Assembly: GCF_014467075.1 (NCBI RefSeq)
Contig: NZ_AP023027.1
Coordinates: 1,615,501-1,679,500 of the forward strand
Direction: 5' to 3'
Source: Anaerostipes caccae L1-92
Lineage (GTDB): Bacteria; Bacillota; Clostridia; Lachnospirales; Lachnospiraceae
Length of the DNA: 64,000 bases
The position numbers were made by a program, and so were the translations under genes. Under the pieces are notes generated by a model. That model made no database searches and had not been told where the DNA came from. It saw only the letters and a list, made by a program, of their open reading frames with translations. Shown one piece after another: positions 1 through 64,000 of the stretch (position 1 is the first letter of the stretch; each line of letters begins with the position of its first letter).

Positions 1-1444
1 ACAAAGGGATCTTCCCGCAGAAGACGGCATGATCCTTGTCAGGAGGGTGATATCGGAGAAGCGGAATGTAAACCGCATCAATGACTGTACGGTGACGTTA
101 AAGACCCTTCAGGAGGTCTCAGAAAGGCTCATGAACCTTCATGGACAGCAGGAACACCAGTCACTTTTAAATGAAAAAAATCACAAATCAATTTTAGACC
201 ATTTTTTAAGCCAAAATGGGAAACAATATAAGAAAGACACAAAGGAAGCATTTGAGGCACTTCAGAAACTTCTGAACCGCAGAGGCGACTTTGAGACAGA
301 TGAAGCCCAGAGACTCCGGGAGATGAGTTTTTTAAAACACGAGATTCAGGAAATAGAGGATGCTCATCCCGTAAAAAATGAAGATGAACTTCTGGAAGAA
401 GCATATCAAAAAATGATGCACAGCCAGGAGATTATGGAGGGCGTGAAAAAGGCTTATGAATGTACCGGAAACGAATCTGAGGTTTCCGTGGGAACTCTGC
501 TCTCAAGCGCCTTAAAAGAGATTCAGGGGATTGTGAACCTGGATTCCGGGCTGACAGATTCCTATGAGCAGCTGCTTCAGGCAGAAGATATTATCAATGG
601 ATTTAATCAGCAGATTTCAGATTATATGTCGTTGATGGAATTTGATCCTCAGGAGTTTTCCGAAACAGAAGACAGATTAAATCTCATAAACGGACTGAAA
701 GAAAAGTATGGAAGAACCATTGAGGATGTCTTAAACTACAGGCAGCAGGCCGAGGAGAAGCTTTTAATCTATGAACACTATGAGGAAGAAAAAAAGTGTC
801 TCATGGGAAATATATCCAAAGCCGAAAAGACATTTTATCAGGCGGCCGAAAAGCTTTCAAAAGAGCGGAAAAAAGCCGCAAAAATATTGGAACAGCAGAT
901 TTTTAAGGCGCTCTCAGAGCTTAATTTTCTCTCTGTCCGCTTTCAGATTCAGGTATCGGCGGCAGAAGGAGTTCATGCCGACGGGACTGACAAGGTATCC
1001 TTTATGATCTCCACGAATCCCGGACTTCCGGTGAGACCTATCGCGGATGTGGCATCCGGAGGAGAACTTTCAAGGATCATGCTTGCAGTGAAATCTGTCC
1101 TTGCGGATGTGGACCGTGTGGGAACGTTGATTTTTGACGAAATCGACACGGGAATCAGCGGGGAGACGGCCAACAAAGTGGCCAGAAAAATGGCTGTCAT
1201 CGCAAAAGACCATCAGGTACTGGCGATCACACATCTTCCTCAGATTGCGGCCATGGCGGATTCACACTACTATATTGAAAAACGTGCAGACAGGAAGAAG
1301 ACGACAACGACCATACAAAAACTTACAGAGGCGGATTCTCTCAGGGAATTAAGCCGCATGATCAACGGAGACGACATTACGGAGGCCGTTTTAAAAAATT
1401 CAGAAGAAATGAAAAGTTTAGCAAATGACGCAAAATTATACTGA
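1..1444 (+). CDS. recN: DNA repair protein RecN, 3' part
   Basis: RecN is an SMC-like ATPase that acts early in double-strand break repair. The reading frame is open from base 2, so the gene starts upstream of the window; about 480 C-terminal residues are visible. The middle is rich in charged heptad-like sequence, as expected for the RecN coiled coil. The C-terminal ATPase half has the ABC signature (ASGGELSRIMLA), Walker B (TLIFDEIDTGISG) and the His switch (ITHLPQIAAMAD). The N-terminal Walker A is outside the window. The gene ends 30 bases before a strong terminator. In Clostridia recN commonly precedes spoIVB and spo0A, as here. Confidence 0.95.
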   Translation, partial: QRDLPAEDGMILVRRVISEKRNVNRINDCTVTLKTLQEVSERLMNLHGQQEHQSLLNEKNHKSILDHFLSQNGKQYKKDTKEAFEALQKLLNRRGDFETDEAQRLREMSFLKHEIQEIEDAHPVKNEDELLEEAYQKMMHSQEIMEGVKKAYECTGNESEVSVGTLLSSALKEIQGIVNLDSGLTDSYEQLLQAEDIINGFNQQISDYMSLMEFDPQEFSETEDRLNLINGLKEKYGRTIEDVLNYRQQAEEKLLIYEHYEEEKKCLMGNISKAEKTFYQAAEKLSKERKKAAKILEQQIFKALSELNFLSVRFQIQVSAAEGVHADGTDKVSFMISTNPGLPVRPIADVASGGELSRIMLAVKSVLADVDRVGTLIFDEIDTGISGETANKVARKMAVIAKDHQVLAITHLPQIAAMADSHYYIEKRADRKKTTTTIQKLTEADSLRELSRMINGDDITEAVLKNSEEMKSLANDAKLY

Positions 1445-1472
1445 GTGCTTTTCCATGGTTTCAGACATAATA

Positions 1473-1510
1473 AAAAGGATGTATCACATAACAGGATACG
1501 TCCTTTTTTA
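1473..1510 (+). terminator. Rho-independent terminator after recN
   Basis: An inverted repeat (AAAGGATGTATC against GGATACGTCCTTT, one mismatch) with a short loop is followed by a run of T. It separates recN from spoIVB. Confidence 0.85.
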
Positions 1511-1545
1511 AATCATTTTTGATTTAATCTGTTTAGGAGGAAACC

Positions 1546-2763
1546 ATGAGAAAATACTATTACCGCAAAATTCTCATTGCTCTGTTTGTCATAAACATCG
1601 TTGGAATCTGCGCCGTTTATTTCAAATACTGCAGAAATGTACTGCCCAACGCCATCGAACTGACGATGGGAGAGAAAGCCTGTCTCAAATACGACGTTCC
1701 GGCCGTGGGAATGGTCAAGGATCAGAAGATCAAACTGAACCAGCCGTTCGTGCTGACCAAAGATTCGGTGGGGCAGGATGAGATCAAAGCAAAGCTGTTC
1801 GGCGCCATACCTTTAAAAGACATTAAGGTGAATGTCGTCAAACAGAAAACATTGGTGCCAAGCGGAAAGATTGTCGGCATCTATGTAGAAACCAATGGGA
1901 TCCTTGTGCTGGAAACAGATATGATCACCGGAGTGGACGGAGGAAACCATTCCCCAAGCTCCAATAAACTGTATCAGGGTGACTATATTCTGTCAGTGAA
2001 CGGTTCAAAGGTTGAAACAAAGGTTGATTTTATGAAAAAGATCAACGAATGCAATGGAAAGGAAGTTACCCTGGAAGTGATCCGGAACCATAAAAAAACA
2101 AAGATCAAAGTTAAGCCTGTGCAGTCTGTCACAGACAGCCAGTACAAGATCGGCGCCTGGGTCAGAGATAATACACAGGGCATCGGAACTATGACTTATG
2201 TGGCCGGAACCGAATTCGGAGGCTTAGGACATGGTATCTGTGATATGGATACCGGAAAGCTGATGGACATCAAGGGCGGATACCTGCTGACTCCGCAGAT
2301 TGACACGATCCAGAAGGGGAAATCAGGATCTCCGGGAGAGATTGTAGGAAGCATTTTTTACAAGGAGGCAAATCTTCTGGGAACCATCCGCAAGAATACC
2401 AAATACGGCATTTACGGTACGACTCAGTCGGATAAGAAAGACAAGGCTTACCGAATCGGCTATAAACAGTCGGTGAAGAAAGGCAAAGCGCAGATCATAA
2501 GCTGCATCAGCGGCAGGAGAGAGACTTATGACATTGAAATCAAAAGTGTGGATCAATCCAACCATGATGTGCTGAAAGGGATGGAGATTGAGATTACAGA
2601 TCCAAAACTTTTAAAGCTGACGAATGGTATCGTTCAGGGAATGAGCGGGACTCCTATCATTCAGAATAACCACATTATAGGTGCAGTGACCCATGTGTTT
2701 GTGGATGATTCGACAAAAGGGTACGCAACCTTCATTGAAAACATGCTGAATTCCTCTAAATAA
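1546..2763 (+). CDS. spoIVB: SpoIVB peptidase (S55 family)
   Basis: SpoIVB is the forespore-secreted serine protease that triggers pro-sigma-K processing by cleaving SpoIVFA in the intermembrane space. The 405-residue protein has an N-terminal membrane anchor (about residues 8-27), a PDZ domain (about 105-185) and the S55 peptidase domain. His229 (in GGLGHGI) and Ser367 (in GMSGTPII) are at the positions expected of the catalytic pair. The start is set by AGGAGG about seven bases before the ATG. It lies directly before spo0A, the usual clostridial and bacillar order. Confidence 0.95.
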   Translation: MRKYYYRKILIALFVINIVGICAVYFKYCRNVLPNAIELTMGEKACLKYDVPAVGMVKDQKIKLNQPFVLTKDSVGQDEIKAKLFGAIPLKDIKVNVVKQKTLVPSGKIVGIYVETNGILVLETDMITGVDGGNHSPSSNKLYQGDYILSVNGSKVETKVDFMKKINECNGKEVTLEVIRNHKKTKIKVKPVQSVTDSQYKIGAWVRDNTQGIGTMTYVAGTEFGGLGHGICDMDTGKLMDIKGGYLLTPQIDTIQKGKSGSPGEIVGSIFYKEANLLGTIRKNTKYGIYGTTQSDKKDKAYRIGYKQSVKKGKAQIISCISGRRETYDIEIKSVDQSNHDVLKGMEIEITDPKLLKLTNGIVQGMSGTPIIQNNHIIGAVTHVFVDDSTKGYATFIENMLNSSK

Positions 2764-2873
2764 GATGATTTTGCTGTTATTTACAAAAAACTTGCGAAGG
2801 ATAAGGGGTGTTTGTAAAGTTTGCAAAAATATATAATTATATTGTAAATAAAAACAGAATCGGAGGACTTAAC

Positions 2874-3692
2874 ATGAGCAAAATTAATGTGGCAATCGCG
2901 GATGATAATCAGAAAATGGTCAGTATGATGACTCAGCTTTTAAACTTAGATCAGGAGATCGAGGTCATCGGAAGTGCCGGCAACGGGGAAGCAGCCGTGG
3001 AGATTATCAAAGAGAAAAAGCCGGACGTTGTTCTTTTGGATATTATCATGCCGAAGCTTGACGGAATCGGGGTTTTGGAAAAGCTTCGTGATGAGAGACT
3101 TGAAAAACAGCCGACGGTGATTATGGTGACTGCCATGGGTCAGGAAAGTGTTGCCGAAGAAGCGATGGAGCTGGGTGCATCTTATTTTATCCTAAAACCA
3201 TTTGATTCGGAAATGGTAATCCGAAAAATAAAACAAGCAAAATTAGACAAAAAAGTACAGAAGCCTTTTGTCGCATTAAAGGAGCAGGAAGGTCTGAATA
3301 AGAACCAGCTGGAGATCATTATCACAAACATTATCCATGAAATAGGTGTGCCGGCTCACATTAAGGGTTATCAATATTTGAGAGATTCCATCATGCTGGC
3401 CATCTACGACATGGATATTCTGAACTCCATCACGAAACAACTATATCCAACAATTGCCAAACAGTTTGGTACTACATCTAGTAGAGTGGAACGGGCGATC
3501 CGCCATGCCATCGAGGTAGCCTGGGGACGCGGGAAAATGGATACGATTGATGCGCTGTTCGGATATACGGTCCATGCAGGGAAAGGGAAACCGACAAATT
3601 CAGAATTTATTGCACTGATTGCAGATAAAATCAGACTTGAATACGGAGATCGAATCGTGTCGCAAAAAATGTCTGAAAATGATGGAAGATAG
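2874..3692 (+). CDS. spo0A: Stage 0 sporulation response regulator Spo0A
   Basis: Spo0A is the master regulator of sporulation entry; it binds 0A boxes when phosphorylated. The 272-residue protein has an intact receiver domain (1-125) with the acidic pair in AIADDN, phospho-acceptor Asp56 (VVLLDIIMP), the switch Thr in MVTAMG and the Lys in LKPF. The C-terminal sigma-factor-interacting and DNA-binding domain (about 150-268) carries [18 protein letters not shown] chose the ATG at 2874 because GGAGG lies about nine bases upstream and the protein then starts at the receiver; an in-frame upstream extension lacks homology. A second, divergent spo0A copy follows immediately. Confidence 0.97.
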
Positions 3693-3715
3693 TAAATATT
3701 GTTTGATTATGCGAT

Positions 3716-3743
3716 TGACAAAGGGGAATATGCTTGATATATT
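3716..3743 (+). promoter_or_regulatory. Sigma-A-type promoter of the second spo0A-like gene
   Basis: TTGACA (3716-3721) and TATATT (3738-3743) are separated by 16 bases. They lie 43 bases before the start codon of the paralog, so it can be transcribed independently of spo0A. Confidence 0.65.
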
Positions 3744-3785
3744 TCTCTCTTAGAATGGTTAGATTTGGATGGAGGGGTATACATA

Positions 3786-4592
3786 ATGTATGATAAACGG
3801 AAAATTTTGATCGCCGTCAGCAGTCAAAATGAGGCTAAAGAACTTTGCAGAGAAATGGAGAATGAAATGCAGGTAGTGGGAGTGGCTTATGACGGTGCTT
3901 CCGCAGTAAAGCTGATTAAGGAACATGAGCCCGATGTGGTAGTGATCGATATTGTACTTCCGGTTTTAGACGGACTGGGTGTAATCGAACAGTGCAACGG
4001 GACGATGGACGACGACAAGATACCTTCTTTTATTGCAATTACCTCCATCGGCAATCAGAGACTGATCGAGTGTATCAGCCTTATGGGTGTCGACTACTGT
4101 ATGATGAAGCCGTTTCATACGAATGTCTTAATGGACAGAATTAATCAGATGATGAGAATGAAAAGAGTAAATAATAACTTCCAAAAGACATTTGAGGTGA
4201 AAAGCGAGCCGGTCAAAAAAACGTTTACAGAATATGATATCCAGAAAGATGTGACAAAGATCATCAGAGATCTGGGAATTCCTGCTCATATCAAAGGATA
4301 TCAGTACATTAGGGAAGGCATCATCATGGCGATTCATGATGTCAACATGATGAATTACATAACAAAGCTGCTATACCCAACAATTGCACAAAAATATAAA
4401 ACAACTTCCAGCAGTGTGGAAAGAGCGATCCGCCACGCCATAGAAGTGGCATGGAGCAGAGGAAAGATCGAACTGCTGGAAGAGATGTTCGGATATACGA
4501 TCAGTGCCGGCAAAGGGAAGCCGACCAATTCTGAATTTATAGCGCTGATCGCAGATAAACTCAGGCTGGAATATCACATGAACGCCTCTTAA
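3786..4592 (+). CDS. Spo0A paralog with degenerate receiver pocket
   Basis: A second full-length Spo0A-family protein (268 residues) directly follows spo0A. Its DNA-binding domain is close to Spo0A ([34 protein letters not shown]), so it probably recognises related sites. The receiver keeps Asp55 (VVVIDIVLP), a Ser/Thr in AITSIG and the Lys in MKPF. However, the acidic pair that binds Mg in true receivers is replaced: AIADDN becomes AVSSQN. By receiver chemistry this should abolish or weaken phosphorylation. It may work without phosphorylation or modulate Spo0A, which is inference. The start at 3786 follows GGAGGGG and has its own promoter. Confidence 0.9.
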
Positions 4593-4625
4593 ACCAAGAG
4601 GAAAACCGCCAGAATGCTTTTTCGG

Positions 4626-6368
4626 TTACTGTTCTTTGATGCCTGAGATATCCGGGACGCACATCATAGAATAATTCGTATGGTAAATGACAAATCCAGG
4701 CTTTGCTTTCGGCGGTTTTTTCAATTCCTTTCTCTGTATATAGTCGACTTCTACTTTTGGTGCCTGACGGCCGCTGGAATAAAAAGCGGCAAGCCGCCCG
4801 GCCTCTTCAAAAGTAGCATCCGGCAGAGTGTCCGCCTGCTCTTTTTTCACGATGACATGAGAGCCAGGCATATTTTTTGCGTGAAACCACCAGTCGCCGC
4901 CGTTGGCAAATTTAAATGTCAGTTCATCGTTCTGATAATTATTTTTGCCTACATACATATGAAATCCATCAGAGGATACAAAGTGAAGAGGTTTTGATTT
5001 TGCCGGTTTTTTCGTTCCCTTAGAACCGCGCTTTTTCAAATATCCATAATCTGAGAGTTCCTGTTTGATGGAGGAAAGATCCTGTTCGTTCTCTGCAAGA
5101 TTCAGGGAAGACGCGATTGATTCCAGATGCATCAGGTCATCTTTTGTCTCAACCGTAAGTTCGGAGAGGGCTTCATAGGTCCGTTTCAGCTTATTATATC
5201 TGGCAAAGTACTTCTGTGCGTTCTCCTGAGGAGTCTTGACAGGGTCAAGGGGGATGGTGACTTCTTTATTGGTGTAATAGTTCAGGCATTTGAGGGATTT
5301 GGATTCAGGTTCAAGACCGTATCCATATGCCTGAATTAATTCTCCATATATCTTATACTGATCTCTTTTCTCCGTATCGAGCAGCTGTTTTCTCTGCAGA
5401 TCATATTTTTTGCTCGTGCGTTCGATGGAAGTCTGGACAATTTTTCTAAGGTCGGCAGACTTCTGTTTCATTCTTGTATATTTTTCCTTCTCAGAGTAAT
5501 AGATGACCAGAACATCGCTGATGGATGGAAAGACTTTCACTTCATAAGACGTCTTATAAGACGTCATCGGAAAACAGGAAAATTCTTTCGGCTCCCCGTT
5601 TTGATAAATGATATTGGGCACATATTCGTGCTTTTCAACGGAAACCGCCAGCTTTTTCAGCTGGGAGTAGAGACCGGAGCACTGGTCCTGAGTCAGGGCA
5701 TCTGTAGACTGATTGCCGTCGACTCCGGCGCGGTAGCAGATTTCATTTGCCAAAAACGAGCTCATGCCCGTGATGGATGAATAAAGTGCCTTGGTGACCG
5801 GTACGGGTTTTGGCTTGATTCCGGTTAAAAAGTCTTCTAGAGTCAGAGAATCTATATCCTTTTTGTGCTGTGTGGGAGGCATAGAGTAAGTCATGCCGGG
5901 CAGGACCTCCCGCTTGGAGCTCACGTTGGCTCCCACGTGTCTTATGCTGTCGAGGATCATTCCATCCTGTCCCACGAAGATTAAATTGCTGTGCTTGCCC
6001 ATCAGTTCGATGATCAGTTTCTTTTGGCAGACATCTCCCAATTCGTCCAGATGTTCCACTGTGATCTCAATGATTCTCTCATAGCCCGGCTGTTCTACGG
6101 AGATGATACGCCCGCTGCCCAGATGCTTCCGAAGCAGCATACAAAAGTTGGGGGCCTGTATCGGGTTCTGTTTGCCCTGGTTCGAAAGATAGACGATCGG
6201 CAGGCTCGGACTGGCAGAAAGATGGAGCCTTAGATTTTCCCGGTTCTGTTTGATCACAAGGGTGATTTCATCGGCCTCGGGCTGATAAATTTTATAAATT
6301 CTTCCGTTTAATATTTTTTCGTTTAGTTCGTTTACGATATTTGAAATGACAAATCCGTCAAATGCCAT
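4626..6368 (-). CDS. rqcH: NFACT-family ribosome quality control protein RqcH
   Basis: RqcH (Rqc2/NEMF homolog, formerly annotated as fibronectin-binding FbpA/YloA) binds obstructed 50S subunits and adds C-terminal alanine tails. The 580-residue protein has the NFACT-N domain from residue 1 (MAFDGFVISNIVNEL), a central coiled-coil region (about 290-430) and the NFACT-R domain at the C terminus (GGDWWFHAKNMPGSHVIV). At positions 97-98 it has Glu-Arg where B. subtilis RqcH has the functional Asp-Arg pair, a conservative change. Start: ATG with GGAGG seven bases upstream. It converges on the spo0A paralog and diverges from the PH-domain gene. Confidence 0.92.
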   Translation of the reverse strand: MAFDGFVISNIVNELNEKILNGRIYKIYQPEADEITLVIKQNRENLRLHLSASPSLPIVYLSNQGKQNPIQAPNFCMLLRKHLGSGRIISVEQPGYERIIEITVEHLDELGDVCQKKLIIELMGKHSNLIFVGQDGMILDSIRHVGANVSSKREVLPGMTYSMPPTQHKKDIDSLTLEDFLTGIKPKPVPVTKALYSSITGMSSFLANEICYRAGVDGNQSTDALTQDQCSGLYSQLKKLAVSVEKHEYVPNIIYQNGEPKEFSCFPMTSYKTSYEVKVFPSISDVLVIYYSEKEKYTRMKQKSADLRKIVQTSIERTSKKYDLQRKQLLDTEKRDQYKIYGELIQAYGYGLEPESKSLKCLNYYTNKEVTIPLDPVKTPQENAQKYFARYNKLKRTYEALSELTVETKDDLMHLESIASSLNLAENEQDLSSIKQELSDYGYLKKRGSKGTKKPAKSKPLHFVSSDGFHMYVGKNNYQNDELTFKFANGGDWWFHAKNMPGSHVIVKKEQADTLPDATFEEAGRLAAFYSSGRQAPKVEVDYIQRKELKKPPKAKPGFVIYHTNYSMMCVPDISGIKEQ

Positions 6369-6424
6369 AGCTGCACCTCCATTTTTTAGTCAATCGTATT
6401 ATATCACGCCGCGCCCTGTTTTGG

Positions 6425-6454
6425 TTGATTTTTTGCCGTTAATACAGGTATAAT
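6425..6454 (+). promoter_or_regulatory. Promoter of the PH-domain gene
   Basis: TTGATT (6425-6430), an 18-base spacer and TATAAT (6449-6454) lie in the divergent region between rqcH and the next gene. On the other strand an extended -10 (TGATATAAT, around 6398-6406) probably drives rqcH. Confidence 0.65.
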
Positions 6455-6462
6455 GGAAAGGT

Positions 6463-6477
6463 AATTTTCAGAATATG
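6463..6477 (+). promoter_or_regulatory. Candidate CodY box
   Basis: AATTTTCAGAATATG matches the CodY consensus AATTTTCWGAAAATT at 13 of 15 positions. It lies between the -10 element and the ribosome binding site of the PH-domain gene, where a bound repressor would block transcription. CodY is encoded in this window at 43796. Confidence 0.5.
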
Positions 6478-6490
6478 GAGGACCGAGCCA

Positions 6491-6886
6491 ATGATAGATG
6501 AACAAAATAAAACATGGTCAGACCGCAGTCATCTGCTGTGGTGGCCGATTACCTTTACAAAATACAGAGTTGAGAACCAAAGATTATATACGCAGACCGG
6601 ACTTTTGTCAACACATGAGGAAGAATGCCTTTTATACAGAATTATGGATGTCTCCTATGAGAGAACTTTCGGAAACCGAATCTTTGGCACCGGAACGATC
6701 CGCCTTACCACAAAGGATGCCTCAAATCCGGTGATCGAGCTTAAAAATATTGCTGATTCCAGAAGGGTAAAGGATCTCCTGAGCCGGTGGATCGAGGAAG
6801 AACGGATCGCCAAACGGGTTGTGGGACGGGATATGTACGGCGCAAGCAGCCATATGGAGGAAGATTTTACAGACAGAGATATGTAA
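6491..6886 (+). CDS. Bacterial PH-domain protein (YdbS/YdbT-like)
   Basis: This 131-residue protein has one bacterial PH (bPH2, former DUF304) domain. The pattern is typical: a Trp-rich start (LLWWPITFTKYRVE), the TGLLST turn, the ECLLYRIMDVSYERTF segment and GNRIFGTGTIRLTT. Unlike many family members it has no transmembrane helices, so it is probably cytoplasmic or peripheral. The C terminus from about residue 112 is charged and looks disordered. GGAGG precedes the ATG by eight bases. The function of this family is not established. It stands alone before the histidine operon promoter. Confidence 0.75.
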   Translation: MIDEQNKTWSDRSHLLWWPITFTKYRVENQRLYTQTGLLSTHEEECLLYRIMDVSYERTFGNRIFGTGTIRLTTKDASNPVIELKNIADSRRVKDLLSRWIEEERIAKRVVGRDMYGASSHMEEDFTDRDM

Positions 6887-6891
6887 AACGG

Positions 6892-6920
6892 TTGACAACG
6901 AAAAGACAGACTGGTATGAT
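6892..6920 (+). promoter_or_regulatory. Promoter of the histidine operon
   Basis: TTGACA (6892-6897) and TATGAT (6915-6920) are separated by 17 bases, a near-ideal sigma-A promoter, 67 bases before the hisZ start. Confidence 0.85.
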
Positions 6921-6921
6921 A

Positions 6922-6970
6922 ACTAAAGTATTTAGCATGGTAGCGAATTATCACTTTAGTGTATTAAAGT
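6922..6970 (+). promoter_or_regulatory. Operator-like palindromes in the his leader
   Basis: Just after the -10 box there is ACTAAAGT (6922-6929) and its exact reverse complement ACTTTAGT (6953-6960). The second copy also forms an 18-base palindrome ACTTTAGTGTATTAAAGT (6953-6970) with perfect six-base arms. The size and position fit an operator for a TrpR-type repressor such as the YerC/HisR family, which is inference. No terminator follows, so attenuation is unlikely. Confidence 0.55.
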
Positions 6971-6986
6971 AAAAAGGAGAAGAATT

Positions 6987-8198
6987 ATGAATCAGAAGAG
7001 GGTCCATACGCCGGAAGGAGTAAGGGATATATACGGATTGGAATGTAAAAAAAGACTCAGGTTAAAGGACAAATTAAATCATGTCTTTGCCCTCTACGGT
7101 TACGAGAATATCATTACCCCAACTTTTGAATTTTTCGATATCTTTAACAGTGAGAAAGGAACCGTTTCCTCCAAGGAGATGTACAAATTTTTTGACCGGG
7201 AGGGAAATACCCTGGTCCTTAGGCCGGACATCACGCCTTCTGTGGCGAGGTGCGTGGCAAAGTATTATGACAGTGAGGAACGGAACCTGCGGTTTGCCTA
7301 TACCGGAAATGTCTTTTTGAATAATTCCAGCTATCAGCTGAAATTAAAGGAAACCTGCCAGATGGGCGCAGAGCTCATCAATGATCCTTCCAGTCACGGA
7401 GACGGAGAGATCATCGCCATGGCGCTGGACTGCTGCCTGAACGCAGGGCTGAAAGATTTTCGGCTGACCATCGGCCAGGTCGAGTATTTCCAGGGACTTG
7501 TAGAGTGCATAGAAGATGAAGACGTAAAAGAGCAGTTAAGAGAGCTGATCATTAATAAAAATTTCTTCGGACTGATCGAATTTGTCGAAAGCCTTGACAT
7601 TCCCCAGGCTGTAAAAGATGTTTTTATCCAGTTCAATGAGCTCAACGGCGATGTGGACATCTTAGATAAGGCCGATGCCCTTGTGTCCAATGAGACATCA
7701 AAGAGAGCCATCCGGAAGCTGAGAAAGGTGTACCGGATGCTTCAGGTATATGGGCTGGAGCAGTACATAAGCTTTGATCTGGGCATGTTAAGCCGCCACA
7801 ATTACTACACCGGGGTTATTTTTAAAGCCTATACTTACGGAACCGGAGACGCGGTTTTAAAAGGGGGCCGCTATGACAACCTGATCGAACAGTTTGGAAA
7901 GAAAGCTCCGTCCATCGGATTTGCCATCGTGCTGGACAGTCTGATGATGGCTATGGAGCGCCAGAAGATCGAAATGGAGGCCGATTCCACAGACATGCTG
8001 ATCATCTATGAGGAGGCCGCTATGGAAGCCGCCATTCCGGCAGCTGCGGGCTATCGGAAAAAAGGAAAAGCAGTCATACTGGAAAAGAAGGACAGAAACC
8101 TGGAAGAGTATATAGCAATGGCTTCGGATCAGTCGATCGGATGTGTTTTATATTATGAAACCGGGGATAGCGTCAGGGATTTAACGAAAGGGCAGTGA
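6987..8198 (+). CDS. hisZ: ATP phosphoribosyltransferase regulatory subunit HisZ
   Basis: HisZ is a catalytically inactive paralog of histidyl-tRNA synthetase that forms a hetero-octamer with short-form HisG and confers histidine feedback inhibition. The 403-residue protein shows class II synthetase-like motifs: [10 protein letters not shown] near the N terminus, [29 protein letters not shown] and [21 protein letters not shown]. It starts 67 bases after a strong promoter, behind AAGGAG, and leads the operon hisZ-G-D-B-IE. The next gene is the short HisG that needs it. Confidence 0.95.
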
Positions 8199-8199
8199 G

Positions 8200-8853
8200 A
8201 TGAGATATATAACATTTGCATTGGCAAAGGGTAGACTTGCCAAGAAGACATTATCTTTGCTGGAACAGATAGGGATTACCTGCGAAGAGATGAAAGATGA
8301 AAAGACAAGAAAACTGATTTTTGTAAACGAAGATCTGAAGCTGAAGTTTTTCCTCTCCAAGGCCAGCGACGTGCCCACTTACGTGGAGTACGGGGCGGCA
8401 GACATCGGGGTGGTCGGAAAGGATACGATCCTGGAAGAAGGACGGAATCTTTATGAGGTGCTGGACCTGGGATTCGGCAAATGCAGGATGTGCGTGTGCG
8501 GACCAAAGGAAGCCAAAAAGTATTTAAACGGCAGTCAGCTGATCCGGGTGGCATCCAAATATCCGAATATCGCGAAAGAGTATTTCTATAATAAAAAACT
8601 CCAGACCGTGGAGATCGTAAAGCTCAACGGTTCCGTAGAGCTGGCGCCGATCGTGGGTCTCTCAGAGGTTATCGTGGATATCGTGGAGACAGGTTCTACG
8701 CTGAGAGAGAATGGTCTGGAAGTATTGGAAGAGATCTGCCCGCTTTCCGCAAGGATGGTCGTGAACCAGGTCAGCCAGAGAATGGAGCAGGAGCGGATCA
8801 GTAAAATTGTGACTGCATTAAAGAAGTTGTTAGACGAGAAGAAACAGGGGTAG
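8200..8853 (+). CDS. hisG: ATP phosphoribosyltransferase, short form HisG
   Basis: HisG catalyses the first step of histidine synthesis, condensing ATP with PRPP. At 217 residues this is the short form without the C-terminal regulatory domain. Recognisable stretches are the N-terminal [16 protein letters not shown] and the PRPP-binding loop [19 protein letters not shown]. It begins one base after the hisZ stop, so the two subunits are probably translationally coupled. Confidence 0.95.
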
Positions 8854-8857
8854 TGCC

Positions 8858-10153
8858 ATGAGAATTGTAAAAGTAAATGAAGATTCCATTGCGGATATTT
8901 TAAACGACCTGCTGAAGAGAAGCCCGAATCACTACGAGGGCTATGAAGAGCAGGTCAATGCCATCGTCAATGATGTAAAAGCCAGAGGCGATGAGGCGGT
9001 GTTTGAGTACACCGAGAAGTTTGACGGGACAAAGCTTACGGCAGATACTGTGCTGGTGACGGAAGCTGAAATTGAGGAAGCTTATGAAAAGGTTGAACCA
9101 AAGCTTCTTGATGTCATAAAAAAGGCCATCGTAAATATCCGTGACTTTCATCAAAAGCAGAAGCAGAACAGCTGGTTTGACACACAAGAGAACGGCGTTT
9201 TGCTTGGACAGAAGGTGACTCCGCTTGCCAGGTGCGGAGTGTATGTGCCGGGAGGGAAGGCGGTCTATCCGTCATCTGTGCTCATGAATATTGTACCGGC
9301 CCATGTGGCAGGGGTAAAAGAAATTATCATGGTGACGCCTCCGGGCAGGGACGGCAAAGTGAATCCGAACACTTTGGTGGCAGCGAAAGAGGCAGGTGCG
9401 CAAAGAGTATATAAAGTGGGAGGTGCCCAGGCGATAGCGGCTCTGGCTTTCGGTACAGAGACAATTCCGAAGGTGGATAAGATCGTGGGACCGGGAAATA
9501 TTTACGTGGCGCTGGCGAAAAAAGCAGTGTACGGCAATGTGAGCATCGACTCCATCGCGGGACCGAGCGAGATTCTCGTGCTGGCCGATGACAGCGCCAA
9601 TCCCCGGTATGTGGCCGCGGACCTGTTATCCCAGGCGGAGCATGACGAGATGGCCAGTGCCATCCTGGTGACGACGAGTGAGACACTGGCCAAACAGGTT
9701 TCTGAAGAAGTTGACGGATTCCTGAAAAAGCTCTCACGAACGGAAATCATGCAAAAATCTCTTGATTCTTTTGGATATATCCTGATCGCTAAAGATTTAA
9801 AAGAGGCAGTGGACGTGGCAAATTCCATCGCCTCAGAGCATTTGGAGATCATGACGGAGAATCCCTTTGACGTTATGACAAGGATCGAGAATGCGGGAGC
9901 CATATTTATCGGACAGTACAGCTGTGAACCGCTGGGTGACTATTTTGCAGGACCGAACCATGTACTCCCGACCAACGGAACAGCCAGATTCTTCTCTCCG
10001 TTAAGTGTGGACGATTTTATCAAAAAATCCAGTGTGATCTATTATTCCAGGGAAGCTCTGGAACCGGTGCACAGAGACATTGAAACATTTGCGGAACAGG
10101 AAGAGTTGACAGCCCATGCCAATTCCATTAAAGTGAGATTTGAAAACGAATAG
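8858..10153 (+). CDS. hisD: Histidinol dehydrogenase
   Basis: HisD is the zinc-dependent enzyme that oxidises L-histidinol to L-histidine in two NAD-dependent steps. The 431-residue length is typical. Visible signatures are CGVYVPGGKAVYPSSVLMN, VGPGNIYVALAKK, IAGPSEILVLAD, the catalytic SQAEHDE and the later ASEHLEI and GPNHVLPT segments. It follows hisG by four bases. Confidence 0.96.
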   Translation: MRIVKVNEDSIADILNDLLKRSPNHYEGYEEQVNAIVNDVKARGDEAVFEYTEKFDGTKLTADTVLVTEAEIEEAYEKVEPKLLDVIKKAIVNIRDFHQKQKQNSWFDTQENGVLLGQKVTPLARCGVYVPGGKAVYPSSVLMNIVPAHVAGVKEIIMVTPPGRDGKVNPNTLVAAKEAGAQRVYKVGGAQAIAALAFGTETIPKVDKIVGPGNIYVALAKKAVYGNVSIDSIAGPSEILVLADDSANPRYVAADLLSQAEHDEMASAILVTTSETLAKQVSEEVDGFLKKLSRTEIMQKSLDSFGYILIAKDLKEAVDVANSIASEHLEIMTENPFDVMTRIENAGAIFIGQYSCEPLGDYFAGPNHVLPTNGTARFFSPLSVDDFIKKSSVIYYSREALEPVHRDIETFAEQEELTAHANSIKVRFENE

Positions 10154-10167
10154 AGAAAGGAAGCAAT

Positions 10168-10755
10168 ATGAGTCGCAGCGCGGAAATTATTCGGAACACA
10201 AGTGAAACGAAGATTAAACTGTTTATCGATCTGGACGGCAGCGGAGCCTCTGAGGTGGACACAGGAATCGGTTTTTTCGACCACATGCTGACCAGTTTTG
10301 CAAAGCATGGATTTTTTGACCTGAACGTGAAGGTGGACGGCGACCTGCATGTGGACAGCCATCACACCATTGAAGACACGGGGATCGTCCTTGGTGAAGC
10401 GATCAAACAGGCAGCAGGAGACAAAAAGGGCATAAAAAGGTATGGTTCCTTTGTACTCCCGATGGATGAGACCCTGATTTTGTGCGGCCTGGATTTGTCA
10501 GGAAGACCTTATTTTGACACAGACCTCAGCTTTACTGCGGACAGGGTCGGCGGATTTGACACGGAGATGGTCCGGGAATTTTTCTATGCGGTATCTTACG
10601 CAAGTTCTATGAATCTGCATATCAGACAGCTCTCAGGCACCAACAACCATCATCTGATGGAAGGGGCCTTTAAGGCTTTTGCAAAGGCTTTGGATGAGGC
10701 CACCGGCATGGACCCGCGCATTACGGATGTGCTTTCTACGAAAGGGGCATTATAG
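10168..10755 (+). CDS. hisB: Imidazoleglycerol-phosphate dehydratase
   Basis: HisB dehydrates imidazoleglycerol phosphate. The 195-residue protein is the monofunctional dehydratase without the histidinol-phosphatase domain found in E. coli. The metal-binding motifs are present: GIGFFDHMLTSFAKHG, DSHHTIEDTGI and NNHHLMEGAFKA. AAAGGAAG precedes the ATG. It abuts the next gene with no gap. Confidence 0.96.
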   Translation: MSRSAEIIRNTSETKIKLFIDLDGSGASEVDTGIGFFDHMLTSFAKHGFFDLNVKVDGDLHVDSHHTIEDTGIVLGEAIKQAAGDKKGIKRYGSFVLPMDETLILCGLDLSGRPYFDTDLSFTADRVGGFDTEMVREFFYAVSYASSMNLHIRQLSGTNNHHLMEGAFKAFAKALDEATGMDPRITDVLSTKGAL

Positions 10756-11994
10756 ATGGAACGACAGATAAAAATTATTCCCTGCATTTACGGGGGAAAG
10801 CCTGCAGAAGCGGCAAAAGCGTATGATCATTCAGGTGCGGATGCCGTCGGCTATTATGACGAGAAAATAACTGCGGAGACCGTAAAAGAGATTGCAAAGG
10901 ATATTGACATCCCGCTTTATGCCGGAGGAGGCATTGAAGACCTGGAAGACGTAAAAAAGATTTTATATGCCGGAGCAGATAAGGTCTGCCTTGGGAAAAC
11001 GGTCCTTGTGGATAAGGAAATCGTGAAAAAGGCCGGGGACCGGTTTGGAAAGGATCAGATTATTGTGTCCATGGATCTGGAAAGACAGGAAGATCCCGTA
11101 TCCTTTGCGAAGGAAATGGCGAGGCTCGGAGCCGGACAACTGCTTTTGCTTGCAGACAAAGGATATGAAACTTTTGCATCCCTGATCAAAGAAATCAAAG
11201 AAGTATCCGGACTTCCGGTGATGGTGAGCATTTCTGACCCGAAAGAAGCTGTACGGATCTTAGAACTTGCAGGTGCTGATGATTTGGCGGTGGTATCCAG
11301 AGAAGCGTTTGGAGTCATGGAACTGAAACACGACTGCAGAACTGCGGGATTCGGCGTCAACACCTTTGAAAGTTCCATGAGTTTTGATGAATTTAAATTA
11401 AACAGTGATGGAATGCTAACGGTAGTAACTCAGGATTATAAGACCAATGAAGTGCTCATGGTTGCTTATATGACAAAGGAAGCGTTTGAAAAGACCGTCG
11501 AGACCGGGATCATGACTTATTACAGCCGCAGCAGAAAAGAACTATGGACCAAAGGAGATACCTCGGGACATTACCAGTATGTAAAGTCTCTGACCATTGA
11601 CTGCGACAAAGACACGCTTTTAGCTAAGGTTGAGCAGGTGGGAAATGCCTGCCACACAGGAAGCTATTCCTGCTTTTTTACGGATCTTGTGAAGAAGGAA
11701 TACAAAGATGACAACCCGATGGAAGTGTTCCAGTCCGTCTACGATGTGATTATGGACCGCAAAAAGCATCCGAAGGAAGGTTCCTATACGAATTATTTAT
11801 TTGAAAAGGGAATTGATAAGATCCTTAAAAAAGTAGGGGAAGAAGCCACGGAGATCGTCATTGCGGCGAAAAATCCGGATGTGGAGGAAATGAAGTACGA
11901 GATTTCTGATTTTCTGTACCATCTGATGGTCCTGATGGCAGAGCGGGGTATGACCTGGGACGAGGTGACCAGGGAATTAATTGAAAGAAAATAA
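10756..11994 (+). CDS. hisIE: HisIE with an N-terminal degenerate HisA/HisF-like barrel
   Basis: The last gene of the operon encodes a 412-residue fusion. Residues 1-200 resemble the HisA/HisF barrel ([29 protein letters not shown]), but the first catalytic Asp of HisF (normally IIPCLD) is absent. An Asp in VSMDLER occupies the second catalytic position. Residues about 205-315 are phosphoribosyl-AMP cyclohydrolase (His[20 protein letters not shown] and zinc-type Cys in [13 protein letters not shown]). Residues about 325-412 are the phosphoribosyl-ATP pyrophosphatase (His[16 protein letters not shown]). From memory, Lachnospiraceae HisIE proteins often carry such an extension. hisH, hisA and hisF are not in the window. 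Confidence 0.9.
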
Positions 11995-12056
11995 TTGTCA
12001 TTCGCTGTCCGATTTGATATAATTGCCACATGAGCAAACCAAAGAACCGTGGTTTG
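11995..12056 (+). promoter_or_regulatory. Promoter and 5' hairpin of the small membrane protein gene
   Basis: TTGTCA (11995-12000), 17 bases, TATAAT (12018-12023). The short leader then contains a hairpin, CAAACCA (12035-12041) with TGGTTTG (12050-12056), ending three bases before the AGGAGG ribosome binding site. Confidence 0.75.
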
Positions 12057-12072
12057 ATAAAGGAGGCAGGAC

Positions 12073-12237
12073 ATGCACGCATATTTATCAGAGTTTGTCA
12101 CATATCTGATCAAGTTTATTTTTTTGCTTGCCGTATCGGTAGGAGGCGTTTTTTTCGGAAAGAAGATGGCTGTCGGTAAGATTCAGAAGAAAGCGCAGCA
12201 GAAAGCAAAGAATGAGCAGAAACCGGATCAGGAATAA
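12073..12237 (+). CDS. Small single-pass membrane protein, 54 residues
   Basis: The open frame begins at an ATG with AGGAGG six bases upstream and runs 54 codons. Residues about 8-28 form one hydrophobic helix (FVTYLIKFIFLLAVSVGGVF), followed by a Lys/Gln-rich cytoplasmic tail ending in KPDQE. It has its own strong promoter and its own terminator, which supports real expression. I do not recognise the family. Small proteins like this before alaS may be common in related Clostridia, but I cannot check. Confidence 0.75.
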   Translation: MHAYLSEFVTYLIKFIFLLAVSVGGVFFGKKMAVGKIQKKAQQKAKNEQKPDQE

Positions 12238-12260
12238 GATGTGTAAGATAGAATGGAAAG

Positions 12261-12286
12261 CCTTCTGATGCAGCAGAAGGTTTTTC
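12261..12286 (+). terminator. Terminator after the small membrane protein gene
   Basis: CCTTCTG (12261-12267) pairs with CAGAAGG (12274-12280), followed by TTTTTC. Confidence 0.8.
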
Positions 12287-12365
12287 TTTGCTGTAAAGGA
12301 AGCTGCCGTCATAGGCATCTGTCCGGGCAGAATAGTTTCATATTAATTTTTAGGAGGATGGAGAT

Positions 12366-15005
12366 TTGAAATCGTATGGAGTAAATGAATTAAGGAAAAT
12401 GTTCCTTGATTTTTTTGAGAGCAAGGATCATTTGGTGATGAAGAGTTTTTCTCTGGTGCCTCAGAATGATAAGAGTCTTTTGCTGATCAATGCAGGTATG
12501 GCCCCGTTAAAGCCATATTTTACAGGCCAGGAAGTGCCCCCGAAGACCAGAGTTGCGACTTGTCAGAAGTGTATCCGTACCGGAGATATCGAGAATGTCG
12601 GAAAGACAGCGCGTCACGGAACATTTTTTGAGATGCTCGGAAACTTTTCTTTCGGGGATTATTTTAAGAAGGAAGCAATCCGCTGGTCATGGGAGTTTTT
12701 GACTGAGGTTGTGGGACTTGATCCGGAACGTTTGTATCCTTCTGTCTATCTGGATGACGACGAGGCATTTGAGATCTGGGAGAAGGAAATCGGCATTGCT
12801 CCTGAGAGGATCTTCCGTTTCGGAAAAGAGGACAACTTCTGGGAGCACGGTGCAGGTCCATGCGGACCGTGTTCAGAGATTTATTATGACCGGGGAGAGA
12901 AGTACGGATGCGGAAGCCCTGATTGTACGGTGGGCTGTGAATGCGACCGCTACATGGAAGTATGGAACAATGTCTTCACACAGTTTGAAAATGACGGAAA
13001 CGGCAATTACGAAGAATTAGACAATAAAAATATTGATACCGGAATGGGGCTTGAGCGTCTGGCTGTCGTAGTCCAGGAAGTGGATTCTATCTTCGATGTG
13101 GATACGATCAAAGCGATCCGTGACAGGATCTGTGAACTGGCAGGCGTGACTTATGGCGCTGATGAGAAGAATGACATTTCTATCCGAGTGATTACAGACC
13201 ATATCCGGTCTGCGTCCTTTATGATTTCCGACGGTGTCATGCCGTCCAATGAAGGCCGCGGATATGTGCTGCGCCGTCTGATCCGCCGTGCGGCAAGACA
13301 CGGAAGGATGCTTGGCATGAAGGATCTGTTTTTGGCCGGACTCAGTAAGACCGTGATCGCAGAGTCCAAAGACGGATATCCGGAACTGAAAGAAAAAGAA
13401 GAATTTATTTACAAGGTTCTTACAACAGAGGAAGAACAGTTCAACAGGACCATCGACCAGGGGCTTCAGATTCTTGCGGACATGGAAGAAGCCATGTCCA
13501 GAGAAGGAAAGAAGGAGCTTGCAGGCAAGGATGCCTTTAAGCTCTATGATACTTATGGGTTCCCTCTGGATCTGACAAAGGAGATTCTTGAGGAAAAGGG
13601 CATTTCCGTGGACGAAACAGGATTCCAGAGAGCCATGGAACAGCAGAGAAAGCAGGCGAGAGAGGCACGGGAGACGACCAACTACATGGGAGCTGATGCA
13701 ACGGTCTATGAACAGCTGGACCCTGCCATGACCTCTGAGTTTGTCGGATATGATACATTGACCTGTGAGTCAGAGATCATTGCCATGACCACGGATCAGG
13801 AGCTGACAGACTCTTTAGTAGAAGGCCAGAGGGGAACGATCATCTGTTCCAGGACGCCGTTTTATGCCACAAGCGGAGGACAGGAAGCGGATCAGGGCGT
13901 GATCCTGAGTGAAAATTCTTCTTTTGCCGTGGAAGATGTAATCAAACTTTCCGGTGGAAAATTTGGACATGTAGGATATGTGAATGAAGGAAATTTAAGT
14001 GTCGGTGAAAAGGTTCTTTTAAATGTCAATGAGAGAAACCGCCGCCAGACAGAGAAGAACCACAGTGCCACCCATCTTCTGCAGAAAGCGCTGCGTACGG
14101 TGCTTGGAAGCCATGTGGAGCAGGCCGGTTCCAGCAACAACGCGAAGCATTTGAGATTTGACTTTACTCATTTCTCTCCGATGACACCGGAGGAGATCAA
14201 AAAGGTAGAGCATATCGTAAATGAGGAGATCGCTGCAAGCCTGCCTGTGGAGACGAAGCTGATGTCCATGGACGAGGCCAAGAATACCGGAGCCATGGCT
14301 TTGTTTGGCGAGAAATACGGAGATGAAGTGCGTGTCGTTTCTATGGGAGATTTTTCTGTGGAATTGTGTGGAGGAACCCATGTGGCTAACACGGGATCCA
14401 TCACTGCATTTAAGATCCTTTCAGAGACCGGTATTGCGGCTGGTGTCCGCAGGATCGAGGCGATCACGGACAAAGCGGTCTTTGAGTATTATGAAAAGAT
14501 GGAAGAAGAACTCATGGAAGCCTCAAAGGTTGTAAAATCAACGCCTGCCAAACTGATGGCACGCCTGGAAGCCCTGATGACAGAACTGAAAGAACTTCAC
14601 AGCGAAAACGAGTCCCTAAAGAGCAAACTGGCAAAGGATGCTCTTGGAGACGTGATGGATCAGGTGCAGGATGTAAACGGAGTGAAACTTCTGGCAGCGA
14701 AAGTGGCGGACGTAGACATGAACGGCCTGCGGGAACTCGGCGATTCCCTGAAAGAAAAACTTGGAGAGGGCGTGATTGTACTGGCATCTTCTCTGGGCGG
14801 AAAAGTGTTCCTTGTGGCTATGGCTACCGACGGGGCACAAAAAGCCGGAGCTCATGCGGGAAATCTGATCAAAGGCATCGCAGGATGCGTCGGAGGAGGC
14901 GGAGGAGGCCGTCCGAATATGGCCCAGGCCGGAGGAAAGAAGCCGGAAGGAATCGATGATGCGATCGCTAAGGCTAAGGAAGAATTGGCCGGACAGCTGA
15001 AATAA
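12366..15005 (+). CDS. alaS: Alanyl-tRNA synthetase
   Basis: AlaS charges tRNA-Ala and edits mischarged Ser and Gly. The 879-residue protein is full length: the class II aminoacylation core (LINAGMAPLKPYF, ARHGTFFEMLGNFSFGDYF), the editing domain with its zinc site (NHSATHLLQKAL and CGGTHVANTG) and a C-terminal DHHA1-like domain ending in the Gly-rich GCVGGGGGGRPNMAQAGG. The start is TTG at 12366, chosen because AGGAGG lies a few bases upstream and no ATG fits. No T-box is visible in the 80-base leader. Confidence 0.96.
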   Translation: MKSYGVNELRKMFLDFFESKDHLVMKSFSLVPQNDKSLLLINAGMAPLKPYFTGQEVPPKTRVATCQKCIRTGDIENVGKTARHGTFFEMLGNFSFGDYFKKEAIRWSWEFLTEVVGLDPERLYPSVYLDDDEAFEIWEKEIGIAPERIFRFGKEDNFWEHGAGPCGPCSEIYYDRGEKYGCGSPDCTVGCECDRYMEVWNNVFTQFENDGNGNYEELDNKNIDTGMGLERLAVVVQEVDSIFDVDTIKAIRDRICELAGVTYGADEKNDISIRVITDHIRSASFMISDGVMPSNEGRGYVLRRLIRRAARHGRMLGMKDLFLAGLSKTVIAESKDGYPELKEKEEFIYKVLTTEEEQFNRTIDQGLQILADMEEAMSREGKKELAGKDAFKLYDTYGFPLDLTKEILEEKGISVDETGFQRAMEQQRKQAREARETTNYMGADATVYEQLDPAMTSEFVGYDTLTCESEIIAMTTDQELTDSLVEGQRGTIICSRTPFYATSGGQEADQGVILSENSSFAVEDVIKLSGGKFGHVGYVNEGNLSVGEKVLLNVNERNRRQTEKNHSATHLLQKALRTVLGSHVEQAGSSNNAKHLRFDFTHFSPMTPEEIKKVEHIVNEEIAASLPVETKLMSMDEAKNTGAMALFGEKYGDEVRVVSMGDFSVELCGGTHVANTGSITAFKILSETGIAAGVRRIEAITDKAVFEYYEKMEEELMEASKVVKSTPAKLMARLEALMTELKELHSENESLKSKLAKDALGDVMDQVQDVNGVKLLAAKVADVDMNGLRELGDSLKEKLGEGVIVLASSLGGKVFLVAMATDGAQKAGAHAGNLIKGIAGCVGGGGGGRPNMAQAGGKKPEGIDDAIAKAKEELAGQLK

Positions 15006-15058
15006 ATCAAAACGAATGAAGTACCATTTCAAACCGTGAGGAAAACGAAAGAAAAAAA

Positions 15059-15110
15059 CCTTCAAACTGAGTTATTTTAAATTTTCTCAGTTTGAAGGCT
15101 TTTCATTTTT
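15059..15110. terminator. Bidirectional terminator between alaS and the secreted protein gene
   Basis: A perfect 13-base stem (CCTTCAAACTGAG with CTCAGTTTGAAGG) has an A run on its left and T-rich sequence on its right. It can stop both converging genes. Confidence 0.85.
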
Positions 15111-15148
15111 ATGCCGCAAAAACAGGCGGTTTGAACATAAAGATTAGT

Positions 15149-16738
15149 TTAGTATGCTTTTACAGATTTACTCTTTGAGTATGCTCCGTATACTTTCTGG
15201 TTTGTTGAATCGTAATAATAATATCTCACCTGAACGTTGTATCGTGCGTTTTTCTTTAATCCTGTTTTTGTATATGTGTTTTTACCTAATCCTGTTGTTT
15301 TATAAGTGGCTTTTTTCATACTGCTGCTTCGGGAATAGCGGAAACGGAATCCACGTCTTGTTCCGTCTGCTTTTGTGTAAGTCTTTGATTTTGCTGTGAA
15401 TCCAACACCTTTGCCGGATTTGCCTTTGACAGACAAAGCAGAGGCCCTGCCAACACTTAACTTTGAGAATTTTGCAGTGAGTGTTACATTTAATCTGTCA
15501 TCCGGAACTGTAGTCACTGTTTTTCCGTTGTAGGTCCATCCGACAAACTCGTAACCTTTTCTTCCGGCTGCCTTGTAGCTTTTCTTGTTCCATCCGGGAA
15601 GTTTACTGCCGGCGGTTCTGTTTGATAATGTCGTAATGGATTTATCTTTATATCCTTTTAAAATCAGGTTTGTATTTTTTAAGGATTTTATGATATTGAC
15701 TTGACAGATCGGATCACTGCCTTCATCGAAATCAAACGTTAAATGCTGTTTTCCTACGGCAAATTGATTGAAATAACTTTTGTAGATTCTTACAGACTCG
15801 TTTCCGAGAATATAATCTTTTCCGCTAGTTAAGGTTTGGGAACCGTTTTTGATGGCTTTTAAGGTGCGACCGTTACTAACGATTCCAATGACTATATCGC
15901 CTTGTTTCGATAAATCGAATGTCTGAGGAGTCTTAACAGATGCATTTACCATCGGTGTTATTTTGATGGTTCCGAGGGTGACAGCGGCTATTGCATTGTT
16001 AAAGTCATTTCCGGCAGAAGTCACGGTAATCGTGTAATCACCTTCCAGCAGTGTATTTAAGTCGGCTTGAGTAAAAGTAAAGGCTACCTCACCATTTTTA
16101 GTCGCTGTAGCTTTCTCTGTGACTTTAGCAGCATTGCTGTTGTCATTGATGGATGCGGTTAACTCAAGAGAAGCTGGATTTGTATTTGAAAAGAATGCTT
16201 TGTCAAGTTTTGCCTTGAGCTCCCCATCGGCTGTTTCAAAATTGCTTCTTGATTTTGTCAGGGAAATAGGCTTGTCAATGGTTACGGTTGGGGTTTCTTT
16301 GTTAACGGTGATAGAGCCAATCTTTGCTTCTTTAACAGAATTTGCGCTGTCAGTTGTTGATTTGGCCTTAATGTCGTAAGTACCTGCTGGTAATAGATTT
16401 AGATCTTTTTGTGTGAATCTAAAATTTACTTCGACTGAATCCGTAGTTTTTGTTTCCATGGGAATAGGCACTGATTTGATTGTTTTTTCTGCAGTTCCAA
16501 TTTTATATCCGATAGTAGCCTCCACAGTTACTTTTATAGCTGGATTTGTATTTGAAAGAGATGCTTTTACATCCTTATCCTCGGGAAATTGTGAAACGAT
16601 TCCTGTAATCGAAGCAGTTCCTGAAATAGTAGTAGTTGGAGATGTTGTTACATCGTCTGCACGGATTGGAGTTATGGTAAATACGGTCACCATAACCATG
16701 CATAACATTACGCTGCATAGTTGTTTTAATTTTTTCAT
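15149..16738 (-). CDS. Secreted multidomain repeat protein
   Basis: A 529-residue exported protein of unknown role. I chose the ATG at 16738 because GGAAGG lies six bases upstream and a signal peptide then begins at residue 1 (MKKLKQLCSVMLCMVMVTVF, cleavage probably after IRA). Two repeats of about 110 residues follow, each with SNTNPA and FTQ-DLN-L--G-Y-I motifs (near 50-145 and 165-260). Then comes an X2-like Ig domain (SNGRTLKAIKNGSQ through QHLTFDF), an InlB B-repeat-like segment (GYEFVGWTYNGKTV) and a Tyr/Lys-rich fibronectin-III-like end. No LPXTG or other wall anchor is visible, so it is probably released or loosely cell-associated. Confidence 0.8.
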   Translation of the reverse strand: MKKLKQLCSVMLCMVMVTVFTITPIRADDVTTSPTTTISGTASITGIVSQFPEDKDVKASLSNTNPAIKVTVEATIGYKIGTAEKTIKSVPIPMETKTTDSVEVNFRFTQKDLNLLPAGTYDIKAKSTTDSANSVKEAKIGSITVNKETPTVTIDKPISLTKSRSNFETADGELKAKLDKAFFSNTNPASLELTASINDNSNAAKVTEKATATKNGEVAFTFTQADLNTLLEGDYTITVTSAGNDFNNAIAAVTLGTIKITPMVNASVKTPQTFDLSKQGDIVIGIVSNGRTLKAIKNGSQTLTSGKDYILGNESVRIYKSYFNQFAVGKQHLTFDFDEGSDPICQVNIIKSLKNTNLILKGYKDKSITTLSNRTAGSKLPGWNKKSYKAAGRKGYEFVGWTYNGKTVTTVPDDRLNVTLTAKFSKLSVGRASALSVKGKSGKGVGFTAKSKTYTKADGTRRGFRFRYSRSSSMKKATYKTTGLGKNTYTKTGLKKNARYNVQVRYYYYDSTNQKVYGAYSKSKSVKAY

Positions 16739-16778
16739 TTGTACCTTCCTTTCTTTTAGATGAACTAGTTGTTTCATA

Positions 16779-16798
16779 AATCTTTATTTATAAAGATT
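16779..16798. repeat. 20-base palindrome upstream of the secreted protein gene
   Basis: AATCTTTAT-TT-ATAAAGATT has perfect nine-base arms. It lies 40 bases before the minus-strand start codon, in very AT-rich sequence. It could be an operator, but chance is not excluded at this composition. Confidence 0.4.
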
Positions 16799-16893
16799 AA
16801 TAAATTTATAATTAATACTATATTAACATATATTAGAAAAAAATAGAATGAAAAGCTATTAAAATACTCATGATATTGTGATTGTATAAATAG

Positions 16894-16922
16894 TTGATTG
16901 AAAATTAAAAGAATGATATAAT
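16894..16922 (+). promoter_or_regulatory. Promoter of the 101-residue protein gene
   Basis: TTGATT (16894-16899), 17 bases, TATAAT (16917-16922), 55 bases before the start codon. Confidence 0.65.
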
Positions 16923-16976
16923 ATATGAAAAGTTTGTGGAACCAATTTAACGATTCGGATATTAGGAGAATGTTAT

Positions 16977-17282
16977 ATGCTAAAGAAAAAGCAGCAGATC
17001 TATCAGGGCAGATCCGTAAAGAAATTCAATGAAATCCGGGATATCTTAGACATCTATCATGTAAAATATACATATCAGGTAAAAGACACCGTCAATGATA
17101 CTGGAAGCGACTCACCGCTGTCCTTTTTAGGCCGGCAGCAGGGAATGGCACCGAGGGCTTTTACCGGAAGTGCAGGGGTAGCCGCAGAAGATTTAAAAAA
17201 TTATTGTATTTACGCAGTTGAAGAAGAGGTAAAGACAAAGGTGCCCGAGCATCTTCTTAAAGAGATCTGGAATCCTCTCTAA
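16977..17282 (+). CDS. Conserved-looking hypothetical protein, 101 residues
   Basis: I do not recognise this protein firmly. The ATG follows AGGAG with good spacing, and a clear promoter lies upstream. The N-terminal half (YQGRSVKKFNEIRDILDIYH, then VKYTYQVKD) reads like an alpha/beta fold resembling DUF2007-type putative signal-transducing proteins, which are small and bind unknown ligands. That link is weak. No membrane segment or signal peptide is present. It lies alone between the secreted protein and rpsU. Confidence 0.6.
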   Translation: MLKKKQQIYQGRSVKKFNEIRDILDIYHVKYTYQVKDTVNDTGSDSPLSFLGRQQGMAPRAFTGSAGVAAEDLKNYCIYAVEEEVKTKVPEHLLKEIWNPL

Positions 17283-17332
17283 AGTCAACTATAAAAACTC
17301 ATTTTTTCCGTTGAAAAACATGATTTTAACTA

Positions 17333-17360
17333 TTGACGAATATCCCAATTATGGTATAAT
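17333..17360 (+). promoter_or_regulatory. Promoter of rpsU
   Basis: TTGACG (17333-17338), 16 bases, TATAAT (17355-17360). Confidence 0.8.
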
Positions 17361-17433
17361 AATCTAGTGCAAGAAAGTGCCCAAACAGTCATAATGCACA
17401 ATATAAGGCTGGAGGGGAGGTCAGGAATTAAGA

Positions 17434-17610
17434 ATGTCAAACGTTATCGTTAAAGAAAATGAATCTTTAGACAGCGCTCTTCGCAGATTTAAGAGAAACT
17501 GTGCCAAAGCAGGTATTCAGCAGGAAATCCGCAAAAGAGAGCATTACGAAAAACCAAGTGTTCGTCGTAAGAAAAAGTCTGAAGCGGCTCGTAAAAGAAA
17601 AGTAAAATAA
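17434..17610 (+). CDS. rpsU: 30S ribosomal protein S21
   Basis: The 58-residue frame begins [20 protein letters not shown] and ends in a Lys/Arg-rich tail, the hallmark of bacterial S21, which assists initiation on the 30S subunit. The GGAGGGGAGG upstream is 13 bases from the ATG, slightly far for a ribosome binding site. It is monocistronic: a strong promoter precedes it and a terminator follows. Confidence 0.95.
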
Positions 17611-17619
17611 TAGAAGCAG

Positions 17620-17652
17620 GCATCGTATACTTGAGGTATACGGTGCTTTTCT
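17620..17652 (+). terminator. Terminator after rpsU
   Basis: GCATCGTATAC pairs with GTATACGGTGC around a TTGAG loop (one wobble pair), followed by TTTTCTTTT. Confidence 0.85.
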
Positions 17653-17723
17653 TTTGCATATATTAAAACAACGATAGGATGCTTAAGTGTGCTGCTGCGC
17701 CAAAAAGCATAGTGAGGGTCTAT

Positions 17724-17990
17724 ATGAAGAAAAAGCCAAAGGAGGCATTAGCCAAAGGTTTATCCCTTCCAAGAGATGTGGTCTTTGGCGATTTTATTAT
17801 TACCTTAACCGGCAATGAACAGGTGATGATTGAAAATTATAAGGGAATCCTGTCTTACGAAGAAAATCAAATCGCCGTCCAGGGAAACCACGTGGTTTTG
17901 AGGATCATAGGGACAAATCTTGTCATTCAATATTATTCCATGGAAATTATGAAGGTGACCGGCGAAATCACACGGCTGGAATACGCATAA
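17724..17990 (+). CDS. yqfC: Sporulation protein YqfC
   Basis: YqfC is a small sporulation protein of the sigma-E regulon in Bacillus, located with yqfD and phoH exactly as here. The 88-residue length is typical. The sequence LSLPRDVVFGDFIITLTGNE followed by IENYKGILSYEENQI is characteristic. I start at 17724 (MKKKPKEALAKG), which has GAGGG just upstream; an in-frame start at 17679 lacks a ribosome binding site. Confidence 0.85.
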   Translation: MKKKPKEALAKGLSLPRDVVFGDFIITLTGNEQVMIENYKGILSYEENQIAVQGNHVVLRIIGTNLVIQYYSMEIMKVTGEITRLEYA

Positions 17991-18002
17991 AGGAGAATCA
18001 GG

Positions 18003-19238
18003 ATGGTCAGATTAATACAGTATTTTTTCGGAAGTATATTTTTAGAGATATCAGGTCCTTCCGTGGAACGTTTTCTTAACCTATGTGCAAAACAAAACCT
18101 GGTGCTCTGGAATCTGAAGCCGGGTGGGAATGGATATCAGTGTTCCGTACAAAAGAGAGCCTATGAAACTGTTCTGGCACTTGCAGAAAAAACCGGGACT
18201 TCAGTCCGGATTCTGGGGAGAAAGGGGCTTCCCTTTTTTTTATTGGAGCACCGGAAACGAAAGGTGTTTTTCTTCGGCATCGGCATGGCCTTAGTCCTGA
18301 TGTTTTTAATGTCCCAGTTTATCTGGGAGATCACAGTGTCGGGAAATGAACGGTATTCCAAAAGCGATATGCTGAAATATGTAAAGAGCAATTTTTATCA
18401 AATCGGGACGTATAAGAAAAAGATTGACTGCAACCTGTTAGAGGAACATATCCGGGAAGACCACGAAGGCATTGCATGGGTTTCCTGTTCCATCAACGGC
18501 ACCAGATTACATATTGACATAAAGGAATCATTGGACAGGAAAACGAAACAAAATCCCAGAAAGCCATGTGATATTGTTTCCAATAAAAAGGGAACAATTA
18601 CTTCTATGTCAGTAAAAAGCGGCACTCCTTTAGTCCAGGTGGGAGACAAAGTAAAAAGGGGAGATACGCTCATTTCGGGAATGATCTATTATTACAGTGA
18701 CGATTATCAGGTCACCGAGACAAGCAAGATCAAAGCCGACGGGCAAATTATTCTGAGAACCAAAGAAGATTACAAGGAGACCATACCGATTGCCACTTAT
18801 GAGAAAAAGTTTATATCGAAAAGTACGCGGGTGGAAAGTATACAGCTGTTAAACTGGCAGCTCAAGCTTCCGATCAAGGAGCAGAAAGGGGATTATGACG
18901 TCTTAGGTGAGAAGAAACTGCTGCACATCGGTGATCTATATTTTCCAATCGGCATCACAACAAAGAAGTTTGAAGGATACGAACCCAAAAGAAGAGTTTT
19001 GACGGAAGCACAGGCTCAGGATAAGCTGAAAAAGCGGCTCTCCGCATATGTCAATGACAAGAAGAAAAAGGGAATTAAAGTGATAAAAACCAACATTCAA
19101 TATGAGAGACAGGGAAATGACTACATTGCCAAGGGGACGATTGATGTTGAGGAGCCGGTTGGAAAGATCAGAAATATAAAATCTCTGACGAAAAAACAGG
19201 TAGAAAAAATTACGCCGACAACCGCTGCTCCGCAGTAA
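18003..19238 (+). CDS. yqfD: Sporulation protein YqfD
   Basis: YqfD is a membrane protein required for efficient sporulation in Bacillus. The 411-residue protein has one strong transmembrane segment (about residues 84-103, VFFFGIGMALVLMFLMSQFI) preceded by a cytoplasmic N-terminal domain. A long extracytoplasmic domain follows, containing the YqfD signature around KKGTITSMSVKSGTPLVQVG and GDKVKRGDTLISGMI. It starts 12 bases after yqfC behind AAAGGAG, so the two form an operon. Confidence 0.9.
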   Translation: MVRLIQYFFGSIFLEISGPSVERFLNLCAKQNLVLWNLKPGGNGYQCSVQKRAYETVLALAEKTGTSVRILGRKGLPFFLLEHRKRKVFFFGIGMALVLMFLMSQFIWEITVSGNERYSKSDMLKYVKSNFYQIGTYKKKIDCNLLEEHIREDHEGIAWVSCSINGTRLHIDIKESLDRKTKQNPRKPCDIVSNKKGTITSMSVKSGTPLVQVGDKVKRGDTLISGMIYYYSDDYQVTETSKIKADGQIILRTKEDYKETIPIATYEKKFISKSTRVESIQLLNWQLKLPIKEQKGDYDVLGEKKLLHIGDLYFPIGITTKKFEGYEPKRRVLTEAQAQDKLKKRLSAYVNDKKKKGIKVIKTNIQYERQGNDYIAKGTIDVEEPVGKIRNIKSLTKKQVEKITPTTAAPQ

Positions 19239-19332
19239 TTCTGTCTGCTGCCGTATGACAAAATGTTGAAAAGATCGGAGGCAAATGGTAAACTACTATT
19301 AATATAAGAAAATAAAATGTTGAGGAGTACCT

Positions 19333-20340
19333 ATGAATCCAATAGAAATAGATTTGGAATTTCCTTCTGAGCATGGAGGAAATGTATTTGGACAATTTGA
19401 TGTTTACATGAAGAAGATCGAAAAGACTCTTCATGTAAACTTGATTTTAAGAGACGGACAGCTGAAAGTGGTGGGCGGCGAAGAAGCTGTGAAAAAAGCG
19501 GAGTCTGTGATCGGGGAACTGCTGGAACTCTCCAGGAGAGGCAACATTATCACAGAACAGAATGTCAATTACGCTTTGTCCCTGTCCATGGAAGAAAAAA
19601 GCGGCCATCTGCTGGAACTGGATAAGGATGTGGTCTGCCACACCGTCCAGGGAAAGCCTGTGAAAGCCAAGACACTGGGACAGAAAAAATATCTGGAACA
19701 GATCTCAGAGAAGATGATCACGTTTGGAATCGGACCGGCAGGGACCGGAAAGACTTATCTGGCGATGGCCATGGCCATCACTGCATTTAAGAATGATGAA
19801 GTGAACCGCATCATCCTCACCAGGCCGGCCATAGAAGCCGGTGAGAAGCTTGGTTTTCTTCCGGGGGATCTGCAGAGCAAGGTAGATCCGTATTTAAGGC
19901 CGCTCTATGACGCTCTCTATGAGATCATGGGGGCAGATGCCTTTATGAAGAACATGGAAAAGGGTCTGATTGAGGTAGCTCCTCTGGCTTATATGAGGGG
20001 AAGGACACTGGATAATTCCTACATCGTCCTGGATGAGGCACAGAATACGACACCCGCCCAGATGAAGATGTTTTTAACCAGGATCGGTTTTGGATCAAAG
20101 GCGATCATTACCGGTGATCTGACCCAGAAAGATCTCCCGTTTGACAGTATTTCAGGCCTGGAAGAAGCAGTAAGAGTACTTGGGAAAATTCCGGATATCG
20201 GAATATGTAAGCTGACAAACAAGGACGTCGTGCGGCACCCTCTGGTACAGCAGATCGTCACGGCATATGATAAATATGAAGAAAGCAAAAACCGAAAGAA
20301 AAAAGAGAAAACTCCCCGGAAACGAATGAAAGACAGGTAA
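19333..20340 (+). CDS. phoH: PhoH family ATPase
   Basis: PhoH-like ATPases (YbeZ/YqfE) are linked to ribosome and RNA metabolism and are usually encoded beside ybeY, as here. The 335-residue protein has an N-terminal KH-like region (to about 105) and a P-loop domain with Walker A GPAGTGKTYLAMAMA and Walker B SYIVLDEAQNTTPAQ. The C-terminal tail from about 315 is strongly basic. The ATG follows TTGAGGAG. The next gene starts four bases after its stop. Confidence 0.92.
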   Translation: MNPIEIDLEFPSEHGGNVFGQFDVYMKKIEKTLHVNLILRDGQLKVVGGEEAVKKAESVIGELLELSRRGNIITEQNVNYALSLSMEEKSGHLLELDKDVVCHTVQGKPVKAKTLGQKKYLEQISEKMITFGIGPAGTGKTYLAMAMAITAFKNDEVNRIILTRPAIEAGEKLGFLPGDLQSKVDPYLRPLYDALYEIMGADAFMKNMEKGLIEVAPLAYMRGRTLDNSYIVLDEAQNTTPAQMKMFLTRIGFGSKAIITGDLTQKDLPFDSISGLEEAVRVLGKIPDIGICKLTNKDVVRHPLVQQIVTAYDKYEESKNRKKKEKTPRKRMKDR

Positions 20341-20344
20341 AGTT

Positions 20345-20842
20345 ATGAGTGTTTTTTTAGAGAATGAGTATGAAGGAACAGCAGGCATAGACTGTGAAAT
20401 GATTGCCGGACAAGTTGTTGAGGCTGCTGTGGATTATGTAACATGCCCTTTTGAGTGCGAAGTGAATCTCATGCTCGTGGGAAATAATGAGATCCATCGG
20501 ATCAATCTGGAACAAAGGGGCATTGACCGTCCTACGGATGTCCTTTCGTTTCCGATGGTCGAGTACGAAAAGCCTGGATGTTTCGACGGACTGGAAGAAG
20601 ATCCGGCAGCGTTTCACCCGGATTCAGGGGAGCTGATGCTGGGTGATATTGTGATTTCTATGGACAAGGCAAAGGAACAGGCCGAGGCTTACGGACACAG
20701 CCTGGAGAGAGAATATGCCTTTTTGATCGCCCACAGTATGCTTCATCTGTTTGGATATGACCACATGGAAGATGAAGAACGTGCGGTGATGGAAGAAAAA
20801 CAGGAAGAAATACTGCAGTTCGTTCACTATACAAGAGATTAG
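20345..20842 (+). CDS. ybeY: rRNA maturation endoribonuclease YbeY
   Basis: YbeY is a zinc endoribonuclease needed for 16S rRNA 3' maturation and 70S quality control. The 165-residue length is typical. The metal-binding motif HSMLHLFGYDHMED near the C terminus and PTDVLSFPM in the middle identify it. It belongs to the phoH-ybeY pair; in many Firmicutes dgkA, cdd and era follow, but here a flippase gene does. Confidence 0.94.
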   Translation: MSVFLENEYEGTAGIDCEMIAGQVVEAAVDYVTCPFECEVNLMLVGNNEIHRINLEQRGIDRPTDVLSFPMVEYEKPGCFDGLEEDPAAFHPDSGELMLGDIVISMDKAKEQAEAYGHSLEREYAFLIAHSMLHLFGYDHMEDEERAVMEEKQEEILQFVHYTRD

Positions 20843-20850
20843 AGGTTACT

Positions 20851-22503
20851 ATGGGAAAGAAACAAAAGAGCAGCTTTTTAGTACAGGGAACCATATTGAT
20901 TGCCGCGCAAATGCTCTGCCGCATTATTGGACTTTTGTATAGAAGACCATTATTTGCTGTTATTGGTGAGCAGGGAATGGGATACTATGGATTTGCTTAT
21001 ACAATTTACAGTATGGTTTTGCTGATAGCATCGTTTAGTATTCCTTTAGCTGTATCCAAGGCCATCGCATCAAGACTTGCGATGAAACAGTATAGGAATG
21101 CACAGAGAGTATTTCATGGAGCATTAATTTATGCAGCCGTAGTTGGCGGCGCAGGTTTTATCTTCACATATGTCGGAGCCCCTTATCTTGTTCCGAATGA
21201 GGGGTCTGTTTTTGCGCTCAGAACGATGTCGCCTACGATATTTTTCTCTGGGATTTTGGGCGTACTGCGCGGGTATTTTCAAGGGCACAACACGATGGTG
21301 CCAACCTCTGTATCACAAATTCTTGAACAAATCTTAAATGCAGTCGTCAGCGTTGTTATGGCATATGTTTTAGTGGCACCTTATGTGGGACATGCTACAA
21401 AAGCGGCGGCTTTTAAACTTGCAGAACATGGTGCGGCAGGAAGTGCAATAGGTACAGGAGCAGGTGTTCTGACTGGGCTGTTATTTTGCTTTATCATTTA
21501 TTTGAGCTATCGTCCAAAAGTAAAATTACAGATGAAGCATGATAAAACAAAGAAGACGGAATCCTATAAAAGAATTGTTAAAATATTGATCTTTACTATA
21601 ACACCGGTAATCTTCAGCACATTTATTTATAATTGCAGCGCCAGTATAGATTCAACTTTATTTGGACATTTGCTGACAAATAAAGGATTGCCGGAGACAA
21701 CAGTATCTGCTTTCTACGGATTGTTTTCAAGCCAGTATAATGTATTGATTAATGTCCCGATTGCTATTGCATCTTCTTTATCAAATGCAATTGTACCTGA
21801 TATTGCCGGGTCTTATGCGGTGAACGATCAGGAAGCGATTAAGAACAACATTGATACGGCGGTCAGGTTTATTTTGATGATTGCTATTCCCTGTGCAGTT
21901 GGAATTGCAGTTTTAGCTAAACCTGTCATTGGGTTATTGTTTGGACCTAAATATGCGGTTCAGGGACTCAGTCCGAGAATGCTGCAGGTAGGAGCTGTTT
22001 CTATTATCTTTTATTGTCTTTCTACTATGACAAACGGCATTCTGCAGGGTCTTGGAAAGATGAGGGTCCCGGTGAAACATTCAGCAATTTCAGTTGTTGC
22101 TAACGTAGCAGTTTTAGTGATTTTGATACAAACCACAAATGCGAATGTCTATGCAATCGTTTTAGCAACTGTGGCTTTTTCCGTTGTCATGAGTGTACTA
22201 AATGCCCGAGCGCTTACAAAATTCACTGGATACAGACAGGACTTAAAAAAGTCAGTTTTAAAGCCTATGTTGAGTGCAGGAGTTATGGGGATTGTTATAT
22301 TTATTATTTCCTGGGCATTTGAGCAGTTTATTTCAGGGTCCAGTATTGGGTATGCGGCTTGTCTGGCTGTGTCAGTGCCTGTTGGTATGATTATTTACTT
22401 TGTATTTGTAATTAAATTTCAAACATTTTCAGAGGAAGAATTAAAGCAAATGCCAAAGGGACACGCTATTTTGAAATTAGCACAAAAATTAAAATTACTC
22501 TAA
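20851..22503 (+). CDS. Polysaccharide flippase, SpoVB/MurJ-like (MOP superfamily)
   Basis: A 550-residue multi-spanning membrane protein of the MOP exporter superfamily, with about 14 hydrophobic segments. The N-terminal GTILIAAQMLCRIIGLLYRR and the central PVIFSTFIYNCSASIDSTLF resemble SpoVB/YtgP-type lipid-linked oligosaccharide flippases. A role in cortex precursor export during sporulation is plausible given the neighbours, but general envelope synthesis is equally possible. Its third positions look richer in A and T than those of the genes on either side. The ribosome binding site (AGAGGT) is moderate. Confidence 0.85.
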   Translation: MGKKQKSSFLVQGTILIAAQMLCRIIGLLYRRPLFAVIGEQGMGYYGFAYTIYSMVLLIASFSIPLAVSKAIASRLAMKQYRNAQRVFHGALIYAAVVGGAGFIFTYVGAPYLVPNEGSVFALRTMSPTIFFSGILGVLRGYFQGHNTMVPTSVSQILEQILNAVVSVVMAYVLVAPYVGHATKAAAFKLAEHGAAGSAIGTGAGVLTGLLFCFIIYLSYRPKVKLQMKHDKTKKTESYKRIVKILIFTITPVIFSTFIYNCSASIDSTLFGHLLTNKGLPETTVSAFYGLFSSQYNVLINVPIAIASSLSNAIVPDIAGSYAVNDQEAIKNNIDTAVRFILMIAIPCAVGIAVLAKPVIGLLFGPKYAVQGLSPRMLQVGAVSIIFYCLSTMTNGILQGLGKMRVPVKHSAISVVANVAVLVILIQTTNANVYAIVLATVAFSVVMSVLNARALTKFTGYRQDLKKSVLKPMLSAGVMGIVIFIISWAFEQFISGSSIGYAACLAVSVPVGMIIYFVFVIKFQTFSEEELKQMPKGHAILKLAQKLKLL

Positions 22504-22598
22504 ATTCATAATTTATAATAGAATGAAGTAATAAAAGAAAACAGCCTACATTCAATATCCATTTTCTGTTATAATAGAAGAAAAAGTGGAGGACAGGC

Positions 22599-23138
22599 AT
22601 GAATCAGATACTAGAGCAGATACAAAAGGAAAAGAAACTGGTCAGTTTATATGGCCATATGGGCGGTGAGCAGACAGTCCTGACAGGATATATACTGTAC
22701 ATGACGGAAGAGGAACTGCTGATGGCGAAGATTTCATCGAGGGGAGAGTACGACGGTTTTGTGCTGCAGCGGCCCAAGTGTTTTTTCAGGGCAGAGACGG
22801 ACGGCAGCAGAGAACGGAGGATGGGCACCCTTTATCTACATAAGAAAAAAAGCCATGGAAGAATTTATAAATTAGACCAGCAGACTTGTATGGATGCTCT
22901 GCTCCGGTATGCAAAGGAGCAGGGACTGCTGATGAATTTTAACATGGATGAGGACGGGAAATATTCTATTCTCGGTTTCATTCAGGATTTCAGCAAAAAC
23001 TTCATTAAAATACAGAAGATTGATCAGGATGGATTTGAGGATGGATTTGTATATCTGGATGTTCAGAAAATTGTTTCATGCCGGTGTGACACGGCGGGAG
23101 AACAGGATATTCTTCTGCTGAACCGTGTAAATTGCTGA
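22599..23138 (+). CDS. Hypothetical protein, 179 residues
   Basis: I do not recognise this protein. It is soluble, with no signal peptide. Sequence such as VLTGYILYMTEEELLMAKISSRG and EDGFVYLDVQKIVSCRCDT suggests two beta-rich SH3- or Sm-like halves with a central linker (KKKSHGRIYKL). The ATG follows GTGGAGG, and TATAAT lies 23 bases upstream of the ATG. The neighbours give no functional hint. Confidence 0.65.
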   Translation: MNQILEQIQKEKKLVSLYGHMGGEQTVLTGYILYMTEEELLMAKISSRGEYDGFVLQRPKCFFRAETDGSRERRMGTLYLHKKKSHGRIYKLDQQTCMDALLRYAKEQGLLMNFNMDEDGKYSILGFIQDFSKNFIKIQKIDQDGFEDGFVYLDVQKIVSCRCDTAGEQDILLLNRVNC

Positions 23139-23202
23139 ATTTCATATTTTTTTGAATAGAACGGCTGATTTTGGGAACGCTTATGGAAAAGGAGTGTTTC
23201 GT

Positions 23203-23577
23203 ATGAACAAAATCAACCGTTTTTTATTAATATATATGGTCGTGATCACAACCCTCTGCGGGTATATGTGTTATGTGGCGTTTTATCAGAAGGATACCAG
23301 CCAGGACAAGCTGGTCCATCAGGTACAGTCCACAATCATCAAAGAACAGACGACAAAAGAGCAGGCAGAAACTACGAAAAAGAAAAAGACAACCTACGGG
23401 CTCGCCCTGCGCGACGGCAGTCTGGTGATCCTGAACAATCAGACAAAAGAAATTTTTGAATATACAGATTTGACAAAAAATGATCTGCCGGATGAAGTCC
23501 ACCAGATGCTGAAAGAAAAAAAGAAATTTCATTCCGTGGAAGAAGTGTATCATTTTCTTGAGTCCTACAGCAGTTAG
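23203..23577 (+). CDS. BofC C-terminal-domain-like membrane protein
   Basis: The 124-residue protein has an N-terminal membrane anchor (about 7-27) and a short Gln/Thr/Lys-rich linker. The C-terminal domain (GLALRDGSLVILNN through FLESYSS) resembles the BofC C-terminal domain. In Bacillus BofC is a forespore inhibitor of SpoIVB signalling; spoIVB is in this window, but the present protein lacks the BofC N-terminal domain, so the same role is inference. I chose the ATG at 23203 because AAGGAG lies upstream; the longer TTG frame has none. Confidence 0.7.
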   Translation: MNKINRFLLIYMVVITTLCGYMCYVAFYQKDTSQDKLVHQVQSTIIKEQTTKEQAETTKKKKTTYGLALRDGSLVILNNQTKEIFEYTDLTKNDLPDEVHQMLKEKKKFHSVEEVYHFLESYSS

Positions 23578-23586
23578 CACTATAAT
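23558..23586 (+). promoter_or_regulatory. Promoter of deoB
   Basis: TTGAGT (23558-23563), 17 bases, TATAAT (23581-23586). The -35 lies inside the end of the preceding gene. Confidence 0.65.
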
Positions 23587-23636
23587 CTAAAGAGAAGATA
23601 AATTCTGAACAAGCAAGATAGATTGAGGTGACCGGA

Positions 23637-24812
23637 ATGAAAAGAGTTTTTTTGATCGTGCTGGACAGCTTTGGCATCGGGGAAGCGCCCGATGCCAAAG
23701 ATTTCGGGGATGAGGGAAGCAACACACTGCTGGCAGTGTCCAAAAGTCTGTATTTTGACCTGCCGAATCTGGAGAAACTGGGCTTATTTGCTGTCGACGG
23801 CGCAGAGATCGACGGTGACAGGCAGAGCACTGTGCCGATTGGCACCTATGGACGAATGACGGAGCAGTCGAAAGGAAAAGATACGACCATCGGACATTGG
23901 GAGATTGCGGGAATCATATCTGAAAAACCGCTGCCGGTGTATCCGAAAGGATTTCCGGAAGAAGTCACTGCGGTTTTTGAACAGGAAACAGGCAGAAAGA
24001 TCCTCTGCAACCGGCCGTATTCCGGTACGGAGGTTATCAGAGATTACGGAGATGAACACGTGAAAACCGGAGCGCTCATTGTCTATACATCGGCGGACAG
24101 TGTATTCCAGATCGCAGCCCATGAAGATGTGGTGCCGCCGGAAGAGCTGTACCGATACTGTAAAATAGCAAGGAAGATCCTGACGGGAAAGCACGGTGTG
24201 GGAAGGGTTATTGCACGTCCGTTTATCGGAGAGAGCGGCCATTATACGAGGACGTCCAACCGACATGATTTTTCCATAGAACCGCCGAAAGTGACGATGC
24301 TGGATCAGCTGAAAGAAAAGGGATTTGATGTGATCGGCATTGGAAAGATCCACGATATTTTTGCCGGTAAAGGACTGACGGAGTTTTCATTTACCAAAAA
24401 CAACGAGGATGGCATCGAGCAGACGAAAGAGTGGATGAAGAAGAGGTTTGAAGGATTATGTTTCGTAAATCTCGTAGACTTTGACATGCTGTACGGGCAC
24501 CGAAATGATGTGGACGGATATGCCAAAGCCCTCAGTTATTTTGACAAACAGCTGCCGAAGCTTCTGGGGCTGATGCGGGAAGGGGATATCCTGATGATCA
24601 CGGCAGACCACGGATGTGATCCGTCGACTCCTTCTACGGATCATTCCAGAGAATATACGCCGTTTCTTATGTATCAATACGGGCAGGCAAAAGGTGTCAA
24701 TTTAAAAACAAGAAAAACATTTGCAGATATCGGGAGCACTGTGTTAGACTATTTTGGTATAGAATCAAAAATAGACGGAACCAGTGTTTTGGAGGATATA
24801 GATGAAGTATGA
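23637..24812 (+). CDS. deoB: Phosphopentomutase
   Basis: DeoB interconverts ribose-1-phosphate and ribose-5-phosphate (and the deoxy forms) in nucleoside salvage. The 391-residue protein is a complete alkaline-phosphatase-fold enzyme: IVLDSFGIGEAPDA at the N terminus, the catalytic Thr region in GKDTTIGHWE, and the Mn-binding ADHGCDPSTPSTDHSREY near the C terminus. I prefer the ATG at 23637 with GAGGTG seven bases upstream; an in-frame GTG three codons earlier overlaps that site. The end overlaps the next gene by 11 bases. Confidence 0.95.
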   Translation: MKRVFLIVLDSFGIGEAPDAKDFGDEGSNTLLAVSKSLYFDLPNLEKLGLFAVDGAEIDGDRQSTVPIGTYGRMTEQSKGKDTTIGHWEIAGIISEKPLPVYPKGFPEEVTAVFEQETGRKILCNRPYSGTEVIRDYGDEHVKTGALIVYTSADSVFQIAAHEDVVPPEELYRYCKIARKILTGKHGVGRVIARPFIGESGHYTRTSNRHDFSIEPPKVTMLDQLKEKGFDVIGIGKIHDIFAGKGLTEFSFTKNNEDGIEQTKEWMKKRFEGLCFVNLVDFDMLYGHRNDVDGYAKALSYFDKQLPKLLGLMREGDILMITADHGCDPSTPSTDHSREYTPFLMYQYGQAKGVNLKTRKTFADIGSTVLDYFGIESKIDGTSVLEDIDEV

Positions 24813-26025
24813 TGTAATCATCGCAGGAGGCGGGGCATCCGGTATGACGGCGGCTATCACAGCGGCGCGCAGAGGATGCTCCGTCCTTGTGCTGGAAAGG
24901 ATGGACAGGCCGGGAAAAAAGATCCTTGCCACAGGCAACGGACGGTGCAATTTGACAAACAGTTATTTAGATCAGGACTGCTACCGGGGAGAAAAACCGG
25001 GATTTCCATACTCCATGCTGGAGGTGTTTGGGGCCGCAGAGACCCTGGACTTTTTCCAGTCCATGGGAATGCTGACCACCGATTTGGGAGGATACTATTA
25101 TCCTGCGTCCATGCAGGCTTCCACGGTGGTTGATACACTGACTGGGAAAATGCGGCAGCTCGGCGTACATATAAAGACGGGAACGGAAGTTAAAAAAATA
25201 CAGAAGATAAAGGATACATTTCATGTGACATGCGGCACAGAGAAATATCAGGGCAGAAATGTCATCCTGGCAGCCGGGGGAATGGCCCAGGAAAAACTGG
25301 GCAGCAACGGCAGCGGATATGCACTGGCAAAAGCTGTGGGGCACACCGTGACGGATGTATTTCCGGCTTTGGTGGCTCTGGAATCGGAGGAGAAATTCTT
25401 TCAGCATTTGGCCGGTGTCCGCAATGTTTCTGCGCTTTCGGTCTACGTAAACGGACAGAAGACAGCGGAACAAACAGGAGAAGTCCAGTTTGCCAAGTAT
25501 GGGATATCCGGAATTCCGGTGTTTCAGGTCAGCCGGTATGCCATCGACGCTCTGAGGAAGAAAAAAAAGGTGGAAGTGATCTTAAACCTCATGCCGGAGC
25601 AGTTCACGTTGAAGGAATTAATGGACTATTTCAGAAAAGTCGGATATTACAAGACAGCGGAAGAATTTCTCCAGGGCTTCCTGAATAAAAAACTGGCATT
25701 TACGGTGCTGAGCCGTTTGAAAATCCGGCCGGAGAAGAGTGCAGCGGACCTTACACAGAAAGAACTGAGGCAGATCCGTTCCATGATACAGAAGTTTCCG
25801 GTCCCGGTTTCGGGTTATAAAGGATTTGATATGGCACAGGTGACGGCAGGCGGCGTTTCCGTCAGGGAAGTCATCGAGGGCACACTGGAATCGAAGATTC
25901 ACCGGGGTCTGTACTTTGCCGGGGAATTACTGGATGTAGACGGCACCTGCGGCGGCTATAATCTTCAGTGGGCTTTTACATCAGGATATATTGCGGGAAA
26001 TCAGATAGAGGCGGAGAATCAATGA
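24802..26025 (+). CDS. BaiN/HI0933-family FAD-dependent oxidoreductase
   Basis: A 407-residue flavoprotein of the HI0933/YhiN family, which includes BaiN of bile-acid 7-dehydroxylating Clostridia. Visible motifs are the dinucleotide-binding DVIIAGGGASGMTAAITAAR, the family signature GKKILATGNGRCNLTN and the C-terminal GELLDVDGTCGGYNLQWAF. The substrate is unknown; a bile-acid role should not be assumed from family membership. It is coupled to deoB by an 11-base overlap and to the next flavoprotein by an ATGA overlap. Confidence 0.88.
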   Translation: MKYDVIIAGGGASGMTAAITAARRGCSVLVLERMDRPGKKILATGNGRCNLTNSYLDQDCYRGEKPGFPYSMLEVFGAAETLDFFQSMGMLTTDLGGYYYPASMQASTVVDTLTGKMRQLGVHIKTGTEVKKIQKIKDTFHVTCGTEKYQGRNVILAAGGMAQEKLGSNGSGYALAKAVGHTVTDVFPALVALESEEKFFQHLAGVRNVSALSVYVNGQKTAEQTGEVQFAKYGISGIPVFQVSRYAIDALRKKKKVEVILNLMPEQFTLKELMDYFRKVGYYKTAEEFLQGFLNKKLAFTVLSRLKIRPEKSAADLTQKELRQIRSMIQKFPVPVSGYKGFDMAQVTAGGVSVREVIEGTLESKIHRGLYFAGELLDVDGTCGGYNLQWAFTSGYIAGNQIEAENQ

Positions 26026-27617
26026 TCAGAATCAGTCAGATAAAACTTCCGGCGGAACATACGAAAGTCCAGCTGGAACAGAAAATAAAAAAAGCGGTGC
26101 ATCACGCAACGTTAAAAAACTATCAGATCTTTAAGAGGTCTCTGGATGCCAGAAAAAAAGATCAGATCAGCTATGTATATACAATCGATGCAGAAGTAGA
26201 GAAAGAGTCCGAATTTCTCAAAAGAAACAAGAATCCCAGGATAACAAAAGCCGAAAGAAAAGAATACCGGATACCTAAATGCAGGAAAGAGATCCCGGTC
26301 CGCCCTGTGGTGATCGGCATGGGCCCGGCCGGCCTTTTTGCAGCTCTGATTTTGGCAAAGGCCGGGCTGAAACCGGTTCTTCTGGAACGGGGAAAACCTG
26401 TAGAAGAGAGAAGGAAGGACGTAGAAGCTTTCTGGGAAAACGGGGATCTCAACCCTGAGTCAAACGTACAGTTCGGAGAAGGAGGAGCCGGGACTTTTTC
26501 CGACGGAAAGCTCAATACAGCAGTGAAGGACAAATACGGGCGGAACCGGTTTGTGCTGGAAACCTTTGTGCAGTATGGGGCACCGGAAGAAATCTTATAT
26601 GACGGAAAACCGCATATCGGGACAGATCTGCTCTGCATGGTTGTGGCAAATATGAGAAATGCTATACAGCAAGCAGGAGGAACGATCCGGTTCGAAAACA
26701 AGGTAACAGATTTGGTAATAAGAAGAGGAAGACTGACGGCGCTTGTGATCAATGGAACAGAGACACTTCCGTGCGATACTGCAGTGCTGGCAGTGGGACA
26801 CAGTGCCAGAGATACCTTTGAAATGCTGTATAAAAGAAAGCTTCATATGACGCCGAAAGCTTTTGCCGTCGGGGTAAGGGTTGAGCATCCGAGGCAGAAG
26901 ATCGACGAATCCCAGTATGGAAAAGGGGCGGCGGATAAAAAACTGCCCACGGCTTCCTATAAACTTACTTACAGAGCTTCATGCGGCAGGAGCGTCTATT
27001 CTTTTTGTATGTGCCCCGGAGGATTTGTGGTGAATGCGTCTTCAGAAAAAGGAAGGCTGACAGTCAATGGAATGAGCAATCACGACCGTATGGCGAGAAA
27101 TTCAAACAGTGCGGTCATCGCCAGTGTGACGCCGGAGGATTTTGGATCAGAACATCCGCTGGCCGGCATCGAATTCCAGAGAAAGTGGGAGGAGAAAGCT
27201 TATCTGGCCGGAAACGGAGCCATACCCGTTCAGACGTTTTCAGATTTTAAGGAAGATAAAAAGACTGATAAATTCGGAAAGATCCTTCCTAATACAAAAG
27301 GGAAAACAGCATTTGCAAATATAAGGGAATGTCTGCCGGACGAGGTTTCAGAGGCAATCATTGAGGGAATGGATGCTTTTGAGAAAAAAATCAAAGGATT
27401 TTCTGATGGCGATACAGTCCTGAGCGGAATAGAGGCGAGAACCTCATCCCCTCTCCGGATGGAAAGGGATGAGTCATTTCAGGGCAGTATATCCGGGATC
27501 TATCCATGCGGGGAAGGCGCAGGATATGCCGGAGGCATCACGTCTGCGGCTATGGACGGCATTAAAACGGCGGAACAATTAATCGAAAATATGGATAAAA
27601 AATACAACATATTGTGA
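26022..27617 (+). CDS. FAD-dependent dehydrogenase (COG2509 type)
   Basis: A 531-residue uncharacterised flavoprotein. Residues 1-90 form a separate alpha/beta N-terminal domain typical of this family. The FAD-binding part follows: VVIGMGPAGLFAALILAKAG and NVQFGEGGAGTFSDGKLNT, with GEGAGYAGGITSAAMDGI near the end. I start at the ATG at 26022, which overlaps the previous stop codon (ATGA); longer in-frame sequence upstream is part of the preceding gene. The first NrdR box of the next operon overlaps the last bases of this gene. Confidence 0.85.
   Translation: MIRISQIKLPAEHTKVQLEQKIKKAVHHATLKNYQIFKRSLDARKKDQISYVYTIDAEVEKESEFLKRNKNPRITKAERKEYRIPKCRKEIPVRPVVIGMGPAGLFAALILAKAGLKPVLLERGKPVEERRKDVEAFWENGDLNPESNVQFGEGGAGTFSDGKLNTAVKDKYGRNRFVLETFVQYGAPEEILYDGKPHIGTDLLCMVVANMRNAIQQAGGTIRFENKVTDLVIRRGRLTALVINGTETLPCDTAVLAVGHSARDTFEMLYKRKLHMTPKAFAVGVRVEHPRQKIDESQYGKGAADKKLPTASYKLTYRASCGRSVYSFCMCPGGFVVNASSEKGRLTVNGMSNHDRMARNSNSAVIASVTPEDFGSEHPLAGIEFQRKWEEKAYLAGNGAIPVQTFSDFKEDKKTDKFGKILPNTKGKTAFANIRECLPDEVSEAIIEGMDAFEKKIKGFSDGDTVLSGIEARTSSPLRMERDESFQGSISGIYPCGEGAGYAGGITSAAMDGIKTAEQLIENMDKKYNIL
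27602..27617 (+). promoter_or_regulatory. NrdR box 1 upstream of nrdD
   Basis: ATACAACATATTGTGA matches the NrdR box consensus acaCwAtATaTwGtgt at 13 of 16 positions. It lies 32 bases upstream of box 2, measured start to start, which is the spacing expected for paired NrdR boxes (about three helical turns). Confidence 0.75.
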
Positions 27618-27628
27618 TGTTTAACATC

Positions 27629-27657
27629 TGGACACACAATATATATTGGTTTATAAT
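27629..27657 (+). promoter_or_regulatory. nrdDG promoter overlapped by NrdR box 2
   Basis: TGGACA (27629-27634), 17 bases, TATAAT (27652-27657). NrdR box 2, ACACAATATATATTGG (27634-27649, 14 of 16 consensus matches), fills the spacer, so bound NrdR would exclude RNA polymerase. Confidence 0.8.
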
Positions 27658-27689
27658 AAAGGACAGAATAATTGAAAGGGTGAAGATAA

Positions 27690-29849
27690 ATGAAAGTGAT
27701 TAAGAGAAATGGCAGTAAAGTAGATTTTGATCCGTCTAAAATTGAACTTGCCATCTTAAAAGCCATGAGGTACGGAAGCGGGGTTGTGGATGAAAAATGC
27801 GCAAAAGATATTTCCTTTGAGATCCATGAGGAACATCAGGGAGACGAGGATATCAGCATTTACCGGATCGAAGACCAGGTATTTGAAAAGCTCATTCAAA
27901 AAGACCAGATTCTGACGGCCAAGGCCTATGAGGGATACCGGAAGGTCAGAGAGTTCCAGAGAGAGACAAATACCATTGACAATGAAGTATTCGGCATCGT
28001 GACCGGAGAGAACCAGGAAGCTTTGGATGAAAACTCCAACAAAGATCCGAATATACTGGCAACCCAGAGGGATCTGATCGCGGGAGAATTTTCCAGAGAC
28101 TACTGCAGGAGGATGATGCTTCCGCCTAAAATTGTTCAGGCACACGATGACGGCATCATTCATTTTCATGATATGGACTACTATATCCAGCAGATGCACA
28201 ACTGCGATTTGGTGGATTTAAAGGATATGTTTAAAAATGGAACGGTGATAAACGGCAAACTGATCGAGACTCCCAAGTCCCTCCAGACGGCTTGTACGGT
28301 TGCGACCCAGATCGTGCAGCAGGTGGCAAACGGTCAGTATGGAGGCCAGACCATTTCGCTTTCCCATTTGGCGCCCTTTGTAAGAGTGAGTTTAAATAAA
28401 CATAAAGAAAAGGTGAAAAAGGAAGGGGAGATGATCGGAAAAGCGTATACGGAACGGGAAGTAGAACTGATCGCCGAAGACCGTCTTCACGATGAGATCG
28501 TTTCCGGCATCCAGACGATCCAGTATCAGATCAATACCTTTTCAACAACCAACGGACAGGCTCCGTTTTTGTCTGTCTTCATGTACATCAGCGAAGAACC
28601 GGAATATGAAAAAGAAACGGCGATGCTGATCGAAGAAATGTTAAGGCAGCGGTATGAGGGAATGAAAAATCCGGTGGGAGCCTATGTGACACCCGCATTT
28701 CCAAAGCTTTTGTATGTTTTGGATGAAAACAACGTGCCGAAAGACAGCAGGTACCGCTATCTGACGGATCTGGCGGTCAAATGTGTGGCAAAACGCATGA
28801 TGCCCGATTTTATTTCGGCAAAGATTATGAAGAAGAACTACAAAGGGGAAGTGTTCCCTTGCATGGGATGCCGAAGCTTTCTGGCCCCATGGAAAGATGA
28901 AGAAGGCAATTATAAATGGTACGGCAGATTTAACCAGGGAGTCGTGACGATTAACCTGGCCGATGTGGGATTGTCCGCGGAGCAGGATATGGAGAAATTC
29001 TGGAATATCCTCGACGAACGCCTGAGTCTGTGCCGGGAAGCGCTGATGCTGCGGCACGAGAGCCTGAAAGGCACTTTGTCAGATGTGAGTCCCATTCACT
29101 GGCAGTTCGGAGCTATCGCAAGGCTGAAGCCGGGCGAGACCATTGACAAGCTATTGGAAGGCGGCTATTCTACACTTTCCCTCGGATACATCGGTTTGTA
29201 CGAGTGCGTTCTTTCCCTTCTCGGAAAAAGCCATACGACAGAGGATGGGGACGAACTGGCTGTCAGGATCATGGAGCGCCTCCGGGGAGCATGTGACCGG
29301 TGGAAAGCAGAGTCCGGACTCGGATTCAGCGTGTACGGAACTCCGGCAGAGTCTACGACTTATACATTTGCGAGAAGCTTAAAGAAACGGTTTGGTGTTG
29401 TGGAAGGAATCACGGATAAAGATTACATTACAAATTCTTACCATGTAAACGTGACAGAACCGATCGATGCTTTTGAAAAACTTGGATTTGAAGCGAAATT
29501 CCAGAGCATTTCTTCCGGCGGGGCCATCAGTTACGTGGAGGTGACGAACCTGAATCAGAATCCGGAAGCGCTGTCTGCTCTGATCGACTATATGTACGAT
29601 ACGATTCAGTACGCCGAGATCAATACAAAGTCAGACTACTGTCAGGAATGCGGATTTGACGGGGAAATTCTTCTGGATGAGAACTACGAGTGGTACTGCC
29701 CAAACTGCGGCAACAGAAGCCACAAGACTTTAAACGTATGCCGCAGGACCTGCGGATATCTGGGAGATAATTTCTGGAACAAGGGGCGTACCCAGGAGAT
29801 CGGAGAACGGTTTGTCCACTTGGATAATCAGGTGCAAGAGGTGAACTAA
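27690..29849 (+). CDS. nrdD: Anaerobic ribonucleoside-triphosphate reductase
   Basis: NrdD is the oxygen-sensitive class III glycyl-radical ribonucleotide reductase. The 719-residue protein has an N-terminal ATP cone (about 1-90, VIKRNGSKVDFDPSKIELAI), the ten-strand barrel, two zinc Cys pairs (CQECGF and CPNCGN) and the glycyl radical loop RRTCGYLGDNFWNKG close to the C terminus. It forms an operon with its activase NrdG, which starts right after the stop. Two NrdR boxes precede the promoter, and nrdR is about 11 kb downstream. Confidence 0.97.
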   Translation: MKVIKRNGSKVDFDPSKIELAILKAMRYGSGVVDEKCAKDISFEIHEEHQGDEDISIYRIEDQVFEKLIQKDQILTAKAYEGYRKVREFQRETNTIDNEVFGIVTGENQEALDENSNKDPNILATQRDLIAGEFSRDYCRRMMLPPKIVQAHDDGIIHFHDMDYYIQQMHNCDLVDLKDMFKNGTVINGKLIETPKSLQTACTVATQIVQQVANGQYGGQTISLSHLAPFVRVSLNKHKEKVKKEGEMIGKAYTEREVELIAEDRLHDEIVSGIQTIQYQINTFSTTNGQAPFLSVFMYISEEPEYEKETAMLIEEMLRQRYEGMKNPVGAYVTPAFPKLLYVLDENNVPKDSRYRYLTDLAVKCVAKRMMPDFISAKIMKKNYKGEVFPCMGCRSFLAPWKDEEGNYKWYGRFNQGVVTINLADVGLSAEQDMEKFWNILDERLSLCREALMLRHESLKGTLSDVSPIHWQFGAIARLKPGETIDKLLEGGYSTLSLGYIGLYECVLSLLGKSHTTEDGDELAVRIMERLRGACDRWKAESGLGFSVYGTPAESTTYTFARSLKKRFGVVEGITDKDYITNSYHVNVTEPIDAFEKLGFEAKFQSISSGGAISYVEVTNLNQNPEALSALIDYMYDTIQYAEINTKSDYCQECGFDGEILLDENYEWYCPNCGNRSHKTLNVCRRTCGYLGDNFWNKGRTQEIGERFVHLDNQVQEVN

Positions 29850-30347
29850 ATGCGGTACGCACAGATCAGAAAGACCGACATTTCAAACGGGACCGGCATC
29901 AGGACCTCCCTGTTTGTCCAGGGGTGCACGAGGAAGTGTAAGGGCTGTTTTAATCCGGAGACATGGGATTTTGAAGGCGGCCATGAATGGAATGAACAGG
30001 CGGAAGAAGAATTCTTAACACTGACCGCAGGAGAGCATATAGCCGGGGCAACGATTCTCGGAGGAGAGCCCATGGAACCTGAAAACCGGCGTCCGGTCAG
30101 GGAACTGCTGAGGAAGCTCAAAGAGCGCTGTCCGGAAAAAAATATCTGGATGTATTCTTCTTATCTGTTTGAAGAGATCATGGAGTTTGATCCTAAGGTA
30201 CTTCAATATCTGGATGTTTTAGTGGACGGACCTTTTGTGGAAGAAAAAAAGGATTTAAATTTAAGATTCCGGGGAAGCAGTAATCAAAGAATCATCGACG
30301 TGAAAGCATCACTGGAAAGCAAAACGGTAATCCTTCTTGAGGTTTAA
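29850..30347 (+). CDS. nrdG: Anaerobic ribonucleotide reductase activating protein
   Basis: NrdG is the radical-SAM activase that installs the glycyl radical on NrdD. The 165-residue protein has the cluster motif CTRKCKGCFNP (CxxxCxxC) at about 26-36 and the SAM-contacting GGEPM segment. It starts immediately after the nrdD stop, so expression is coupled. Confidence 0.96.
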   Translation: MRYAQIRKTDISNGTGIRTSLFVQGCTRKCKGCFNPETWDFEGGHEWNEQAEEEFLTLTAGEHIAGATILGGEPMEPENRRPVRELLRKLKERCPEKNIWMYSSYLFEEIMEFDPKVLQYLDVLVDGPFVEEKKDLNLRFRGSSNQRIIDVKASLESKTVILLEV

Positions 30348-30352
30348 GGATA

Positions 30353-30396
30353 AACCCAGAAGAATTCTGATTTCATCAGATTCTTCTGGGTTTTTA
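30353..30396 (+). terminator. Terminator after nrdG
   Basis: A long stem, AACCCAGAAGAATTCTGA with TCAGATTCTTCTGGGTT, encloses a five-base loop and is followed by T residues. Confidence 0.9.
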
Positions 30397-30424
30397 ACGA
30401 TGTCGATTTTTCGGTGATAATGCA

Positions 30425-30484
30425 TTGATTTTTTTTGAGAAAGAGGCTACAATAATCATAAACTGCGCTGACCGGGGATCAGCG
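30425..30484 (+). promoter_or_regulatory. Promoter and leader hairpin of proB
   Basis: TTGATT (30425-30430), 17 bases, TACAAT (30448-30453). The leader carries a six-base hairpin, CGCTGA (30466-30471) with TCAGCG (30479-30484). Confidence 0.6.
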
Positions 30485-30508
30485 GGAATAGGACAGGACT
30501 TCAGCATT

Positions 30509-31363
30509 ATGGAAAACAGAGAAAAACTAAAAGATAAGAAGCGGATCGTAGTAAAAGTAGGGACTTCTTCCCTAATCCATCCGAAGACAGGACAGCTAAA
30601 TTTATTCCGGCTTGAAAAGCTGGTCCGTGTCCTGACAGACATTCACAACAGCGGAAAAGATGTGATCTTAGTATCGTCCGGAGCCATCGGGGTCGGGTTT
30701 AAAGCACTGGGACTCAAGGAACGCCCGGAATCCCTGCCGATGAAGCAGGCCTGCTCTGCCGTGGGGCAGGGACAGCTGATGATGATCTATCAAAAGCTGT
30801 TTGCAGAGTACAATCAGGGTTCAGCCCAGATCCTTATCACAAAAGAGACGATGCTGAACGATATGCGCAGGTTCAATGCGAGAAATACATTTAACCAGCT
30901 GCTGAGTCTGGGCATTATTCCTATCGTGAACGAAAACGACACCGTCTCCACGGAAGAGATTGAGTTCGGAGACAATGACACTTTATCTGCGGTGGTCACT
31001 GCGGTAGTAGAAGGGGATCTTTTGATCCTTCTTACAGATATCGACGGATTATATACAGACGACCCGCATAGAAATAAAAGAGCAAAACTTATTTCAGAAG
31101 TACCCGTGATCACGGAAGAGATCGAAAATATGGCAAAAGGAGCTGTGACGAAGGTAGGAACCGGAGGCATGGCCACAAAGATCGCGGCTGCAAACATCGT
31201 AACAGACTGCGGGGCCGATATGGTCATAGCAAACAGCAGAGATTTAAATGATTTAAACAGGATTATAGGGGGCAGGGAGATCGGAACGCTTTTCTTGGCC
31301 CATAAAAGAGAACATTTTAATTTTCGGAAATATCTTACGGAATGTCCGTATTTAAACTCATAA
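30509..31363 (+). CDS. proB: Glutamate 5-kinase without PUA domain
   Basis: ProB phosphorylates glutamate, the first step of proline synthesis. At 284 residues it contains only the amino-acid-kinase domain (VVKVGTSSLIHPKTG, VSSGAIGVGFKALGL, NENDTVSTEEIEFGDNDTLS, KVGTGGMATKIAAA) and lacks the C-terminal PUA domain of the E. coli enzyme. I start at 30509 because the protein then begins like other ProB proteins; the ribosome binding site is weak (AGGAC, 13 bases away). The frame upstream overlaps the promoter. ProA lies two genes on. Confidence 0.92.
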   Translation: MENREKLKDKKRIVVKVGTSSLIHPKTGQLNLFRLEKLVRVLTDIHNSGKDVILVSSGAIGVGFKALGLKERPESLPMKQACSAVGQGQLMMIYQKLFAEYNQGSAQILITKETMLNDMRRFNARNTFNQLLSLGIIPIVNENDTVSTEEIEFGDNDTLSAVVTAVVEGDLLILLTDIDGLYTDDPHRNKRAKLISEVPVITEEIENMAKGAVTKVGTGGMATKIAAANIVTDCGADMVIANSRDLNDLNRIIGGREIGTLFLAHKREHFNFRKYLTECPYLNS

Positions 31364-31384
31364 TTCAGACTGGAAAGGAATAGT

Positions 31385-31594
31385 ATGAACGAAGACAAGA
31401 TCAGAAGAATCAATGAATTATATCATCTGGAAAAGTCCGTCGGGCTTTCAGAGAAGGAAAAGAAGGAGCAGAAGAAGCTTCGAGAAGAATATATACAGTC
31501 TGTCCGGGCAAATCTGCGCGGCCAGCTGAATCATATCAGCATAAAGAATGAGGACGGAAGCGTGACTCCGCTGAAGCCAAAGGGAAAGCATTGA
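31385..31594 (+). CDS. DUF896 (YnzC-like) small protein
   Basis: The 69-residue protein matches the DUF896/YnzC family: KIRRINELYHLEKSVGLSEK followed by a charged helix and LRGQLNHISIKNEDG. YnzC is a short two-helix hairpin protein of unclear function, linked to the SOS operon in Bacillus. Its position between proB and proA suggests only co-transcription. AAAGGAAT precedes the ATG. Confidence 0.85.
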   Translation: MNEDKIRRINELYHLEKSVGLSEKEKKEQKKLREEYIQSVRANLRGQLNHISIKNEDGSVTPLKPKGKH

Positions 31595-31617
31595 GATAAA
31601 ATAGCAGGGAGGTTGTT

Positions 31618-32859
31618 ATGTTAGAACAATTAGGAAGACAGGCAAAAGAAGCGTCGGTCGTTCTGGCGCAGGCATCCATGAATGACAAAAACGAGCTGCT
31701 CAGGGAAGCGGCAGACCAGCTTGTGACAAATCAGAATTATATTCTTTCGGAGAATGTGAAAGACGTGAAAGCTGCCATGGAGCGCGGGATGTCAGAGGCA
31801 CTGGTGGACCGGCTGACTCTGACGGTAGACAGGATCGAAGGCATGGCAGAAGGACTCAGACAGGTGGCGGATCTGGAAGATCCCATTGGGGCAGTCACTG
31901 AGATGAAGCCCAATAAAAGCGGACTGCTGATCGGAAAGAAAGTCGTTCCTCTGGGTGTTGTAGGAATCATCTATGAATCCCGGCCCAATGTTACTGCGGA
32001 TGCGTTTGCTCTCTGCTTTAAAACAGGAAACGCCTGTCTGCTCCGCGGCGGAAGCGATGCCATTCACTCCAATCTCGCGATTGCGAAAGTTCTCCAGGAA
32101 TCTTTAGACAAGAAAAAGATGCCGGTATTCAGCATCCAGCTCCTGGAAGATACCAGCCGTGAAACTGCCACAAAGATGATGCAGATGACGGAATATATTG
32201 ATGTCCTTATTCCAAGAGGAGGAGCCGGACTGATCCGGAGCGTCGTGAAAAACAGCACAGTTCCCGTGATTGAGACGGGAACCGGAAACTGCCACACTTA
32301 CATCGATCAGTATGCAGATCCAAAAATGGCTGTCGACATCGTGGTCAACGCAAAGACTCAAAGGCTCGGAACCTGCAATACATGTGAGTCTCTGGTCATA
32401 CATAAAGATGTTGTACAGACCCATCTTCCGGCCATCGTAGAGGCTCTGCTCCAAAAGGGAGTGCAGGTCAGAGGAGACGAGAGAGTCATGGCAGTCAGTG
32501 ACCGGGTGATGAAAGCGGCGGAAGAAGACTGGGGCACGGAATATCTGGATGCTGTTATCTCGATAAAGGTTGTGGACAGCTTTGATGAGGCGGTAGAACA
32601 TATCAACCGCTACAACACAAAACATTCCGAGGCGATCATCACAGATTCCTATTCTCATGCCCAGGAGTTTCTGGAGAAGATCGACGCGGCTGCGGTCTAT
32701 GTGAATGCTTCCACGAGGTTCACAGACGGATTCGAGTTCGGCTTTGGTGCAGAGATCGGAATCAGCACTCAAAAGATTCACGCAAGGGGACCTATGGGAC
32801 TCGATGCACTGACGACTACCAAATTTATTATTTATGGCAATGGACAGATCAGGCATTAG
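31618..32859 (+). CDS. proA: Glutamate-5-semialdehyde dehydrogenase
   Basis: ProA reduces glutamyl-5-phosphate to glutamate semialdehyde. The 413-residue protein has the expected landmarks: [42 protein letters not shown] and the catalytic Cys region [15 protein letters not shown]. It closes the proB-DUF896-proA operon, behind GGGAGG. Confidence 0.96.
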
Positions 32860-32867
32860 ATAAAACT

Positions 32868-32905
32868 TCAAAGAGGGAGTTCTCAGGATCGGGGACTCCT
32901 TTTAG
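32868..32905 (+). terminator. Terminator after proA
   Basis: GGAGTTC pairs with GGACTCC (one wobble) and is followed by TTTTAG; flanking A and T runs extend the stem. Confidence 0.65.
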
Positions 32906-33035
32906 ATTGACAATTAATTCACATATAGAACCCGGCATTGTTTCTTTTTCTGTGCAAAAAGTTGAATAAAGTGAAAGAATGAAAAGATTTTAGTGAGATG
33001 TATGTTATTTTGTGGGATTTCGTTTGTGAAAAAAA

Positions 33036-33073
33036 TGTCGAAAGTTGATTTTGCATGCTAAACAATTTATCAT
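33036..33073 (+). promoter_or_regulatory. rnf promoter with adjacent 0A-box core
   Basis: TTGATT (33045-33050), 17 bases, TATCAT (33068-33073) gives a leader of about 36 bases before rnfC. The heptamer TGTCGAA (33036-33042), the core of the Spo0A box, ends two bases before the -35. Confidence 0.55.
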
Positions 33074-33116
33074 TAAAGATATGGAAATTTAAGAAAAGAG
33101 AAAGGAAGGCTTAAAA

Positions 33117-34433
33117 ATGGCATTGTTTACATTTAGCGGCGGAGTTCATCCGGATGACGGGAAAGAATACGCAAAAAATTCCCCGATCACCGAATATCTG
33201 CCGAAAGGAGATGTTGTTTTACCTGTGGGCCAGCACATCGGGGCACCTGCGAAACCGATCGTACAAAAAGGTGATCAGGTACTGGCGGGACAGAAGGTTG
33301 CAGAGGCAGGCGGTTTTGTGTCAGCCAATATTTACAGCTCTGTTTCGGGTACGGTGAAAGCGATTGAGCCGAGAGTGACTCCCGCCGGAGCAAAAGTAAA
33401 TGCGATTGTAATAGAAAACGACGGAGAATTCAAAGAAGCGGAGTTTCAGGCAAAGCCGTATCAGGATATGACCAGAGACGAGGTTCTCGCTGCGATCAAA
33501 GACGCAGGAATCGTCGGACTCGGAGGGGCAGGTTTCCCTACTCATGTGAAGCTGGCTCCGAAAGATCCGGGTGCCATCGAGTACATCATTGTCAATGGTG
33601 CGGAGTGTGAGCCTTACATAACCGGAGATTACAGGATCATGATGGAGACTCCGGAAGTCCTCGTGGAAGGGCTGAACATTGTTCTGGACTTATTCCCGAA
33701 AGCAAAAGGGATCATCGCAGTGGAAGATAATAAAAAAGATGCCATTGCAAAAGTCAGCGATTGTGTCAAAGGGGATGCTAGGATTTCGGTTGCGGAGCTG
33801 AAGACAAAATATCCGCAGGGAGCAGAGCGTTCCCTGATCTATGCGACAACGGGAAGAGCCATCAATTCCAGCATGCTTCCGGCAGATGCAGGATGTATTG
33901 TGGACAACGTGGCAACAATTGTTGCTGTGAAGGACGCAGTAAAAGAAGGGAAACCTTTATTTCAGCGTGTTGTGACAGTGACAGGAGACGCCATAGAAAG
34001 TCCGAAGAATCTTTTAGTGCGCACCGGAACGAATGTCAGCGAGCTGATCGAAGCAGCCGGCGGATTTAAGGGGCAGCCTGAAAAGGTGATCTCCGGAGGT
34101 CCGATGATGGGAATGGCTATGTTTACTACTGATGTTCCGGCAGTCAAAACATTTTCTTCTCTGCTGGCATTTACAAAGGACCCGGTGTCTGCCGTAGAGC
34201 CGAGCAACTGTATCAACTGCGGGCGCTGTGTCAGCGTCTGTCCTCAGAAGTTAATGCCGGCAAGACTGTCCGTACTGGCAGATAACAATAACTTTGAAGC
34301 ATTTGAAGCTCTCCATGGCGATGAGTGTGTGGAATGCGGATGCTGTTCTTTTATCTGTCCGGCGAAGAGAAACCTGGCACAGTCAATGAAGACAGGACGC
34401 AAACAGGTCTTGGCAAATCGTAGAAAGAAGTAA
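33117..34433 (+). CDS. rnfC: Rnf complex subunit RnfC
   Basis: RnfC is the peripheral subunit of the ferredoxin:NAD oxidoreductase (Rnf) that binds NADH and FMN. The 438-residue protein has the N-terminal barrel-sandwich part (FSGGVHPDDGKEYAKNSPI), the nucleotide-binding GIVGLGGAGFPTHVKL and two 4Fe-4S motifs (CINCGRCVSVCP and CVECGCCSFICP). It leads the operon rnfCDGEAB, the clostridial gene order. GGAAGG precedes the ATG. Confidence 0.96.
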   Translation: MALFTFSGGVHPDDGKEYAKNSPITEYLPKGDVVLPVGQHIGAPAKPIVQKGDQVLAGQKVAEAGGFVSANIYSSVSGTVKAIEPRVTPAGAKVNAIVIENDGEFKEAEFQAKPYQDMTRDEVLAAIKDAGIVGLGGAGFPTHVKLAPKDPGAIEYIIVNGAECEPYITGDYRIMMETPEVLVEGLNIVLDLFPKAKGIIAVEDNKKDAIAKVSDCVKGDARISVAELKTKYPQGAERSLIYATTGRAINSSMLPADAGCIVDNVATIVAVKDAVKEGKPLFQRVVTVTGDAIESPKNLLVRTGTNVSELIEAAGGFKGQPEKVISGGPMMGMAMFTTDVPAVKTFSSLLAFTKDPVSAVEPSNCINCGRCVSVCPQKLMPARLSVLADNNNFEAFEALHGDECVECGCCSFICPAKRNLAQSMKTGRKQVLANRRKK

Positions 34434-34446
34434 AGGAGAGGTACAT

Positions 34447-35397
34447 ATGAACGAAACATTATATCGTGTTTCAGCAAACCCGCACGTAAGGGACAAAAGC
34501 TCAACACAAAGCATTATGCTGGATGTAATCCTTGCATTACTCCCGGCCACAGTTTTTGGTATCTATATCTTCGGTGCATCTGCGGCTGTGACCATTGCGG
34601 TCTCCATTGTCACCTGTGTGGCTGCTGAGTATATATATCAGAAGTTAATGAAACAAAAAGTATCGGTAAGCGATCTGAGCGCGGCTGTGACCGGACTCCT
34701 GCTTGCACTGAACCTGCCGGCAGGTGTTCCTTTCTGGATGCCGGTGCTGGGCGGCCTGTTTGCCATCATTGTCGTAAAACAGGTTTTCGGCGGCCTGGGA
34801 CAGAATTTTATGAACCCGGCATTGGGAGCCCGCTGCTTTCTGATGATCTCTTTCGCGGCAAGAATGACAACATTTACATATGACGGTGTCACCACTGCGA
34901 CTCCTCTTGCACTGCTGAAGGCGGGAAAGAGTGTAGACCTGGGAAGTGTCTTTACAGGATTCATCCCCGGAACGATCGGAGAGACATCCGCCGTCCTTCT
35001 CCTCCTGGGAGGAGCCTACCTGGTATTAAAGAAAGTGATCTCACCGCTGATCCCATGCATCTATGTGGCGACGGTGGCTGTCTTCGTACTGCTTTTTGGA
35101 GGACATGGCTTCGATCTCACTTACATGGCGTCTGAGATTTTTTCCGGCGGTTTGATGCTCGGTGCGATCTTCATGGCAACGGACTATGTAACTTCACCGA
35201 TCACTTCCAGAGGAAAGATCATCTTCGGCGTCCTCTGCGGACTGCTGACCGGTATTTTCCGACTGTTCGGACCGATGGCAGAGGGAGTTTCTTACTCTAT
35301 TATCATTGCGAACCTGGTTGTTCCTCTGATTGAAAAGATTACGGTTCCGACTCCGTTTGGAATTGTGAAGGCAAAAGGAGGCAAAGACAATGAATAA
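34447..35397 (+). CDS. rnfD: Rnf complex subunit RnfD
   Basis: RnfD is a multi-spanning membrane subunit with a covalently bound FMN. The 316-residue protein has about nine hydrophobic segments. The flavinylation region is around DGVTTATPLALL, where the Thr preceding Ala is the expected attachment residue. It overlaps rnfG by eight bases. Confidence 0.95.
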   Translation: MNETLYRVSANPHVRDKSSTQSIMLDVILALLPATVFGIYIFGASAAVTIAVSIVTCVAAEYIYQKLMKQKVSVSDLSAAVTGLLLALNLPAGVPFWMPVLGGLFAIIVVKQVFGGLGQNFMNPALGARCFLMISFAARMTTFTYDGVTTATPLALLKAGKSVDLGSVFTGFIPGTIGETSAVLLLLGGAYLVLKKVISPLIPCIYVATVAVFVLLFGGHGFDLTYMASEIFSGGLMLGAIFMATDYVTSPITSRGKIIFGVLCGLLTGIFRLFGPMAEGVSYSIIIANLVVPLIEKITVPTPFGIVKAKGGKDNE

Positions 35398-36001
35398 AAG
35401 TTTAGTAAATGACTGTATTAAATTATTTATCATCACTCTGGCTGCCGGACTGATCCTTGGATTCGTTTACAACGTGACCAAAGATCCGATTGCAAAGCAG
35501 GAAGAAAAGACAAAACAGGAAGCATACAAGGCTGTGTTCAAAGACGCAGACCGTTTTGAGGCAGTGAAACTTGATAAAAAAGAGATAAACAAAGCTTTAA
35601 AGGCAAAGAATCTGGGCCAGAATACGGTCAGTGAGATTGCCAAAGCAGTAGATAAGGACGGAAAAGGTCTTGGATATGTATTCTCCGTGACAAACCCTGA
35701 CGGATACGGCGGAGATATCACTCTCTCTGTCGGCGTCAAAAATGACGGTACGGTCAACGGATATGAGACTCTGACGATCAATGAGACTGCGGGCCTTGGT
35801 ATGAAGGCAAAAGAAGAGGAGTTCAAGAGCAACTTTAACAATAAAAAAGCAAAGCAGTTTGAAGTCGTAAAAGACGGTTCCGGCAAGAGTGACGACGCAA
35901 AGGTCGATGCCATCAGCGGCGCTACGATCACCAGCCGTGCGGTGACAAGCGGAGTCAACAGCTGTGTTGCTTTAATGGATACATTGAAAGGAGGTAATTG
36001 A
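35390..36001 (+). CDS. rnfG: Rnf complex subunit RnfG
   Basis: RnfG carries a covalent FMN on the outer face of the membrane. The 203-residue protein has one N-terminal transmembrane helix (about 9-27) and the FMN-binding domain with the attachment motif DAISGATITSRAVT. It starts within the end of rnfD, behind AAAGGAGG. Confidence 0.95.
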   Translation: MNKSLVNDCIKLFIITLAAGLILGFVYNVTKDPIAKQEEKTKQEAYKAVFKDADRFEAVKLDKKEINKALKAKNLGQNTVSEIAKAVDKDGKGLGYVFSVTNPDGYGGDITLSVGVKNDGTVNGYETLTINETAGLGMKAKEEEFKSNFNNKKAKQFEVVKDGSGKSDDAKVDAISGATITSRAVTSGVNSCVALMDTLKGGN

Positions 36002-36002
36002 G

Positions 36003-36704
36003 ATGAAAAGTAATCCGATAGAACGTTTGATCAACGGTATTGTCAAAGAAAATCCTACTTTCGTCTTAATGCTCGGTATGTGTCCTACCCTCGCGGTAAC
36101 CACATCCGCCATCAACGGGGCAGGAATGGGACTTTCCACTACGGCCGTTTTAATGTTTTCCAATCTGATCATTGGACTCATGAGAAATATTATACCTGAC
36201 AGAGTCCGTATTCCGGGCTATATTGTCATTATTGCATCTCTCGTAACTGTAGTGCAGTTCCTTTTGCAGGGATATGTGCCGTCACTGAATGCAAGCCTTG
36301 GAATCTACATTCCTTTGATCGTAGTAAACTGTATTATCCTGGGACGCGCAGAATCCTTTGCATCTAAGAACGGGGCAGTGCTCTCTTTCTTCGACGGTGT
36401 CGGAATGGGCCTTGGATTTACTGTTGCACTGACTGTGATCGGAGCCTTCCGTGAACTCCTCGGTGCAGGTACGATCTTTGGCGCAAAGATCATGCCGGCT
36501 GCTTATGAGCCGATCACGATCTTTATCCTGGCTCCCGGAGCATTCTTTGTCCTGGCCTGCCTTGTTGCAGTTCAGAATAAGGTAAGAAACAAGAAACCGA
36601 AAAAAGCAGGAGAGTCTCAGGCTTCCGGATGCGGCGACTGTGCAAGCTGCGGAAACGGTGCCTGCGGAAGCCGGTTTTTTGATAACAGTGTGGACGACAA
36701 ATAG
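36003..36704 (+). CDS. rnfE: Rnf complex subunit RnfE with Cys-rich tail
   Basis: RnfE is an integral membrane subunit homologous to RnfA and NqrD. The 233-residue protein has about six transmembrane helices (NPTFVLMLGMCPTLAVTTSA; LGFTVALTVIGAFRELLGAG). The inward-facing Cys in GMCPTLAV can help hold the intramembrane iron-sulfur cluster. The last 30 residues are unusual: GCGDCASCGNGACG has five Cys and could bind metal. The start is one base after the rnfG stop, behind AGGAGG. Confidence 0.94.
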   Translation: MKSNPIERLINGIVKENPTFVLMLGMCPTLAVTTSAINGAGMGLSTTAVLMFSNLIIGLMRNIIPDRVRIPGYIVIIASLVTVVQFLLQGYVPSLNASLGIYIPLIVVNCIILGRAESFASKNGAVLSFFDGVGMGLGFTVALTVIGAFRELLGAGTIFGAKIMPAAYEPITIFILAPGAFFVLACLVAVQNKVRNKKPKKAGESQASGCGDCASCGNGACGSRFFDNSVDDK

Positions 36705-36716
36705 GGGGGATGAACA

Positions 36717-37292
36717 ATGTCAAATTTATTATTAGTCGCAATCGGTGCGGCATTAGTTAATAACGTAGTATTGAGCCAGTTCTTAGGCCTTTGTCCTTTC
36801 CTTGGTGTATCCAAGAAGGTAGAGACCGCCGGCGGAATGGGCGCTGCGGTTATTTTCGTCATCACGATCGCCTCAGCGGTTACCTATTTCGTTTATGCTG
36901 GCATACTCGTGCCGTTTCATCTGGAATATCTTCAGACGATCGCATTTATTCTTGTCATTGCGGCATTGGTGCAGTTCGTGGAAATGTTTTTAAAGAAATC
37001 TATGCCGGCTCTCTATGAGTCTTTAGGCGTATATCTTCCGCTGATCACTACCAACTGTGCGGTGCTCGGTGTTGCATTGAATAACGTTCAGTATGATTAC
37101 AACTTTATTACCAGTGTAGTCAACGGATTTGGAGTGGCTGTCGGATTTACCATCGCCATCGTGATCCTGGCCGGTATCCGCGAGAAACTAGAATACAACA
37201 ACATCCCGGAATCTTTCAAAGGAATGCCGATCACTCTTGTCACGGCAGGTCTGATGGCTATCGCTTTCTTTGGATTCTCAGGAATCATATAG
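36717..37292 (+). CDS. rnfA: Rnf complex subunit RnfA
   Basis: RnfA pairs with RnfE in the membrane to form the central cluster-binding core. The 191-residue length and sequence (NNVVLSQFLGLCPFLGVSKK and LPLITTNCAVLGVAL, each with the conserved Cys) are typical. About six transmembrane helices are visible. GGGGGG precedes the ATG by seven bases. Confidence 0.96.
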   Translation: MSNLLLVAIGAALVNNVVLSQFLGLCPFLGVSKKVETAGGMGAAVIFVITIASAVTYFVYAGILVPFHLEYLQTIAFILVIAALVQFVEMFLKKSMPALYESLGVYLPLITTNCAVLGVALNNVQYDYNFITSVVNGFGVAVGFTIAIVILAGIREKLEYNNIPESFKGMPITLVTAGLMAIAFFGFSGII

Positions 37293-37305
37293 GGAGGTAG
37301 CATAA

Positions 37306-38100
37306 ATGGATATTACAGCAATTATTCTCGCGGCCGTCGTGGTCGGAGGAATTGGTTTGGTCATTGCTATTCTTTTAGGAATCGCTTCTGAGAAGTTTAA
37401 GGTTCCGGTCAATGAAAAAGAAGTAGCAGTCCGAGCAGAACTTCCCGGCAATAACTGCGGAGGATGCGGATACGCCGGATGTGACGGGCTTGCAAAAGCG
37501 ATCGCAAACGGAGAAGCTGCGGTCAATGCCTGTCCGGTAGGCGGGCCTTCAGCGGCAGAAAAAATCGGTGCCATCATGGGTGTGGAAGCCGGTGATTTCG
37601 TAAAACAGGTGGCATTCGTAAAGTGTGCGGGAACTTGTGAGAAAGCATCAAATAAATACGAATATACAGGACAGATGAGCTGTGTGGAAGCGATGAATGT
37701 GCCCGGAGAAGGGCCGAAGGCCTGCTCTTTCGGATGTATGGGATTCGGAAGCTGCGCTCAGGTCTGCCCTGAGAATGCAATTTCCATCGTCAACGGGATT
37801 GCCTATGTTGACAAAGAAGCGTGCATCGGCTGCGGAAAATGTACCGATATCTGCCCGAAGGGACTCATTGAACTGGTTCCTTATGACAAGAAGCATTTAG
37901 TACAGTGTAATTCTAAAGACAAGGGAAAAGACGTCATGTCTGTGTGCAAAGCCGGATGCATCGGCTGCGGACTTTGTGCGAAGGAATGTAAGCTTGGAGC
38001 GATTACGGTAGAAAATAATATTGCTCATATTGATTATGAGAAATGTGTCAACTGCGGACTCTGTGCCAAAAAGTGTCCGAAAAAAATCATTACGGTATAA
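37306..38100 (+). CDS. rnfB: Rnf complex ferredoxin subunit RnfB
   Basis: RnfB receives electrons from ferredoxin. The 264-residue protein has an N-terminal membrane helix (about 4-26), the four-Cys domain with NNCGGCGYAGCDGLAKA and ACPVGG, and several 4Fe-4S motifs towards the C terminus (CIGCGKCTDICPKG, CIGCGLCAKECKLG, CVNCGLCAKKCPKK). It closes the operon and is followed by a terminator. Confidence 0.96.
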   Translation: MDITAIILAAVVVGGIGLVIAILLGIASEKFKVPVNEKEVAVRAELPGNNCGGCGYAGCDGLAKAIANGEAAVNACPVGGPSAAEKIGAIMGVEAGDFVKQVAFVKCAGTCEKASNKYEYTGQMSCVEAMNVPGEGPKACSFGCMGFGSCAQVCPENAISIVNGIAYVDKEACIGCGKCTDICPKGLIELVPYDKKHLVQCNSKDKGKDVMSVCKAGCIGCGLCAKECKLGAITVENNIAHIDYEKCVNCGLCAKKCPKKIITV

Positions 38101-38126
38101 TAAAGTGAATGATAAAAAGATCATTA

Positions 38127-38158
38127 GGCTGTATCTGACTGGAGGATACAGCCTTTTT
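38127..38158 (+). terminator. Terminator after the rnf operon
   Basis: GGCTGTATC (38127-38135) pairs exactly with GATACAGCC (38145-38153), followed by TTTTT. Confidence 0.92.
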
Positions 38159-38161
38159 GTC

Positions 38162-38188
38162 ACACTTTATTTCCTGGTGCATACACTA
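38162..38188 (+). promoter_or_regulatory. Sigma-K/E-like sporulation promoter
   Basis: AC (38162-38163), 16 bases, CATACACTA (38180-38188) fits the sigma-K pattern AC-N16-CATANNNTA, and the -10 also fits sigma-E. It lies 30 bases before a YlmC/YmxH sporulation gene. A sigma-A -10 (TATAAC) nearby is the alternative. Confidence 0.45.
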
Positions 38189-38217
38189 TTATAACTATTT
38201 TTCTGGGGTGGCGTTTC

Positions 38218-38463
38218 ATGAAGTTTTTAGAGTTAAGGGAAAAGGATGTGATCAACTGCCGGACCGGAGATAAACTGGGATGTGTCATCGATCTGGAGTT
38301 TGACCCGGCGTCAGGTCAGATTTTATGCCTGATCGTTCCAAAAGCGACAAAGATCCTGTGCTTTACAAAAGGTGAGTTTTATTATATTCCATATAAGAAG
38401 ATCATTCGAATCGGCTGTGACACTGTATTGGTGGATATTAATGAAAAAGAATGTTTGAAGTGA
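38218..38463 (+). CDS. YlmC/YmxH family PRC-barrel sporulation protein
   Basis: The 81-residue PRC-barrel protein begins MKFLELREKDVINCRTGDKL and continues GCVIDLEFDPASGQILCLIV, the signature of YlmC/YmxH proteins found in sporulating Firmicutes. Their molecular role is not established. The ATG follows GGGGTGG. A sporulation-type promoter lies upstream, and nrdR is downstream. Confidence 0.88.
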   Translation: MKFLELREKDVINCRTGDKLGCVIDLEFDPASGQILCLIVPKATKILCFTKGEFYYIPYKKIIRIGCDTVLVDINEKECLK

Positions 38464-38569
38464 TCTGGAAAAAATGATATACTTCCTTTAACGAATGGAA
38501 AATCTTGAGGCAGACGTGATCTGCCTCTCAAAAGAGTACAAAGAAAAGCATAGCCCGGGAGGTAGAAAA

Positions 38570-39019
38570 ATGAGGTGCCCTTATTGCGGAAGTGAAAATT
38601 CCAGAGTCATTGATTCCAGACATTCGGAAGACAATAACTCCATAAGGAGAAGAAGACAGTGTGACGACTGCAGCAAGCGTTTCACGACCTATGAAAAGAT
38701 CGAGACAGAACCGCTGTCTGTGATCAAAAAGGACAAGACCAGACAGATGTATGACCGCTCCAAGATCAAGGCGGGTATCGTACAGTCCTGCCACAAACTG
38801 CCTATATCCATGGGACAGATCGATCAGATCGTAGATGAGATCGAGACAAAGATCTATAATCTCGGACAGCGCGAGGTGGAGAGTTCCCTGATCGGAGAAA
38901 TCGTCATGGACAAGCTGAAGGAACTGAATGAGGTGGCATATGTAAGATTTGCCGCTATATACAGAGAGTTCAAAGATGTGAACACCTTTATGAGTGAACT
39001 AAAAAAATTGCTGAAATAG
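38570..39019 (+). CDS. nrdR: Transcriptional repressor NrdR
   Basis: NrdR represses ribonucleotide reductase operons in response to the dATP/ATP balance. The 149-residue protein begins MRCPYCGSENSRVIDSRHS, with a zinc ribbon (CPYC and CDDC pairs) at 1-40 and an ATP cone from about 48 (LSVIKKDKTRQMYDRSKIKAG). I start at 38570 because GGGAGG lies seven bases upstream and the zinc ribbon then begins at residue 1. Its likely target in this window is nrdDG, which has two phased NrdR boxes. Confidence 0.96.
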   Translation: MRCPYCGSENSRVIDSRHSEDNNSIRRRRQCDDCSKRFTTYEKIETEPLSVIKKDKTRQMYDRSKIKAGIVQSCHKLPISMGQIDQIVDEIETKIYNLGQREVESSLIGEIVMDKLKELNEVAYVRFAAIYREFKDVNTFMSELKKLLK

Positions 39020-39047
39020 TTGTAAAAATTTAGAAAATATGATAAGA
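39019..39047 (+). promoter_or_regulatory. Promoter of the YifB/ComM gene
   Basis: TTGTAA (39019-39024), 17 bases, TAAGAT (39042-39047), 48 bases before the start codon. Confidence 0.55.
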
Positions 39048-39094
39048 TACAGTATATTGTTAGCTGAGAGGCTTCCGGGAAAGAAGGAGGCTTT

Positions 39095-40612
39095 ATGTTT
39101 TGTTCGATGCTAAGCGGCATTGTCTCAGGCGCCGCAGGCTGTATCATTCAGGTCGAAGCGGAATTAAGAAGCGGTCTCCCATACTTTACTATGGTAGGCC
39201 GCCTTTCTAATGAAGCAAAAGAATCCAGGCACAGAGTGGAATCCGCGCTGCGGGCTCTGGGCTGTCCGCTCCCTCCGATGAAAGTTACCGTTAATCTATC
39301 TCCTGCCGATATCAGAAAGACAGGAACTGCATTTGATCTTCCCATCGCAGCGGCCGTTATGGCCGGTCTCAACTATATTCCATTTACTAAAGAACCGCCT
39401 ATCTGCCTCCTGGGAGAGCTGGGACTGGATGGCAGTGTCCATGGGATCAGACAGTGCCTGCCCATCATCATGGAAGGAAAAAAGCAGGGCATCCGGCGGT
39501 TTATGGTTCCCTATGATGATATGGAATCTCTTGTATATATGAAAGATGTGGAATTGGTTCCGGTAAAACATCTCTCCGATGCTGTGGACTATTTCAGAAA
39601 CGGGTGTGTGCTTCCATACCATTTTCAGAAAAAAAGGATAATTCTAAACAGCCAGTGTCTTGATTTTTCGGAAATAAAAGGGCAGGCTTTCTTAAAAAGA
39701 GCTCTGGAGATCGCCGTGACCGGGAGACATCACATTCTTCTGATCGGAGCTCCGGGATGCGGCAAAACTATGGTCCTGGAACGGATTCCTTCTATTATGA
39801 ATAGTTTATCTGAGGACGAATACCTGGAGGTGCAGGCTCTCTATCAGGCGGCAGGAATCCACAGGGATGCAGGGGATTTTTGCCCGCCTTTCCGAAAACC
39901 CCATTCTTCCATATCCAGAGGAGCGCTGATCGGTGGGGGAGCGGTTCCAAAAGTCGGAGAGATCACACTTGCCCACAAAGGTGTGCTGTTTTTGGATGAA
40001 CTGGCACAGTTTGACGCCAAATGTATTGAAGCACTGAGACAGCCGCTGGAAGATAAGCAGATTATTTTAAACAGGCTTGGGAGAGACTATACCATGCCTG
40101 CGGACTTTTTACTTGCAGCGGCCATGAACCCGTGTCCATGCGGCAACAGCTTCACTCCGGAGGCATGCCGGTGCAGCGCGGGTCAAAAGCGGTCCTATTA
40201 TCACAGACTTTCCGGTCCCGTACTGGACCGTTTTGACCTGATCCTTACAGTTGGACAGGAGGCAAAGAAAATGGACGCTGAGACGGAAACTTCGGCTGTT
40301 ATCCGCAGCAGGGTCATAGAGCATATCAGGGAGGAACAGAGAGAACTCTCGGATACTCCGTATTCTTATTTTAGTCAGATACAGGCAGAGGATATAGAAA
40401 AAATTTGTCCCCTGAATAAAGAAAGCCAAAAAATTTTGAAAGAAGAACAAAAGAAACATCATATTTCAATGCGGGGTATTCATAAGATTGTGAGGACAGC
40501 AAAAACGATTGCCGGAATGGAACAGCAAAGCGGGATAGGAGAGGGACATCTTATAGAGGCACTGTCTCTGCGCAATATGGAGTTTTTATCGGAGGCTGTG
40601 GGGTATGAATGA
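39095..40612 (+). CDS. YifB/ComM-family Mg-chelatase-like AAA ATPase
   Basis: The 505-residue protein has the ChlI/Lon-protease-like N-terminal domain (to about 170), a AAA module with Walker A LIGAPGCGKTMVLERI and Walker B GVLFLDELAQF, and the C-terminal Mg-chelatase-like domain. In naturally competent Proteobacteria ComM is a helicase that drives branch migration during integration of transformed DNA. Its position directly before dprA supports a recombination role here. The ATG follows GGAGG, and its end overlaps dprA by eight bases. Confidence 0.9.
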   Translation: MFCSMLSGIVSGAAGCIIQVEAELRSGLPYFTMVGRLSNEAKESRHRVESALRALGCPLPPMKVTVNLSPADIRKTGTAFDLPIAAAVMAGLNYIPFTKEPPICLLGELGLDGSVHGIRQCLPIIMEGKKQGIRRFMVPYDDMESLVYMKDVELVPVKHLSDAVDYFRNGCVLPYHFQKKRIILNSQCLDFSEIKGQAFLKRALEIAVTGRHHILLIGAPGCGKTMVLERIPSIMNSLSEDEYLEVQALYQAAGIHRDAGDFCPPFRKPHSSISRGALIGGGAVPKVGEITLAHKGVLFLDELAQFDAKCIEALRQPLEDKQIILNRLGRDYTMPADFLLAAAMNPCPCGNSFTPEACRCSAGQKRSYYHRLSGPVLDRFDLILTVGQEAKKMDAETETSAVIRSRVIEHIREEQRELSDTPYSYFSQIQAEDIEKICPLNKESQKILKEEQKKHHISMRGIHKIVRTAKTIAGMEQQSGIGEGHLIEALSLRNMEFLSEAVGYE

Positions 40613-41684
40613 AAAGCTTTCGTGGTTTTGGTTTACGTCGCTTCTTGAGATAAACCGGAAGACGCAGGGTAAGATTCTTTCTGCCGTTCTTCACCCGGAA
40701 GAACTCAGGAAACTTAATGAAGAGACTGCAAAATCATTTCTTAATAAAAGACAGTACCGGCTTTTTCTTGAGACAAGAGATGAATCTTATATCTGTAAGA
40801 AGTACGAGGAGTTAAAAAAGCAGAAAACAGACTATATTATATGGAAAGAACCCGATTATCCGCAGCGGCTTAAACAGATCTATGACTATCCGTTCGGGAT
40901 TTTTAGAAAAGGCAGGCCGAGAGAATCAAGGCTGGTCATCGCAATGGTAGGGGCCAGATCCTGTACTTTATATGGAAGAGAGATGGCAGGATATTTTGCG
41001 AAGGAGCTGTCCGGGAGAGGTGTTCTGATCGTCAGCGGCATGGCCAGGGGAATCGACGGAGCTTCTCACAGGGGAGCCCTGGATGCAGGCGCGCCGACGG
41101 CAGGTGTTTTGGGATGCGGGATTGACCGGATCTATCCGAAAGTTCATCAAAAACTCTTCGCCGATGTGGAGAAACAGGGGGTGATCTATTCTGAGTATGG
41201 TCCCGGTGTAGAGCCGTTTTCTTTTCTCTTTCCGCAGAGGAACAGGATCATCAGCGGACTTTCCGACGGAATCTTTGTAGTAGAGGCCAGAGAGAAAAGC
41301 GGATCTCTGATCACAGCGGACTGCGGATTGGAACAAAATAAAGAAATTTTTGCACTTCCGGGCAATGTGACGAGTGATGTATCAAGGGGCTGCCACCGCC
41401 TGATCCAGCAAGGCGCCAAGCTGGTTTCCGGTCCCGAAGATATCTTAAATGAATTTCCAAAATTCAGAGTATTTTCACATAATGTCTGTCAATTTGATAA
41501 AAATTCACTTGCTAGAGGTGAAAAAATGGTGTATGATGTTTTGAGTTTGGAACCCAAATGCCTGGAACAGATAGCTTCGGAGGCAAGACTGCCGGTCACA
41601 GAGACTGTGACATCCTTATACTATTTAAAGAGGCAGGGGTTGGCAGAGGAAATACTGAAAAATTATTACATAATAAAAATATAA
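40605..41684 (+). CDS. dprA: DNA-processing protein DprA
   Basis: DprA loads RecA on incoming single-stranded DNA. The 359-residue protein has an N-terminal helical region, the Rossmann-like core (MVGARSCTLYGREMAG, SGMARGIDGASHRGALDAG, FPQRNRIISGLSDGIFVVEA) and a C-terminal winged helix (LEQIASEARLPVTETVTSLY). It is translationally coupled to the YifB/ComM gene and followed by topA after 15 bases. This dprA-topA-codY cluster matches Bacillus order with genes missing between. Confidence 0.95.
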   Translation: MNEKLSWFWFTSLLEINRKTQGKILSAVLHPEELRKLNEETAKSFLNKRQYRLFLETRDESYICKKYEELKKQKTDYIIWKEPDYPQRLKQIYDYPFGIFRKGRPRESRLVIAMVGARSCTLYGREMAGYFAKELSGRGVLIVSGMARGIDGASHRGALDAGAPTAGVLGCGIDRIYPKVHQKLFADVEKQGVIYSEYGPGVEPFSFLFPQRNRIISGLSDGIFVVEAREKSGSLITADCGLEQNKEIFALPGNVTSDVSRGCHRLIQQGAKLVSGPEDILNEFPKFRVFSHNVCQFDKNSLARGEKMVYDVLSLEPKCLEQIASEARLPVTETVTSLYYLKRQGLAEEILKNYYIIKI

Positions 41685-41699
41685 TTAAGAGGTGCAAAA

Positions 41700-43793
41700 A
41701 TGCCAAAATACTTAGTAATTGTAGAATCACCAGCGAAAGCAAAGACGATCAATAAATTTTTAGGGAAAAATTATACAGTCATTGCATCCAACGGTCATGT
41801 GAGGGATCTCCCCAAGAGTACGATGGGAATCGACCTGGAACATAATTTTGAACCAAAATATATTACGATCCGGGGCAAGGGAGAAGTATTGGCGGCACTG
41901 AGAAAAGAAGTGAAGAAGGCCGATAAAGTTTATCTCGCGACTGACCCTGACCGGGAGGGGGAAGCAATTTCATGGCATCTTTATTATGCGCTGAAGCTGG
42001 AGAATAAAAAATGCAGCCGTATCACGTTCAATGAGATCACCAAGAATGCAGTCAAGGAATCCTTAAAGCATGCGAGAGAGATCGACATGGACCTGGTGGA
42101 TGCCCAGCAGGCGAGGCGTGTCCTGGACCGGATTGTGGGGTATAAGATCAGTCCTCTTTTATGGGCAAAGATCAAGAGGGGATTGAGCGCAGGACGGGTA
42201 CAGTCTGTGGCTCTTCGCCTGATCTGTGACCGGGAAGAAGAGATCAGCGCTTTCATACCGGAAGAATACTGGTCACTGGATGCTTTCCTGAATGTGAAAG
42301 GGAGCAAAAAGCCTCTGGAGGCCAAGTTTGCCGGTGACAAAGACGGGAAAATCGAGATTAAGAATGAAGAACAGCTGAACAAGATCCTTGCGGAATTGGA
42401 AGGAGCCGAGTTTCATGTTGACAGCGTAAAGACAGGGGAGCGTATCAAGAAAGCACCGCTTCCGTTTACGACCAGCACGATGCAGCAGGATGCATCCAGC
42501 AAACTGAATTTTCCGACAGCAAAGACCATGAGGATTGCCCAGCAGCTGTATGAAGGTGTGGACATTAAAGGGAAAGGCACCGTGGGATTGATTACTTATC
42601 TTCGTACAGACTCCACAAGGATTTCGGAAGAGGCAGATAAAAATGCCAGAGAGTTTATCTCCGAAACTTATGGAAGTGATTTTGTCGGAAACGGACAAGT
42701 TTCAAAAAAGGACGGCAAAAATGTACAGGATGCCCATGAAGCGATTCGTCCAACTTACATCGAAAATACTCCGGCGAGCCTGAAAGAACAGCTTTCCAGA
42801 GACCAGTTCAGGCTTTATCAGCTGATCTGGAACCGGTTTATGGCGAGCCGCATGAGTGCAGCCAAGTATGAGACCACATCCGTAAAGATCGATGCCAACG
42901 GATACCGTTTCAATGCCTCCGCATCCAAGATCGTTTTTGACGGATTTTTGACTGTGTACAACATCGACAATGAAAAATCAAAAGGAAATGTCATACTGAA
43001 AAGTATTGATACTTCCACGGAACTGAAGTTAAAAGAGTTTGACCATAAACAACATTTTACACAGCCGCCGGCCCACTACACGGAAGCAACCCTTGTCCGC
43101 ACCCTGGAAGAACAGGGGATCGGACGGCCGAGTACGTATGCTCCTACCATATCGACGATCATTGCCAGAAGGTATGTGGTTAAGGAAAAGAAGAATCTGT
43201 ATATGACGGAGCTTGGAGAAGCGGTCAATACTATGATGAAAAAGGCATTCCCGTCTATTGTGGATGTGCATTTTACCGCCACGATGGAGGCACTTTTAGA
43301 TATGGTGGAGGAAGGCAAGGTCCACTGGAAATCAGTGGTGGAAAACTTCTATCCGGATCTGAAAGAAGCCGTGGAGGCCGCAGAAAAAGAGCTGGAGCAG
43401 GTGACCATCGAGGATGAAGTGACCGACGTAGTCTGTGACCAGTGCGGACGCAACATGGTTGTGAAATACGGGCCGTATGGGAAATTCCTGGCCTGTCCGG
43501 GATTCCCTGACTGCCGAAACACAAAGCCTCATTTTGAAAAGATCGGAGTTCCATGTCCGCTGTGCGGAAAGGAAGTCGTCCTGAAAAAAACCAAGAAGGG
43601 CCGGAAATACTACGGATGTGAGGATAACCCGGAATGCGAATTTATGTCATGGCAGAAGCCTTCTACCGTCAAGTGTGAGCGCTGCGGAAAGTATATGGTG
43701 GAAAAAGGAAAGAAACTGGTTTGTTCAGACGAACACTGCGGATATGTATGTGATCTGCCGAAAGAGGAAGAAGTTACGAAAAATAAGGAGTAG
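41700..43793 (+). CDS. topA: DNA topoisomerase I (type IA)
   Basis: TopA relaxes negative supercoils. The 697-residue protein has the Toprim domain at the N terminus (IVESPAKAKTINKFLG; ATDPDREGEAISWHL) and the active-site Tyr300 in GLITYLRTDSTRI. Three C-terminal four-Cys zinc modules follow (CDQCGRNMVVKYGPYGKF, CPLCGKEVVLKKTKKG and CERCGKYMVEKG). It ends two bases before codY. Confidence 0.97.
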   Translation: MPKYLVIVESPAKAKTINKFLGKNYTVIASNGHVRDLPKSTMGIDLEHNFEPKYITIRGKGEVLAALRKEVKKADKVYLATDPDREGEAISWHLYYALKLENKKCSRITFNEITKNAVKESLKHAREIDMDLVDAQQARRVLDRIVGYKISPLLWAKIKRGLSAGRVQSVALRLICDREEEISAFIPEEYWSLDAFLNVKGSKKPLEAKFAGDKDGKIEIKNEEQLNKILAELEGAEFHVDSVKTGERIKKAPLPFTTSTMQQDASSKLNFPTAKTMRIAQQLYEGVDIKGKGTVGLITYLRTDSTRISEEADKNAREFISETYGSDFVGNGQVSKKDGKNVQDAHEAIRPTYIENTPASLKEQLSRDQFRLYQLIWNRFMASRMSAAKYETTSVKIDANGYRFNASASKIVFDGFLTVYNIDNEKSKGNVILKSIDTSTELKLKEFDHKQHFTQPPAHYTEATLVRTLEEQGIGRPSTYAPTISTIIARRYVVKEKKNLYMTELGEAVNTMMKKAFPSIVDVHFTATMEALLDMVEEGKVHWKSVVENFYPDLKEAVEAAEKELEQVTIEDEVTDVVCDQCGRNMVVKYGPYGKFLACPGFPDCRNTKPHFEKIGVPCPLCGKEVVLKKTKKGRKYYGCEDNPECEFMSWQKPSTVKCERCGKYMVEKGKKLVCSDEHCGYVCDLPKEEEVTKNKE

Positions 43794-43795
43794 CT

Positions 43796-44566
43796 ATGAG
43801 TGTACAATTATTAGATAAAACCAGGAAGATAAATAAATTACTGCATAACAACAATTCACAAAAAGTCGTTTTCAATGACATCTGTCAGGTTCTGATGGAG
43901 GTTATGGATTCCAATGTGATCGTTATCAGCAAAAAGGGAAAGATCTTAGGAATTCAAAATTCAGAGAACATAGATCCTATCGAAGAGATGATCAGCGGCA
44001 AAATCGGGGATTATATTGATACGGATTTAAATGAGCGTCTGCTGACGATATTATCCACGAAGGAGAATGTAAACCTCCAGACACTCGGTTTTGAAAGCGA
44101 CATTCACCGCTACTGCGGCATTATCTCCCCGATCGATATTGCAGGAGAGAGATTTGGCACGCTGTTTATGTACCGGATGGAAGATGACTATACGATCGAC
44201 GATATTATATTGGCTGAATACGGAACAACAGTCGTTGGTTTGGAGATGATGCGTTCTGTCAGTGAAGAGATGGAGAGTGAACGCAGAAAGCAGAATATTA
44301 TTGAATCTGCCTTCAGAACTCTCTCCTTTACGGAACTGGAAGCGGTTCATCACATTTTTGATGAACTGAACGGCAGCGAGGGCATTTTGGTTGCCAGCAA
44401 GATTGCCGACCGTTTCGGCATTACCCGATCAGTCATCGTCAATGCACTGAGAAAGCTGGAGAGTGCAGGAGTCATCGAGTCCCGGTCTTCCGGTATGAAA
44501 GGGACCTATATCAAAGTTGTAAATGACCTGATTTTTGACGAATTAAACCGTGCCGGGCGTATCTAG
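43796..44566 (+). CDS. codY: GTP-sensing global regulator CodY
   Basis: CodY represses nutrient-stress genes when bound to branched-chain amino acids and GTP. The 256-residue protein has the N-terminal GAF domain (MSVQLLDKTRKINKLLHNNN) and a C-terminal winged helix with the recognition segment VASKIADRFGITRSVIVNALRKLE. It starts two bases after topA behind AAGGAG. A candidate site lies at 6463 in this window. Confidence 0.96.
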   Translation: MSVQLLDKTRKINKLLHNNNSQKVVFNDICQVLMEVMDSNVIVISKKGKILGIQNSENIDPIEEMISGKIGDYIDTDLNERLLTILSTKENVNLQTLGFESDIHRYCGIISPIDIAGERFGTLFMYRMEDDYTIDDIILAEYGTTVVGLEMMRSVSEEMESERRKQNIIESAFRTLSFTELEAVHHIFDELNGSEGILVASKIADRFGITRSVIVNALRKLESAGVIESRSSGMKGTYIKVVNDLIFDELNRAGRI

Positions 44567-44587
44567 GCTTAAATTGCGAAGTTTTTC

Positions 44588-44617
44588 TTGCATTATACAA
44601 AATAGATGTGCTATACT
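44588..44617 (+). promoter_or_regulatory. Promoter of rpsB-tsf
   Basis: TTGCAT (44588-44593), 18 bases, TATACT (44612-44617). The leader that follows is about 95 bases and GC-richer than its surroundings. It can fold (TTCCGG near 44649 with CCGGGA near 44675), so S2 autoregulation is possible. Confidence 0.7.
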
Positions 44618-44717
44618 GTCAAAGGTAAAAATAAACACGCCGTTGGAATTCCGGTAGGTGCCGAAAGGTTTGCCGGGATAATGACAATGGTGGAAGCATA
44701 ACCAAAGGAGATTTTTT

Positions 44718-45446
44718 ATGAGCGTTATTTCAATGAAACAGTTATTAGAAGCAGGTGTTCATTTCGGACATCAGACAAGAAGATGGAATCCTAAAATGGC
44801 TCCGTACATTTACACAGAGCGTAATGGAATCCACATCATCGACCTTCAGAAATCCGTAGGCATGGTAGACGATGCATACAACGCAGTAAAAGAGTGTGTT
44901 GCAGAAGGCGGAAAGATTTTATTCGTGGGAACAAAGAAACAGGCTCAGGATTCTATCAAGACTGAAGCAGAGCGCTGCGGAATGTTCTATGTAAACCAGA
45001 GATGGTTAGGCGGAATGCTTACAAACTTCAAGACCATCAGAAGCCGTATCGACCGTTTAAAGAAGATCAAAAAGATGGAAGAAGACGGAACATTTGAAGT
45101 TCTTCCGAAGAAAGAAGTATTAGAACTTAGAAAAGAAATGGACAAATTACAGAAGAACTTAGGCGGAATCGAAGAGATGAACGAAATTCCGGATATGATC
45201 TTCATTGTAGATCCTAAAAAAGAAAATATCTGTGTTCAGGAAGCACATACATTGGGAATTCCTCTGGTAGGTATCGCTGATACAAACAGTGACCCGGAAG
45301 ATTTAGAATATATCATCCCAGGAAATGATGATGCAATCCGTGCAGTCAAATTGATCACATCTGCAATGGCTGATGCTGTTGTTGAAGCAAACCAGGGAAT
45401 GGATGCTGCTGATGTGGAAGCAGAAGAGGAAGCTGCAGAAGAATAA
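44718..45446 (+). CDS. rpsB: 30S ribosomal protein S2
   Basis: The 242-residue S2 is typical: [54 protein letters not shown] and [14 protein letters not shown]. It has an acidic Ala/Glu tail. AAAGGAG lies upstream. It is followed 21 bases later by tsf, the universal pairing. Confidence 0.98.
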
Positions 45447-45467
45447 GATTTATTTGGAGGAAAAATC

Positions 45468-46400
45468 ATGGCTATTACAGCAGGAATGGTAAAAGAATTA
45501 AGAGAAAAAACCGGTGCGGGAATGATGGACTGTAAAAAGGCATTAAACGCTACCGATGGAAATATGGAAGCAGCTGTTGAGCACTTAAGAGAGCAGGGAC
45601 TTGCAAAGGCTGAGAAGAAAGCCGGACGTATTGCTGCAGAGGGATTAGTAGCTACAAAACTTTCTGATGACGGAAAGAAAGCTGCTATCGTGGAAGTAAA
45701 CTCTGAGACTGACTTCGTTGCTAAGAACGAACAGTTCCAGACTTATGTTGCAGAGGTTGCCGATCAGGCCCTCACAACAGGCGCGGCAGACATCGAAGCT
45801 TTCCTGGCAGAAGAATCTAAAGCAGAAGCTGGAAAGACTGTAAAAGAAGTATTAGACGGAAAAATTGCCATCATCGGTGAGAACTTAAATATCCGCAGAT
45901 TTGCACAGATGGAATCAGCAGACGGATTCGTTGCTTCTTATATCCACGCAGGCGGAAAGATCGGCGTACTAGTAGAAGTTGAGACAGATGTTGTCAATGA
46001 CGATATCAAAGAAATGGGCAAAAACGTAGCTATGCAGGTAGCTGCTATCATGCCGAAATATACAAGCAGAGATGAAGTTTCCAAAGATTATATCGATCAT
46101 GAAACAGAAATCTTAAAGGCTCAGGCTAAGAATGAAAATCCAGACAAGCCGGACAATATCATCGAGAAGATGATCATCGGACGTCTGAACAAAGAATTAA
46201 AAGAAGTTTGTCTTTTAGATCAGGCTTATGTAAAGGCTGAAGACGGAAAACAGTCTGTTGGAAAATATGTAGAAGAAGTAGCAAAAGCTAATTCTGCGAA
46301 GATTGCCATCAAAGGATTCATCCGTTTTGAGACAGGCGAAGGAATCGAAAAGAAAGAAGAAAACTTTGCTGAGGAAGTGGCAAAGCAGATGGGAAACTAA
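45468..46400 (+). CDS. tsf: Elongation factor Ts
   Basis: EF-Ts recycles EF-Tu from the GDP to the GTP form. The 310-residue protein has the N-terminal UBA-like domain (VKELREKTGAGMMDCKKALN), the EF-Tu contact motif NSETDFVAKNE and two dimerisation subdomains. Codon usage favours TTA and GAA more than in neighbouring genes, consistent with high expression. GGAGG precedes the ATG. Confidence 0.98.
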   Translation: MAITAGMVKELREKTGAGMMDCKKALNATDGNMEAAVEHLREQGLAKAEKKAGRIAAEGLVATKLSDDGKKAAIVEVNSETDFVAKNEQFQTYVAEVADQALTTGAADIEAFLAEESKAEAGKTVKEVLDGKIAIIGENLNIRRFAQMESADGFVASYIHAGGKIGVLVEVETDVVNDDIKEMGKNVAMQVAAIMPKYTSRDEVSKDYIDHETEILKAQAKNENPDKPDNIIEKMIIGRLNKELKEVCLLDQAYVKAEDGKQSVGKYVEEVAKANSAKIAIKGFIRFETGEGIEKKEENFAEEVAKQMGN

Positions 46401-46441
46401 TCCCAGAGTGATTGAATTACCATTATCAGTGTAGACTGGAC

Positions 46442-46475
46442 AAAAGGGTCGTTGTATAACAACGATCCTTTTTTG
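46442..46475 (+). terminator. Terminator after tsf
   Basis: A stem of more than ten pairs (AAGGGTCGTTGT with ACAACGATCCTT) encloses an ATA loop and is followed by T residues. Confidence 0.9.
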
Positions 46476-46479
46476 TTAA

Positions 46480-46956
46480 TCGAGGAATTAAGCTCAAGAG
46501 CATTTGAGTTAGTATACATAATCATACAATATACTATATGTTTTACTATTGAATAAATATATGCAATATAAGTATCATAACCATGGGAATATTTTTCTCT
46601 GTATATATTTGACTCCTAAAAATCTTTTTCTAAGGCAATTCTAATATTATTTAAAACATATCGAAAGTTATAACGTTTTACAAAAGAAAACTCATACGGG
46701 AAAAGGAAGAATATATTTTTCTTAGCATTAAGTAAATTTACATAAGTTCTGATAATTCTCGTGAAGCATGTAGTCTTGTTGTACTTTTCAATAATTTAAA
46801 ATCTATTTGGTAGGTAGATGATATACAATCACACTCTCCATTTGACTCTGAATCAGGCTGTACATATTCTTTAAAATTTGATTTTCCTCTAAAATAAATA
46901 AAATGATTGATTAATTCTAATAAATTTTGAAGATATTTGGGATTACCTTGACAGAT
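46480..46956 (-). pseudogene. Decayed AT-rich gene remnant
   Basis: The 626-base gap between tsf and the acetyltransferase has no intact gene, but its minus strand reads like a broken one. From 46956 to 46738 one frame encodes protein-like sequence (GNPKYLQNLLELINHFIYF; STTRLHASRELSELM) bounded by stops. A second frame picks up at the same place (TYVNLLNAKKNIFFLFPYEF; RYNFRYVLNNIRIALEKDF), stops once at 46618 and continues open (REKYSHGYDTYIAYIYSIVK). One frameshift and two in-frame stops would explain it. The base composition is far more AT-rich than the surrounding genes, suggesting acquired DNA. I do not recognise the family. Confidence 0.55.
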
Positions 46957-47026
46957 TCACCACTTTGAATTTAAATTAGAGAAAAGGTCCCAATGCTGTG
47001 CAACCATACCAAGGAGGCAGATAAAA

Positions 47027-47542
47027 ATGATTTGTAAAATAAGGAAGTGGAAGTTATCGGATGCAGAAGATTTAGCGGCTGCTCTGTCTAATACAAAGAT
47101 ACAAAATAATCTTCGGGACGGACTGCCTTACCCTTACACTGAGAAAGATGGAACAGAATATATAACGGATATGCTTTCTGCAGATGAAGATCAAACTTTT
47201 GCCTTTGCTGTCACAGCAGACAGCAAAGTGGTCGGCAGTATTGGAGTATTCCGTCAGGAGAACATACACAGACAGACTGGTGAGCTGGGCTACTATATAG
47301 CAGAAGAATATTGGGGCAAAGGAATCATGACTGAGGCTGTAAAACAAATCTGTGCCTATGTTTTTGATAAAAGCGATATGATCCGAATCTTTGCTGAGCC
47401 ATTTGCATATAATGCCGCATCATGCCGGGTACTCGAAAAAGCCGGTTTCCAATATGAGGGAACATTGAGAAATAACGCCGTGAAAAATGGTAAAGTTATC
47501 GATATGAGGATGTATTCACTGCTGAAAACAGAAATAAATTAG
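47027..47542 (+). CDS. GNAT family N-acetyltransferase (RimJ/RimL-like)
   Basis: The 171-residue protein has the GNAT fold with the acetyl-CoA loop region GELGYYIAEEYWGKGIMTEA and the conserved ending ASCRVLEKAGFQYEGTLRN. It belongs to the RimJ/RimL branch, which acetylates protein N termini or small molecules; the substrate is unknown. AAGGAGG precedes the ATG. It may be co-transcribed with the methyltransferase that follows 35 bases later. Confidence 0.85.
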   Translation: MICKIRKWKLSDAEDLAAALSNTKIQNNLRDGLPYPYTEKDGTEYITDMLSADEDQTFAFAVTADSKVVGSIGVFRQENIHRQTGELGYYIAEEYWGKGIMTEAVKQICAYVFDKSDMIRIFAEPFAYNAASCRVLEKAGFQYEGTLRNNAVKNGKVIDMRMYSLLKTEIN

Positions 47543-47577
47543 GTGAGGTATGATACAACATACTCGGAGGAATGAAT

Positions 47578-48183
47578 TTGGGGAAAAAGACAGAACAGTC
47601 TCATAAAATATACAATGAGATGGCGTGGGAATATGACTCTGGCCCGGAGGGCAATTACACAAGATCCCATAAAAAAGAGATTATAAAAAAGGCGGTGCTC
47701 AGAGATGGAGATAATATACTGGACGTTGCCTGCGGCAATGGATATCTGCTTGGAGAACTCTCCAAAAAGGCGAGAGTTAATGCCTTTGGTGTAGACATTT
47801 CTGAAAATATGATTGCGTCTGCCAGAGAAAGGTACCCGGACTGTACATTTACAGTTGGCCCCTGTGCGCCTCTCGGCTTTGAAGATGAGAGTATGGATGT
47901 TATTACGGTATCCTGCGCGTTCCATCATTTTGAGAATCCCCGGACCTTTGCCGGCGAATGTATGCGGGTATTAAAGAGTCATGGAAAAGTTTTTATTGCA
48001 GAACCGTTTTATTCTCCGGTGGTGCGGTGTCTTGCCAACACGCTGGTATTTCCCTTTTCCAATAAAGGTGATGTGAGGGTGTACAGCCAAAAAGAACTGC
48101 GATTATTTTTTGAATCTGCTGGATTTGCCGGGTTTGAATCGTACATAACAGATACAGTCTTATTTTTATCGGCAGAAAAGTGA
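47578..48183 (+). CDS. Class I SAM-dependent methyltransferase
   Basis: The protein of about 201 residues has the SAM-binding motif ILDVACGNGYLLGELSKKA, followed by AFGVDISENMI and VSCAFHHFENP, as in UbiE/Methyltransf_11 enzymes. The substrate is unknown. I prefer the TTG at 47578, seven bases after GGAGG; the in-frame ATG at 47572 is only one base from that site, too close. Confidence 0.85.
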   Translation: MGKKTEQSHKIYNEMAWEYDSGPEGNYTRSHKKEIIKKAVLRDGDNILDVACGNGYLLGELSKKARVNAFGVDISENMIASARERYPDCTFTVGPCAPLGFEDESMDVITVSCAFHHFENPRTFAGECMRVLKSHGKVFIAEPFYSPVVRCLANTLVFPFSNKGDVRVYSQKELRLFFESAGFAGFESYITDTVLFLSAEK

Positions 48184-48304
48184 AAGTATGGGGAAATCAT
48201 GTGAAGGACGCTTCATTGCTTTTTTCTCCATATTTTGCTATACTCAAAAAATAAACACTTTACAGACAGGCTTTGTCTGCATTGTGAAGAGGGGAGCAGT
48301 TTAG

Positions 48305-49981
48305 TTGGAAGCAGTATTAGACTATAGTAAGATATTAGATACAGTACCCTGCGGAATATGCCAGGTCCTTCTGGATACTGACTTGACAATGCTATATGCA
48401 AATCAATTTTACTATAAGATTTATGGATATACACCCCAAAGTGCTAAAGAAAAGGGATTTTTAAATGCCAAGTTTATACTTCCCGAATCAGATTATTTAT
48501 ATATCAAAAGGGAAGTGTTTCAGCATATCCGGAATGGGCACAGGGAGTTTCAGCTGGAGTACCGCGCCGAACACAGCTCCGGGAAATTAATGTGGCTGCT
48601 GGTCCGGTGTTTTTATGATCCGGAACAGCCGGACCGCATGACTTGTGCTCTGGTCGACATTGCCGACAGGAAGGAGATGGAGGAAAAACTGCGCATCAGC
48701 AGCGAAGAGAGCAGGATTGCCTATCAGCTTACAGATAAATTAATGTATATTTATGATGCGGAGAAAAAACAGCTCCATCAGCCAAAAGCCGCGGCAGATG
48801 AATTCGGCCTTCCGCCGGTTGTGGATGATGCCCCTTACAGCATCGTGAAATCCGGAGCTATTGACGGCCCCTGTAAGAAGGAGTACATAGAATTTTATGA
48901 AGCTATCCTGCGGGGTGAACCAAACGGACATGCGGCAGTCAAAAAGAGGAGAAAAAACGGTTCCTTCGGATGGTACGAAGCAAAGTTTTCTTCTATTTAT
49001 GATGAAAATGGAAATGTAAAAAAGGCAGTCATATCCTGTGAGGATATTACAGAGCAGCGGGAGAAGGAATTGAGTTACCAGAAATGGAGCCAGTATTTCA
49101 AATCCCAGGAAGGAAAAACCATTGGATTTTATGAATATAACCTGACGAAAGATCTCTTTGATGAAGAAGCCGGAGATCTTCCGCCGGATTACCTGCGGCC
49201 GCTTAAAAAATATACACAGACGGTACAATATATTGCCGATCATTTTGTATATGAAGGGGACGCTGAGAGGTTTTCTGACTTTTTTGACCGTGATTCGCTG
49301 CTGGTCCGTTATTACAAAGGCCAGACGAGAGGCTCCATGAATTATTTGAGAAAGCGGCCGGATGGAAGTCTCTTCTGGGTACGCGCCATTATTCTGCTCC
49401 TGGCTGATCCTTACAGCGATAATGTACGTCTCTTTATGATGACTCTCGATATTGATAAAGAAAAAAGAGAAGAGCTGAAACTCCGCAGCCAGACAGAGCA
49501 CGACGGCATGACCGGACTTCTCAACAGAGAGACTTTCGTGGCAAAAGTTACAAGAATTTTAGGGGAAGAGGGCTCTGCAAACAAACATGCTCTGATTATG
49601 CTGGATATTGACCGGTTCAAAACCCACAATGATGTCCACGGACATCCGTTCGGAGATCAGGTTATTCGGGAAACGGCTCATTTTATAAAAGGTTTTTTGA
49701 GAGAAAGTGATCTGTGCGGCCGAATGGGCGGAGACGAATTTATGGTCTTATTGAGAAACATCGGGTCTGAGGACGATGTAATTCCGAGAATCAATATGCT
49801 CTGTCATCTGCTGCGGCGCAAATATACAGACAAAGGGGAGGTGTCCTGCAGCATGGGAGTCGTGTTTTACCCCCGTGACGGGAAGACTTTTCGGGAACTT
49901 TACCAAAATGCAGACACTGCTTTGTATGAAGTGAAGAACACAGAGAGAGGAAATTACGGAATATACAAGCCTGAACGATAA
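48305..49981 (+). CDS. PAS-domain diguanylate cyclase
   Basis: The 558-residue protein has PAS domains at about 8-125 (NQFYYKIYGYTPQSAKEKGF) and about 135-250, a further sensor region (about 255-385), and a C-terminal GGDEF domain. The active-site motif GGDEF is intact at 475-479, and the product-inhibition site RESD lies five residues before it, so it should make cyclic-di-GMP with feedback control. No membrane segment is visible. The start is TTG at 48305 behind GAGGGGAG. A small hairpin (CAGACA with TGTCTG, 48263-48279) lies in the leader. Confidence 0.9.
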   Translation: MEAVLDYSKILDTVPCGICQVLLDTDLTMLYANQFYYKIYGYTPQSAKEKGFLNAKFILPESDYLYIKREVFQHIRNGHREFQLEYRAEHSSGKLMWLLVRCFYDPEQPDRMTCALVDIADRKEMEEKLRISSEESRIAYQLTDKLMYIYDAEKKQLHQPKAAADEFGLPPVVDDAPYSIVKSGAIDGPCKKEYIEFYEAILRGEPNGHAAVKKRRKNGSFGWYEAKFSSIYDENGNVKKAVISCEDITEQREKELSYQKWSQYFKSQEGKTIGFYEYNLTKDLFDEEAGDLPPDYLRPLKKYTQTVQYIADHFVYEGDAERFSDFFDRDSLLVRYYKGQTRGSMNYLRKRPDGSLFWVRAIILLLADPYSDNVRLFMMTLDIDKEKREELKLRSQTEHDGMTGLLNRETFVAKVTRILGEEGSANKHALIMLDIDRFKTHNDVHGHPFGDQVIRETAHFIKGFLRESDLCGRMGGDEFMVLLRNIGSEDDVIPRINMLCHLLRRKYTDKGEVSCSMGVVFYPRDGKTFRELYQNADTALYEVKNTERGNYGIYKPER

Positions 49982-50004
49982 AAAATTCTGTATCGGAGGA
50001 AATC

Positions 50005-50544
50005 ATGTATTTTTTTACGAAGTATCAGTCCCCTTTAGGGATGCTGACCATTGCATCAGACAGCGATCATATTGTGGGTCTTTGGATGGAAGGACAGAAA
50101 TATTTTGGAGGAACCCTTTCAGGAGAAATGGAGAAAAAAGACGGTCTTTTCGTGCTTAAAACAGCAAAAGACTGGCTGGACCGGTATTTTTCAGGGGAAA
50201 AGCCTTCCGTTTCTGAGCTTCCTTTATGCCCGAAAGGCGGAGAATTCAGGCAGAGCGTGTGGGAAATTCTGCGGGAGATTCCCTATGGAAAGGTGATGAC
50301 CTACGGCGAAATTGCCGGGAAGATAGCTGCAAAGACTGGCAGAACACGAATGTCTGCCCAGGCAGTCGGAGGGGCGGTCAGTCATAATCCCATTTCTATT
50401 ATCATTCCCTGCCACCGGGTAGTTGGGGCGAATGGAAGCCTGACAGGATATGCAGGGGGCATTGCCGCCAAAATAAAACTGCTTGAGCATGAAGGGGCAG
50501 ATATGTCACAGCTGTTTGTTCCGAAAAAGGGAACGGCTCTTTAA
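50005..50544 (+). CDS. ogt: Methylated-DNA--protein-cysteine methyltransferase
   Basis: This suicide enzyme removes O6-alkyl groups from guanine. The 179-residue protein has the DNA-binding helix-turn-helix (YGKVMTYGEIAGKIA) and the active-site IPCHRVVGANGSLTGYAGG with the acceptor Cys. It lies 13 bases before the alkyladenine glycosylase gene, so the two direct-repair and base-excision activities are coupled. GGAGG precedes the ATG. Confidence 0.94.
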   Translation: MYFFTKYQSPLGMLTIASDSDHIVGLWMEGQKYFGGTLSGEMEKKDGLFVLKTAKDWLDRYFSGEKPSVSELPLCPKGGEFRQSVWEILREIPYGKVMTYGEIAGKIAAKTGRTRMSAQAVGGAVSHNPISIIIPCHRVVGANGSLTGYAGGIAAKIKLLEHEGADMSQLFVPKKGTAL

Positions 50545-50557
50545 AGGAGAAGAATTT

Positions 50558-51121
50558 ATGGAATGGCCGGATAAGAAACAGAGATGTACATGGGCAAATC
50601 CAAAGAATGAGCTTTACATCCGCTATCATGATGAGGAATGGGGTGTCCCGGTATATGATGATCACAGATTATTTGAAATGCTGGTCCTGGAATCCTTTCA
50701 GGCGGGGCTGTCATGGGAATGTGTGCTGAATAAACGGGAGGCATTCCGTGAGGCTTTTGACGATTTTGATTTAGAGAAAGTATGTGCTTATACAGAAGAC
50801 AAGCTGCTGGAACTTCAGCAGAATCCGGGGATCATCCGCAATAAGCTGAAAATCAGAGCGGCGGTAAACAATGCGGAGATATTCCGGGAGATACAGAGAG
50901 AATATGGTTCCTTTTCAAACTATATCTGGCATTGGACGGATGGAAAAGTAATCTTTGAAAAAGGGATGTCCCGTTCTGAACTGTCAGATGCCGTATCGGA
51001 GGACTTAAGAAAAAGAGGCATGAAGTTTGTGGGGACAACGATTATATACGCGTATTTACAGTCGACAGGCGTCATATATTCTCATGACAAAGAATGCTTT
51101 TTGGAACACGGTCTGTCGTGA
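50558..51121 (+). CDS. tag: DNA-3-methyladenine glycosylase I
   Basis: Tag excises 3-methyladenine. The 187-residue protein begins after AAAGGAG at 50558 and shows the family pattern RCTWANPKNELYIRYHDEEW, VLESFQAGLSWECVLNKREA and a C-terminal MKFVGTTIIYAYLQSTGVI. A Cys and His pattern for the structural zinc is partly visible. Sequence in frame upstream belongs to the overlapping ogt end. Confidence 0.93.
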   Translation: MEWPDKKQRCTWANPKNELYIRYHDEEWGVPVYDDHRLFEMLVLESFQAGLSWECVLNKREAFREAFDDFDLEKVCAYTEDKLLELQQNPGIIRNKLKIRAAVNNAEIFREIQREYGSFSNYIWHWTDGKVIFEKGMSRSELSDAVSEDLRKRGMKFVGTTIIYAYLQSTGVIYSHDKECFLEHGLS

Positions 51122-51172
51122 CAGTGATAACTTTGTCAAATTTATTTTTGATAAATACAGCACTGGAACAAA

Positions 51173-51201
51173 TGGATTTTTGGACACAGAATTTATATAA
51201 T
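51173..51201 (+). promoter_or_regulatory. Promoter of the PTS EIIA gene
   Basis: TGGATT (51173-51178), 17 bases, TATAAT (51196-51201), 44 bases before the start. Confidence 0.6.
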
Positions 51202-51244
51202 CTATATATAAGCAGCAAATAAATTTAAAATTGGAGGAATTAAA

Positions 51245-51679
51245 ATGGCAGGAAATAAAGTATTTAATGAAAATAATATTCGTCTCAATGTGAAACTGGA
51301 TTCAAAAGAAGATGCAATCAGGGCAGCAGGCGGCGTGCTGATTGAAAATGGCTATGTTCAGCCGGAATACCTGGAAGATATGCTGAAACGTGAAGAGGCA
51401 GCTTGTACTTATATTGGCAATCATGTCGGAATTCCGCACGGTATCTGCAAGTCAGAGGAGAGGATCAAGTCCTCCGGGATCTCACTGCTGCAAGTTCCGG
51501 ACGGAGTGGACTATGACGGTCAGACTGCTTATGTGATCATAGGGATTGCAGGGAAAAATGACGAACATATTGAAATGCTCGGCAAGATTGCAGTCACATG
51601 TTCCGACCTTGACAATGTGGATAAGATAGCCCATGCGAAATCCAAGCAGGAAATCTTAGATATCTTTGAAGGAATCTAA
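51245..51679 (+). CDS. Orphan PTS EIIA, mannitol/fructose type
   Basis: The 144-residue protein is an EIIA-Mtl-like phosphocarrier: the active-site His sits in HVGIPHGICKSEERI, preceded by MLKREEAACTYIGN. It accepts phosphate from HPr. It stands alone between a promoter and a terminator, with no EIIB, EIIC or mannitol dehydrogenase gene within reach, so it either serves a distant transporter or has a regulatory role. GGAGG precedes the ATG. Confidence 0.88.
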   Translation: MAGNKVFNENNIRLNVKLDSKEDAIRAAGGVLIENGYVQPEYLEDMLKREEAACTYIGNHVGIPHGICKSEERIKSSGISLLQVPDGVDYDGQTAYVIIGIAGKNDEHIEMLGKIAVTCSDLDNVDKIAHAKSKQEILDIFEGI

Positions 51680-51707
51680 GAAAGACGAAATAATATCGGT
51701 CAGAAAG

Positions 51708-51748
51708 AAGAATGTGTAAGTTCTAAAGGACTTCACATTCTTTTTTTC
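51708..51748 (+). terminator. Terminator after the EIIA gene
   Basis: GAATGTGTAAGT pairs with ACTTCACATTC (one bulge) and is followed by seven T residues. Confidence 0.85.
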
Positions 51749-51764
51749 TTTTATCTGCCGGAAT

Positions 51765-51779
51765 TCTACCACAGGTAGA
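51765..51779. promoter_or_regulatory. Operator-like palindrome upstream of the XRE gene
   Basis: TCTACC-ACA-GGTAGA is a perfect short palindrome, 24 bases before a -10-like TACAAT (51803-51808). Its location suits autoregulation by the XRE protein; this is inference. Confidence 0.45.
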
Positions 51780-51830
51780 TAGTATTTCATGAAAATCTAA
51801 GGTACAATAAACAGTATCAAGGAGGCAGTT

Positions 51831-52310
51831 ATGGATATACAAAAAATCGGAAATTACATAAAATGTAAAAGAAAAGCACAGGGATTGACACAGGCTGAGC
51901 TGGCTGGACTGCTTGGCATTACAAATAAGGCTGTATCAAAGTGGGAGAACGGAAAGTGTCTCCCTGACCTGTCACTCCATGAGAAGTTATGCGATGCCCT
52001 TCATATAACACTGAACGAGCTTGTGGCGGGCCAAGATATAGAGAGTACACAGCTGCCGGAAGCCAGTGAACAGAACATGAAAACAATGTTAGGAAGCTGC
52101 CAGCATTTAAGATCACTGAAAGATGTGTGCATCGGTTTACTGCTGCTGTTCATCGGACGCCTGATGCCTTCTATGCAGTTAAAGCATATGACGTCCGATG
52201 CTTCGCAGTTCATTTTTGGCGTATCCGAAGGCGTATCTATCGGTATTACGCTGATTGGTATTGCCTGGCTGATTTTTGGAGCAGTCAAATTCAGCCAAAA
52301 GGAGGAGTAA
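51831..52310 (+). CDS. XRE-family regulator with membrane anchor
   Basis: The 159-residue protein has an XRE/Cro helix-turn-helix at 1-65 (KAQGLTQAELAGLLGITNKA, then VSKWENGKCLPDLSLHEKLC). Two hydrophobic segments follow (about 100-116 and 134-152: VCIGLLLLFIGRLM and GITLIGIAWLIFGAV). A DNA-binding domain tethered to the membrane suggests sensing of envelope or transport state. The ATG follows AAGGAGG. It converges on the YolD gene 14 bases away. Confidence 0.82.
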   Translation: MDIQKIGNYIKCKRKAQGLTQAELAGLLGITNKAVSKWENGKCLPDLSLHEKLCDALHITLNELVAGQDIESTQLPEASEQNMKTMLGSCQHLRSLKDVCIGLLLLFIGRLMPSMQLKHMTSDASQFIFGVSEGVSIGITLIGIAWLIFGAVKFSQKEE

Positions 52311-52323
52311 TATGATTCTCCAG

Positions 52324-52629
52324 CTATTGATCTGATATACTTTGGATATTGTCAAAGAAAATACTCTTTTCTCCGACGAAGATTCTGCGGAATACCGGAT
52401 CAATAAAAGACACTGTTCCTTTTGTCTCTGTATATGCACTTTTTTCGTAATGAACAATGCATACATTCGATCCTTTGCCGATCAACTTTATTTTTTCATT
52501 TAAAAGTCTTAATTCTTCTTCCGTCAACTCTTTTTTTGGAACTGACTGCTTTTCTATCTCACGAAGCATTCCATCAAAACCTCGTAAAGCGGCAAACGGA
52601 AGAAATTGTCTTGCCCGGTCAGCTTTCAT
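52324..52629 (-). CDS. YolD-like protein
   Basis: The 101-residue protein matches the YolD family (FLPFAALRGFDGMLREIEKQ; VSFIDPVFRRIFVG). YolD proteins are the usual partners of Y-family polymerases in Firmicutes, functionally analogous to UmuD. Its start overlaps the polymerase gene end by 11 bases, so it should be translated from the same LexA-controlled transcript. Confidence 0.85.
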   Translation of the reverse strand: MKADRARQFLPFAALRGFDGMLREIEKQSVPKKELTEEELRLLNEKIKLIGKGSNVCIVHYEKSAYTETKGTVSFIDPVFRRIFVGEKSIFFDNIQSISDQ

Positions 52630-53878
52630 TGTGGCCTCCGATTAGCGTGTTGCGTTTTCTGGCAGTTGCTTTTTCACACAGGCTCATTCCGCGCACCACG
52701 GCGTTTTTTCCGAATCGATGCTTAATGGAAAGGACGGCATCCTGCAGATGCTGTTCCTTTTCATCTTTTTCCATATCTGAAAACAGATGAAGCTGCCGAA
52801 AGGAAGTCTCCTCCACATGATTTGCACCGACAGAGATTTTGCGGATGGGAATGCCCCTCTGTACAGTCTGGTGAAAAAAACGTTCAAATTCATGGGAGAG
52901 TTCCCGATAAGAATCGGTCCGCTCCGAAAGTTTTCTGGTGCCGCCGGACGGAGGAAGTTCTCTTTTGGAGTATGCGACGGACATGGAAATGGAATCGGTT
53001 GTCAGATGACGGCTCCTGAGTTCCAGAGCCAGTGCATCTGTCATCTCTTTGAGGACCAGAAGAGCATTGTCATAAGAATAATCTTCAAAAAGGATCTGGC
53101 TTTGAGAAACAGAGTGGCTTTTAGACTCATAATCATGAATTTCTTTTATGGTACACGGCTCCCGCCCGTGGGCATGGTCGATGAGAAACTCTGCATTGAC
53201 ACCAAATTCTTTATAAAGAAGCTTTTCATCCATATGTGCCGTCCCGTAAAGATCATAAATGCCATAACGGCTGAGCCTGGCCGCGATGCCTTTTCCGATA
53301 TTCCATATATCTGTGATCGGGCGGTGATGCCAGATGGTCCTCTTAAATTCTTTTTCATCCAGATAACCGATATGATCCGGTGAATGTTTTGCGGTGATAT
53401 CCAGGGCTACCTTTGCCAGAAATAGGTTTGTGCCGATGCCTGCCGTGGCACAGATCCCGGTTTCTCTGCGGACAGCATCCATCAGCATGACCGCCATTTC
53501 TTTCGGAGTTTTTCCATACGTATGCAGATAAGGCGTGAAATCCAGAAAGCATTCGTCAATAGAATAGACATGGATATCTTCTTTGCTGACATAGTTTAAA
53601 TAAATGGAGTAGATCCGGGCGGAATATTCCATATAGAGCTTCATCCGCGGCTTTGCAGTGATATATGTCACAGTCTCCGGAATTTCAAAAAGACGGCAGC
53701 GGTTTTTGATTCCAAGAGATTTCATGGCCGGCGTGACGGCGAGGCATATGGCACCCCGGCCTCTGGACGGATCGGCGACCACGAGGTTTTCCTTAAACGG
53801 GTCGAGCTTTCGTTCGGCAGCTTCTACTGAAGCATAAAAGCTTTTCAGATCAATACATGCATAGATTGATTTCTCCAT
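52619..53878 (-). CDS. Y-family DNA polymerase (UmuC/UvrX-like)
   Basis: The 419-residue translesion polymerase has the metal-binding motifs IYACIDLKSFYASVEA (residues 4-19) and VYSIDECFLDFT (about 104-115), the helix-hairpin-helix region (IGKGIAARLSRYGIYDLY) and a little-finger domain. It is closer to the UmuC/UvrX group that pairs with YolD than to DinB. GGAGTG precedes the ATG. A LexA box covers its promoter, so it is expected to be SOS-induced. Confidence 0.9.
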   Translation of the reverse strand: MEKSIYACIDLKSFYASVEAAERKLDPFKENLVVADPSRGRGAICLAVTPAMKSLGIKNRCRLFEIPETVTYITAKPRMKLYMEYSARIYSIYLNYVSKEDIHVYSIDECFLDFTPYLHTYGKTPKEMAVMLMDAVRRETGICATAGIGTNLFLAKVALDITAKHSPDHIGYLDEKEFKRTIWHHRPITDIWNIGKGIAARLSRYGIYDLYGTAHMDEKLLYKEFGVNAEFLIDHAHGREPCTIKEIHDYESKSHSVSQSQILFEDYSYDNALLVLKEMTDALALELRSRHLTTDSISMSVAYSKRELPPSGGTRKLSERTDSYRELSHEFERFFHQTVQRGIPIRKISVGANHVEETSFRQLHLFSDMEKDEKEQHLQDAVLSIKHRFGKNAVVRGMSLCEKATARKRNTLIGGHNES

Positions 53879-53903
53879 AAATATGACACTCCTTTCTGAC
53901 TTG

Positions 53904-53943
53904 AGTATAACACAGCTGACACTGAGAAGAAAACATATGTTCG
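53904..53943 (-). promoter_or_regulatory. LexA (DinR) box over the polymerase promoter
   Basis: On the minus strand CGAACATATGTTTT (53943-53930) matches the Gram-positive LexA consensus CGAACRNRYGTTYC at 13 of 14 positions. It overlaps the expected -35 region of a promoter whose -10 is TATACT (53909-53904). Confidence 0.82.
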
Positions 53944-53980
53944 ATAAAATGAACGTGGTAATTTATGGGACAAAAAATTC

Positions 53981-54011
53981 TTGACATGGAGTTAACTCTA
54001 AGGAGTATCCT
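53981..54011 (+). promoter_or_regulatory. MerR-type promoter with 19-base spacer
   Basis: TTGACA (53981-53986) and TATCCT (54006-54011) are 19 bases apart, too far for normal sigma-A use but typical of MerR-family activation. The spacer holds the perfect palindrome GAGTTAACTC (53989-53998). No MerR gene is in the window. Confidence 0.7.
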
Positions 54012-54029
54012 ATAGTAAAAGGAGGTTTT

Positions 54030-54650
54030 ATGATGAAGGTATTAATGATCAATGGAAGTCCTCATTCAAAGGGGAATACATATGTGGCACTGCATGAAAT
54101 GGAAAAGATATTTTTGGAGGAGGGCATAAAAACTGAGATAGTCCAAGTGGGAAACAAGGATATCAGAGGCTGTGCGGCCTGTAATTCCTGTGCGGAAAAA
54201 GGGAAATGTGTATTTAATGATATCGTCAATGAGACAGCACCGAAATTCGAAGAATGTGATGGTCTGGTGGCTGCCAGTCCAGTCTACTATGCTTCGGCAA
54301 ATGCCACGCTGAGTGCTTTTCTTGACCGGCTGTTTCACAGCACACAATTTGACAAGACCATGAAGGTCGGTGCATGTGCTGTGGCGGCAAGACGCGGAGG
54401 TTTATCGGCAGCATTTGACCAGCTGAACAAATATTTTACGATCACAGGAATGCCGGTCGCATCCAGTCAATACTGGAACGGCATACACGGCAGAGTGCCG
54501 GGTGAGGCCTGTCAGGATGAGGAAGGCCTGCAGACGATGAGAACTCTGGCGAAAAATATGGCTTTCCTTATGAAAAGCATTGCTCTCGGAAGGGAAGCAT
54601 ATGGGCTGCCTGAGAAGGAAGAATTCCAACAGACAAATTTTATCAGGTAA
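54030..54650 (+). CDS. Flavodoxin-fold NAD(P)H-dependent FMN reductase
   Basis: The 206-residue protein belongs to the iron-sulfur flavoprotein / FMN reductase group: VLMINGSPHSKGNTYVALHE at the N terminus binds FMN phosphate, and SPVYYASANATLSAFLDRL follows. The Cys-rich GCAACNSCAEKGKC segment (about 47-60) could hold a cluster or active thiols. The start is ambiguous between two adjacent ATGs behind AGGAGG. It is the first gene after a MerR-type promoter and is followed by a flavodoxin gene. Confidence 0.85.
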   Translation: MMKVLMINGSPHSKGNTYVALHEMEKIFLEEGIKTEIVQVGNKDIRGCAACNSCAEKGKCVFNDIVNETAPKFEECDGLVAASPVYYASANATLSAFLDRLFHSTQFDKTMKVGACAVAARRGGLSAAFDQLNKYFTITGMPVASSQYWNGIHGRVPGEACQDEEGLQTMRTLAKNMAFLMKSIALGREAYGLPEKEEFQQTNFIR

Positions 54651-54671
54651 TGACCAGAAAGAAGGGATACA

Positions 54672-55160
54672 ATGAATAAAAAAATATTAGTTGCCTATTT
54701 TTCGGCAACAGGCACAACCAAAAAAGCCGCCCAGGCGCTGGCAGAAGCGGCACATGCAGATATTTATGAAATTAAGCCGGAAGTTCCGTATACAAAAGAT
54801 GATTTGAACTGGACGGACAGAAAGTCCCGCAGTTCTGTGGAGATGAGCGATCAGACCTATCGGCCTGCAATCGCTGATCAAAGTGCGGAAATTGAAAACT
54901 ATGATCTCATTTTTCTTGGATATCCGGTTTGGTGGTATGTGGCTCCGACGATTGTCAATACATTTTTAGAGAGCTATGATTTTGGAGGAAAAACCATTGT
55001 GCTGTTTGCCACTTCAGGGGGAAGCGGATTCGGGAAGGCAGCGGAGAAACTGAAGAGCAGCTGTGCCGATGCCGCAGTAATAAAAGAAGGGAAAATCCTC
55101 AACGGAAAACATTCAAAAGAGGAGTTAGCCGCCTGGGTTGAAAAAGTCAGAAATCAATAA
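54672..55160 (+). CDS. Flavodoxin
   Basis: The 162-residue protein has the flavodoxin FMN-binding loop KILVAYFSATGTTKKAAQAL, the aromatic IFLGYPVWWYVAPTIV and the third loop FATSGGSGFGKAAEKL, as in Flavodoxin_4 proteins. It probably carries electrons or detoxifies quinone-like compounds with the reductase encoded 21 bases upstream. GAAGGG precedes the ATG. Confidence 0.88.
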   Translation: MNKKILVAYFSATGTTKKAAQALAEAAHADIYEIKPEVPYTKDDLNWTDRKSRSSVEMSDQTYRPAIADQSAEIENYDLIFLGYPVWWYVAPTIVNTFLESYDFGGKTIVLFATSGGSGFGKAAEKLKSSCADAAVIKEGKILNGKHSKEELAAWVEKVRNQ

Positions 55161-55167
55161 AAAAAGA

Positions 55168-55213
55168 AACGTCTCTTGGTCAATTCAAATATCTGACCAG
55201 GAGACGTTTTTAT
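55168..55213. terminator. Bidirectional terminator after the flavodoxin gene
   Basis: AAACGTCTC with GAGACGTTT, extended by TGGTCA with TGACCA, is flanked by A on the left and T on the right. It also serves the convergent SHOCT-like operon. Confidence 0.88.
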
Positions 55214-55473
55214 AGTTTTATGGACACAAAGGTGCCATCCGATGCTTCCACATGAATGATTTCCAGGCCTTTATGTTCCTTGAAAAGATCCAGGGATTCT
55301 CTCAATACTAGAGAGATAATATCTTTTGAAATCAGGCTGCAGTAAGGACCCGGCGTACGACTTTTCATGTCTTCAAATATTCTGTCTGGAATGAATCTTA
55401 TGACAAAACCGACCATAGAAACCGGGACCGGCATAGACAGGTGTACCCCTTTTGTTCTGATTTTTACTTTCAT
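55210..55473 (-). CDS. Small protein of the DUF2089/SHOCT-like operon
   Basis: The 87-residue protein begins MKVKIRTKGVHLSMPVPVSM and ends VEASDGTFVSIKL. The ending resembles the C terminus of the next gene upstream (VSVAAADGTTVRVFVD), and both have an IPVPV-like core, so they look like paralogs without and with the SHOCT-like head. I do not know the function. It is the last gene of a three-gene operon. Confidence 0.7.
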   Translation of the reverse strand: MKVKIRTKGVHLSMPVPVSMVGFVIRFIPDRIFEDMKSRTPGPYCSLISKDIISLVLRESLDLFKEHKGLEIIHVEASDGTFVSIKL

Positions 55474-55486
55474 ATGAGATACCCTG

Positions 55487-55870
55487 TCAGTCTACAAAGA
55501 CTCTTACAGTCGTTCCGTCCGCTGCGGCTACGCTGACAAAATCTCCTTCGATTTCGTCGTCCAGACATTCGGAAACAGCGTCCATCATGCTGGACAGATC
55601 AACTCCTTCCAGATCTTTTTCCGGAATCGGAAGTTTCCCGGTCACTTTTAATATCTTCTTGATGGCTCCCACCGGGAACTGTACGTTTACTTTGTCACCC
55701 GAAACACTGTCTACAATGATGCGGAACATTTTTTTGTCGTAGCTGTTTCTCTTTAACACCGGCTCCCGGGGAGGAGTCTCCGTATTCATAGCCGCCATCA
55801 GTTCGGCTCCCTGCTCTGCCGTGATCGTTCCATCCTCAACCATTTTTAAAATTCTTAATTTCTCATCCAT
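55487..55870 (-). CDS. SHOCT-like domain protein (YvlB-like)
   Basis: The 127-residue protein begins with a SHOCT-like helix pair (LRILKMVEDGTITAEQGAEL) followed by a basic linker. A beta-rich C-terminal domain (FRIIVDSVSGDKVNVQFPVG through DGTTVRVFVD) is seen in YvlB-like proteins linked to envelope stress operons. The start follows AAGGAG. It lies between the regulator and the 87-residue paralog. Confidence 0.78.
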   Translation of the reverse strand: MDEKLRILKMVEDGTITAEQGAELMAAMNTETPPREPVLKRNSYDKKMFRIIVDSVSGDKVNVQFPVGAIKKILKVTGKLPIPEKDLEGVDLSSMMDAVSECLDDEIEGDFVSVAAADGTTVRVFVD

Positions 55871-55890
55871 GATAAACTCCTTTTTCTATA

Positions 55891-56250
55891 CTATTTTAAC
55901 TGTGCGATTGCCTGTTCCGCTGTTATTTCACCGTTTTCCAGTGCTTTCAAAATTTCTTCTTTTTGAACCGGCTGTTCATCGGGAGCTGATTCATAACCGA
56001 GTTCTTTGATCACTGTGTCCAGTTTGGACCGGACCGTGGGATAGGATATGCCGAGCGCCTTCTCAACCTCTTTGATATTTCCCCGGCAGCGGATAAAAGT
56101 CTCTGTAAAATACAGATCTTCGTCTGAAAGATAATCAAATTTGCTGAGTCTGAAATTATTTTCAATGATGGTATTGCAGGAGTTACATTTGAGTCTTGTG
56201 ACGGCCAGGTCATTCCTGCACACGGGACAGCGGCTGATAATCTTTTTCAT
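55891..56250 (-). CDS. DUF2089 zinc-ribbon helix-turn-helix regulator
   Basis: The 119-residue protein has a zinc ribbon (CPVCRNDLAV; CNSCNTII) at 8-30 and a helix-turn-helix (ALGISYPTVRSKLDTVIKEL) at about 65-90. The C-terminal 22 residues (ILKALENGEITAEQAIAQLK) repeat the SHOCT-like helix that starts the next protein in the operon. The likely role is a transcriptional regulator of its own operon, with the shared helix as an interaction module; the latter is inference. It has a strong promoter. Confidence 0.82.
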   Translation of the reverse strand: MKKIISRCPVCRNDLAVTRLKCNSCNTIIENNFRLSKFDYLSDEDLYFTETFIRCRGNIKEVEKALGISYPTVRSKLDTVIKELGYESAPDEQPVQKEEILKALENGEITAEQAIAQLK

Positions 56251-56277
56251 GCATTCATTTCCTTTCTGTTTTCTATT

Positions 56278-56306
56278 AATATAATATTAAAACTTATAAA
56301 TGTCAA
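56278..56306 (-). promoter_or_regulatory. Promoter of the DUF2089 operon
   Basis: On the minus strand TTGACA (56306-56301), 17 bases, TATATT (56283-56278), in very AT-rich sequence 28 bases before the start. Confidence 0.75.
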
Positions 56307-56778
56307 TAAATAAATTAAAAATATTAATATAATAATTAAATATATTAATTATAAAATTGAATAATTGAAAATTTAGAATTGAGCAGGACTGTATGAATGA
56401 ATTTACTTCCTGTGCATTTGTGTTTGGTTTGATATTGTTAAATAAATAAAAACGATCGGCTAAAAATATGAGGAATAGAATTAGGAAGACAGAATTTAAA
56501 TCTTAGATAGGAGAGTAATAAAAAGCAGGGAATATGCAGAGTATGAGATCAGCAGGCCGGTGAATCACGGGAATCCGTATGGATGAGAATGACCGGCACT
56601 TTTGCAGGATCCGGGGAAGATGGTTCAGCCGCAGAAGGTGAAAAAACCGGAGAAAATATTGTGCCTGAAGTTTGATCTTATGGCGGAAAGAAAAAAGATA
56701 GAAGCACCGCAGCATCGGCAGGAAAAAAGAGAGCGGCACATTATCTCTGAAACTGCCTTCCTCTCTCTGTATATATAG
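56307..56778. other. Gene-free stretch between the DUF2089 and GntR-like genes
   Basis: About 470 bases hold no gene I can support. The first 90 bases are almost only A and T. From about 56510 the sequence becomes GC-richer and has short open frames on both strands, the longest 78 codons on the minus strand (56503-56739), but none has a ribosome binding site or recognisable protein. Degraded coding sequence is possible. Confidence 0.5.
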
Positions 56779-58227
56779 TTAAAATCCGGTGATTTTTTCG
56801 ACACCTTCCACGCCAATTTCCAAAAGAAGCTGTTTTGAGGAAGCAAAATTATTCTGAAAAAGACTTTGGAATGCGCGGGCGAGCTGTTCGTAGTCTGAAT
56901 GGGCGCAGCTTTTTCGAATAGACGCAGAAATCTTAGTCCATCCGGTAACTGGTTCAGCACCTGTTTCTTCCAGGCGAAGGATACTTCCTTTTAACAGCAG
57001 GAGCGTAAGCTTTTTGTAAATTTCCTGCACAGCCGCAAAGGGACAGTACCTGATTACAGACTGCAGCCCGATGCTGACCGCATGTACCAAAGATTTTTTT
57101 TCATCGGGTATGGATGCAGCCGCAAAAAGTTCCTTCAGCATTTTACGCGGGACATGTGGGAGAGATACAAGCATAACCGGAACGCTGATGATCGCCAGAA
57201 TTTGCAGAGCTTCTAAAAAGTTTCTCATATTGTCATCCAAAGTCAAGTCCTTCAGTTTATATGGAATATCTGGTCCGCCCCGGGAAATAACAAAAGTACC
57301 CACCCCGTTGACTGTTTCTGTGACGCCCAGCTTATTAAGAAGAGCAATCGTTCGCCGGACAGTAATCCCGGAAATATGATAAATATCTGCTAAAGTATGA
57401 CTGTTAGGAAGCCGTGTGCCGACAGGATAGACATCTTGATTGATTCTGCAGATCATATCAATCGCAACGACATCACAGTAGCGGGTACGCCCTTTGCGGG
57501 GCTCACAGCTGAAAAATTCCTGCGCTTTGGAATCCGCATCGCACTCTGTGTTTCTGAGATAATCTTTGATGGCATCAAAAAATGTGCCGCATAATTTCTC
57601 CAGTTTTTCTTGAAGAACAAACGAAGTGTCCTGATGTTGATTTCGGATACAGTCTGCATATTCTGAGGCAATATGCTGCAGGAAGGAATCCGCTTTTTCT
57701 TTTCCGTATTTTAAATATAAGATATCCAGAAATGCACTCCCAGAAAAAGAACTGATGTCATAATAAAGGCTGAGTACAGTTTGATTGCCCAGCAAATGCA
57801 GAGAACGTTCAAACTGCTGGTAAAGACCGCGTCCGGCATGCTGTCCCTGTGCAATTTTTTTTAACCAGAGAGAAGAGGATGCTTTTTTAAAATGCTGAAT
57901 ATTATAAGTGCAGAGTGCCGGAGAGATCAGCTCAAGACTGTGGCATAAATCCAGCACTGATTTTATACGCCGTTTAAAAACATTACTTTCAAGATAATTT
58001 TCATAGGGTTTCTTTAAAACTGCAGTGGCACTTCCGCGGTAAAGTTTTATCTGTCCATCCTTTTCAAGCAGTTTGAGTGCTCTCTGTGCAGGACAATAAG
58101 AGACATGGAAACGATCAGCAATCTCTTTAACAGAAGGGAACCGCTCTCCATTATCGTAAAAACCCATCTGTATTTTACCTGAAAGATTGCGGTAAATGGT
58201 CTGTTCCTGACTGTGGTAATTAGACAT
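56779..58227 (-). CDS. Regulator with two GntR-type winged helices
   Basis: The 482-residue protein begins with a GntR-like winged helix (about 5-72: ERFPSVKEIADRFHVSYCPA, QRALKLLEKDGQIKLYRGSA). A second one occurs near 255-322 (GTRLPNSHTLADIYHISGIT; LLNKLGVTETVNGVGTFVIS). A helical domain of about 180 residues separates them, and another of about 150 follows; none matches a ligand-binding domain I know. Two DNA-binding heads in one chain are unusual for GntR proteins. It is transcribed divergently from the split cyclic-di-GMP gene, across 165 bases, and probably regulates it. Confidence 0.8.
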   Translation of the reverse strand: MSNYHSQEQTIYRNLSGKIQMGFYDNGERFPSVKEIADRFHVSYCPAQRALKLLEKDGQIKLYRGSATAVLKKPYENYLESNVFKRRIKSVLDLCHSLELISPALCTYNIQHFKKASSSLWLKKIAQGQHAGRGLYQQFERSLHLLGNQTVLSLYYDISSFSGSAFLDILYLKYGKEKADSFLQHIASEYADCIRNQHQDTSFVLQEKLEKLCGTFFDAIKDYLRNTECDADSKAQEFFSCEPRKGRTRYCDVVAIDMICRINQDVYPVGTRLPNSHTLADIYHISGITVRRTIALLNKLGVTETVNGVGTFVISRGGPDIPYKLKDLTLDDNMRNFLEALQILAIISVPVMLVSLPHVPRKMLKELFAAASIPDEKKSLVHAVSIGLQSVIRYCPFAAVQEIYKKLTLLLLKGSILRLEETGAEPVTGWTKISASIRKSCAHSDYEQLARAFQSLFQNNFASSKQLLLEIGVEGVEKITGF

Positions 58228-58335
58228 ACTTTGATTCCTTTCTCGATGGTCTGGTTCGTGAAAATTATGCTGTCATTATAATATCACAAATCATATTGGA
58301 TAGGATGATATTTCACCTGGATGAGACAATATATG

Positions 58336-58353
58336 ATATAATATGAACAAGGT
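58336..58353 (+). repeat. Shared 18-base promoter element, copy 1
   Basis: ATATAATATGAACAAGGT contains a TATAAT and lies 40 bases before the GGDEF gene start, in the divergent region with the GntR-like gene. The identical 18 bases recur at 61772-61789. Confidence 0.6.
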
Positions 58354-58392
58354 AAGTGCATGGGTATTATTTGAAATAAGGGGGAGACAAAG

Positions 58393-59334
58393 ATGACACA
58401 CAGAGAAAAGATCGGTTGTATGGCAGCAGATGGGTCCCCTATAGATTTGTCAGAAGCAATGATTTTCGAATGGGATATAGAACAAGACAGGATAACATGT
58501 ACGCAGAGCAATGGAGTAGAAGTTTGTATCAGAGATGTGTGTTTTGACACAGACCAGGCTGACAGCACATTTCTTCGGATCCATCCGGAAGATATTCCGG
58601 CACTGGCTGAGTTCAGGAACCGGGTAAGACAGGGGAATCTATACTCTATGTCAGAATTCCGGTGGAAAGATTCTGAGGAAAGGTATACCTGGTGCAGAAT
58701 CTATGCGATTATCCGCTATGACGGACAGAAAAAGCCTGTCAAGGCAGTTGGAAGTGTCTGGAATATTCAGAAGGAGAAACAAAGAATACAGAAATTGCGG
58801 TATCGGGCAGAAAAAGATGCTCTGACAGGGGTATATAACCGGGAAGAGACAGAGAAGAGGATAAAGCGTTATCTTGAGATGCACTCAGACAATCAGTGTG
58901 CTCTGTTTATGATTGATACAGATAACTTTAAACAGATCAATGATACAAAAGGACATATGCTGGGAGATGTGGTACTCACAGAAATGGCTTCGGGAATGAA
59001 AAAGCTCATGAGGGAAAGCGATATTGTGGGCAGGATCGGAGGAGATGAGTTCGCCATATTCATGAAGAATATTCCTTCATCACAGGCGGCTGAAAAAAGA
59101 GCGGGAGAGCTGTCGGAAATGTTCGCCCATTTGTTTGAAGATGAAAAACAGGAAGTCCAGGTGACCTGCAGTATTGGGATAGCCCTTTCACGGAGAATGG
59201 AAAGGATTTTAATTCCTTATACCGGTGTGCGGACCATGCTCTTTATCAGGCAAAAAAGCAGGGAAAAAGCAGATACGTACTGTATAACAAAGAGAAATCT
59301 TTCTGTGTGGATGAAGCAGAATATTCTTTTTTAG
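58393..59334 (+). CDS. 5' part of a split cyclic-di-GMP protein (PAS-GGDEF)
   Basis: As read, this is a 313-residue protein with a PAS domain (about 14-125) and a GGDEF domain with intact GGDEF at 216-220 and the inhibition site RESD before it. However, after SIGIALS (residue 266) the GGDEF ending is lost. The expected ending (ENGKDFNSLYRCADHALYQA) is encoded in the next frame from 59193 and leads straight into the downstream gene. Restoring one base near 59190 (CACGG to CACCGG) would join both into one protein of about 1,095 residues. As it stands, the last 46 residues are out-of-frame and the cyclase is probably inactive. The ATG follows AAGGGGGAG. Confidence 0.85.
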   Translation: MTHREKIGCMAADGSPIDLSEAMIFEWDIEQDRITCTQSNGVEVCIRDVCFDTDQADSTFLRIHPEDIPALAEFRNRVRQGNLYSMSEFRWKDSEERYTWCRIYAIIRYDGQKKPVKAVGSVWNIQKEKQRIQKLRYRAEKDALTGVYNREETEKRIKRYLEMHSDNQCALFMIDTDNFKQINDTKGHMLGDVVLTEMASGMKKLMRESDIVGRIGGDEFAIFMKNIPSSQAAEKRAGELSEMFAHLFEDEKQEVQVTCSIGIALSRRMERILIPYTGVRTMLFIRQKSREKADTYCITKRNLSVWMKQNILF

Positions 59335-61679
59335 GCACGGCGATAGATTCGGAGAAGGAATTTTCAGACGGACCGGATAATCTGGCGCGCTATGTATTCC
59401 GAATTCTATATGATATGGAAGATATCGATGAGGCTGTTCAGATGATTCTTGAAATTGTAGGAAAGCAGTTTGATGTGAGCCGTGCATATGTTTTTGAAAG
59501 CAGTGAGGACGGAGAGTGCTGTTCCAATACATATGAGTGGTGCAACAACGGTATAGTTCCTGTAAAAGAAAAACTGCAGAATCTTGCGTACAGTCAGTTT
59601 GGAGATTACCAAAACCTGTTTAAAGACAATTCGGTTTTCTATTGCCGGGATATTCGTACATTGACACGGGAGCAGACAGAAATATTTGAGGCACAGGGCA
59701 TAAGTTCAACTCTTCAGTGTGCCTTTTGGAATGAAAATAACCTGAGCGGATTCCTTGGATTCGATGAGTGCACGGGTGTCCGCCTGTGGACAAAAGACGA
59801 AGTAAATGCCCTGTCGCTGATCTCACAGATTTTGGCTACGTTTTTGCAAAAGAAAAAGATTTTAGAACGGAATGAGAAGATAGAACAAGAACTGCAGTTT
59901 GTCCGGGAGGCGGGATTCCCTGTTCGCTGCGATGATAATGACTGCCATATTGCAGCGGAGAAAAGTATTGTAGATTGTATCCATTGTCTTACTTCTTCTG
60001 GATATCTGGAAGATTCTATTGAATATGTATTGGAGATCATCAGAGAGTATTATCAGTCGGACCGCGTCTATATTATGGAAATAGAAGAAGAGCGCGGCAT
60101 TGCCCGCAATACATATGAAATTTGTGCTAAGGGTGTGGAACCTCAGATAACATTTCTGCAGAATATTCCTATCGAGGCGGCAGTATTCTGGCTTAAAGGA
60201 TTTGAAACCAGGGATTATATAAGAATAGAGAACATTGAAAATCTGGGAGAGGACCGGAGTCTGGAATACGAAATATTAAAAGAACAGGGGATTCAGAGTC
60301 TTCTTGCTGTCCCTCTGTATGTTAAAGGGATGATAAAAGGATTTCTGGGGATTGATGATGCCAAAAGATATAAGAATAACATTCGTTATCTGAGAGAACT
60401 CTCCTATTTCCTTGAAAATGAAATAGCAAAAAACGCTTTGAAAAGCAAACTGGAACAGATGAGCTATCAGGACTCTATGACCGGTCTGGAAAACCGGAAC
60501 AGTTATACACAATACTGCGGAGACTTTTTGGAAGACAGACCGGTCCCGGCAGGGGTTATCTTTATGGATATCAATGGGCTTAAGATCATGAATGATAAGA
60601 AGGGTCATATGTATGGGGATATTCTGATCGGATATATCGCAAACAAAATGAAACAGTTTTTTCCGGAGGGCAGGAAATTCCGCCTCAGCGGAGATGAGTT
60701 TCTGATCGTGACAGAAAGGATTGAATACAGTAAATTCAGAACAATGCTCAGTGCCATGGAAAAAAGCCTGTCTGAAGACGGCCGGTGTATTGTTTCAGTT
60801 GGAACATCGTGGAGCGATGTACAGGAAGACCTGCCGGAACTGGTGAATAAAGCAGAACGGCTCATGGCCATTAATAAACATGATTATTACAGAGAAAATA
60901 AGAATATTGCCGCAGAGAAAGTACCATTATTAAGAGAACTTTTGGGATCGATTGTAAAGAAAGAGTTTTTAGTATATCTGCAGCCTAAGCTGCATGTAAA
61001 AACAGGACAGATAGACAGTGCTGAAGTATTAGTACGGTACAGAGAAAAAGACGGGTCTATCGTATCACCGTTTAAATTTGTTCCACTGCTGGAAAGTGAG
61101 GGACTGATTTCCTATATCGATTTTTTTGTCATGGAAGAAGCGTGCAGACTGCTTACAAAGTGGAAAAACACCAGCCTGTCTGATATGAAACTTGCACTAA
61201 ATTTTTCTAGAATTACATTATTTGACGACCATTTTTTTGAAAACTTCTGTAAGATTTTCGGGAAATACGATTTAAAACCGGACCAGCTTGAACTGGAGAT
61301 CACAGAGACTCAGGAGACATTGAACAAAAAACAGATGGCCTATCTTCTTAAGCAGCTGAAGAATTATGGTTTTTGTATTGCTTTAGATGATTTTGGAGTA
61401 GAATACTCTTCCTATGAATTTTTGATGATGGCAAGTTTTGATATATTGAAGATCGACAAAGGAATTATACAAAAATATCAAAAGTCAGACAAGGGAGATA
61501 TTTTGGTAAAACATATTATTCAAATGAGTCATGCGATCGGAATTCAGTGCTGCGCAGAAGGGGTGGAGACAGAGGAACAATTTGAGTTTATGAAAAAGGC
61601 AGGCTGCGATTATATCCAGGGATACCTGATCGATAAACCGGCTGCAGCAGGACAGTTCGAAGCAAAATATATAAAATAA
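59307..61679 (+). CDS. 3' part of a split cyclic-di-GMP protein (GAF-GAF-GGDEF-EAL)
   Basis: This frame continues the upstream PAS-GGDEF protein; its first possible start is a GTG with no ribosome binding site, so it is probably not a separate gene. It holds two GAF-like domains (about 20-185 and 215-375), a second GGDEF domain with SGDEF at about 461 and an EAL domain (about 545-785). EAL residues are mostly present (ELEITE, ALDDFGVEYSS, DILKIDKGI, GVETEEQ), but the name motif is EVLVR. The restored protein would be PAS-GGDEF-GAF-GAF-GGDEF-EAL, able in principle to make and degrade cyclic-di-GMP. Confidence 0.82.
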   Translation: MDEAEYSFLGTAIDSEKEFSDGPDNLARYVFRILYDMEDIDEAVQMILEIVGKQFDVSRAYVFESSEDGECCSNTYEWCNNGIVPVKEKLQNLAYSQFGDYQNLFKDNSVFYCRDIRTLTREQTEIFEAQGISSTLQCAFWNENNLSGFLGFDECTGVRLWTKDEVNALSLISQILATFLQKKKILERNEKIEQELQFVREAGFPVRCDDNDCHIAAEKSIVDCIHCLTSSGYLEDSIEYVLEIIREYYQSDRVYIMEIEEERGIARNTYEICAKGVEPQITFLQNIPIEAAVFWLKGFETRDYIRIENIENLGEDRSLEYEILKEQGIQSLLAVPLYVKGMIKGFLGIDDAKRYKNNIRYLRELSYFLENEIAKNALKSKLEQMSYQDSMTGLENRNSYTQYCGDFLEDRPVPAGVIFMDINGLKIMNDKKGHMYGDILIGYIANKMKQFFPEGRKFRLSGDEFLIVTERIEYSKFRTMLSAMEKSLSEDGRCIVSVGTSWSDVQEDLPELVNKAERLMAINKHDYYRENKNIAAEKVPLLRELLGSIVKKEFLVYLQPKLHVKTGQIDSAEVLVRYREKDGSIVSPFKFVPLLESEGLISYIDFFVMEEACRLLTKWKNTSLSDMKLALNFSRITLFDDHFFENFCKIFGKYDLKPDQLELEITETQETLNKKQMAYLLKQLKNYGFCIALDDFGVEYSSYEFLMMASFDILKIDKGIIQKYQKSDKGDILVKHIIQMSHAIGIQCCAEGVETEEQFEFMKKAGCDYIQGYLIDKPAAAGQFEAKYIK

Positions 61680-61736
61680 CAAAACATAGCCGCAGACAGA
61701 GAATGATTTTCGGCATCTGTGGATTTTGGGAATCTG

Positions 61737-61765
61737 TTGTAAACAGAGGAACACTTTGCTATAAT
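61737..61765 (+). promoter_or_regulatory. Promoter of the hybrid kinase gene
   Basis: TTGTAA (61737-61742), 17 bases, TATAAT (61760-61765). A second TATAAT lies 13 bases on, inside the shared 18-base element. Confidence 0.6.
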
Positions 61766-61771
61766 CAGGAT

Positions 61772-61789
61772 ATATAATATGAACAAGGT
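61772..61789 (+). repeat. Shared 18-base promoter element, copy 2
   Basis: ATATAATATGAACAAGGT, identical to 58336-58353, lies 45 bases before the hybrid kinase start. Confidence 0.6.
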
Positions 61790-61833
61790 GGGGTTTGAGC
61801 AAGAAAGAGACCGGCTTATTGAAGGAGAGGGTT

Positions 61834-64000
61834 ATGACAGATCGGAAAATAGAGCTGCCGTCAGAAGGAGGCAGTGTGGAGCAGAACAGGAGTCAGGAAA
61901 AGAAAGCAGAATACTTTAAATGGATGCTGGATGAGTATGTGGGGAATATTTATATCTCAGATATTGATTCCTATGAGCTTCTGTATCTCAATAAGACTTC
62001 CTGTGATACCTTATGCCTTCCGAAAGAACAGCTGATAGGAAGAAAATGTTATGAAGTGATTCAGGGAAGGACATCTCCCTGTCCTTTCTGCAATAATGAC
62101 TGTCTCACGGAGGATGAATTCTATGAATGGGAATTCTACAATCCGGTTTTGAAACGTTCGTTTCTGATCAAAAACCGTATTATTGACTGGGAAGGGCATA
62201 GGGCACGGATTGAACTGTCTAATGATAATCTGAGTCCGGAATATAAACTGGAGAAAAGAGACAGGGAAAGAGAAGCCATTATACGGACAATACCCGGCGG
62301 ATTTGCCCGGGTGGATGCCGAGGATTTAAGAACGGTTATCTGGTATGGCGGAGGGTTTCTGCAGATGATCGGCTATACTGAGGAACAGTTTGAAAATGAA
62401 CTTCAGTCTAAATGCGACTATGTGCATCCGGATGACATAGAACGCACGGTGGAGATCATGGAAAAATCCAGAGAGACCGGTGAAGATACAGCGGCAGAGG
62501 GGCGTATTGTAACCCGGGACGGAAAGATTAAAATCCTCACAATGACCTTCAGTTATGTCAGCGCGAAAGACAGCTGGGACGGGAAAGATTCTTTCTACAG
62601 CATTGGGATTGATATTACAAAGGAGAGAGAAGAGCAGGAACGGCAAAAAACGGCACTGCAGGACGCATATCAGGCAGCGAGAGTAGCAAATGCAGCCAAG
62701 ACAAACTTTCTTTCTTCTATGTCTCATGATATACGGACACCGATGAATGCCATTATGGGCATGGCGGCCATCGCACAGGCAAATCTGGAATGTCCGGACA
62801 AGATACAGGACTGCCTGAATAAGATCAACACTTCAAGCAGGCATCTGCTCAGTCTCATCAATGAAGTTTTGGATATGTCTAAAATTGAGAGCGGAAAGAT
62901 AAATATTTCGTTAGAGCAGATCAGTCTGCCCGACATGATTGGGGCAGTTATGGATATGTGCCTGCCGTTAATTAATGGAAAGCATCAGCAGTTTCAGATG
63001 AGTATCGGACATGTAAACCATGAACATGTGATTGCGGACGGTGACCGTCTCCGCCAGGTCCTGATGAACCTGATTTCGAATGCTGTAAAATATACGCCGG
63101 AAGGCGGAACGATTACGCTGCGTATCAATGAGCAGTATTCACCGAATCCAAAGAAAAGTCAGTATGAATTTATTTGTATTGACACAGGAATTGGAATATC
63201 AGAAGAATTTCTGCCGCACATTTTTGAGCCTTTTTCAAGGGCAGAGGATTCCAGAATCAGTAAAATTCAGGGCACAGGCCTGGGAATGGCAATTACAGAG
63301 AATATCGTCCGTATGATGAATGGGACGATCAGTGTGGAGAGCAAGATTGGTACAGGAAGTAAGTTTACGGTATCTGTCCCGCTTGAAATCTGCGGGGAAG
63401 AAGAGGTATGCACAGAAGAACTATCCGGCCGGCCGGTACTGGTAGTGGATGATGACCGGATGACATGCGAGAGCGCTGCTGCACTTTTAGTTGAATTAGG
63501 CATGCGGGGAGAATGGGTGCTGTCCGGGAAAGAGGCGGTCAGCAGAGTTGTAGAGGCACATAACGCGGCGGAGGACTTCTTTGCAGTGATATTGGACTGG
63601 AAAATGCCGGAGATGGACGGGCTGGAGGCCACAAAAGCGATACGGGAAAATTTAGGCGGGCATGTGCCGATTATTGTGATATCTGCTTATGATTATTCCG
63701 AAATTGAAGAACAGTTTTTAGAGGCGGGCGCCGACGCATTTATAACGAAACCTCTGTTTAAGTCGAAGATTCTTCAGGTACTTCAATTGTTTGTCTCTGT
63801 GGACAAAGAAGACGATACAGGAGACAATGAGGAGGAAAAACAGACAGGAATAGAAGGGAAGAGGGTGCTTCTGGTTGAGGACAATGATATTAACAGAGAA
63901 ATTGTCATAGAACTCCTGGAAATGAATCATGTGCATGTAGACTCAGCCGGAAACGGACAGCTCGGTAAAGAAGCTTTCGAGGCATCTGCACCGGGTGATT
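61834..64000 (+). CDS. Hybrid sensor histidine kinase, 5' part
   Basis: The frame starts at an ATG behind GGAGAGG and stays open to the window end (722 codons). Order: a PAS-like domain with a Cys cluster (SPCPFCNNDC, about 88-97), a second PAS (about 150-265), a kinase core with phospho-accepting His298 in MSHDIRTPMN, N box (LMNLISNAVKYTPEGG) and G box (IDTGIGISEEF), a receiver with Asp588 (ILDWKMPEMDG) and the start of a second receiver (VLLVEDNDINREIV). No transmembrane helix is visible, so it is probably cytoplasmic. It follows the split cyclic-di-GMP gene and shares an 18-base upstream element with it. Confidence 0.92.
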   Translation, partial: MTDRKIELPSEGGSVEQNRSQEKKAEYFKWMLDEYVGNIYISDIDSYELLYLNKTSCDTLCLPKEQLIGRKCYEVIQGRTSPCPFCNNDCLTEDEFYEWEFYNPVLKRSFLIKNRIIDWEGHRARIELSNDNLSPEYKLEKRDREREAIIRTIPGGFARVDAEDLRTVIWYGGGFLQMIGYTEEQFENELQSKCDYVHPDDIERTVEIMEKSRETGEDTAAEGRIVTRDGKIKILTMTFSYVSAKDSWDGKDSFYSIGIDITKEREEQERQKTALQDAYQAARVANAAKTNFLSSMSHDIRTPMNAIMGMAAIAQANLECPDKIQDCLNKINTSSRHLLSLINEVLDMSKIESGKINISLEQISLPDMIGAVMDMCLPLINGKHQQFQMSIGHVNHEHVIADGDRLRQVLMNLISNAVKYTPEGGTITLRINEQYSPNPKKSQYEFICIDTGIGISEEFLPHIFEPFSRAEDSRISKIQGTGLGMAITENIVRMMNGTISVESKIGTGSKFTVSVPLEICGEEEVCTEELSGRPVLVVDDDRMTCESAAALLVELGMRGEWVLSGKEAVSRVVEAHNAAEDFFAVILDWKMPEMDGLEATKAIRENLGGHVPIIVISAYDYSEIEEQFLEAGADAFITKPLFKSKILQVLQLFVSVDKEDDTGDNEEEKQTGIEGKRVLLVEDNDINREIVIELLEMNHVHVDSAGNGQLGKEAFEASAPGD

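Follow-up and report, generated by a model that had tools for sequence, protein, structure and literature searches.

Two full-length spo0A genes lie in tandem in Anaerostipes caccae L1-92, and the second encodes Spo0A2, whose assignment as a pseudo-receiver paralogue of Spo0A is well supported by profiles and alignments. The reading preferred here, with a probability of roughly one half, is that Spo0A2 derives from an old tandem duplication and would bind 0A-like sites beside its neighbour Spo0A1 without phosphate control. The window, i.e. the whole stretch of 64,000 nucleotides analyzed (G000:C1:1615501-1679500), belongs to a genome of 3.59 Mb on one contig; sequence comparison gave A. hominis, A. 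butyraticus, Anaerostipes sp. MSJ-23 and Ca. A. avistercoris as its named close relatives. Coordinates of the features are collected in the table.

Table. Features of the tandem spo0A locus, in window positions.
Feature	Position	Strand	Basis
spoIVB peptidase gene	1546..2763	+	TIGR02860, 343.4 bits against a cut-off of 305.25; directly upstream of the pair
spo0A1, canonical Spo0A, 272 aa	2874..3692	+	TIGR02875, 357.8 bits; ATG at 2874, stop at 3692
spo0A1 residues D10, D11, D56, K108 and R204 (= R211, B. subtilis numbering)			alignment
Sigma-A-type promoter-like site of spo0A2 (TTGACA-17-TATATT)	3715..3743	+	consensus match, 11/12
spo0A2, pseudo-receiver Spo0A paralogue, 268 aa	3786..4592	+	TIGR02875, 287.9 bits; ATG at 3786, stop at 4592; clade membership
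spo0A2 codons V11-S12, at the place of the Spo0A acidic pair D10-D11	3816..3821	+	sequence and alignments
spo0A2 codon D55, retained phospho-acceptor position	3948..3950	+	sequence and alignment
spo0A2 codon S210 (= R211 of B. subtilis Spo0A), recognition helix	4413..4415	+

The gene order in the window is a recN-like open reading frame, spoIVB, spo0A1, spo0A2 and, on the opposite strand, an rqcH-like gene, the two flanking frames being what we take to be recN and rqcH from their protein sequences. Outside the genus, G196 and G104 have spoIVB, spo0A1 and spo0A2 in this same succession, and spoIVB lies away from the pair in some congeners (G005, G006). Both proteins exceed the NCBIfam Spo0A cut-off of 200 (TIGR02875), and Response_reg (PF00072) and Spo0A_C (PF08769) are over the Pfam cut-off in each, in agreement with the prediction of two full-length Spo0A genes side by side; by profile and by both domains, Spo0A2 belongs to the Spo0A family. 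The two proteins are 48% identical across 242 aligned residues, the receivers sharing 42 of 118 residues and the C domains 74 of 116, so that describing the DNA-binding domains as nearly alike was too strong. A third Spo0A_C protein of the same genome is a stand-alone form of 162 aa with a short, different N-terminus (L003 1327-1815, L052; C1 at about 2.766 Mb; see also L046), present also in G004 and G009, next to a gene that is presumably CoA-transferase-like. A shorter stand-alone Spo0A_C type of about 120 aa occurs in G001, G005 and G010.

The receiver site distinguishes the two copies. Alignments place V-A-I-A-D10-D11-N12 of Spo0A1 opposite I-L-I-A-V11-S12-S13 of Spo0A2, and a single AlphaFold model of Spo0A2 (13-row alignment, mean pLDDT 76.9, pTM 0.50), used for receiver fold and register only, predicts strand 1 at residues 6-10, with V11-S12 following immediately. 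The original prediction had read the change as ADD to VSS with Asp55 kept; this register is one residue late (ADD to AVS), although both acids are indeed gone and D55, the equivalent of D56 in Spo0A1, is retained. The site in the window protein therefore reads V, S, D, T and K at the two acids, the acceptor, the T/S and the K position. A complete phospho-receiver site (two acids, acceptor D, T/S, K) is absent, which by this measure makes Spo0A2 a family member by descent and not a functional Spo0A equivalog; a receiver recognized by profile that lacks key catalytic residues is what defines a pseudo-receiver, or atypical response regulator.

Across the Spo0A2 clade the second acid, the direct Mg ligand, is acidic in none of 31 sampled members, while the acceptor Asp is present in 30 of 31 (23/24 in the core set). 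Within the core set T or S was found in 22/24 and K or R in 23/24. The claim that the Mg-binding acidic pair is destroyed holds for the window protein but does not extend to the clade, since 18/24 keep D or E at the first acid and only 6/24, three of them the caccae group, lose both. As controls, the second position is D in 15/19 Spo0A1 (one gap) and in 59/64 other Spo0A rows (one gap), the latter including L043, a Spo0A1 fragment of G007. The acidic pair is also missing in some of the other rows, namely L054 (G017), L066 and L068. In a protein database of approximately 5.8 billion entries, a Spo0A2 profile returned 6389 matches, from which the best 120 were taken and 118 scored after two evident fusions were dropped; these best matches, which lean towards the Spo0A2 profile by construction, have an acidic second position in 1, the acceptor D in 117, and Ser211 in 111 against Arg in 7. 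Three database proteins (P0001, P0038, P0045) resemble fusions of neighbouring spo0A copies, attributable to tandem-gene recombination or to assembly collapse. The loss at the receiver site is thus selective: the metal ligand goes, and the acceptor and the DNA-reading residues stay. With the direct metal ligand missing throughout the sampled clade, normal phosphorylation control is unlikely.

The kinase-docking face was compared at seven Spo0A receiver specificity positions, following the examples in Table 1 of PMC6136694 and our own mapping to 12, 14, 15, 18, 21, 22 and the KPFD aspartate. Hydrophobic residues occupy position 15 in 94% of Spo0A1, 97% of the other Spo0A and 9% of Spo0A2; the corresponding values are 56%, 83% and 17% at position 18, and 94%, 94% and 46% at position 22. 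The KPFD aspartate is present in 13/19 Spo0A1, 55/64 others and 2/24 Spo0A2. At positions 12, 14 and 21 polar residues predominate in every group, and these sites say little. By this comparison the helix-1 kinase-docking face of Spo0A2 has been largely rewritten. The differences bear on the idea that Spo0A2 is still phosphorylated, as an unusual metal-poor receiver with perhaps a long-lived phospho-form and a different kinase. The near-constant retention of the acceptor D, T/S and K, together with a first acid that is usually D or E, is what this idea would expect, and D, T and K are kept more often than in pseudo-receivers at large, for which the available text of PMC12632262 gives roughly 65%. 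The same retention counts against the preferred reading, as some phosphorylation, perhaps with altered metal use, could persist. Nevertheless, a phosphorylated Spo0A2 is considered very unlikely given that the direct metal ligand is missing in 31/31, that the window protein is without both acids, and that most residues at docking positions 15 and 18 are polar or charged where hydrophobic ones would be expected.

In the DNA-binding domain, B. subtilis numbering was applied by an offset of +7 from the window protein. Contacts between Arg211 and DNA, and the sigma-A contact region at 227-240, are background and were not used as evidence. Position 211 is Ser in all 24 core Spo0A2 and in 30/31 when seven added rows are included (Cys in L064), as compared with Arg in 24/24 Spo0A1 (19/19 in the first set) and in 61/64 other rows. 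Four of the five recognition-helix residues considered, E213, R214, R217 and H218, are each kept in 24/24 Spo0A2. Further C-domain positions are consistently changed, the full set being 162, 166, 176, 179, 188, 192, 196, 211, 232, 233, 235 and 266, and the His162 position is Arg in 92% of Spo0A2. Because of the replacement of R211 by Ser and these other C-domain differences, binding of the same 0A sites cannot be assumed. Of the predicted 0A binding without normal phosphorylation control, the second part is thus favoured by the loss of the metal ligand, whereas the first is put in doubt by Ser211. Another genome, G203, encodes two Spo0A of full length, each with an intact receiver and on a separate contig (L181 and L185); L185 carries Ser211 and falls outside the Spo0A2 clade, indicating that Ser211 can occur with an intact receiver.

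Ser211 is an argument for a Spo0A2 with a regulon of its own, in which the altered residue would change the DNA site that is read and the function would be other than sporulation entry. Consistent with this, no perfect TGTCGAA core (0A box) was found between spo0A1 and spo0A2, and the window holds 4 such cores where 9.4 would be expected, including one at 2709-2715 at the end of spoIVB. The other four recognition residues are, however, unchanged, 13 records outside the genus have spo0A2 still adjacent to spo0A1, and spoIVB adjoins the pair in G196 and G104, so that a separate regulon appears quite unlikely. The kept E213, R214, R217 and H218 make some 0A recognition plausible and fit a second alternative, in which Spo0A2 would be a phosphorylation-blind competitor on 0A boxes that restrains sporulation, or maintains repression, until phosphorylated Spo0A1 outnumbers it; the consistent C-domain changes could uncouple binding from activation. 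Also in its favour, a Paenibacillus polymyxa strain that combines Spo0A R211H with a change in DegU is described as not sporulating in the available text of PMC9195935, and as still making polymyxin efficiently, if somewhat affected, in that of PMC10782996. Spo0A H162R is likewise reported to counter the A257V defect (PMC9195935, available text). The R211H and H162R reports are leads for the Spo0A2 residues and not tests of them.

With the Spo0A2 protein as query, an orthologue was found next to spo0A1 in 10 of 11 genomes of the genus, its own included, at 64-100% identity; in G007 the contig ends within spo0A1. The remaining genome, G001, was considered as a natural knock-out that had lost the pair, and this was rejected, as 2336 bases separate its rqcH-like gene from the contig start. 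The pair of G005 begins about 2.2 kb beyond the rqcH-like gene, so the gap in G001 is probably one of assembly, with the caveat that in G006 the rqcH-like neighbour is located elsewhere. G001 has SpoIVA and a SpoIIE match; a full SpoIVB match was not found there. Additional copies were observed in two congeners: G006 has three spo0A in tandem, the third Spo0A2-like (L041 4031-4843), and G003 has a third Spo0A2-like copy elsewhere (L036 1890-2693), which groups with L041 on long branches.

To cover the family, 397 Lachnospiraceae genomes were searched with a profile built from 13 Spo0A2 proteins; 243 of them matched at 1e-60, and six candidates per genome were scored. Spo0A2-clade members were present in at least 18 of the 397, including the genome studied here. 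The tandem pair occurs in 13 records outside the genus, comprising twelve genomes (G074, G104, G140, G165, G185, G196, G209, G217, G222, G292, G352, G367) and the record of L083, and the second acid is lost in every clade member sampled. Spo0A2 is dispersed and not in tandem in G021, G226, G274 and G319, so adjacency is not obligatory. A maximum likelihood tree of 106 rows, with a midpoint root and a bootstrap that had not settled, placed the 24 Spo0A2 rows and the ungrouped L064 (G021) in a 25-row fork with support of 100/100, and 17 of 19 partner Spo0A1 in a clade with 100/94. FastTree on 123 rows gave similar groupings, in that the smallest clade with all 24 Spo0A2 contained 31 rows (support 0.987) and 22 Spo0A1 partners formed a clade (0.989). 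These phylogenies fit one old tandem spo0A duplication within Lachnospiraceae, followed by losses or moves.

Selection on spo0A2 was examined in pairs of related genomes. The dN/dS of spo0A2 was 0.017 for the window against G009, 0.022 against A. hominis, 0.035 for G005 against G010 and 0.033 for G002 against G007, and that of spo0A1 in the first three of those pairs was 0.013, 0 and 0.044. A more distant pair, G008 and G003, gave 0.11 for spo0A2 and 0.08 for spo0A1. The C domain of Spo0A2 has no amino-acid change in four close pairs, and no stops were found inside the listed Spo0A2 matches. The paralogue is thus neither absent nor randomly mutated in close relatives, consistent with what had been predicted, and is under strong purifying selection. 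A decaying, functionless duplicate could account for a receiver that diverges faster than that of Spo0A1 (congeners differ by a mean distance of about 0.5-0.8, against 0.2-0.3), but the dN/dS of 0.017-0.035 in close pairs, the unchanged C domain and the lack of internal stops speak against it and leave it scarcely credible; random decay was accordingly rejected, low dN/dS being joined by conservation across the clade. Receiver distances of the two copies correlate across 16 pairs (r = 0.77). After removal of the C-domain distance the partial r is 0.23, with 80 of 2000 permutations as high; keeping a single congener leaves 10 pairs and a value of 0.45. Once corrected, the signal of correlated evolution between the receivers is weak. 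In the congener spo0A2 genes L039 2816-3622 and L048 2535-3341, dS is 0.10 in the receiver half and saturated in the C-domain half, which suggests within-gene recombination.

Spo0A1 itself is eroded in part of the clade. Among 22 tandem-clade Spo0A1 the acidic pair is intact in 13, not intact in 8 and not scorable in 1. Both acids are gone in Spo0A1 of G074, G104, G140 and G222 and in two of G367, and single losses affect the second acid in G165 and the first acid in G209; the acceptor Asp is also missing in three of the eight (G165, G222 and one G367 copy). The loci of G074, G104, G140, G165 and G222 are L123, L124, L128, L180 and L178. A PF08769 search of G074, G104 and G140 and a profile search at 1e-60 of G165, G222 and G367 turned up no Spo0A whose acidic pair is intact. 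SpoIVA was chosen as the sporulation marker because SpoIIE (TIGR02865) performed poorly, with 0/26 genomes over the cut-off. It is present in G074, G104, G140, G165 and G222, each at least 97% complete. As controls, SpoIVA is present in 7/7 genomes with an ordinary Spo0A match (G018, G019, G022, G024, G025, G027, G029) and in 0/5 with no Spo0A match (G012, G014, G015, G077, G084). SpoIVA was not found in G367 (83% complete), in the Spo0A2 carrier G274 (89% complete) or in G064 (86% complete), which has two dispersed Spo0A with a changed second acid. The G367 draft contains two tandem Spo0A pairs (L177, L190), all four receivers being non-canonical. G381 and G064 (L183, L184, L188, L191; completeness 84-86%) each have two dispersed Spo0A with Arg211 and His or Cys at the second acid.

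The erosion of Spo0A1 bears directly on the competitor reading. Competition with a normal Spo0A is not tenable as a general role, since in several genomes the acidic pair of Spo0A1 is likewise not intact; there Spo0A2 is retained although no normal phospho-Spo0A exists to compete with, and the competitor is on balance held to be unlikely.

A second route to receiver loss was observed among the 27 genomes whose best Spo0A2-profile score fell between 1e-60 and 1e-70. In 26 of them the best Spo0A is 172-222 aa long from the first possible start, with the receiver deleted (L008, L015, L139-L162; e.g. G013, G032, G414), and consists of a receiver-start remnant, a linker and an intact C domain; the 27th, G166, keeps a receiver, in a protein that is truncated where the contig stops. 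In L141 (G306) the internal deletion appears to have arisen independently. Other Spo0A_C matches of the 26 genomes are mostly short frames. G013, G234, G255 and G418 each have a further frame of 244-274 aa (64-116 bits), which is without a receiver in G013 and might carry one in the other three. SpoIVA is kept in 25 of the 26 receiver-deleted genomes, being absent in G242 and matched with one internal stop in G230, and this combination supports the view that phospho-control of Spo0A has often been given up in Lachnospiraceae. A broader and tentative proposal, which we regard as possible though doubtful, is that part of the Lachnospiraceae abandoned the Spo0A phosphoryl switch and kept the sporulation genes, by way of a tandem Spo0A1-Spo0A2 pair in one lineage, whose receivers both erode and which would act as a phosphorylation-independent Arg211/Ser211 heteromer, and receiver deletion in another, with entry set by expression level and not by kinases.

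The promoter-like site upstream of spo0A2 matches 11 of 12 consensus positions, with TG before the second hexamer, and is the best of 8 sites found in a 2 kb scan, compared with 5.0 (sd 2.3) in shuffled sequence. By eye, in an alignment of nine intergenic sequences, it is shared by the window, G009, A. hominis and G002 and is not evident in the other five. The predicted sigma-A-type promoter of spo0A2 is therefore seen as a pattern in the window but is not general, and a separate promoter was rejected as a defining trait of the paralogue.

Comparison with known systems indicates which parts of this arrangement have precedents. Spo0A2 resembles Spo0A (TIGR02875), the master regulator of Bacillus and Clostridia, in domain order, Spo0A_C, acceptor Asp, the residues E213, R214, R217 and H218 and, in the window and some relatives, its place after spoIVB; it differs in the lost second acid (31/31), the replacement of most docking residues, the change of R211 to Ser and its position beside a second Spo0A. 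It likewise falls under the definition of pseudo-receivers in the available text of PMC12632262, a receiver fold without at least one of five active-site residues, and has the same bias as those proteins, in which the second acid is most often lost (non-acidic in about 80%, the first in about 20%). Unlike pseudo-receivers at large, it keeps nearly all acceptor D, T/S and K. The main text of that review has 0 occurrences of Spo0A. The assumption of one Spo0A per genome had already been broken by Clostridium thermocellum, for which the available texts of PMC3804516 and PMC4890492 report a second full-length Spo0A (Cthe_3087 / Clo1313_0637); that copy is described as only distantly related and, unlike the tandem Spo0A2, carries a locus number far from the first. 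Phage-borne truncated Spo0A (PMC10294663) also represents a DNA-binding domain freed from phosphorylation control, but it comes from viromes and is without a receiver, whereas Spo0A2 keeps its receiver and adjoins spo0A1 in bacterial genomes. The available text of the Anaerostipes genome paper (PMC12888040) annotates spo0A from database matches with the second copy unmentioned there, and reports spores in both A. caccae strains and in one of two A. hadrus strains tested. No description of the tandem spo0A pair was seen in the literature searched, most subscription journals lying outside its scope. Pseudo-receivers and a two-spo0A genome are thus already known, and the tandem Spo0A1-Spo0A2 pair is not seen described.

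The preferred reading, that Spo0A2 acts beside Spo0A1 without phosphate control, can be phrased as a mechanism. Spo0A2 would fold and dimerise like Spo0A without being switched by the sporulation kinases, and would occupy Spo0A-type sites with or beside Spo0A1, as a heterodimer or a neighbouring subunit. Its dose, set by transcription, would then tune which promoters are open to activation by Spo0A1. In genera where neither receiver metal site is intact, the pair probably runs without any phosphoryl switch. Adjacency, joint retention and the weak distance correlation are consistent with a pair, and by analogy we infer a partner mode of Spo0A2 with Spo0A1. A parallel in action is BldM with WhiI, which to our knowledge are not Spo0A-family proteins and have not been described as a tandem pair. 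According to the available text of PMC4125116, these form a heterodimer of atypical regulators in Streptomyces sporulation, and the two systems would be alike if Spo0A1 and Spo0A2 pair up. Phosphorylation of Spo0A is presented as the key switch in bacilli and clostridia by Galperin et al. (PMC3533761, available text). Because Spo0A2 adjoins a copy with a complete site in many genomes, the pair offers a clean test of pseudo-receiver function.

Textbooks present phosphorylated Spo0A as the gate to endospore formation, and descriptions of Clostridia take a receiver driven by kinases for granted. Lachnospiraceae abound in the gut, and their spores are relevant to transmission and to live therapeutics. 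A conserved pseudo-receiver twin, together with genomes that have spoIVA but yielded no Spo0A with both acids in place, would imply a rewired entry decision, and part of the spore-formation decision may no longer be run by phosphorylation. Predictions of spore formers from a single spo0A match would miss the Spo0A2 twin and such rewiring.
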